From: a virus
Direction: 5' to 3' (one strand)
DNA: 31,839 nt
Virus record (IMG/VR): IMGVR_UViG_3300009129_000061
Location: 1 to 31,839 of that record
In this document: positions 1 through 31,839 of the stretch, one piece after another
Layout of the letters: each line of letters opens with the position of its first letter
How positions within the stretch are numbered: the stretch's first letter is position 1
Translations under genes and position numbers: made by a program
Notes under the pieces: model-generated
What the model was told of the DNA's origin: nothing
Databases searched by the model: none
What the model saw: the letters and a program-made list of their open reading frames with translations, nothing else

Positions 1-891
1 CAAGTGTGTTGGCATATTACCTACGTCAATATAAAATACTCTTCTTTCAGGTGCTCTTTGAACCCTGTAAATGATAATTGCGTCTTCTAATAATTCTTTT
101 TGTTTGTAAACTTTGAAAACTTGTTCTAAAACTGATTGTCCAAAAGGAAATAAGTTGTCTAAGCCATCTGACATTGACATATGAATAACGTGTTCAGAAT
201 TAATGGCATATTGATTCATTGTTCTGTAGAAACGTCCACCTGTTGCTCCAGCAAAACCCGACATATCAGAACCTCTGCCAGCACCTGCATAACTTTGTGA
301 GTATCCTGCAGTACCACCACCAGTGGTTCCACCACCTCCATAAGTTTGATTTGGTGTTATTGATGTTACAGATAGTTTTTGTAAGTTTGGATTAATATCT
401 CTTATAACATATTGTTCGGGTTTTTTGCCTTCAGATTCATTAACAATAATTCTGTCAATTTTTGATGGATCCATATATAACCATTTGTGTGTTTCTGGGT
501 CTCTTACAAAGAAACAATCTCCATATTTTAGAGCATTTCTAAATATTCTAAAAATTCTTTTATTAAATTTGTTTGCTAAAGTCCATTGTTGAAGTGCTTT
601 CTTTAAAAGTTTAACTTCGTGTTCAGTTGTTTCATCTTTAAACACTATATCAAATGGTGTTTCGTTTTCTTTATTTTGTTGTGTTGAAAATTCTGCTAGG
701 ATATCTAGTGCCGCATTAATTTCACTATCTGAATCCATTTGGTCATATTGAAAATATCTTTGTATTCTATTTGGATGTCCTGTATAAACATCAGGTAGAT
801 ATGATGAATAGTTTCTTTTTGCAAAGTTAGGCACTCTTTCTCCAGAAATTGGAGATAAGTTCGCATCTTTAAAATATTTTTTCCAAGCCAT
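1..891 (-). CDS. gp20: Portal vertex protein gp20, N-terminal 297 residues (runs off window)
   Basis: This gene encodes the T4-type portal protein, the dodecameric ring at the capsid vertex through which DNA is packaged and ejected and to which the neck binds. The reading frame starts at the ATG at 891 (MAWKKYFKDANL) and is open to the window edge, so the C-terminal part is missing. The most diagnostic stretch is at residues 260-297, including ELLEDAIIIYRVQRAPERR followed by VFYIDVGNMPTHL, a signature of T4-like gp20 that is widely used as a marker gene. A glycine-rich segment lies at about residues 178-222. The gene follows the tape measure gene with a 39-nt gap and no obvious promoter, so the two are probably co-transcribed from the late promoter at 3133-3140. 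The family call is very secure. Confidence 0.95.
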   Translation of the reverse strand, partial: MAWKKYFKDANLSPISGERVPNFAKRNYSSYLPDVYTGHPNRIQRYFQYDQMDSDSEINAALDILAEFSTQQNKENETPFDIVFKDETTEHEVKLLKKALQQWTLANKFNKRIFRIFRNALKYGDCFFVRDPETHKWLYMDPSKIDRIIVNESEGKKPEQYVIRDINPNLQKLSVTSITPNQTYGGGGTTGGGTAGYSQSYAGAGRGSDMSGFAGATGGRFYRTMNQYAINSEHVIHMSMSDGLDNLFPFGQSVLEQVFKVYKQKELLEDAIIIYRVQRAPERRVFYIDVGNMPTHL

Positions 892-930
892 AGTTTATAT
901 TACACTTTTTTAAGGTAAACAGCAAGACAT

Positions 931-3069
931 TTATGCTGAAAGAACATTGCCAGTCACATTTCTTTGTACTCTTAACTGACCTTCGCTAGATCGCAAAATC
1001 TTGCTATTAACGCCTACAAGCATATTTACGCCTTCTCCCATTTCTTTGAGACTTTTATTTGTAGTGATTAATTCTGTTACCACGCTGGCTAGTTTATTAT
1101 CTAATGGTGTAAAGTCTAATGCGTTAGATAGGTTTGCGTTTGATGTAACCGTACTTGCCACAGATGGTTCTACCAATTCTGGTCCACCTTCACCTACTAT
1201 GTATGATTTTCCAGCAGTCATATCCCCACCGATTGCTTTACCATCACCACTAAACATTCCACCAACAGTTGATCCAGCCATGTTTCCTAATGTTGCACCA
1301 ACCATTGCTCCCATTGGTCCACCTAACATAGCTCCAGCTATTCCTCCAAGTACTGATCCGGCTATACCTGCCCATGATGACTTATCGTTTGTTGGGTCAT
1401 CATCAACTATTCCATGGATGCTCATGCCTGCTGTTCCAATTGCTCCAAGCATAGGAAGTTTTCTTCCAACACCTTTTGCAAATCCGCCTGCTTTTTTTCC
1501 AAAGCCACCAAACATTCCACCACCACCAGATACTAGATTTGCATCTCTAGTTCCTTTATAAACTGCCATATATGTTGGTAGTGTATTTTTTAATAAATTT
1601 AATCCCATTCCTGTAAGAGTTTTTGTACCATATAATAATGCTTTTGTAAAATCTGATGTACCTTTAACAAAATTGTCAGACATTTTTCCTATAGCACCTA
1701 CTACACTAGTAGTTCCTTCTCCACCCAACGAACCTAACATACTATAAAATCCTGTTTCTAAACTTTGTGTTGCCGCTGATAATCTTTTTGCATTTTCTTG
1801 AAATTGCATTAATGCAGATGTACCACCTGCTACAACGTTACCTTGTTCATCAAGTACTTTGCCATATTCTAATGTTAATCCAGCCAAGTTAACAATACCA
1901 GGTGTTAAATTTAAGAATTCTACTTGTCCTGTCGCCGCCGCCGCACTAAATCTATCTAATGATTTAACTGAAAGGTCTCTCATTTGCATTAAAGCCTGCT
2001 CAGAGTTTATTGTTCCAGCAATTAATGACCTAACAACACTTTGCATTTCTGGAAAGTTCTGTACAAGTTGCATACCAGCTTCAGTTACAGGTACTCCGGC
2101 ATTAGCAATTATGTCTTGCATACCTTCACTTAACATTGGAGACACTGCTCCTATTGTTGCGGCAAATCCTGACAACCTTCTTTGAGTGTCATCGTCTTGT
2201 GTTCTTATAAAAGCGGCAAATCTAGCATTAGCGGCTTGTTGGTCAAGTTGAGCACGAAGTTCTGCTCTTTGTTGACCTGTAAGTTTTGCTAATCTATCAA
2301 GTTCTTTTGCAAACTGTCCAGCACTTTCAATTCTTTGCTTGTCAGTTAATCTATCAAAAATACCTGTTCTTCTTTGTCTATCTAAATTTGCTAATAGTGT
2401 TTCGTTTATTTCATCAACTGTAAAACCTAAACTAGCTAATTCTGGTGTAGCTTCAGTTCTTAATGCTTCTGACAATCCAGCAATACCCATAGCACCTCTT
2501 GTAGTTGAACCATACAGAGCGGCTAGTGTTGTTGCATTATCTCTAACTAGGGCGGCAAAATCGTCCAGTGGCAAAGCGGCAGATGCCGCGGCTCTTCTCA
2601 TTTCTACAATAGATTGATTAAAGTTACCACCAACTTCAGCTAATCCTCGAAATGTTTCAGCATTAATGTCAAATGTTTTACCAAGGTCTGCAACAAAATT
2701 TAAAACTTCACTGCTACCTCGTAAATTTTCAGTAAATTCACTTATTGATCCTGTACCTGTATATGCGGCTGAACCAAATCCTCTTAAACTAGATCTAACT
2801 GCTCTTAAATTGTCTTCAAGATCAGAAAATCTTTCAGAAATTGCTTTTGTATCTTTAGCTAATTCAGGATAAGTTTTTATTAATGCTTTAAGTTGTTTTA
2901 AAAGAGTTTGTTGTTCTTTATTACTCAACCGATGTAATTTATTACCTTCTTTTGTTTGGGCAAGTTCTTCTATAGCCGCTCGTTTTTCTTCACGGGTTGT
3001 TTTACCTTCAACGGCCTTCGCCATTGCCTCGGCTAATTTGCCTATTTCATCTGTACTAAATTCCGCCAT
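931..3069 (-). CDS. Probable tail tape measure protein
   Basis: This 712-residue protein probably acts as the ruler that sets tail tube length and is ejected with the DNA. T4 uses gp29 (590 residues) for this; no clear gp29 similarity is visible here. The N-terminal 100 residues are charged and helical, and the middle is long, Ala-rich and helix-forming. A hydrophobic Gly/Ala-rich segment at about 567-606 has GxxxG spacing suited to membrane insertion. The segment YIVGEGGPELV at 623-633 matches the YxVGExGPEL motif seen near the C-terminus of many phage tape measure proteins. The ATG at 3069 is 64 nt from a TATAAATA late promoter at 3133-3140. Placement directly before the portal gene, away from the hub cluster, differs from T4. 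A generic virion protein is the alternative. Confidence 0.72.
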   Translation of the reverse strand: MAEFSTDEIGKLAEAMAKAVEGKTTREEKRAAIEELAQTKEGNKLHRLSNKEQQTLLKQLKALIKTYPELAKDTKAISERFSDLEDNLRAVRSSLRGFGSAAYTGTGSISEFTENLRGSSEVLNFVADLGKTFDINAETFRGLAEVGGNFNQSIVEMRRAAASAALPLDDFAALVRDNATTLAALYGSTTRGAMGIAGLSEALRTEATPELASLGFTVDEINETLLANLDRQRRTGIFDRLTDKQRIESAGQFAKELDRLAKLTGQQRAELRAQLDQQAANARFAAFIRTQDDDTQRRLSGFAATIGAVSPMLSEGMQDIIANAGVPVTEAGMQLVQNFPEMQSVVRSLIAGTINSEQALMQMRDLSVKSLDRFSAAAATGQVEFLNLTPGIVNLAGLTLEYGKVLDEQGNVVAGGTSALMQFQENAKRLSAATQSLETGFYSMLGSLGGEGTTSVVGAIGKMSDNFVKGTSDFTKALLYGTKTLTGMGLNLLKNTLPTYMAVYKGTRDANLVSGGGGMFGGFGKKAGGFAKGVGRKLPMLGAIGTAGMSIHGIVDDDPTNDKSSWAGIAGSVLGGIAGAMLGGPMGAMVGATLGNMAGSTVGGMFSGDGKAIGGDMTAGKSYIVGEGGPELVEPSVASTVTSNANLSNALDFTPLDNKLASVVTELITTNKSLKEMGEGVNMLVGVNSKILRSSEGQLRVQRNVTGNVLSA

Positions 3070-3099
3070 ATGGTTTTAATTCCTATCATTATGTACGCA

Positions 3100-3107
3100 T
3101 ATAAATA
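3100..3107 (+). promoter_or_regulatory. T4-type late promoter for gp26-like operon
   Basis: The plus strand has an exact TATAAATA, 43 nt upstream of the ATG at 3151. Late promoters of this type need no -35 box. It points at the minus-strand late promoter at 3133-3140, so the two transcripts should overlap by roughly a dozen bases at their 5' ends. Confidence 0.78.
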
Positions 3108-3132
3108 TAGACATATATACGCAATTAATGTA

Positions 3133-3140
3133 TATTTATA
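3133..3140 (-). promoter_or_regulatory. T4-type late promoter for tape measure and portal genes
   Basis: The minus strand reads TATAAATA here, an exact match to the -10 element recognised by gp55-type late sigma factors. It stands 64 nt upstream of the tape measure start codon. It lies inside the leader of the plus-strand gp26-like gene. Confidence 0.75.
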
Positions 3141-3150
3141 GATATAAAAA

Positions 3151-4005
3151 ATGCCAGAAAACGCAAACCCATTAAACAAGTATTTTAGACAGCCTGCTGT
3201 ATTTGTTACGTTACCTTCGGGTGGAAATTATCCTCCACACATATTAATACCATCTCAAACAGGAGAGGTAGGTGTACAACCAATGACTGCTCGCGATGAA
3301 ATTATATTTAAAACACCAGATGCATTAATGAATGGTCAAGGCATGGTAGATGTAATCCAGAGTTGTATTCCAGAAATTAAAGATGCATGGCAAATAAGCA
3401 ATTATGATTTAGATACAATATTAATAGCAATACGTATTGCCACATATGGTGAAACTATGGATATTAATTTTAATGTTCCTGGAACAACCGAAAAAGCATC
3501 GCATACATTAAACTTACCAGCATTGTTAGAGCAAATTAAAACTACGGAGGTAAACAATGATATTGAATTAAAAGATGGATTAAAAATTGCAGTAAGGCCT
3601 TTAACATATAAAGACATGACTACTACTGCTCTTAAAACATTTACTCAACAAAAATTATATTCAACAGTACAAAATACAGACATGGCACCGGAAGAGAAAG
3701 TAAAAAGATTTAATGAAAGTTTCAAAGCATTAACAGAATTAAGCCATACCATATTATTAAAAAATATTTCTAAAATAACAACAACTGAAGGTGCTGAAGT
3801 TACAGATCCGGCACAAATAAAAGAGTTTGTAGAAAACGCAAATGCAGTACTAATAAAAGAATTACAAGATAAATTGATTGAATTAAGATCTCAAGGTGCA
3901 GTTAAACCTATTAAATTGAAAGCAACCGATGAGCAGATCAAAAAAGGCGCTCCTGTCACTTATGAAGTGCCGGTAACATTTGATACTGCAAATTTTTTCG
4001 TATAA
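3151..4005 (+). CDS. gp26: Baseplate hub subunit, gp26-like
   Basis: This 284-residue protein belongs to the T4 gp26-type baseplate hub family as found in marine T4-like phages, and is somewhat longer than T4 gp26 (208 residues). The family-like segment is MTARDEIIFKTPDALMNGQ at residues 45-63, followed by VIQSCIPEIKDAW. The remainder is mixed alpha/beta, with a charged helical part at about 190-260. No signal peptide or membrane segment is seen. It is the first gene after the late promoter at 3100-3107 and is followed after 5 nt by the gp51-like gene, which fits hub assembly. The start is the first ATG after the promoter; no Shine-Dalgarno is evident. The family assignment comes from recognition of the conserved segment, not from a search. 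Confidence 0.75.
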   Translation: MPENANPLNKYFRQPAVFVTLPSGGNYPPHILIPSQTGEVGVQPMTARDEIIFKTPDALMNGQGMVDVIQSCIPEIKDAWQISNYDLDTILIAIRIATYGETMDINFNVPGTTEKASHTLNLPALLEQIKTTEVNNDIELKDGLKIAVRPLTYKDMTTTALKTFTQQKLYSTVQNTDMAPEEKVKRFNESFKALTELSHTILLKNISKITTTEGAEVTDPAQIKEFVENANAVLIKELQDKLIELRSQGAVKPIKLKATDEQIKKGAPVTYEVPVTFDTANFFV

Positions 4006-4010
4006 CATTA

Positions 4011-4229
4011 TTGTCACAATCGGAATCTGACATTATTATCACATTAAAAAAGATGGAAGATGAAACTAAAGCATTACGACATGATCTTTTTAAAGTATGT
4101 TGGTTTATGCGTGGAGGAGTTACGTATTCAGAAGCCGCGGCAATGTCCCCCACAGAACGGCAAATAGTGGCTCAATTGGTAAAAGAAAACATGGAAACTA
4201 CCAAAAAAACCGGTCAACCTTTTTTCTAG
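4011..4229 (+). CDS. gp51: Small baseplate hub assembly protein, gp51-like
   Basis: This 72-residue protein resembles the short proteins annotated as gp51 (baseplate hub assembly catalyst) in marine T4-like phages. The recognisable part is the C-terminal half: CWFMRGGVTYSEAAAMSPTE, then an RQIV...NMETTKKTGQPFF ending. T4 gp51 is much longer (249 residues), so the name rests on the marine versions and on position after the gp26-like gene. The longest frame begins with TTG at 4011, 5 nt after the upstream stop. An in-frame ATG at 4053 would give a 58-residue product, and neither start has a good Shine-Dalgarno, so the start is uncertain. Translational coupling to gp26 is likely. Confidence 0.6.
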   Translation: MSQSESDIIITLKKMEDETKALRHDLFKVCWFMRGGVTYSEAAAMSPTERQIVAQLVKENMETTKKTGQPFF

Positions 4230-4282
4230 AATATTATATTATACTATAATGGTACTAAAAAATCAGGATAATTATACGATAT

Positions 4283-4609
4283 ATGTCTGAACGAGATCTT
4301 ATTCAAGAGCTCAAATCTACAATTAAGGACCTCTCTGATGAGAAAGAGGACCTCCTTAAGACTATTAAACAAAAAGAGTCTCGAATTAAAACTGTTATGA
4401 TTAAATTAGAACACGCAACGTCAGATGTTAGTAGTATAGGAAAAAAAATAGAAGAACAAAATAAAGAAATTACAATATTAAAAGAAAAACTTAAAGATAA
4501 AAATAAAGTTGTTAAAAAAGAAATTGATGAAGAAATAGAAAAGTATATTACAACTCACGGTACAATAGAAGAAACTAAAGACGAGTCTAAAGAAGAAGAC
4601 GAAGAATAA
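4283..4609 (+). CDS. Acidic coiled-coil protein of unknown function
   Basis: I do not recognise this 108-residue protein. It is almost entirely helical and charged: residues 5-85 show heptad-like spacing of Leu/Ile between Lys and Glu, consistent with a coiled coil, and the tail ends in a run of acidic residues (KEEDEE). There is no signal peptide, membrane segment, cysteine or catalytic motif. It follows the gp51-like gene by 53 nt on the same strand and has an AGGA-type ribosome site somewhat far upstream of its ATG. Its place after two hub assembly genes suggests a scaffold or assembly role, but this is inference from position only. The codon use is AT-rich like its neighbours, which supports a real phage gene. 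Confidence 0.72.
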   Translation: MSERDLIQELKSTIKDLSDEKEDLLKTIKQKESRIKTVMIKLEHATSDVSSIGKKIEEQNKEITILKEKLKDKNKVVKKEIDEEIEKYITTHGTIEETKDESKEEDEE

Positions 4610-5156
4610 TTCACAATAAGTATCTACAATGGAATTCGCAGGCAAAAAGTATAGAGCCGGGGGTTGGCTTTTCAGCTGTAATCATTGTTCCCGGCGATTC
4701 CATTCATTAAAGATGGCTTACAGCCATCTAAACTTTCGCTACGCTCAGTTTATTTCTAATTTACGCTATGCTCTAAAAATAAACGCAATATGCGTCCTAT
4801 GTGCTAGATGTTAGTCATAGTTCTGCTATCTCTAGCAGAACGACTTACCCATGTGCTGAGTTTATAGTCACCGTATATCGCTGTCGTAACTGGGCGGTTG
4901 TGCTGTACCCATTAGCTCGTTCTTTCCAACGCGAATTTGTGTAATCTTTATACGATAATCTCACACAAACCTGGGGGTGCTTTTTCTCATAGCCCCATCA
5001 TTGCCTTTTTCTACAAGCAAGATCTGATCGCAAGATGCGACCTCAATGCTGTTTTATATAAAGTAGATATGATTTGCCTAGTGGATGGATGCTGTTGCCC
5101 ATCACTACTATATAGCATAGAAATAAAAATCTTGTCAATCTTTACGAGTTTTAAAT
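4610..5156. other. Hairpin-rich, higher-GC stretch without a convincing gene
   Basis: This 547-nt gap is visibly richer in GC than the flanking genes and is packed with short inverted repeats. Those I can place are 4656-4661/4690-4695 (GCCGGG/CCCGGC), 4711-4718/4722-4729 (8 bp, 3-nt loop), 4748-4755/4777-4784 (8 bp), 4783-4787/4791-4795 (5 bp, 3-nt loop), 4820-4828/4833-4841 (9 bp, 4-nt loop), 4936-4942/4963-4969 (7 bp), 5028-5032/5036-5040 (5 bp, 3-nt loop) and 5080-5088/5099-5106 (8 bp with one bulge). An imperfect direct repeat beginning TGTGCT and ending TAGTCA occurs at about 4800 and 4852. Short open frames exist (4629-4814, 4937-5194) but are not convincing. It may be a structured RNA, a palindromic mobile element, or the leader of the endonuclease gene that follows. 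Confidence 0.7.
4820..4841. repeat. Perfect 9-bp inverted repeat (GTTCTGCTA, TCTC loop)
   Basis: GTTCTGCTA and TAGCAGAAC flank a 4-nt loop, the strongest single hairpin in the structured gap. There is no T tract after it on the plus strand, so it does not look like a simple terminator. Confidence 0.85.
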
Positions 5157-5609
5157 ATGTTTATGAATTGGATGTACCAAGAAAACCCTGTTAAAAAATT
5201 ACCAGAAGACTGTGTTGGGTTTGTTTATCAAATAACAAATACAACTAATGGTAGGATGTACATAGGCAAAAAATTAGCAAAGTTTAAAAGATCACGTCCG
5301 CCATTAAAAGGTAGAAGAAATAAACGTAGGTACAAGGTTAATAGTGATTGGGAAGATTACTATGGTAGTAGTGATAACTTAACTATTGATATTAAAAGAC
5401 TTGGTAAACATAATTTTAAAAGAGAAATACTTTTTTATTGTAAATCAAAAGCAGAACTTTCATACATAGAAGCCAGAGAACAATTTGCACGTAAAGTTTT
5501 AGAATCAGATGATTACTATAATGGTCATATTCGTGTAAGAATACACGGGTCTGGAATACTTCGAGAAAAAACAACCAAAGGTATATTAAAAGAAAAAGCC
5601 TCCACTTAA
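5157..5609 (+). CDS. Free-standing GIY-YIG family endonuclease
   Basis: This 150-residue protein is a GIY-YIG nuclease of the homing (Seg-like) kind common in T4-like phages; such enzymes cut DNA at specific sites and spread by recombination. The GIY part is GFVYQIT and the YIG part is MYIGKK, both within residues 20-45. They are followed by a basic segment with KGRRNKRRY, then WEDYYGSS, and a helix with SYIEAREQF that supplies the expected acidic residue. The ending YYNGHI is also typical. There is no obvious DNA-binding extension, so specificity may be limited. ATGs at 5157, 5163 and 5172 are all in frame, with no clear ribosome site. It sits right after the hairpin-rich gap and faces the histone-like gene. 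Its stop codon lies in the loop of the terminator hairpin at 5596-5622. Confidence 0.88.
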   Translation: MFMNWMYQENPVKKLPEDCVGFVYQITNTTNGRMYIGKKLAKFKRSRPPLKGRRNKRRYKVNSDWEDYYGSSDNLTIDIKRLGKHNFKREILFYCKSKAELSYIEAREQFARKVLESDDYYNGHIRVRIHGSGILREKTTKGILKEKAST

Positions 5610-5622
5610 AAAGCAGAGGCTT
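5596..5622 (-). terminator. Hairpin terminator of the gp55-47-46-histone-like operon
   Basis: AAGCCTC (5596-5602) pairs with GAGGCTT (5616-5622) around a 13-nt loop. Read on the minus strand the stem is followed by TTTCTTTTAA, the form of a strong intrinsic terminator for the minus-strand operon. On the plus strand the hairpin is followed by CCTTAATT, so it should work less well for the endonuclease gene, whose last codons form one stem arm. Confidence 0.82.
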
Positions 5623-5625
5623 CCT

Positions 5626-5641
5626 TAATTGGATCCAATTA
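5626..5641. repeat. Perfect 16-base palindrome with BamHI core
   Basis: TAATTGGATCCAATTA reads the same on both strands and lies between the two converging genes, next to the terminator hairpin. It could add to bidirectional termination or be a protein-binding site. Confidence 0.8.
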
Positions 5642-5646
5642 GTAAA

Positions 5647-5838
5647 TTACGCCGCTTTTTTTGCCGCGTTCTTTGCCTCTTGAATTTCTTTTCTTCTAGC
5701 TTTGATTAGTTTTGACAAAGCCGCTAATGCTTTACGAGCTCTAGTGGCACTTGCCTTAACACCTTTCTCTGTGAACTTTTGGTTCTCCTCAGAGTAGTTT
5801 TGAATCTCCGCCATTATTGATTCGTGTGTTTGTGACAT
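5647..5838 (-). CDS. Small basic histone H1-like protein
   Basis: This 63-residue protein is short, helical and Lys/Ala-rich, with a basic C-terminal half (TRARKALAALSKLIKARR, then KEIQEAKNAAKKAA). The pattern resembles the Hc1/histone H1-like family of small nucleoid proteins and the small basic proteins often found in marine T4-like phages. The likely role is binding phage or host DNA in the cytoplasm, but no specific target can be inferred. The ATG at 5838 is preceded by AAAGGAC at good distance. It is the last gene before the terminator and lies 77 nt after gp46. A sigma-70-like promoter in that gap (5879-5908) suggests it can be expressed on its own, possibly early. Confidence 0.78.
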   Translation of the reverse strand: MSQTHESIMAEIQNYSEENQKFTEKGVKASATRARKALAALSKLIKARRKEIQEAKNAAKKAA

Positions 5839-5878
5839 AATTTATTGTCCTTTTGTATAGTTAATTAACATATCTGTA

Positions 5879-5908
5879 ATTAAAGCACGTATGATATGAG
5901 TTTGTCAA
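5879..5908 (-). promoter_or_regulatory. Sigma-70-like promoter for the histone-like gene
   Basis: The minus strand has TTGACA at 5908-5903, an 18-base spacer and TTTAAT at 5884-5879, that is, a perfect -35 box and a 5/6 -10 box. The predicted start is about 35 nt upstream of the AAAGGAC ribosome site of the histone-like gene. It would be read by host RNA polymerase, unlike the TATAAATA late promoters. Confidence 0.6.
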
Positions 5909-5915
5909 GTAAAAT

Positions 5916-7691
5916 CTAAACAATTATTTCAACATCATTAGCATAACTGGTAAAACCATTTTCTTTTACCACTTTTAGTACTGAATCTACCCTAGAAATC
6001 AGTTCATCTTTATGAGATATTAAGAAAATATTCTTTTGTTGTGTTCTGCTCATGTCTTTTAATACTGCCATGGCTGATTCAACACCAGATATATCCATAC
6101 CGGCGTCTACAAGTTCGTCAATAAACAATAAGTTGATCTGTTGATAAAGGCTTTCCCAAACATCTCTAAATGCCCAACTTAAACTTAATATTAATCTGTT
6201 TCTTTCGCCTCTACTTAAATTGTCAAAGTCTAATTCTCTACCTAATTCTTCTATTTGTACAGTTAAGTCACTTTGGAAAGTAACTGTATGTGGTAATCTT
6301 ACCTGTCCTAAATAATATGCTAATCGTTGGTTCAAATAAGTTAAGTTTTGTTCAATAATTCTTGTTCTTATAAACGAATCTTTTGCAGTTAACAATTTAT
6401 ATAAAAAGTCTTGGTGTTTATATAAGTCTTCCATTTCGTTTACTTTTACATAACTAATTTTCTGAATAGCACTTTTGTTTAATTCAATAATTTGTTCTTC
6501 GTAAGGATCGTGTTTAGTTTCTGTTTGTTTTAGTTGTCTTTTTAAATCTGATAAAGAACTTTTATGATTATATGCTTCATCAATGGTGTCGTAATATGTG
6601 TCAGGTATAATACCAAGATCTCCTATTGCAGTAACATTTTGTTGCACATTTACAAGATCACTTTTTAGTTTTTCCGCATATTGTTTTGATTCAGTTAGTG
6701 TAGAATTTAGTTCATTTACTAAATGTTTGTGTTTGTCATCACGTAGATCTTGTCCACACGTTGGACATTTAGCATCGTTGGCAAATTCAATGTCCTTTTC
6801 AGTTTTTTCAACTTGTGTTTGTGCTTTAGTTAAAGAATCTTCATGATATGCTTTTTCTTTTTCCAAACTTCTTAGTGTTTTTACATCATCAGTATGTTTT
6901 GCAAGTTTTTTGTGTGCATTTAGTTCTTTATTAATATCAACTTTTTCAAGTTCTGCAATTGCTTTTGAAAAACCTGTTTTATCTTCCTCTTTTTGTGTTT
7001 GCCAAGCATTACTTCTTATTTTTAATGATTCAATTGATTCTTGTATTTTTTCATTAGATGCAATTTGCGAATCAATTTTAATTTTTTCTTCGGATAATTC
7101 TGTTTTAGTTGCTTTTTGTTGTTCTTTAAGTAAGTCAGCTTTTTGACTTAATAAAGTTATACCAAGCAATTGTTCAATAATTTCTCTTTGTTCTGCTTGT
7201 TTAGTTGCAAGAAATGGTTGTGTATATGTGTTTAACGCAATTATGTTTTTAAACATAGCATGAGTCATACCAAGTAATCTGTTTATTTCTTTTTGTGTTT
7301 CTTTATTTTCTCCTTGTGCCTCGTTTGAATCTACATTTTGTTCAATATTATTTGCATAAAATTTTAATATTTGAGGTTTTCGTCCACGTTCAATTGTATA
7401 GGTTACATTATTTTTTACAAAGTTTATAGAAACCATCATATCTTTGTTATTGGTTTTATTAACAAGATTGTCTCTTTTAATATGAGTTAGTGCTTCACCA
7501 AAAAATACATAAGATAATGCATTAATAATTGTAGTTTTACCAGTACCGTTTCTTGCACCAGCATCGTCGCCACCCAAATCCATGTTTTCACCAAGTACTA
7601 GAATCAAGTGTTTGTTATCAAATTTTATTGCCTGGATAGCATTACCCACGCTCATGAAATTTTTTACTGTAAGATCTTTAATTATTAACAT
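5916..7691 (-). CDS. gp46: Recombination endonuclease subunit gp46 (Rad50/SbcC-like)
   Basis: gp46 is the ATPase subunit of the gp46/gp47 complex, which resects DNA ends for recombination-dependent replication and helps degrade host DNA. At 591 residues it is close to T4 gp46 (560). The Walker A motif is GARNGTGKT at 45-53. Long coiled coils flank a zinc hook, CPTC, at Cys309-Cys312. The ABC signature LSRGE is at 492-496, the Walker B LLFIDE at 521-526, and the switch histidine at 560 in LISHKDE. All key residues are present. The start codon overlaps the end of gp47 by 14 nt, and no separate ribosome site is visible, so translation is probably coupled. Confidence 0.96.
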   Translation of the reverse strand: MLIIKDLTVKNFMSVGNAIQAIKFDNKHLILVLGENMDLGGDDAGARNGTGKTTIINALSYVFFGEALTHIKRDNLVNKTNNKDMMVSINFVKNNVTYTIERGRKPQILKFYANNIEQNVDSNEAQGENKETQKEINRLLGMTHAMFKNIIALNTYTQPFLATKQAEQREIIEQLLGITLLSQKADLLKEQQKATKTELSEEKIKIDSQIASNEKIQESIESLKIRSNAWQTQKEEDKTGFSKAIAELEKVDINKELNAHKKLAKHTDDVKTLRSLEKEKAYHEDSLTKAQTQVEKTEKDIEFANDAKCPTCGQDLRDDKHKHLVNELNSTLTESKQYAEKLKSDLVNVQQNVTAIGDLGIIPDTYYDTIDEAYNHKSSLSDLKRQLKQTETKHDPYEEQIIELNKSAIQKISYVKVNEMEDLYKHQDFLYKLLTAKDSFIRTRIIEQNLTYLNQRLAYYLGQVRLPHTVTFQSDLTVQIEELGRELDFDNLSRGERNRLILSLSWAFRDVWESLYQQINLLFIDELVDAGMDISGVESAMAVLKDMSRTQQKNIFLISHKDELISRVDSVLKVVKENGFTSYANDVEIIV

Positions 7692-8700
7692 CTAAATTAT
7701 TATAAATTGCCATTAAAATTGATTTGTCATATGTTTCGGAATCAACACCTTCTAATTGTTTTAACACAATTTGATCAACTGAATCAAATTTTTGTACTTG
7801 TACCAAAGGTTGTTGTGCCCTGTCGATTTGTTCTGGTATTAATTGTAATTCTCTTAATTCATACTTGTCTATAAACGTTTCTCGTATAAAGTTTGCTTCT
7901 TCGTAAGATATTTTAATATCTAATGTAACTCTTACATACATTTTTGGTTTTAATACAGTGTCAGGATCAGCAAGGAGTTCAGATATTTTAATTGTTCTAT
8001 ATCTTGGCATATCTGGCCAATTAATATATTTTGGTTCTCCACCCCATTCTAGTATCATCATACCACGTTCATCATCCCAAGCATCTGCGTAATTGTGTGG
8101 AAACGTATTACCAATGTAAGTTACATTTTTGTTGTACTGTCTTTTATGGAAGTGTCCTGAAAATACTTTTTCACAATTAGCAAAGTGTTCGGTTTTAATT
8201 GTGCCAATGTCGGGCATATCTACCATTGCGTTCATTTTAAAATATGGAAGTTCAAAGTGTCCAAATATATATTTTTTTTGCATTGTTTGAATTTTTTTCC
8301 ATTCGTCTTGTACTATCCATGGAATAATTGCAATATCTTCTTTTACAATCCATTCGTTTACTATATGGACATTAGGAATATTTCTAATATATTCTACTGA
8401 ATTAATTTCTCTTTTATCTCTATAAAATAAATCATGATTACCATTTATAAAATAAAAGTTTTTAAATGCTTTTGCTAATCGTTCAACATTAGATACTGTA
8501 TAATTCATTGTTGAAACGTTAGTTGCAGATCTATGATGATGCCAGTCACCTAGAAATATACACGTTTCACAATTGTGTGCTTTAGCTTGTTGAATAAACC
8601 AATAAATAAATGCTTCACAATCATCATTGTGTACACGTGAATTACCTTTTAATCCAAAGTGTATATCTGTAAAACAAGCCACCTTATTAAAAAATGTCAT
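7678..8700 (-). CDS. gp47: Recombination endonuclease subunit gp47 (Mre11/SbcD-like)
   Basis: gp47 is the nuclease subunit that pairs with gp46. It is 340 residues, almost exactly the T4 length. The calcineurin-like phosphoesterase motifs are in order: DIH at 12-14, GDWHHHR from 51, GNHD at 87-90, a GHFE segment, and SGHFHKR further on, which supply the metal ligands and catalytic histidine. A GGAG ribosome site precedes the ATG at 8700. The gene lies 91 nt downstream of gp55 and overlaps gp46. The T4 grouping of 55, 47 and 46 is thus kept and compacted here. Confidence 0.96.
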   Translation of the reverse strand: MTFFNKVACFTDIHFGLKGNSRVHNDDCEAFIYWFIQQAKAHNCETCIFLGDWHHHRSATNVSTMNYTVSNVERLAKAFKNFYFINGNHDLFYRDKREINSVEYIRNIPNVHIVNEWIVKEDIAIIPWIVQDEWKKIQTMQKKYIFGHFELPYFKMNAMVDMPDIGTIKTEHFANCEKVFSGHFHKRQYNKNVTYIGNTFPHNYADAWDDERGMMILEWGGEPKYINWPDMPRYRTIKISELLADPDTVLKPKMYVRVTLDIKISYEEANFIRETFIDKYELRELQLIPEQIDRAQQPLVQVQKFDSVDQIVLKQLEGVDSETYDKSILMAIYNNLDVNN

Positions 8701-8791
8701 TTAAATTTACTCCAAATTTTTAAATAATACCAATCGATACATTTATTGTATATTTTACATAGATATTCTTTTATTTTTTTAAAAAATTTCA

Positions 8792-9772
8792 TTAGTATTT
8801 TTTCTTTATTGGTGGTTTATGTTTACTCATATCTATTTTTTTGTATCCTACTGAATCAAAATCTTTAAGTGTTAATTCTCCTTTTTTACGCATTAATTTG
8901 TTTAATTTCATTATTCCAGTTTTGTTTACAGTTTTAACCGGTCCGTGTGCAGTTGTTATATGTTTTTTATAAGCCATTGTATTAGATGTATTAATATTTT
9001 GTCGAGTAGACGAAGGCGTCATATGATGTTGCTCAAGAATGTCGTCACGTATATTTTGGTTTTTCTTTTCAATGTTTAATATTCTTGTAAATGAATTTGT
9101 AATTGCCGCTGTATAATATGCAAATGGATTTTCTGATTTGCTTTCATCAAACTGTAAACCAATTTGTGATAATTGCATCAATGCTTGTGATTGCATTTCA
9201 TCATTGTAGGTATATCCTCTCCAGTTTGCTCTAGTACCATATCTTTCGCAAAGTTTCATAAACATCATTGCTAGACTGTTTGTAATTTTTCCATGATTGC
9301 AATCAAAATGTCCGTTTTCTAATCCACCAATCCAATGTGATTTACCTACGCATTTTGGTTTACCTTTATTATCAAGACGATAATGAAGGAACGGAGGAAA
9401 ATTTACTTTTTGATGATGATCAGATTCTTGTTTAGGATTTTTCTTTCTAGTAGGATCTAAAGGAACATGACCAAATGTCATAACTCTAAATACTAAACTA
9501 GTTTTATCAATTTTACGAGTGTTTACAGTGTAGTCACTTAATTTAATTTTTTTAAGTCCGCTATCTTTAGCTTGTTGCCATGCTTCTTGTGTTAATCTTT
9601 TACTTTTGTTTTTTCTTGCTTTTGCTATTGCGATAGAATTAATTTTTTTAAGATCAGGTACAATTATATCGTATTGTGAGTCCTCATCTGTAACATAAGA
9701 ACAAAATGTATTTTTGCTGGCGTGTATTTGGGCCAACAGATCTCGGTTATTTAAATATTTCACTCGTTTCAT
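8792..9772 (-). CDS. gp55: Late-transcription sigma factor gp55, with long N-terminal extension
   Basis: gp55 is the phage sigma factor that directs host RNA polymerase to TATAAATA late promoters. The sigma-like core is at about residues 160-245, with FDESKSENPFAYYTAAITN followed by SFTRILNIEKKNQNIRDDIL, which matches the T4 gp55 region containing KNPFAY. The protein is 326 residues against 185 in T4: about 150 residues precede the core, rich in Lys/Arg and containing a segment around MTFGHVPLDP. The C-terminus is basic (KHKPPIKKKY) rather than the hydrophobic clamp-binding end known in T4 gp55. The ATG at 9772 has only a weak ribosome site. It is the first gene of the minus-strand operon; no late promoter was found ahead of it. 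Confidence 0.88.
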   Translation of the reverse strand: MKRVKYLNNRDLLAQIHASKNTFCSYVTDEDSQYDIIVPDLKKINSIAIAKARKNKSKRLTQEAWQQAKDSGLKKIKLSDYTVNTRKIDKTSLVFRVMTFGHVPLDPTRKKNPKQESDHHQKVNFPPFLHYRLDNKGKPKCVGKSHWIGGLENGHFDCNHGKITNSLAMMFMKLCERYGTRANWRGYTYNDEMQSQALMQLSQIGLQFDESKSENPFAYYTAAITNSFTRILNIEKKNQNIRDDILEQHHMTPSSTRQNINTSNTMAYKKHITTAHGPVKTVNKTGIMKLNKLMRKKGELTLKDFDSVGYKKIDMSKHKPPIKKKY

Positions 9773-9854
9773 AATAATTTATCTTTGCTGATGACCACAA
9801 ACAGGTCTGTTGAAGTGTGCCGTATGAGTAGTTAAGTGCGCCTTTAATGATGCC

Positions 9855-9862
9855 TATAAATA
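9855..9862 (+). promoter_or_regulatory. T4-type late promoter for the baseplate operon
   Basis: An exact TATAAATA, followed by TTG, lies 43 nt upstream of the ATG at 9906. The gap between gp55 and this operon also holds a short inverted repeat AACAG/CTGTT at 9800-9811. The first structural gene has an AAGGAAA ribosome site. Confidence 0.82.
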
Positions 9863-9905
9863 TTGTTTTAGTATACGAAATTTAACAAGGAAACACAACG
9901 GAAAA

Positions 9906-10757
9906 ATGGCAAAAGTTATAGAAGCATTGGGTAAAGCAGGCGGAACAGTCTGGAATAGAACATTAGGTAGATTATTTGGTTCTGGGATTGGAAGACATGA
10001 TCATATCAGACGAGCCACTGCCGCATGGTCAGGTAGACAAGATGAAAGAGACTGGAGAGTTCGTCTTACAATACCACAAACAGGTCCACTAAAAGACTTT
10101 TTTTTCAATGAACAAAAGTTAGGTAATAATCGACTTGCACCATTACATGATTTAGGTGGATTTTTTTGGCCACTTACACCATCAATGATGATACAGCATA
10201 CTGCAAGTTATAACGCATTAGCACAAACACATAGCAATTATCCATTTCAAGCATACCAAAATTCACAAGTAGATCAAATGAACATTATTGGTGAGTTTCC
10301 TGTACAGAATCAACAAGATGCTTTATATTGGGTAGCAGTAGTTAATTTTTTAAGAACCGTGACTAAAATGTTTTTTGGAAAAGAAGATACATCAAGTTTA
10401 AAAGGTAATCCACCACCAATATTACATTTAAATGGATATGGTGATCATATGTTTCAAAATACACCAGTTATTGTGAACACATTTAACGTTGAATTAAGAT
10501 CAGGTATAGATTATATTTCAACACAACAAGATCAAAAATTTCAACCACATAGTCCACTATATTCAAAATCAACAAATATACATACTGACGAAAAAGTATT
10601 TGATCCTAATAAATTAGATCAAACGTGGGCACCAACAATATCTAATATTTCAGTATTAGTAACACCAGTTTACTCTAGAGAAAGTATTAAAAACTTTTCA
10701 CTTAAAGATTTTGCGGCCGGTAAGTTGAGAGGCAAAAATCAAATAGGATTTATTTAA
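9906..10757 (+). CDS. gp48: Baseplate tail-tube cap protein, gp48-like (gp54 possible)
   Basis: This 283-residue protein matches the marine T4-like proteins named gp48, which sit on the hub and start tail tube assembly. The most recognisable part is PPPILHLNGYGDHMFQNTP at about 169-187, followed by VIVNTFNVELRSGIDYI, a beta-rich segment of the tube-like fold. The C-terminus has VLVTPVYSRESI and a KDFAAGKL ending, also typical. T4 gp48 is 364 residues and gp54 320, so this is a shortened version, and whether it does the job of one or both cannot be decided from sequence. It opens the baseplate operon, 43 nt after a late promoter, with an AAGGAAA ribosome site, and its stop overlaps the gp53 start as TAATG. 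Confidence 0.7.
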   Translation: MAKVIEALGKAGGTVWNRTLGRLFGSGIGRHDHIRRATAAWSGRQDERDWRVRLTIPQTGPLKDFFFNEQKLGNNRLAPLHDLGGFFWPLTPSMMIQHTASYNALAQTHSNYPFQAYQNSQVDQMNIIGEFPVQNQQDALYWVAVVNFLRTVTKMFFGKEDTSSLKGNPPPILHLNGYGDHMFQNTPVIVNTFNVELRSGIDYISTQQDQKFQPHSPLYSKSTNIHTDEKVFDPNKLDQTWAPTISNISVLVTPVYSRESIKNFSLKDFAAGKLRGKNQIGFI

Positions 10758-11056
10758 TGACCAAATATTCATCTACGTCACCATATTTTGCTACAACACA
10801 AAGCAATACAGCACTTGATATTTTAGTACCAAGACCAATAACAGCAGAATTAGATGATGAATCTTATACAATAGAAAGAACTTATGCATATCGTCCAGAT
10901 TTGTTAGCATTTGATTTGTATGGATCACCTCGACTATGGTGGGTATTTGCACAAAGAAATCCTAATGAAATAGAAGATCCTATATATGATTTTAAGCCAG
11001 GAGTTACGATACAGTTACCTAAAAAGTCTAATGTACAAACTGATTTAGGAGTTTAA
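10757..11056 (+). CDS. gp53: Baseplate wedge subunit gp53, short form
   Basis: gp53 joins wedges to the hub during baseplate assembly. The segment RPDLLAFDLYGSPRLWWVFA at residues 46-65, followed by QRNPNEIEDPIYDFKPG, is characteristic of gp53 and corresponds to its LysM-like domain. At 99 residues it is about half the T4 length (196), so it is reduced to little more than that domain. The start overlaps the upstream stop by one base. Its last codons carry the AGGAG ribosome site (11047-11051) of the next gene. Confidence 0.9.
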   Translation: MTKYSSTSPYFATTQSNTALDILVPRPITAELDDESYTIERTYAYRPDLLAFDLYGSPRLWWVFAQRNPNEIEDPIYDFKPGVTIQLPKKSNVQTDLGV

Positions 11057-11059
11057 TAC

Positions 11060-13387
11060 ATGGCTATTCAAAAAAAAGCTCATAACATACTTAAAAAGAA
11101 ATCAAATGCATTAGCATACAAACAAAAAATAGATAGAGCACGAAAATGGTGGAAGAATTATAAATTTTCAAATAACGTAAATGGAGCATCGCCATCAAAA
11201 GGAAAAACTATAGAAAAACATATTAATCGAAAAACAAATTTTGATGATATAAATCCTTTACATAAATTTGCTAGTTATAGTACTTTGTTTACACTTTCAG
11301 CATTAACAGAACACGAATTAAGAAATCCAATAGAATATCTTACTAAACCTGTGCATAATATAATTGCACGTAGTTCAGGTATCGGTCCAGATAATCCTAC
11401 AGCAGGATTAGACCCGTTTTCTACAAAAGGAAAAAAAGGTATTGACATATATGCAACTACTATGGAAAAGGAGAAAAAAGGGTTTGGTGATATCGCCGGA
11501 TCACAATCTATATTGTATAGAAATCATGATATATTTTTTGAGAACGTTAACATTACTTCTACAGTTTCTCCCAATGCAGAAAGAAATACAATGAGTTTTA
11601 CAAAAATGGATCTTGAATTGCATGAACCTTACAGTGTGACATTTATAGAAAAAGTTCGGGCGGCCGCATATGAAAGTGGATATATGGATTATCAAGATGC
11701 ACCTTTTTTATTAACGATAGAATGGAGAGGATTTACTGAGAATGGTGAAATAGAAAATAAAGAGGATAGTTTAGTAAGAAAAATTCCAATAGTAATTACA
11801 CGTGTAGAATTTGAAGTAAACGAAGGCGGAGCAGTATATCAAGTATTAGCGGCAACTCATGCAGAATTTGCCATGATGGATAGATTTCAATTTGTAAGAA
11901 CATCATTTACATTACAAAAAGGTACTTTAAAAGAATGGGGAGACGAGTTTTCAGAAAAAATGGAAAAACAAATGGAAGACGAAGTCAAACAAGGAGCTAG
12001 AACAAAAGGATATGAAGACAAATATAAAATAGTATTTGATGAAAAATTAGCCGCGTTGGCTTTAGATGCAGATGTGGCATCATTATCAACAATGGTTACA
12101 AAAAAATCATCACATCCAGTAGGCGTTAATCGAGGTAACAAGCAAGAAACCGGTTTCCAAAGAATGGTAAGCATAGGAGGAAAAATTCCAAAAACATCAG
12201 TAAATGCTAATACATCAATAATGAAAATTATTGAAGATGCAATGATGGCAACTCCTTATTTTAAAGATTTAATAAAAGATTTTTGGTTAGAATTTTTAAC
12301 AGGCTCCCAGATATTAAACGAAAATGATAGAGGTAGATGGAGTAAATCGGAAGTTCAATCTAATGTACCTTGGAATAAAGAGAATGAAGAAGAGTTAAAT
12401 GAAATAATTGAACGTAATCATATGATTCCTTGGTTTAAAATAATAACCAGTGTACATACAGATTTGGAAAAAGGAAAAGGTGTAGACCCAATAACTAAAA
12501 TGTATCCTAAAATTATTATATTCAAAGTTATTCCATACAAATTTCATATTTTAAAATTATTAGTACCAGGTATGAGTATAGGAAAAGTTGATTGGATAAA
12601 GCAAGTTAAAAAACGATACAATTATATCTATACTGGAGAAAATATTGATATAATGAATTTACGGCTTAATTACAAAGTTGGATATTATCATAGAAATACA
12701 GTAATAGCTGGAAACACCGGGAACAAAGCACAGGAAATAATAAAAAAATGGACGAAAATATTTAGAAAAATTATAGGAACAGAACCACAACCAGAAATTG
12801 CACAATTAAGATCGTATCCATCAATAATAGGTTCAAAAAGTCAAGTGGATATAGAAGATCCAGAAAAGATAAAGGTAACTGAATTTTTTGATTATCTTAT
12901 AAATCCAAATGCAGATATGATGAAAATAGAAATGGAAATTTTAGGAGATCCTAGTTATATTGCACAAGATATGTATGTTACTATTGACGGAACAGTTGAA
13001 ACAAGAAAACCAGGCCAGATGGCAGATGGTGCATGGAATCACACATTAAATTGTTTTAATTTAGATAATGCAATGCCATTGTTACATCTTAATTATAGAA
13101 TGCCAGCTGATATAATTGAACAGCAAGGTACTATGTTTGATACAATGGACGGAAAATTATCAGCAGATTCAAATTTATGGTTTTCTGGAGTGTATCAAAT
13201 TGCTAAAGTAGAAAGTAAAATGGATTCAGGAAAATTTACACAAGTATTATATCTTGTAAGGTTGAATAATCAACAAGGAATTGGTTCTCCTCCGAAACAG
13301 TTTGATATAGGTAAAGACGGATCTCTTCTTGAGAGAGACGATAATAATCAAGGAGGTGTTCATAGTGATGCAATCGCTGTGCCATAG
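11060..13387 (+). CDS. Large baseplate protein, candidate gp27-like hub
   Basis: This 775-residue protein is conserved in type among marine T4-like phages at this position, between gp53 and gp5. I cannot assign it with certainty. A beta-rich domain at about 190-230 (PYSVTFIEKVRAAAYESGYM, then APFLLTIEWRGF) and a C-terminal domain from about 625 (EILGDPSYIAQDMY, later LWFSGVYQIAKVESKMDSGK) look like the segments of hub proteins of the gp27/gpD type. A gp27 equivalent is needed next to gp5 and is otherwise missing here. The N-terminal 60 residues are strongly basic, and residues 290-330 are charged and helical. The ATG at 11060 has an AGGAG at 8-nt spacing, and it is separated from gp53 by 3 nt. 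Confidence 0.6.
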   Translation: MAIQKKAHNILKKKSNALAYKQKIDRARKWWKNYKFSNNVNGASPSKGKTIEKHINRKTNFDDINPLHKFASYSTLFTLSALTEHELRNPIEYLTKPVHNIIARSSGIGPDNPTAGLDPFSTKGKKGIDIYATTMEKEKKGFGDIAGSQSILYRNHDIFFENVNITSTVSPNAERNTMSFTKMDLELHEPYSVTFIEKVRAAAYESGYMDYQDAPFLLTIEWRGFTENGEIENKEDSLVRKIPIVITRVEFEVNEGGAVYQVLAATHAEFAMMDRFQFVRTSFTLQKGTLKEWGDEFSEKMEKQMEDEVKQGARTKGYEDKYKIVFDEKLAALALDADVASLSTMVTKKSSHPVGVNRGNKQETGFQRMVSIGGKIPKTSVNANTSIMKIIEDAMMATPYFKDLIKDFWLEFLTGSQILNENDRGRWSKSEVQSNVPWNKENEEELNEIIERNHMIPWFKIITSVHTDLEKGKGVDPITKMYPKIIIFKVIPYKFHILKLLVPGMSIGKVDWIKQVKKRYNYIYTGENIDIMNLRLNYKVGYYHRNTVIAGNTGNKAQEIIKKWTKIFRKIIGTEPQPEIAQLRSYPSIIGSKSQVDIEDPEKIKVTEFFDYLINPNADMMKIEMEILGDPSYIAQDMYVTIDGTVETRKPGQMADGAWNHTLNCFNLDNAMPLLHLNYRMPADIIEQQGTMFDTMDGKLSADSNLWFSGVYQIAKVESKMDSGKFTQVLYLVRLNNQQGIGSPPKQFDIGKDGSLLERDDNNQGGVHSDAIAVP

Positions 13388-13390
13388 AAA

Positions 13391-16039
13391 ATGACAGATC
13401 ATAGAGGTGACGTATCTAGTATAAATCAAAAAACTGACTTAAAGTCATATGTCGAACGAAGTCCTGGACCGTATATAGGGATAGTAAAAAGCAACGACGA
13501 TCCATTAAAAATGGGTAGATTAGGTGTGAATATTCCTGCAAGAACTGGTACAGACGATCCAATTTTTAGTCAGTTAATGTGGTGTAGCTATCTTTCACCT
13601 TTTTATGGTTCTAAAAGTCCACAGGCAGTTAGTTCAACAAATGCATATGATTATAAAACAAATTCTCACTCTTATGGTATGTGGGCAGTACCACCTGATA
13701 TTGATACAGCAGTAATGGTGATATTTGCACAAGGAATCCAAACAGAAGAAAATGCATATTGGATAGGGTGTGTACAACAACCACAAACAAACCATCAAGT
13801 TCCGGGTTTAGCGGCATCAGAACAATCAGGAGCAGAAGAAACAGGGAGTGGTCTTATATTGAATCCTGAAACAGGAGTACAAGAAAAAACTGCAGGACGA
13901 AATATAATAACAAAAAAAGAAGCCAAACAAGATTATGGTACAAATTATGTACCAGCCGGAGAAGTTAATAGAGTAATGTATACAAATGCAAAAATTGGAA
14001 CTTATAGCACTTATACATTACCAGTCAATGATAGAAGTGCAGAACTATTAAAGAAACAAGGTTTAGTACAAGATAGTATTAGAGGTACAACATCATCATC
14101 AGCACAAAGAGAGGCTCCTAGTGCAGTATTTGGAATAAACACACCAGGTAGAATTAGAGCAGACAGTAGGAAATTACCAATATTAGTTACTGAAGAAAGT
14201 CGGTCTGCATATATTCCAACAGATAGAGATCCCGGTCATGTTTTTACAATGGATGACGGAGATGCCGCCGGAGATAATCAATTAGTAAGATTAAGAACAG
14301 CATCAGGACATCAACTTTTAATGCACGACACCGATGGTGTTGTTTATATTGCTAATGGTTCAGGTAATGCTTGGATTGAAATGAACAAAGAAGGTAGAAT
14401 TGACGTTTATTCTGGTGTTGGAGGAATTAATTTAAGAACAGAAGGTGATTTTAATTTACATAGTGATGCAAATATTAATATGAGTGCTGGAAATGAAATT
14501 AGAATGGCGGCCACAGGAACGGATGAAGTACTTTATAAAGATACCGATATTGCAGTTACAAAAGGACATAAAGCCAAAGGTGATGTAAAAATTCCAGCAT
14601 CTCCTGGACAAATTATTACATCTGCAGATTATCAGATGCATATGGGAGATAAAGGAGTTTTTACATCTTCACAACAAGGTCCTGTTATGACATATGGTAA
14701 GTCAGGAATTCTATCATATTCAGACAATCAGCAATTACATGGCGCAGGCGGCCCAGTTCATTTAGCAGGATCACAAGTACACCTTAATTCAATAGGTGCA
14801 AGTTCATCTTGGGGACCAACTTGGTTGAGTAAAGAACAAACAGGAATGTTGCCAAGAGAAGAAGGTGATGTTGAATTGTCTAAGAAAGGTTTAGAACCTT
14901 TACAATCTTTTACAAGAAAAACAAAAACTACTGTACATAGACTTGTTACACATGAACCAATGCCAAGATTTTCTGGATTTTCAAGTCAAGGAGTAGTACC
15001 GTCTCAAATAGATGATGACAAAATGGATACAAAAATGTGGTCTAGATTAAGTTCAACACCAGGAACAGTAGAATTTGTAGAACAAAGAAATAGAACTTCA
15101 AGTATAGAATCTATTAGATTAGGACAATGGCAGGCAGACGCAGAAAGATATTTAAAAAAAGAAATGGGAAATTCAACTAGTGTTAAAAAAGCTAAACAAT
15201 TATTAGAAACTTACGGAACAAAATATGACAAAACTTTTAATGTTGTAAGTCAAACTGGAGATCGTTGGGACACGGCAAAAAGTATATCTAATAAAATTCA
15301 AAATTTCTCATTAAGTGATACTAAAAATACTATTAAAAATAATTTTACAAATACTTTAACAAATCAAGTTATTGAATCAGTATCTGGTAAAGCAACAAAT
15401 TTATTTAAAGATAATATATTTGTTAATCAAACTGGACAATTGTTTTCAATAGGACAATCAGTACACGGCAAAATAAACGAGCTACAATACGTAAAAGATA
15501 ATGCAAAATCTTTAGCTACATCATACGTGACTAATATAGTTAATGACAAAATAACAGGAGTAATTTCAGCGTCATCAGTTGGTTCAATTTTCAAAGATGC
15601 TGGTGCTGTGACAAACGTTTATAAAAATGTTATGGCAGGAAATATTACAGGAGTAACACAAATAACTTCGTTAGCTCAAAAATTTGGAATAGGAAGATCA
15701 GGTTATATAGGAAAATCGTTACATGGTACCGGAACTCCTGTACAAGGAGCTTTTATGGCTAAGATAGCGACTAATTTTGCTAAAGTAGGAAATTGGGCAT
15801 CAGCAGGTATAGGTCATATAACGAAATTTTTTAGTGATGTACGGTTAAAAGAAGATATACAATTAATTGGTAAGTCACAGTTAGGTACCAACATTTATTC
15901 ATTTAAATATAAACACTTAGATGGAATGTATCAAGGTGTAATAGCACAAGAAGTTCCATGGGCAAAAGAAATGACAGATACAGGTTTTTATATAGTAGAT
16001 TATAGTAAAGTAGACGTAGAATTTAGGAGATTACATTAA
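13391..16039 (+). CDS. gp5: Baseplate hub spike gp5, without lysozyme but with C-terminal S74 chaperone domain
   Basis: gp5 is the central spike that punctures the outer membrane. The N-terminal OB-fold is at about 20-130, with PGPYIGIVKSNDDPLKMGRL then GVNIP, and WIGCVQQP. The spike beta-helix begins at about 300 (SGHQLLMHDTDGVVYIANGS, then INLRTEGDFNLHSDANINMS) and runs to about 480. T4 gp5 (575 residues) has a lysozyme domain between these parts; here the linker, about 130-290, shows no lysozyme motif. The protein is longer, 882 residues. Residues 815-882 form a peptidase S74-type intramolecular chaperone: SDVRLK begins at Ser815, with Lys820 at the spacing of the Ser-Lys pair in endosialidases, then GVIAQEV and VDYSKV. 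The stop overlaps the gp25 start. Confidence 0.9.
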   Translation: MTDHRGDVSSINQKTDLKSYVERSPGPYIGIVKSNDDPLKMGRLGVNIPARTGTDDPIFSQLMWCSYLSPFYGSKSPQAVSSTNAYDYKTNSHSYGMWAVPPDIDTAVMVIFAQGIQTEENAYWIGCVQQPQTNHQVPGLAASEQSGAEETGSGLILNPETGVQEKTAGRNIITKKEAKQDYGTNYVPAGEVNRVMYTNAKIGTYSTYTLPVNDRSAELLKKQGLVQDSIRGTTSSSAQREAPSAVFGINTPGRIRADSRKLPILVTEESRSAYIPTDRDPGHVFTMDDGDAAGDNQLVRLRTASGHQLLMHDTDGVVYIANGSGNAWIEMNKEGRIDVYSGVGGINLRTEGDFNLHSDANINMSAGNEIRMAATGTDEVLYKDTDIAVTKGHKAKGDVKIPASPGQIITSADYQMHMGDKGVFTSSQQGPVMTYGKSGILSYSDNQQLHGAGGPVHLAGSQVHLNSIGASSSWGPTWLSKEQTGMLPREEGDVELSKKGLEPLQSFTRKTKTTVHRLVTHEPMPRFSGFSSQGVVPSQIDDDKMDTKMWSRLSSTPGTVEFVEQRNRTSSIESIRLGQWQADAERYLKKEMGNSTSVKKAKQLLETYGTKYDKTFNVVSQTGDRWDTAKSISNKIQNFSLSDTKNTIKNNFTNTLTNQVIESVSGKATNLFKDNIFVNQTGQLFSIGQSVHGKINELQYVKDNAKSLATSYVTNIVNDKITGVISASSVGSIFKDAGAVTNVYKNVMAGNITGVTQITSLAQKFGIGRSGYIGKSLHGTGTPVQGAFMAKIATNFAKVGNWASAGIGHITKFFSDVRLKEDIQLIGKSQLGTNIYSFKYKHLDGMYQGVIAQEVPWAKEMTDTGFYIVDYSKVDVEFRRLH
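15833..16036 (+). other. Peptidase S74 / endosialidase-type chaperone domain of gp5
   Basis: These codons encode residues 815-882 of gp5. The order SDxRLK, YSFKYK, GVIAQEV, VDYS fits the S74 family, which aids trimer folding and then cuts itself off just before the serine. Predicted cleavage is between Phe814 and Ser815. The domain is on the short side for the family. Confidence 0.82.
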
Positions 16040-16428
16040 TGGCATATGGAGATAAAAGTATAACATTTAAAGGTTTTAGTTCTCGTGCAGATAAAAAGAA
16101 CTTTAAACTTTATGATTTTGAATGTGCAAAACAAGATTTAATTAATCGTTTATCTGTAAGAAAAGGTGAAAGAGTAGAAAATCCAGAATTTGGTACAATA
16201 ATCTATGATTGTATATTTGAACCGTTAACAGAACCGCTTAAAAAAGCAATAGTAGATGATGTAACAGCAAATTTAAATGCTGATCCACGTATAAGCACTG
16301 AAGAAATATTGTTAGCTGAAGCAGAACATGGTATTGCTATACAGGCTACAATTACATACGTACCATTAAACATTACTGAAAAATTAAGATTCGAATTCGA
16401 TGAAAATTCATTATTACGCTTATCTTAA
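16039..16428 (+). CDS. gp25: Baseplate wedge subunit gp25
   Basis: gp25 is the small sheath-initiator-like wedge protein shared by T4, other contractile phages and type VI secretion systems. It is 129 residues, close to T4 (132). The family features are KGERVENPEFGTIIYDCIF at 42-60 and DPRI at 82-85, which stands where T4 has the conserved Glu-Pro-Arg motif that contacts gp6 and gp53, so here the glutamate is an aspartate. It starts in a TAATG overlap with gp5, indicating coupled translation, and is followed by a 44-nt gap with a late promoter ahead of gp6. Confidence 0.93.
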   Translation: MAYGDKSITFKGFSSRADKKNFKLYDFECAKQDLINRLSVRKGERVENPEFGTIIYDCIFEPLTEPLKKAIVDDVTANLNADPRISTEEILLAEAEHGIAIQATITYVPLNITEKLRFEFDENSLLRLS

Positions 16429-16448
16429 TATATGCATATAATTAATGC

Positions 16449-16456
16449 TATAAATA
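16449..16456 (+). promoter_or_regulatory. T4-type late promoter ahead of gp6
   Basis: An exact TATAAATA followed by TTG lies 16 nt upstream of the ATG at 16473, so the transcript would have a very short leader. This gives gp6 and the giant gene after it their own late promoter inside the baseplate operon. Confidence 0.78.
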
Positions 16457-16472
16457 TTGAAGTAAACGCATT

Positions 16473-19400
16473 ATGGCCACAACAGAACGACAAAATAGAT
16501 TATTAGTTGCAGAAGATTGGAGAAAGATCTATCAATCTTTCCAACAAGCAGACTTTAAATCATATGATTTCGAAACACTTCGTAGAACAATGGTGGCATA
16601 TCTACGAGAAAATTATCCAGATGACTTTAATGACTTTGTAGAAAGTTCAGAGTATGTAGCACTTATTGATTTAATTGCCTATATTGCTCAGGCTTTATCT
16701 TTTAGAGTTGATTTAAATGCCAGAGAAAATTTTTTAGAAACAGCAGAAAGACGAAATTCGGTATTAACACTAGCAAGATTAATTAATTATAATGCTAAAA
16801 GAAATAAACCAGCTACAGGATTACTTAAAGTTGATTCAATATCAACAACGCAAGATGTTATTGATTCAACAGGATCAAATCTTGCAAATGCAACTGTAAT
16901 ATGGAATGATAGTGCCAATTCAAATTATAGAGAACAATTTACTTCTATACTTAATGCGGCCAATACAGCAGGACAACGTATTGGAAAACCAAGAGAGTCC
17001 GGAACAGTTGGCGGAATTAAAACAGAAGTTTACACTTTAAGTACAAATCAATTAGACTTACCAATTTTTACTTTTAGAAAAAGTATAGGAGGAGTAAGTC
17101 GAGGGTTTGAGATAGTACCATCAACAATAGAAAATTCAGAATCAATATACGAACAAGATCCTCTTCCAGGATCAGGTCTTACTTTTACATACAGAACAGA
17201 TGGATCAGGTGACACATCTAATAATACAGGATTTTTTCTTTTATTTAAACAAGGATTAATGCACCAAACTGAATTTACAGTAAGTCAAAGTACTACAAAT
17301 TATGTGCAATCAATTAACACTGCTAACATTAATAATAGTGATGTTTGGTTGTATAAATTAGATCAGTTCGGTCAAATTTTTGAAGAATGGAAAAAAGTTC
17401 CGTCATTAACAGGAAATAATGCAATATATAATTCGTTATCAAAAGCAGAAAGAAATATTTACAATGTAGTAACAAAAAATAATGACGCAATAGATCTTGT
17501 ATTTGGCGATGGAAATTTTTCTAACTTACCAATAGGAGCATTTAGAACATATTTTAGAGTTAGTGATAATGCTACCTTTTCTATTCAACCAACCGAAATG
17601 CAAAATATTCAAGTAGGAATTCCTTATGTAGATGCCAACGGAGCACAGCAAACTCTTACATTAACAATGAGTTTAAAAGCAAGTGTGTATAATGCATCAG
17701 CAACTGAATCAAATGCATCAATTAGAGAAAAAGCACCACAGGTTTATTATGCACAAAATAGAATGATAACAGCAGAAGATTATCAAGTTATGCCTTTGTC
17801 AGCATCACAAGAAATTATAAAAGTAAGATCAGTAAATAGAGCGGCATCAGGAATATCCAGAGCAAAAGAAATTTTAGATCCTACCGGAGCGTATTCAAAT
17901 GTATCTGTATTTGCAGATGACGGAATACTTTATAGAGAAGAAAAAATAAACACTTTTACTTTTACTTTTACAAATCGTCAAACAATTTTAAGTACAATAA
18001 ATTCATTTGTAGAAGCAAAATTAAAAAATGCATATGCAAGACATTTTTATTATTTGAAATATGGAACAAAAGATTTAAGTTCTTTAACAGCAACATGGGT
18101 TTCAACTACAACTGGAACTAATACTAATACAGGATATTTTAACGGTGTAGGACCTTTAGTTACTGGAACATATGCAACGTCTAATTTAAAATATGCAACA
18201 GTTGGGTCAATAATAAAATTTACATCCCCAGATACAAGAGAATTTTTAAACAATTCTTTAGTAACAGCAGGAACCGATAATGCCGAAGATAGAAGTTGGG
18301 TAAAACTTGGTGCAGTTGAAGGTGATGGTGCTAATGGAGGATTAGGTAATTTAGAAACAGGAGTAGGACCAATCACACTTAATGATATTATTCCTAATGG
18401 TTCTGTATTAAATGCTATAATTCCTGCATTTACTACAACATTTAGTAACACATTAAAAACTGATATAATTGATCGAACTGAAGCATATGAAGAATTTGGA
18501 TTGAGATATGATGTTGATAATGAGGTATGGAAAGTAATAACGTCAACAAATATATCTGCAAGTTCAGTATTCAGTTTATCTAATACAGGATCAACTACAG
18601 GTACAAATTTAGATGCAAGTTGGTGGTTTAAATTTACAAACGATGGTAACACTTATACAGTAACGTACAGAAGTTTAGATTATATTTTTGAATCAGAAGG
18701 ACAAAACAAATTTCACTATGATGTACAAGAAAAAATTTATGATTATAAAACAGGAAAATCTGTAAAAGATACAATTAAAATTTTAAAAACAAATTCAATT
18801 GTTTCAACAGGAAATTCAATTGGATATCCGATTAATTGGCAAGTGGTTGATACAGTAACTGAAGCAGATGGATTTCAAGATAATCGAAAAGTAAAAGTTG
18901 GTTTTTATGACGACGATGATGATGGTATTGTAGATAATCCAGATATATTTGATATAGTAGTAGAACCAGATACAAATCCAACAGCTAAATTTATATTTTA
19001 TCAAAAATACATTTCATATGATAATATTTCAAGATATAAACCTTATGCCGCAACAAATTTTGTTGTGTCAAAAAATGAAACAGATATAACATTATCAAGT
19101 ACAACATATGCTGATGAACAATTATTTTATTTTTATGATGATGCAGAAAACGTAGTTAAAAAATATAGTTCTTCAACAAATACATTAACAACAACAACAG
19201 ATTATTATGGAAGACGTGGAAGATCGTCTTTAACCTTTCAATATAAGCATAATGCAGGACAAGAAACTAGAATAGATCCTTCAGTATCAAATATTGTTGA
19301 TGTGTATATGTTAGAAAGATCGTATGATAACTTGTATAGAATATGGTTACAAGATGGCGGAGCTAGACCAGTGGCAAGTACTTCAGATCAATTAAGAATA

Positions 19401-19955
19401 AATTATTCAGGTATACTTAACCCATTAAAATCAATGTCCGATCAAATAATATATCATCCTGTAAAATATAAAATATTATTTGGTACAAGTGCAGATGAAG
19501 AATTACAAGCAACATTTAAAGTTGTAAAAAATCAAAATACCAATGTTACAAATGCAGTTATCCAAACGAGAGTAATATTAGCAATAAATGAATTTTTTGC
19601 ATTAGACAATTGGGATTTTGGAGACACATTTTATTTTACAGAATTAGCCGCTTATATACATAATGAACTAGCACCAGACTTATTAACAGTAGTCATTGTG
19701 CCAAATCAATCAGGACAAGTTTTTGGATCGTTGTTCCAGGTTGCTTGTGCGGCAGACGAAATTTTTATCAGTGGGGCCACCGTTGATGATGTTACAATTA
19801 TAAGTGCATTAGGTGCCAATCAGTTATTAGCATCGGGTACAGTAGTAACGTCAACTTCCACAACAACTACAACATCAACATCTTCAGCAGTATCAGGCAC
19901 CACTACAACAGCAGGATCGGGAGCATCCACCGGCAGTAGTGGAGCAGGATACTAA
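16473..19955 (+). CDS. gp6: Baseplate wedge subunit gp6, enlarged
   Basis: gp6 forms the inner ring of the baseplate that dilates on contraction. The N-terminal part is clearly gp6-like: WRKIYQSFQQADFKSYDFET, then VALIDLIAYIAQALSFRVDL and NARENFLETAERR at about 65-95. The protein has 1,160 residues against 660 in T4. Much of the extra length seems to lie in a middle beta-rich part at about 540-900. It includes DDDDDGIVDNPD at 813-824, which has the spacing of a calcium-binding DxDxDG loop. The C-terminal core resumes at about 1000-1115 (FGTSADEELQATFKV). The final 40 residues are a Thr/Ser/Gly low-complexity tail. The stop overlaps the next start as TAATG. Confidence 0.92.
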   Translation: MATTERQNRLLVAEDWRKIYQSFQQADFKSYDFETLRRTMVAYLRENYPDDFNDFVESSEYVALIDLIAYIAQALSFRVDLNARENFLETAERRNSVLTLARLINYNAKRNKPATGLLKVDSISTTQDVIDSTGSNLANATVIWNDSANSNYREQFTSILNAANTAGQRIGKPRESGTVGGIKTEVYTLSTNQLDLPIFTFRKSIGGVSRGFEIVPSTIENSESIYEQDPLPGSGLTFTYRTDGSGDTSNNTGFFLLFKQGLMHQTEFTVSQSTTNYVQSINTANINNSDVWLYKLDQFGQIFEEWKKVPSLTGNNAIYNSLSKAERNIYNVVTKNNDAIDLVFGDGNFSNLPIGAFRTYFRVSDNATFSIQPTEMQNIQVGIPYVDANGAQQTLTLTMSLKASVYNASATESNASIREKAPQVYYAQNRMITAEDYQVMPLSASQEIIKVRSVNRAASGISRAKEILDPTGAYSNVSVFADDGILYREEKINTFTFTFTNRQTILSTINSFVEAKLKNAYARHFYYLKYGTKDLSSLTATWVSTTTGTNTNTGYFNGVGPLVTGTYATSNLKYATVGSIIKFTSPDTREFLNNSLVTAGTDNAEDRSWVKLGAVEGDGANGGLGNLETGVGPITLNDIIPNGSVLNAIIPAFTTTFSNTLKTDIIDRTEAYEEFGLRYDVDNEVWKVITSTNISASSVFSLSNTGSTTGTNLDASWWFKFTNDGNTYTVTYRSLDYIFESEGQNKFHYDVQEKIYDYKTGKSVKDTIKILKTNSIVSTGNSIGYPINWQVVDTVTEADGFQDNRKVKVGFYDDDDDGIVDNPDIFDIVVEPDTNPTAKFIFYQKYISYDNISRYKPYAATNFVVSKNETDITLSSTTYADEQLFYFYDDAENVVKKYSSSTNTLTTTTDYYGRRGRSSLTFQYKHNAGQETRIDPSVSNIVDVYMLERSYDNLYRIWLQDGGARPVASTSDQLRINYSGILNPLKSMSDQIIYHPVKYKILFGTSADEELQATFKVVKNQNTNVTNAVIQTRVILAINEFFALDNWDFGDTFYFTELAAYIHNELAPDLLTVVIVPNQSGQVFGSLFQVACAADEIFISGATVDDVTIISALGANQLLASGTVVTSTSTTTTTSTSSAVSGTTTTAGSGASTGSSGAGY

Positions 19956-22900
19956 TGGTAGATAAAGCAACCAATTCACAATCAGTTCAAGAAGTTGTAA
20001 CTCAAGATGGAATTGAGTTACGCAGATCAATCGCACACTTACCTGTATTCTATAGAACAGATAGCAACACAAGATTTTTATCAAGTACTATTGATCCATT
20101 AATTCAAAAAGGTGCATTACAAAGATTAGATGGATATATTGGTAGACAAGATGCTTATACAAGACAAATAACTGACACATATCTGTCTGCAACTAATAGA
20201 GATAGAATGGCATATCAATTAGAGCCTGCAGTAACTTACACAGATAAAGACACAACATCAGTTAATCCAGAAGACCAAGTAAAATTTTCAGGTACCTATG
20301 ATGATTATATTAATCAAATAAAATATTTTGGAGGTAATGTAGATAATCATGATAGACTAAACAAAGAAGTTATATACTCTTGGAACCCGGCCATTGATTT
20401 AGATAAGTTAATCAATTATAGAGAATATTATTGGTTGCCCGAAGGTCCAAATTCTATAACATTAGATTCAGTAGGACCAACGGCGTTAGTTGAAATTGAT
20501 GTAACAGCATGGCCAGATGATGGAAGTACGACAAGAGCATGGAAGTTTGGAACAAAAGAAAGTGAAAGAAATCCTCAAATAAAATTATATAGAGGTAATA
20601 CTTATAAATTTAAAGTAGACGCAAAAGGCCATCCATTCCATATAATGACAGAACCATATCGTCAAGGTGTTGCAGAAGATGGATCAACTTCTACTTTATA
20701 TACAACAGGTGTAATAAACCCAGCAACAGATTCGGGTATAGTTACTTTTACAGTACCAACTACGGCACCAGATGTACTTTATTATCAATGTGGCAATCAT
20801 GATAGTATGTATGGAATTTTTACTGTTGGAACGATAAGTTCAACAACAAAAATTGACGTTGCTAATGATATTTTAGGTACAAAAAATTATGCGTTAAGAA
20901 CATTAAATTTATCAAATGGAATGAAAATTAAATTTGAATCTAATGTTACTGATAGCACATATGCAGGTAAAGAATATTATGTTGAAGGAGTTGGAGATTC
21001 AATTACATTTACAAATATAGAAGATTTAATAACTCCCGAATCATATGCTACAGAAACAACTATTTTATTTGATAGTATTGCGTATGATTCTAGACCTTAT
21101 GCAAAAGCATTTTATCGTCCGGAAACAAAAGATTATATTACAATTAAAAGAGATTCAAGAGACCAAAATGCTTGGTCAAGATATAATAGATGGTTTCATA
21201 AATCTGTAATTGACGAAACAGCAGATGCTAATGGTTATACACCTAATTTATTAGAAACTGATAGAGCTAAAAGGCCAATTATAGAATTTGATTCGGGACT
21301 TGCTTTATATAATCATGGTACTGTGGCAAAAACATCTGTAACATTATTTGACACAGTTACAACTGATGCATTTTCTAATGTAGTTGCACAAACAGGTTAT
21401 ATTATAGATGGATTAGCAGTAGCAGATGGAATGAGAGTAGTATTTTCTGCAGACACCGATACACTTGTAAAAAATAAAATTTACGTAATTAATTTTGTAC
21501 AAGCCGGAGACTCAACGTCAGTAATTAATCTTACCGAAGCTACAGATGCCGTACCTGCAGATAACGAATCAATTTTTATTGAATTTGGAACAGCAAACCA
21601 AGGTAAAACTTATTATTATGATAAGTCAACAACTACTTGGAAAACAGGGCAGACAAAAATTAAAGTAAATCAAGCACCGCTGTTTGGTATGTGGGATAAT
21701 GATCATATATCATTTGATGATACAACAACGTATCCAAATTCGACTTTTAGTGGAGCAAATGTTTTTGCTTATAAAACGTCAACAACAGCAACTACAGATA
21801 CAGTATTAGGTATAAAAGTAAAATATAATACAATTAATAATATTGGTGATATAGTTTTTGAATCAGATCATACAGCAGGAACATTTACATATAGAACGGA
21901 TAATAATATTATAACTAAAAATCTTTCTGAAGGTCATTTGCATTATACTACTAGTCTAACAACACATAATTCAAAAAGTGCTTGGGTAAAAAGAACCAAC
22001 GAAAGTAAACAACGAGTAGTTAGAACATTTATAGTAGACAAAACAGAAAAACAATTGTTTCAAATTGATTTTTATAAAAATTCTATTTCTCTTACTGATT
22101 TAGAAATTTCAGTAACTGTAAATGGTATAAGAAAAAATTTAACAACAGATTATACAATAGTTAATGGAACAGTAAACAAATATATTCAATTTGTAAAAGA
22201 ATTAAAAGTAGATGATCAAATTAAATTAGTAGGATATTCAGCAACTAAAAAAGTTTCAAATAAAGGTATATACCAAATACCAGAAAATTTATCTGTTAAT
22301 CCATTGAATATACAAAAAGGTACATTTACATATGGACAGATACTTGGACACGTAAAAGATATTTTTGATAAGAATACAGATATAACAGGAAGTATACCAG
22401 GTTCTTCATCGCTCAGAGATAATCCTGATGCAACGTTGAATGGAGGATTAATAGTTCAGCACGAAGGAACATTATTACCTGCTGTATTTGGATTAATAGA
22501 CCAAGAAGCAAATGTATTAATTGCAATAGATTATTGTAATCAAGAGTATGAAAAATTTTATAATTCATTTTTAACATATGGACTTGGTACAGCATATGAA
22601 GGGATTGCCGCGGATAGAGTTGATGAAATCATTATAGCAATAAATCAAGGACGTGGGTCAACATTTCCTTTCTTTTATGAAGATATGATTGGAGTAGGAG
22701 AAAATTATTCATTAAGAACTTATACTGTACAAGATGCATCTGAAACTGAATATGCAATTGATTCAGTGCATACAATGACTGAAACAAATAATAGAGCGGT
22801 ATATGTTTATAAAAATGATGTACAGTTGATTTTAGGTACAGAATATACTGTTAGTACAACCGATGATAGTATTAATATCATATCTACACTTGTTGCAGGA

Positions 22901-25900
22901 GATATTATTAAAATTAGAGATTACAGTGATACAACTGGAAGTTTTATTCCTCCAACACCAACTAAATTAGGATTGTATCCAAAATTTAAACCCGAATTAT
23001 TTACAGACGACACTTATCTTATAAGTCAAACTATGATTAGAAAACACGACGGTTCATTTATTAAAGCATACGGAGACGAAAGAGACAATTTAATATTAGA
23101 ACTTGAAAAAAGAATTTATAATAATATTAAAACACAATATGATTCTACATTATTAGATATAGGTGATGTTGTTCCGTCAGCATTTAAGTCAACAGAATAT
23201 ACATTAACAGAAATAAATGATGTAATGGGTTCGGATTTTTATATATGGGCAGGCAGAAATGGTGTGCAATATATTAATAATACAACGTTTGTTGAAGGAT
23301 CACCGTTTACATATAATTATTCAGCATCAACAGATAGAATAAACGATGCTAAATTGCCAGGCCACTGGAGAGGCATATACAAATATTTTTATGATACAGA
23401 TAGTCCACATATAAGACCGTGGGAGATATTAGGATATTCAGAAAAACCTAGTACTTGGGAAAGTACATATGGTTTGGCACCATATACATCAGGTAACACA
23501 ATACTATGGGACGCAGTTGCAGGGCATTTAGGTAGATATGGTAAATCAAGTATTGCATCATATATTCCAGTAGATACGTCAGGAAATTTATTAGATCCGA
23601 TCGCCGCAAAATTAATTAATACATTTGATGTGCCAAACAGAAACCAAGCATGGAAGTTTGGAGACCAAGGTCCAGCAGAAACTAGTTGGAGAAGATCAAG
23701 TGCATATCCTTTTTCTGTAATAAAAACATTGGCTCTTACTAAACCAGCGAAATTTTTTAATTTATTTTTTGATAATAGTAGATTAACTAAAAATATTTCA
23801 AATAATTTAATTAGTAAAGATACAAATATTATACAACAATTAAGTACAGCAAACTATCATTTAGAAACTTCTACAAATATTCAAACAGGAGTTGTAACAA
23901 GATATACAACAGCGGGATATCAACCATTTGTAGTAAATTATTTAATATTTAAAAATCTAGATCCATTAACTTTCTTTTATAATAAATTAAAACAATTAGA
24001 TATTCAATTAGCTTATAAGTTAGGTGGCTTTACTGATAAAGAAAATATAAAAGTTTTAACTGATTCAGTTTCACCAGGATCAACATCAGGTTCTAAATTT
24101 ATACCAGATGAAAACTATAAAATATTATTTAGAACGTCAAATCCTGTAAACAGTTTTAATTATTCAGGAGTGTTAATTGAAAAGAATACAGACACATCAA
24201 TTGATGGATCAACATTATTAGGTGGGTGGAAAGTATTAGGATATTCTACTACAAAACCATATTTTAATTTTTATTATCCTATAAAAAGCATAACAGGTCA
24301 AAAAGTTATTGTATCAGATGCAGAAGCAATAATTTATCAGAATTATCAAACAACAACACAAGTTATTCCATATGGTCATGTATTTGATACAATTCAACAA
24401 GTTGTAGATTTTTTAATGGGATATGGAAAATGGTTAGAATCTAAAGGTTTTGTTTATGATAAATTTTCAAATGAAATAAAAGAAGTATTAAATTGGAGAT
24501 TGTCAGTTAAAGAATTTTTATTTTGGACAACGCAACCTTGGGCACCGGGTTCAGCAATTACAATATCTCCAGGAGCAAACGGATTTCAGCTTAACACAGA
24601 GAATTCAATTGTTGGAAAATTAAAAAACCTAGCAGGAGATTATTCTTTGTTAGATGCAGGTGGAAGAAAAATTGATATTGTAAATGTTAGTACTAAAAGG
24701 TTAGGGAAGAATTTTGAAATTTCGATTAAAGATCCTGATATTGGACTTTATAATATAGCATTAAACACAGTTCAAAAAGAACATATATTATTGTTTGATA
24801 ATACAACAGTGTTCTCTGATATTATATATGAACCATATACTGGATATCGTCAAGCAAGATTAAAATTAGTAGGATGGAAAACAAGCAACTGGACTGGTGA
24901 TTATCATGCTCCAGGGTTTATGTTTGATGCGGCACAGGTAACATATTGGTTAAAAAATACAGATTATAAAATTGGTGACACAGTAGAGTATCAAGGAAAA
25001 TTTTATGTTGCAAAAATAAATCATAATTCAAGCACGACTTTTGTTAATGAAAGTTGGATACAAAAATCGGAAAAGCCTAAATTACAATTAATTCCAAATT
25101 TTGATTATAAAATTTCACGGTTTAATGATTTTTATAGTTTAGAATCAAATAATTTTGATGAATCACAGCAAGGATTGGCACAACATTTAATTGGATACCA
25201 ATCAAGAGATTACTTAGAAAATCTTTTTGTTAATGATATTTCACAATATAAATTTTATCAAGGATATATTCAAGAAAAAGGTACGCAAAATGCTATTGAT
25301 AAGTTATTAAAAGCAAAATACGAAGGACAAAATATATCTTTAGATTTATATCCAGAATGGATGATTCGTACAGGTAAAATTGGAAACACAGATTTAAAAG
25401 AAAGTATTCAAATTGTGTTAGATGATGACGAGTTTACAGCGAATTCACAAAGTATTGAATTATTTGATACGTCAAATGAGACACAACAGTATGCTAGATC
25501 TGTTTATGTTGATAAAAATAATTTATATAGTAAGCCAGTTGAATATATAGCCAGTACAACGTTTTCAAGATATAGTTATGCTACAGAAGGGGTAGATAGA
25601 GATACAGTACAAGTTCTTCCAAATGCAGGTTATCCACAATTAAATCAAGTACAACGTACAGCATATAACATAGAAGATCTTTTAGAGTTGGATCTTACCT
25701 TAACTAGCTCAAATGATTTAATTTGGGTAGCAAATAAAACTAATAACGATTGGGACGTATTTCGTTTAACGTTGTCAGGATATAAAATTGCACAATTAAA
25801 ACCAATTAATGGTAATACACAATTAGAAATTACATTTACCAGTTCACATGATCTAGTAGCAGGCAGTTCAACAACAATGGCAGATTATTTTGCAATAACA

Positions 25901-28900
25901 AATTCTAAAACTGTAGAATTAAATGGAGTTTATACTGTTCAGTCGGCACCAACTCATAAAACTGTGATTGTAGATTATACAGACACTATTTCTGAAATTT
26001 CAACCTTCACACCATTAGAAGATGGGTCAACAGCAGATTCATATGGTAATATTTACAAATTTATATCTGTAAGATTAGCATCAATGGACAATGTTAATGA
26101 TGTGTTATCTTATAATGTTTATAATGATTTAAATGATAGTATATCAAAAGAAGGTGATAAAGTTTTTGCAGATGCAGATGCATCTGGATTGTGGCGTGTT
26201 TATGAAAAGCAAGATCCATACACGCAAATTAGAATGCTTTCACCAGACACAACAGCAGAACAAGATTTTGGATATCAAATAGTAGCAAGGAATGATGGTC
26301 GATCAGTTATTATATCATCGCCAACAAAAGGCCAAGGTACAGTACACTTTTTATTTAGAAGAGAAAGTACAGCAGGAACAACATTTTTAACACAATCAGC
26401 TGTAACAACAACTTCTGGTAGTGATAATACAAGTAGATTAGGTAGTTCATTATCAATGAGTACCGACGAAAACTTTGTTGTAGCAGGTGGACCTTATGCC
26501 AATTCTCTTGGTTCAGACGGAAGTACAAGATTTTCAGATGCAGGTTTAATTAAAATATTTTTATGGAATACATCAACCTTCAAATATGATCCATTAGTTA
26601 CAAAATTACCACCAACTGATGCGGCATCGCAAAACTTTGGCTGGGCACATAAAATTTGTGAACCAGGAGCAAGTTCAGTAAGAAGCACACCAGTAAAATA
26701 TCTATTTGTTTCAGCACCAGGAGTAGGTACAAATGCAGGTGCAGTTTATATGTATGAATGGGGTATAGGAGAAGATTTATCAACATATGATACATGGACA
26801 CAAAATTTAACAATAACATCTTCTGACCCAGGTGAGAATAAAAGATTTGGTCATCGACTACAAGCAAATGATAATGGTGATATACTTGCTGTTAGTTCTA
26901 AAGCACCAGGGCAGGCAGGAAAAGTAGAAATTTATACAAGAATATCACAATCAAGTGATGATAGTACAAGTCATTCATTTGCTCTTGCACAAACATTGAC
27001 AGGTACAACAGCAGACGGTTCTTCGTTGAATACTCAATTTGGAGAGTCATTAACAATGACTAAAGATGGCACAGTTTTAGTAGTTGGTGCTCCAGGATTT
27101 GATGATAGTAGCCAAGCAGATGTAGGTGCTATCTATTATTATAAATGGAATGCAGACGGATCTACAAACACATATACTTTGCAACAAACTATAAAAGCAC
27201 CAGACGAACAAACTAATTCAAAATTTGGTAGTACAGTAGATATAAACGATACAGGAACAAGATTAGTAATTGGTGCAGAAAAAATGTCAAATCATAGAGA
27301 ACAAAAATTTGATTTGGGAGAAACAACATTTGATTTACAAGATACAAGATTTATTGATGAAAATTTAGGATCAGGTGCGGCATATACCGCTACTATGTAT
27401 AATACAAAATTTGTAATAGATGATATATTAGTTACAACAAGTGTATCAGCAAATGATGATTTTGGTAGAGGTGTTTGTGTTATTGATCAAACAGTTTTTG
27501 TTGGTGCACCAGAAGATGAAGGTAACACATCTGCAGACGGAAGTTCAATGGTTAGTAATGACGGAACAGTTACTTGTTTTGACTTAACAACTAATGACAC
27601 ATACGCTTGGAAAGAAATTTCATCAGAAACTGCATTAATAGACATTAATAAATTAGGACAGGTTTTTCATTTTAATAAAAATAGTAAACAAATTTTAAAT
27701 TATTTTGATTTATATGATCCAGTTAAAGGAAGAATTTTAGGAATAGCAGATAGAGAAATTAATATTAAAACTACTTGGGATCCAGCGTCATATAATGCTG
27801 GTACAAATCCTAAAGAAAAAGTTGCATGGGCCGAAGACCATATTGGAGAAATATGGTGGGATTTATCTAAAGTTAAATGGTTATGGTATGAACAAGGAGA
27901 TCAAGAATTTAAAATTAATAACTGGGGTAAAGTATTTCCGGGATCTTCGATTGACATTTATGAATGGACCGAATCAACAATGTTGCCACATGAGTGGAAT
28001 GATTTAGCAGGAACAACACCAGGATCCTCACAAGGTATATCAGGAATACCGTTACATCCAGACAATTCACATTACACCGTTAAACAAATATATAATTCAG
28101 CACTCGATGGTTTTGTAAATTATTATTATTATTGGGTAAGAAATAAACAATCAATGCCAACAAATTCAGTAGTTGTAAGAAAAAATACTGCTTCTTATAT
28201 AAGCAATATAATTTTGAATCCTTTAAATTCAGATATTAGACATTATTCAATTACTGATGTAAACAAAATGTTAGTATTTGGTGCAAAACAAGATCTTTCA
28301 AATGATGAAGTTATTTTAAATGTTGACACAAGAACAAATACATTTGAAGGAGGAGCACATTCAATATGGAAATTAGTACGTGAAGGAGATAAATTTTATC
28401 GTCCAGGAACACAAATAGAAACACGTTGGTGGGATTCATTAATAGGTTCAAATTTAATAGGAGATATTGTACCGGATATAAATTTACCTGTAAATGAAAA
28501 ATATGGAAATAATATAAGACCACGACAATCTTGGTATGTTAATAGATTTAATGCATTAAAAGAAATAATAGATTATGCTAATTCAATTTTAAAAGTTAAT
28601 GAACTTTCGGGAACAATAAATTTAGATAATTTAAATTCAGAAGATCCAGAACCAACAGCTGAAAGTTTAGAATGGGACGCTAAAGTTGCCACATATGCTG
28701 AACTAACATATATTGATACAAGAGATTTAAGTGGTACTTTAAATTATCTTGTTGAAGCAGACGAAACAGTAAATGGCTATTGGTCAATATATAAATGGGA
28801 TGGATCAACATGGTCACGAACCAAAGTACAAACATTTAATACAAAAAATTATTGGTCTTACATTGATTGGTATAAAACGACAGGCACTATGGTTCATGAT

Positions 28901-31839
28901 GAAAATACATCAATAGATAAGCAAGTAACGTATCAATATGAATTAGACGCATTAACTTTAGCAACAGGTAAACACGTAAAAGTTACATCCGCAGATACCG
29001 GTGGTTGGAAAATATTCATGAAAACCAGTACTGGGTGGGAAAATGTTGCAACAGAAAATGGTACACTTAGATTATCAACAAAACTTTATGATTATACGCA
29101 AGATGCAACAGGATTTGCAGATGCAGATAATTTTGATGATAACTTCTTTGATCAAGAACCTGCAATAGAAACTAGAAAAATATTAACAGCATTAAGAGAT
29201 GATTTGTTTATAAATGAATTAGCAGTAGAATACAATACATTATTTTTTATTGGATTAAAACGAGTATTGTCAGAACAAACTTATGTAGATTGGATGTTTA
29301 AAACATCTTTTATTAATGCAAGAAATTCTGTAAGAACTTTAGATCAACGAAAAACTTATACAACAGGAACAGATGCTTGGATTGAATCTTATATAAATGA
29401 AGTTAAACCTTTCCATACAAAATTGAGAGAATACAAATTAGGTTATACAGGTACAGATACTGAAGATGGAATTAATACTGATTTTGATAATCCTCCTTTT
29501 TATGATGCAACAACCGGAACAATAAGAAATTTAAATGTACTAGGTGATGCTACTAAACAAACTGAATATCCTCATAAATTTTGGAGTGAATATTATAAAA
29601 AACACGTTGCTTCAATTACTGTAACTAACGGAGGTTCAGGATATACAGCAGTTCCAACAGTAACAATATTAGGTGGAACCACAGGCAGTACAGGACCGTT
29701 CCAAATTTATGATACAGCGGCATCAGGTGCAAGTGCAGGATCATTGGGATATTATTATCCACTTTATACAACAGAATTACAATCTAATATTGCTGATACA
29801 CAAAATGGTGGAACAGGAACGTCAAGACAATTTACATTTGACAGTTATTCGGGCACGTTTTATCAACCAACTTCGTATGTAACATATGCACAATTAATAA
29901 AATCAGCAACGTATAAAATGTATACAACACCCGACACAACTGCGGCAACTGCCACGGCAATTGTTAAGAATGGGTCGGTGTCAGCAATTACAGTAACCGG
30001 AATTGGAGCAAATTATACATCAACACCAACAGTAATAATTTCAGGTGGTTTAGTGGATGGTACAAATCCTACAGATCAAGCTAAAGCATATGCAAATTTA
30101 GGAAATGATCTTGTAAGAGATTTTAGTACAACAGTTAAATTTGATAGAATATCATCTACATCACGAGTACAAGATTGGACAGCATTATCCAGTTATGCAT
30201 ATGGAGATTTAATTAGATATAAAAATCAATTGTATAAAGCAACATCGGCTTTTACTGCAACAACAGATTTTGATGACAACGATGGAAATGTATACAAAGT
30301 ATATGGAGACGAAACAGGATTAAGTGCGGCGGATAGAACAAAAGGGTTTTATACACCAGCGTCAGGAATGCCAGGAAATGAATTATCACAATTAATGACT
30401 GGAGTAGATTATGGTGGCACAATGGTTACAGGCTTATTGTTTACACAAGGTCAAGGATGGGATAAATCGGGTTGGTATGATTATGCGTGGGATCATTATG
30501 GTACATCAAAAATTAAAACATTTTATGGAGATGGTAGTACAGTTGCATTTACATTTACAACAGCACCAGCAACAACTGAAGTTTATCAAATATATGTTGC
30601 AGGAACATTAACAACAGATGTTTTCAGAGGGGATGGGTCAACAACAACATTTACATTAAGTTCTGCTCCAGCCGACGGAGCTGTGATTAAATTTATACTA
30701 TTTGATGACGATGGTGTATTAACACCAACTGATGATAGAACATTAGATTCAATTGTTAAAGGTGGATTGTTTAATTCAGCATTAGGTACATCACCATCAG
30801 ATATTTTATTAGAAGGAGATGAATTTGTTTCACCAGATACAAGTTATGCTCCAGAAGAAGCAGTACCTGGACAAATGTTTGATACAGTAGATATAAAAGT
30901 TTATACATCACCAGAATCAGGTGCGCCATTTATTACAACAAAAAATTATACAGGTAACGGATCAACAACAGCGTTTTCAACAGGAGAGTATCCAGGAACA
31001 TTAGCATCAGTTATTGTATCAGTTGATGGAGTAACTAAAAAAATTACAACAGATTATACAATTAATGTAGCAAATAAAACAGTTACATTTGGTTCAGCAC
31101 CAGCAAATAATTCTATTATTTCAATTAGGACGTTTGCAATATCAGGAGAAAATTATAGAGTATTAGATACGTACACAGGAGATGGTAGTACAGTTGCATA
31201 CACAACATCAACAAGAGAAAACTTTAATTTAGATTCTAGTAATTCACAAATTTATATTACAATTAATGGTGTACCAACAACAGCATACACAACAACATCA
31301 TTAGCAAAATCAATTATTGTTACATTTGATTCTGCTCCGGCGGCAAATGCTTATGTTCAAGTTGCAGGATTTAATCAAACATCAGCAACAAGAGCGTATG
31401 CTCAAATTATGTCAGGTACAATTACATATGATGGATCAACAACTAGGCATACTTTAACATATCCACCAGGAGCAATTGGTCCATATTCAGGATTAACACT
31501 AGTTGAAGTTAATGGAAAAATGTTAAGAGGTCCCGACAATACATATTATTTAGGTGACGGTAGTACATACAACTACGGTGTAGTAACAGGTTTAGAAGAT
31601 GATTCAACAGTTGATCCGTCAAAAACAATTTCAGCTGAATCAGATGTACAAGTATTTGTAAATGGAGTACAAAAATTATTAAACACTGATTACACAGTTA
31701 ACATTGGTGCACAAACAATTTCAATGGTAACAGCACCAACAGTAACAGATGTAATTGCAATATCAACATTAGTTGATAATCATTATTACAATGAAGGAAA
31801 TGATATAATTTTAATTCCAAGTAGAATAACAAGTCCTTA
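19955..31839 (+). CDS. gp7: Giant baseplate wedge/virion protein in the gp7 position (at least 3,961 residues; runs off window)
   Basis: The frame opens at the ATG overlapping the gp6 stop, with AGGA ahead of it, and I see no stop to the window edge. T4 gp7 is 1,032 residues. The N-terminus (HLPVFYRTDSNTRFLSSTID, then IDLDKLINYREYYWLPEGP) and the part near 1000 (FIPPTPTKLGLYPKFKPELF) resemble large virion proteins of marine T4-like phages. A cupredoxin-like segment is at about 205-300, with His226/His229, Cys279, His282 and Met285. A Y-x-x-GD-x-V-x-Y module is at about 1671-1705 and again at 3414-3429. Seven FG repeats form a predicted beta-propeller at about 2100-2560. Two GGSGYT-type repeats are at 3220-3241 and 3343-3365, and GDGST repeats run from 3525. 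The coding call is secure; the gp7 name rests on position and resemblance. Confidence 0.85.
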   Translation, partial: MVDKATNSQSVQEVVTQDGIELRRSIAHLPVFYRTDSNTRFLSSTIDPLIQKGALQRLDGYIGRQDAYTRQITDTYLSATNRDRMAYQLEPAVTYTDKDTTSVNPEDQVKFSGTYDDYINQIKYFGGNVDNHDRLNKEVIYSWNPAIDLDKLINYREYYWLPEGPNSITLDSVGPTALVEIDVTAWPDDGSTTRAWKFGTKESERNPQIKLYRGNTYKFKVDAKGHPFHIMTEPYRQGVAEDGSTSTLYTTGVINPATDSGIVTFTVPTTAPDVLYYQCGNHDSMYGIFTVGTISSTTKIDVANDILGTKNYALRTLNLSNGMKIKFESNVTDSTYAGKEYYVEGVGDSITFTNIEDLITPESYATETTILFDSIAYDSRPYAKAFYRPETKDYITIKRDSRDQNAWSRYNRWFHKSVIDETADANGYTPNLLETDRAKRPIIEFDSGLALYNHGTVAKTSVTLFDTVTTDAFSNVVAQTGYIIDGLAVADGMRVVFSADTDTLVKNKIYVINFVQAGDSTSVINLTEATDAVPADNESIFIEFGTANQGKTYYYDKSTTTWKTGQTKIKVNQAPLFGMWDNDHISFDDTTTYPNSTFSGANVFAYKTSTTATTDTVLGIKVKYNTINNIGDIVFESDHTAGTFTYRTDNNIITKNLSEGHLHYTTSLTTHNSKSAWVKRTNESKQRVVRTFIVDKTEKQLFQIDFYKNSISLTDLEISVTVNGIRKNLTTDYTIVNGTVNKYIQFVKELKVDDQIKLVGYSATKKVSNKGIYQIPENLSVNPLNIQKGTFTYGQILGHVKDIFDKNTDITGSIPGSSSLRDNPDATLNGGLIVQHEGTLLPAVFGLIDQEANVLIAIDYCNQEYEKFYNSFLTYGLGTAYEGIAADRVDEIIIAINQGRGSTFPFFYEDMIGVGENYSLRTYTVQDASETEYAIDSVHTMTETNNRAVYVYKNDVQLILGTEYTVSTTDDSINIISTLVAGDIIKIRDYSDTTGSFIPPTPTKLGLYPKFKPELFTDDTYLISQTMIRKHDGSFIKAYGDERDNLILELEKRIYNNIKTQYDSTLLDIGDVVPSAFKSTEYTLTEINDVMGSDFYIWAGRNGVQYINNTTFVEGSPFTYNYSASTDRINDAKLPGHWRGIYKYFYDTDSPHIRPWEILGYSEKPSTWESTYGLAPYTSGNTILWDAVAGHLGRYGKSSIASYIPVDTSGNLLDPIAAKLINTFDVPNRNQAWKFGDQGPAETSWRRSSAYPFSVIKTLALTKPAKFFNLFFDNSRLTKNISNNLISKDTNIIQQLSTANYHLETSTNIQTGVVTRYTTAGYQPFVVNYLIFKNLDPLTFFYNKLKQLDIQLAYKLGGFTDKENIKVLTDSVSPGSTSGSKFIPDENYKILFRTSNPVNSFNYSGVLIEKNTDTSIDGSTLLGGWKVLGYSTTKPYFNFYYPIKSITGQKVIVSDAEAIIYQNYQTTTQVIPYGHVFDTIQQVVDFLMGYGKWLESKGFVYDKFSNEIKEVLNWRLSVKEFLFWTTQPWAPGSAITISPGANGFQLNTENSIVGKLKNLAGDYSLLDAGGRKIDIVNVSTKRLGKNFEISIKDPDIGLYNIALNTVQKEHILLFDNTTVFSDIIYEPYTGYRQARLKLVGWKTSNWTGDYHAPGFMFDAAQVTYWLKNTDYKIGDTVEYQGKFYVAKINHNSSTTFVNESWIQKSEKPKLQLIPNFDYKISRFNDFYSLESNNFDESQQGLAQHLIGYQSRDYLENLFVNDISQYKFYQGYIQEKGTQNAIDKLLKAKYEGQNISLDLYPEWMIRTGKIGNTDLKESIQIVLDDDEFTANSQSIELFDTSNETQQYARSVYVDKNNLYSKPVEYIASTTFSRYSYATEGVDRDTVQVLPNAGYPQLNQVQRTAYNIEDLLELDLTLTSSNDLIWVANKTNNDWDVFRLTLSGYKIAQLKPINGNTQLEITFTSSHDLVAGSSTTMADYFAITNSKTVELNGVYTVQSAPTHKTVIVDYTDTISEISTFTPLEDGSTADSYGNIYKFISVRLASMDNVNDVLSYNVYNDLNDSISKEGDKVFADADASGLWRVYEKQDPYTQIRMLSPDTTAEQDFGYQIVARNDGRSVIISSPTKGQGTVHFLFRRESTAGTTFLTQSAVTTTSGSDNTSRLGSSLSMSTDENFVVAGGPYANSLGSDGSTRFSDAGLIKIFLWNTSTFKYDPLVTKLPPTDAASQNFGWAHKICEPGASSVRSTPVKYLFVSAPGVGTNAGAVYMYEWGIGEDLSTYDTWTQNLTITSSDPGENKRFGHRLQANDNGDILAVSSKAPGQAGKVEIYTRISQSSDDSTSHSFALAQTLTGTTADGSSLNTQFGESLTMTKDGTVLVVGAPGFDDSSQADVGAIYYYKWNADGSTNTYTLQQTIKAPDEQTNSKFGSTVDINDTGTRLVIGAEKMSNHREQKFDLGETTFDLQDTRFIDENLGSGAAYTATMYNTKFVIDDILVTTSVSANDDFGRGVCVIDQTVFVGAPEDEGNTSADGSSMVSNDGTVTCFDLTTNDTYAWKEISSETALIDINKLGQVFHFNKNSKQILNYFDLYDPVKGRILGIADREINIKTTWDPASYNAGTNPKEKVAWAEDHIGEIWWDLSKVKWLWYEQGDQEFKINNWGKVFPGSSIDIYEWTESTMLPHEWNDLAGTTPGSSQGISGIPLHPDNSHYTVKQIYNSALDGFVNYYYYWVRNKQSMPTNSVVVRKNTASYISNIILNPLNSDIRHYSITDVNKMLVFGAKQDLSNDEVILNVDTRTNTFEGGAHSIWKLVREGDKFYRPGTQIETRWWDSLIGSNLIGDIVPDINLPVNEKYGNNIRPRQSWYVNRFNALKEIIDYANSILKVNELSGTINLDNLNSEDPEPTAESLEWDAKVATYAELTYIDTRDLSGTLNYLVEADETVNGYWSIYKWDGSTWSRTKVQTFNTKNYWSYIDWYKTTGTMVHDENTSIDKQVTYQYELDALTLATGKHVKVTSADTGGWKIFMKTSTGWENVATENGTLRLSTKLYDYTQDATGFADADNFDDNFFDQEPAIETRKILTALRDDLFINELAVEYNTLFFIGLKRVLSEQTYVDWMFKTSFINARNSVRTLDQRKTYTTGTDAWIESYINEVKPFHTKLREYKLGYTGTDTEDGINTDFDNPPFYDATTGTIRNLNVLGDATKQTEYPHKFWSEYYKKHVASITVTNGGSGYTAVPTVTILGGTTGSTGPFQIYDTAASGASAGSLGYYYPLYTTELQSNIADTQNGGTGTSRQFTFDSYSGTFYQPTSYVTYAQLIKSATYKMYTTPDTTAATATAIVKNGSVSAITVTGIGANYTSTPTVIISGGLVDGTNPTDQAKAYANLGNDLVRDFSTTVKFDRISSTSRVQDWTALSSYAYGDLIRYKNQLYKATSAFTATTDFDDNDGNVYKVYGDETGLSAADRTKGFYTPASGMPGNELSQLMTGVDYGGTMVTGLLFTQGQGWDKSGWYDYAWDHYGTSKIKTFYGDGSTVAFTFTTAPATTEVYQIYVAGTLTTDVFRGDGSTTTFTLSSAPADGAVIKFILFDDDGVLTPTDDRTLDSIVKGGLFNSALGTSPSDILLEGDEFVSPDTSYAPEEAVPGQMFDTVDIKVYTSPESGAPFITTKNYTGNGSTTAFSTGEYPGTLASVIVSVDGVTKKITTDYTINVANKTVTFGSAPANNSIISIRTFAISGENYRVLDTYTGDGSTVAYTTSTRENFNLDSSNSQIYITINGVPTTAYTTTSLAKSIIVTFDSAPAANAYVQVAGFNQTSATRAYAQIMSGTITYDGSTTRHTLTYPPGAIGPYSGLTLVEVNGKMLRGPDNTYYLGDGSTYNYGVVTGLEDDSTVDPSKTISAESDVQVFVNGVQKLLNTDYTVNIGAQTISMVTAPTVTDVIAISTLVDNHYYNEGNDIILIPSRITSP
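20567..20854 (+). other. Cupredoxin-like segment of the giant protein
   Basis: Residues about 205-300 contain GHPFHIM (His226, His229) and, 50 residues on, YYQCGNHDSMYG with Cys279, His282 and Met285. The order His...Cys-x2-His-x2-Met after a beta-rich stretch is that of a type 1 copper site, though plastocyanin has a longer His-Met gap. Copper binding is inferred. Confidence 0.65.
26252..27634 (+). repeat. Seven FG-GAP-like repeats, predicted beta-propeller
   Basis: In residues about 2100-2560 of the giant protein, FG (once LG) starts a repeat at 2105, 2162, 2228, 2298, 2362, 2424 and 2503, each followed by a polar turn and then strands such as TVLVVGAPGFDD or VFVGAPEDEG. Spacing is 57-79 residues, right for propeller blades of the integrin-alpha/FG-GAP type. 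The segments on either side look like ordinary family sequence, so the propeller may be an insertion. Confidence 0.8.
30527..31567 (+). repeat. C-terminal GDGST-type beta repeats in the giant protein
   Basis: The motif GDGST or a close variant recurs at residues 3525, 3559, 3667, 3742, 3825 and 3867. Several copies are followed by strand-rich text of the form VxVNGxxK...DYTVN...TxxFxxAP, as in tail fibre repeat domains. Spacing is irregular (34-108 residues), and the array may continue past the window. Confidence 0.75.

Follow-up and report, generated by a model that had tools for sequence, protein, structure and literature searches.

We identified a predicted closed, seven-bladed FG-GAP propeller of the integrin-alpha type inside a giant, wedge-side virion protein of an uncultured jumbo phage lineage. 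The window that we analysed is a stretch of 31,839 nt (IMG/VR record IMGVR_UViG_3300009129_000061), in which the giant ORF occupies positions 19955–31837 on the + strand and encodes at least 3,961 aa, with its 3′ end lying beyond the window. The propeller was assigned from a Pfam profile and a predicted model to positions 26210–27622 (+ strand; residues ~2086–2556), and these approximate limits improve on the borders of 26252–27634 given in the original prediction, which had correctly picked out the block itself. The Pfam FG-GAP_2 profile (PF14312) matched the 461-aa block with an E-value of 2.2e-15 and a score of 57 bits against a cut-off of 23, three stretches of the block passed the cut-off individually, and the same profile matched the entire giant ORF with an E-value of 3.1e-10. 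Searches of PADLOC and PHROGs with the propeller block gave no match.

The block contains FG dipeptides at residues 2105, 2228, 2298, 2362, 2424 and 2503, and an LG at residue 2162, spaced 57–79 residues apart; hence, the seven blades expected from seven FG repeats at residues 2105–2503 are there, as six FG blades and one LG blade. The count of six FG dipeptides compares with a mean of 2.1 in shuffled sequences, and 215 of 20,000 shuffles contained six or more. Such mild enrichment is compatible with FG repeats that arose by chance or belong to another repeat fold, and FG counts by themselves are weak evidence for a propeller; the claim rests instead on the profile match and on the model. An AlphaFold2 model of the block, built with 81 sequences, had a mean pLDDT of 81 and a pTM of 0.81, and holds seven sets of three inner strands, with blades read from the secondary-structure string rather than from coordinates. 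The best 50 of 454 Foldseek matches in the PDB (E ≤0.001) were all integrin entries, and VIA-align 2 gave, among the matches listed, Z scores of 32.8–36.8 with 356–374 residues aligned at 3.0–3.3 Å rmsd. Integrin alpha heads superposed on model residues of about 56–526, i.e. on the whole block. The profile match and the whole-ring superposition make chance repeats or another repeat fold exceedingly improbable and, as far as prediction goes, rule them out; they confirm the block as a predicted closed propeller of the integrin type, complete as first proposed.

In the model, an outer strand lies before blade 1 (26219–26239; residues 2089–2095) and, judging from strand order and the whole-ring superposition, probably closes the ring as part of blade 7. 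The inner strands of blade 1 (26279–26356; residues 2109–2134) lie just downstream of the FG at 2105, and are followed by blade 2 (26447–26569; residues 2165–2205), which has the LG at 2162 in place of FG, blade 3 (26648–26761; residues 2232–2269), blade 4 (26855–26941; residues 2301–2329), blade 5 (27047–27148; residues 2365–2398), blade 6 (27224–27397; residues 2424–2481) and blade 7 (27470–27586; residues 2506–2544), all on the + strand. The top-scoring FG-GAP_2 stretch (residues 2408–2445) falls at blade 6, which also has a long loop (residues 2442–2474) modelled in part with low confidence.

We scanned for the calcium loops of integrins, which have a DxDxDGxxD-type pattern between strands A and B. 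This type of motif was absent from the window and from the 81-row near-relative set (0/81), and was found in one of 71 wider relatives. A calcium-binding head, which the original prediction had raised, was dropped on this integrin-type motif scan. Mean column entropy among the 81 near relatives was 0.95 for the propeller, 1.03 for the flank before it and 0.91 for the flank after it, so that at this range the propeller does not diverge faster than its flanks. Of all loops, those between strands A and B were the most strongly conserved in blades 1, 2, 4 and 5 (entropy 0.10–0.40), but the AB loops in blades 3, 6 and 7 were not (1.03–1.49), and the BC and DA loops, at 1.04 and 1.05 respectively, were not hypervariable. 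The conserved AB loops suggest, at the level of sequence, a surface that has been kept, although tight turns alone could explain them. They also bear on the possibility that the propeller is only a bulky spacer or wedge stabiliser without a specific ligand: its fixed, vertical inheritance and the tolerance of an insertion in a hairpin turn (see below) are consistent with such a role, but strong conservation of AB loops in blades 1, 2, 4 and 5 argues against it, a pattern that blades 3, 6 and 7 do not share, and we regard a pure spacer as quite unlikely.

We examined the insertion point by comparison with relatives that have no propeller. In these relatives, a small module with the pattern GD-YVD--g-WaVYk-(short turn)-W--iR-q--vD stands just before the conserved downstream body, and in propeller carriers WaVYEK is found 5′ of the propeller and sWk-lR-qe-lvD is found 3′ of it. 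The first half of the module in the window, as located with the joined-flank profile, is at 26144–26215 (+ strand; residues 2064–2087) and the second half is at 27605–27682 (+ strand; residues 2551–2576). The window flanks, joined without the propeller at a joint set by eye, which favours the joined score, scored 28.1 bits against a propeller-less module profile, compared with 10.0 and 9.3 bits for the two halves; the best of 200 shuffles against the same profile, with only the window sequence shuffled, scored 8.9 bits. The profile consisted of 11 rows, some of them near-identical, of which nine had been scored as propeller-less and two (L493, L499) were unscored but have no room for a propeller; three RaK2-type rows were dropped, and RaK2-type relatives do not have this hairpin. 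In 71 of 77 carriers, the pattern of the first-half motif allowed us to place a joint, a procedure that likewise favours the joined score, and the joined flanks had a median of 23.5 bits as against 10.3 and 9.6 bits for the halves, with a gain of more than 5 bits over the better half in 61/71 carriers and a score above the window's best shuffle in 70/71. We conclude from these profile comparisons that the propeller splits a small phage body module, and strands in the model suggest a hairpin formed by its two halves across the propeller. The block is absent, as a clean insertion, from relatives with an uninterrupted module, a comparison that the original prediction had called for. There is also a hint, from sequence, of two intact copies of the module further along the giant protein: one at 28742–28831 (+ strand; residues 2930–2959) scored only 4.4 bits and is modelled as strand-turn-strand with modest confidence, and the other, at 28967–29062 (+ strand; residues 3005–3036), scored only 7.8 bits, which does not exceed the 8.2 bits reached by the top stretch of the best shuffle.

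Homologous body was found on both sides of the site in the giant proteins of RaK2, Munch, PA5oct, SCTP-2, Vibrio 2.275, Atu_ph07 and Phosso, and none of these seven phages had a propeller-profile match at the site. The distance between body markers was 696 residues in the window, 208–270 in RaK2, Munch and Vibrio 2.275, 334 in PA5oct and 513 in SCTP-2; a LamG-like domain, which the letters of the SCTP-2 insert had suggested, was dropped, Pfam having returned only a sub-threshold CBM_5_12 match for the protein. Atu_ph07 and Sinorhizobium phage Phosso (L165 and L166) have 1,514–1,523 residues between the markers, with no propeller-profile match, and Phosso encodes a separate 3,692-aa protein (XYS97267.1; L081, 14902–25980) with several propeller-like stretches.

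The body of the giant ORF matches phrog_10938, ‘virion structural protein’, with 1147 bits, and is 24–31% identical to the giant proteins of PA5oct, RaK2, Munch, Atu_ph07, Phosso and SCTP-2; where they are not truncated by a contig end, relatives' versions of the ORF have roughly 4,100–4,660 codons from stop to stop. Directly 5′ of it is a gp6-like gene (16473–19955, + strand) that matches phrog_10646 (976 bits) and phrog_219, both ‘baseplate wedge subunit’, and whose relatives are also annotated as wedge. The gene order in the window is hub/lysozyme-like, gp25-like, gp6-like, giant ORF, and the T4 order for comparison is 5, 6, 7; thus, the giant ORF shares with T4 gene 7 the position right after a gp6-type wedge gene. 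A profile of eight giant proteins scored −0.4 bits against T4 gp7 with HMMER and gave no usable hhalign match, and these comparisons detected no homology with gp7. T4 gp7 has in Pfam two C-terminal domains, a helical domain and an fn3 match below threshold, with an unnamed middle; we found no mention in the open-licence literature of a propeller in it, which would lessen the novelty of the one described here. The record of PA5oct notes ESI-MS/MS for its homologue of the giant ORF, and in the phAPEC6 proteome (PMC7247149) the 131-kDa baseplate wedge protein is followed, in numbering, by a protein of 382 kDa, which from order and size is likely to be the product of the same gene. We refer to the giant ORF product as a baseplate protein because of gene order and virion detection in relatives, and the propeller would accordingly be positioned on the baseplate, carried, as originally proposed, on a large body protein adjoining wedge genes. 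The label ‘jumbo’ reflects the relatives and carrier contigs of 200–229 kb (L355, L380, L381).

PDB sequence searches with the giant ORF and with the downstream body as queries gave no match, and that with the gp6-like ORF gave one odd match, to a heme peroxidase (E 0.0008). A predicted model of the body downstream of the propeller had low confidence (pLDDT 68), no PDB match at an E-value of 0.001, and a best VIA-align 2 Z score of 5.3, to a phage tailspike, which is below a meaningful level. Three ORFs lie downstream of the giant gene in a related locus (L002, 17397–21061); only one has a tail-fibre PHROG match (E 2e-6), and the Pfam matches were all sub-threshold. Elsewhere in the window, the ORF at 5157–5609 (+ strand) matched a PHROG named ‘NAD synthetase’ (E 2e-40) as well as several homing endonuclease families, names that conflict.

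Other stretches of the giant protein also drew our attention. Residues ~195–292 (20537–20830, + strand) form a stretch that we take to be cupredoxin-like, with a possible H-C-H-M copper site (GHPFHI...YYQCGNHDSMYGIF); a Pfam search of this stretch gave no match, its relatives occur in 292 phage records, nearly all of cyanophages, and among the 12 matches listed some are in wedge/fibre-connector or tail-spike genes. One of two CBM_5_12 (chitin-binding type) matches in the protein is at 24947–25036 (+ strand), and CBM_5_12 was also found in 13 of 36 relatives' insert segments from the set with no propeller-profile match. Near the end of the window, a Phage_T7_tail-like match below cut-off (30941–31192, + strand) lies amid GDGST repeats.

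To describe the distribution of the propeller, we surveyed 491 loci, which gave 478 ORFs with both body flanks and 241 distinct inserts. The propeller profile matched 193 of the 241 inserts and missed 48; one of the latter (L348) has three blade matches, was taken as a diverged carrier, and is presumably the single FG-GAP_2 match among the 36 segments scanned. From 233 sequences with enough downstream body we selected 114 representatives at less than ~72% identity, 37 of them, including L348, with no propeller-profile match. On a tree of the downstream body, 78/114 representatives were carriers, and a single branch separated all of them from the non-carriers; the number of changes between carrier and non-carrier was two with raw labels and one with L348 counted as a carrier. 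A tree of the upstream body (112 rows, 77 carriers) likewise had one change, with an SH-aLRT of 99. Both trees come from quick searches and have weak deep branches and no known root. We conclude from these sequences that the propeller was apparently gained once and was not swapped among the phages sampled; the trees being unrooted, we favour gain over loss because non-carriers show an uninterrupted module. A recently swapped or exchangeable adhesin was rejected on the single change in each of the two trees, with L348 counted as a carrier.

The propeller was present in 79 of the best 80 loci of a scan with the downstream body, the exception (L152) starting after the site, and in 80/80 of another scan, these two overlapping lists being the window's nearest relatives. 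Every scan returned its best 80 loci, with many contigs recurring between scans; the best 80 loci of a later scan lie outside the 241 inserts, close relatives of carriers were found partly through the propeller itself, and the loci lacking a propeller comprised the seven named phages and those retrieved with two queries distant from the window. Over 2,477 pairs, mean identity was 0.33 for the propeller, as against 0.47 and 0.48 for the two flanking parts of the body. Propeller identity had a rank correlation of 0.73 with the downstream body and 0.76 with the upstream body, compared with 0.83 between the two body parts, indicating that the propeller co-diverges with the body, but faster, across the whole lineage. 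A genome scan with two phage-like patterns, which cannot reach distant cellular donors, found four contigs in metagenome-assembled genomes (MAGs). These propeller-encoding contigs (L573–L576) sit in bacterial MAGs of four different groups, and are probably mis-binned, stray phage contigs. The names of these MAGs are the sole pointer to a marine setting, and we make no claim of one.

Integrin alpha heads (PDB 9t3y, 5e6u, 4wk2) have the same fold over the whole ring at 13–18% identity among the matches listed, and integrin alpha-IIb gave a weak sequence match to the propeller (best E 0.028). By contrast with these heads, the phage propeller has no DxDxDGxxD-type motif in the window and is nested in a phage body protein. 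In a library of predicted viral structures, Foldseek found the fold in giant-virus and phage proteins, with E-values of 3e-16 to 2e-27 for a virion structural protein of cyanophage S-TIM5 (H6WG31), a ‘hemagglutinin’ of Atu_ph07 (A0A2L0UZX4), an FG-GAP protein of an uncultured Caudovirales phage (A0A6J5S3H5) and a Mimivirus LCMiAC01 protein (A0A481Z0W4), all of them other proteins by their names. FG-GAP proteins of prasinovirus MntV1, proposed to act in attachment or entry, are also viral, but are products of separate genes of an algal virus; the accessible part of that report describes FG-GAP domains as almost unknown in viruses (PMC11467894), a view contradicted by the predicted-structure library, which shows the fold in several viruses. 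Thus, neither the fold itself nor its occurrence in viral FG-GAP proteins is new. In the open-licence literature, however, we found no description of such a propeller lodged within a wedge-side body protein and fixed across a jumbo phage lineage, and no paper linking FG-GAP with phage baseplates or myoviruses.

A closed propeller inserted once into the β-hairpin turn of one of the small modules in the body of the giant protein would protrude from the baseplate like a knob; because the ends of a closed ring adjoin, a hairpin can accommodate it and leave the rest of the body as it was. The likeliest role of the knob is that of a lasting platform for protein binding, on which tail-fibre or accessory virion proteins are docked or steadied, which fits with its being permanent and kept by all sampled descendants. 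According to PMC10811340, the T4 gp7-type wedge protein serves several phages as the anchor for their receptor-binding proteins. We consider that a fixed surface module, inserted once and docking virion proteins, comes close to an even chance, and that docking is more likely than an exchangeable adhesin. The predicted fold, the insertion point, the one-branch distribution and the co-divergence with the body are what our data show, whereas the hairpin pairing, the gain, the place on the baseplate and the docking function are inferred. The faster divergence of the propeller than of the body counts against docking, being also compatible with a ligand-facing head, and so do the undetected homology with gp7, the poor model of the downstream body and the single tail-fibre match among the three downstream ORFs of L002.

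Such a head might bind receptors or glycans from the wedge, so that the phage would touch the cell at another site in addition to the fibres. In favour of this, integrin alpha heads belong to receptors that bind ligands, the propeller outpaces the body over the whole lineage, and the same giant protein has two CBM_5_12 stretches. A different protein, baseplate gp098 of RaK2, has been proposed as a secondary receptor binder in the accessible text of PMC10253068. However, all carriers (78/114) fall on one side of one branch, conservation of the propeller in the 81 near relatives roughly equals that of its flanks, the BC and DA loops lack hypervariability, and the integrin-type calcium motif is missing from the window; hence, we view a receptor- or glycan-binding head as a tentative possibility, second to docking. 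A bolder reading, which we consider rather unlikely, is that a large uncultured jumbo phage lineage acquired an integrin-type head on a single occasion, set it into its main wedge-side body protein and turned it into a lasting baseplate organ for gripping the host or a matrix; if true, this would be a phage counterpart of the integrin head that works without canonical calcium loops. The docking platform remains our preferred reading. Overall, the data clearly illustrate how a complete predicted propeller has been domesticated within a wedge-side body protein of a phage, by insertion into a hairpin whose empty counterpart we identified in relatives. The propeller marks a whole phage lineage, and its knob presents a testable target: what does it hold?
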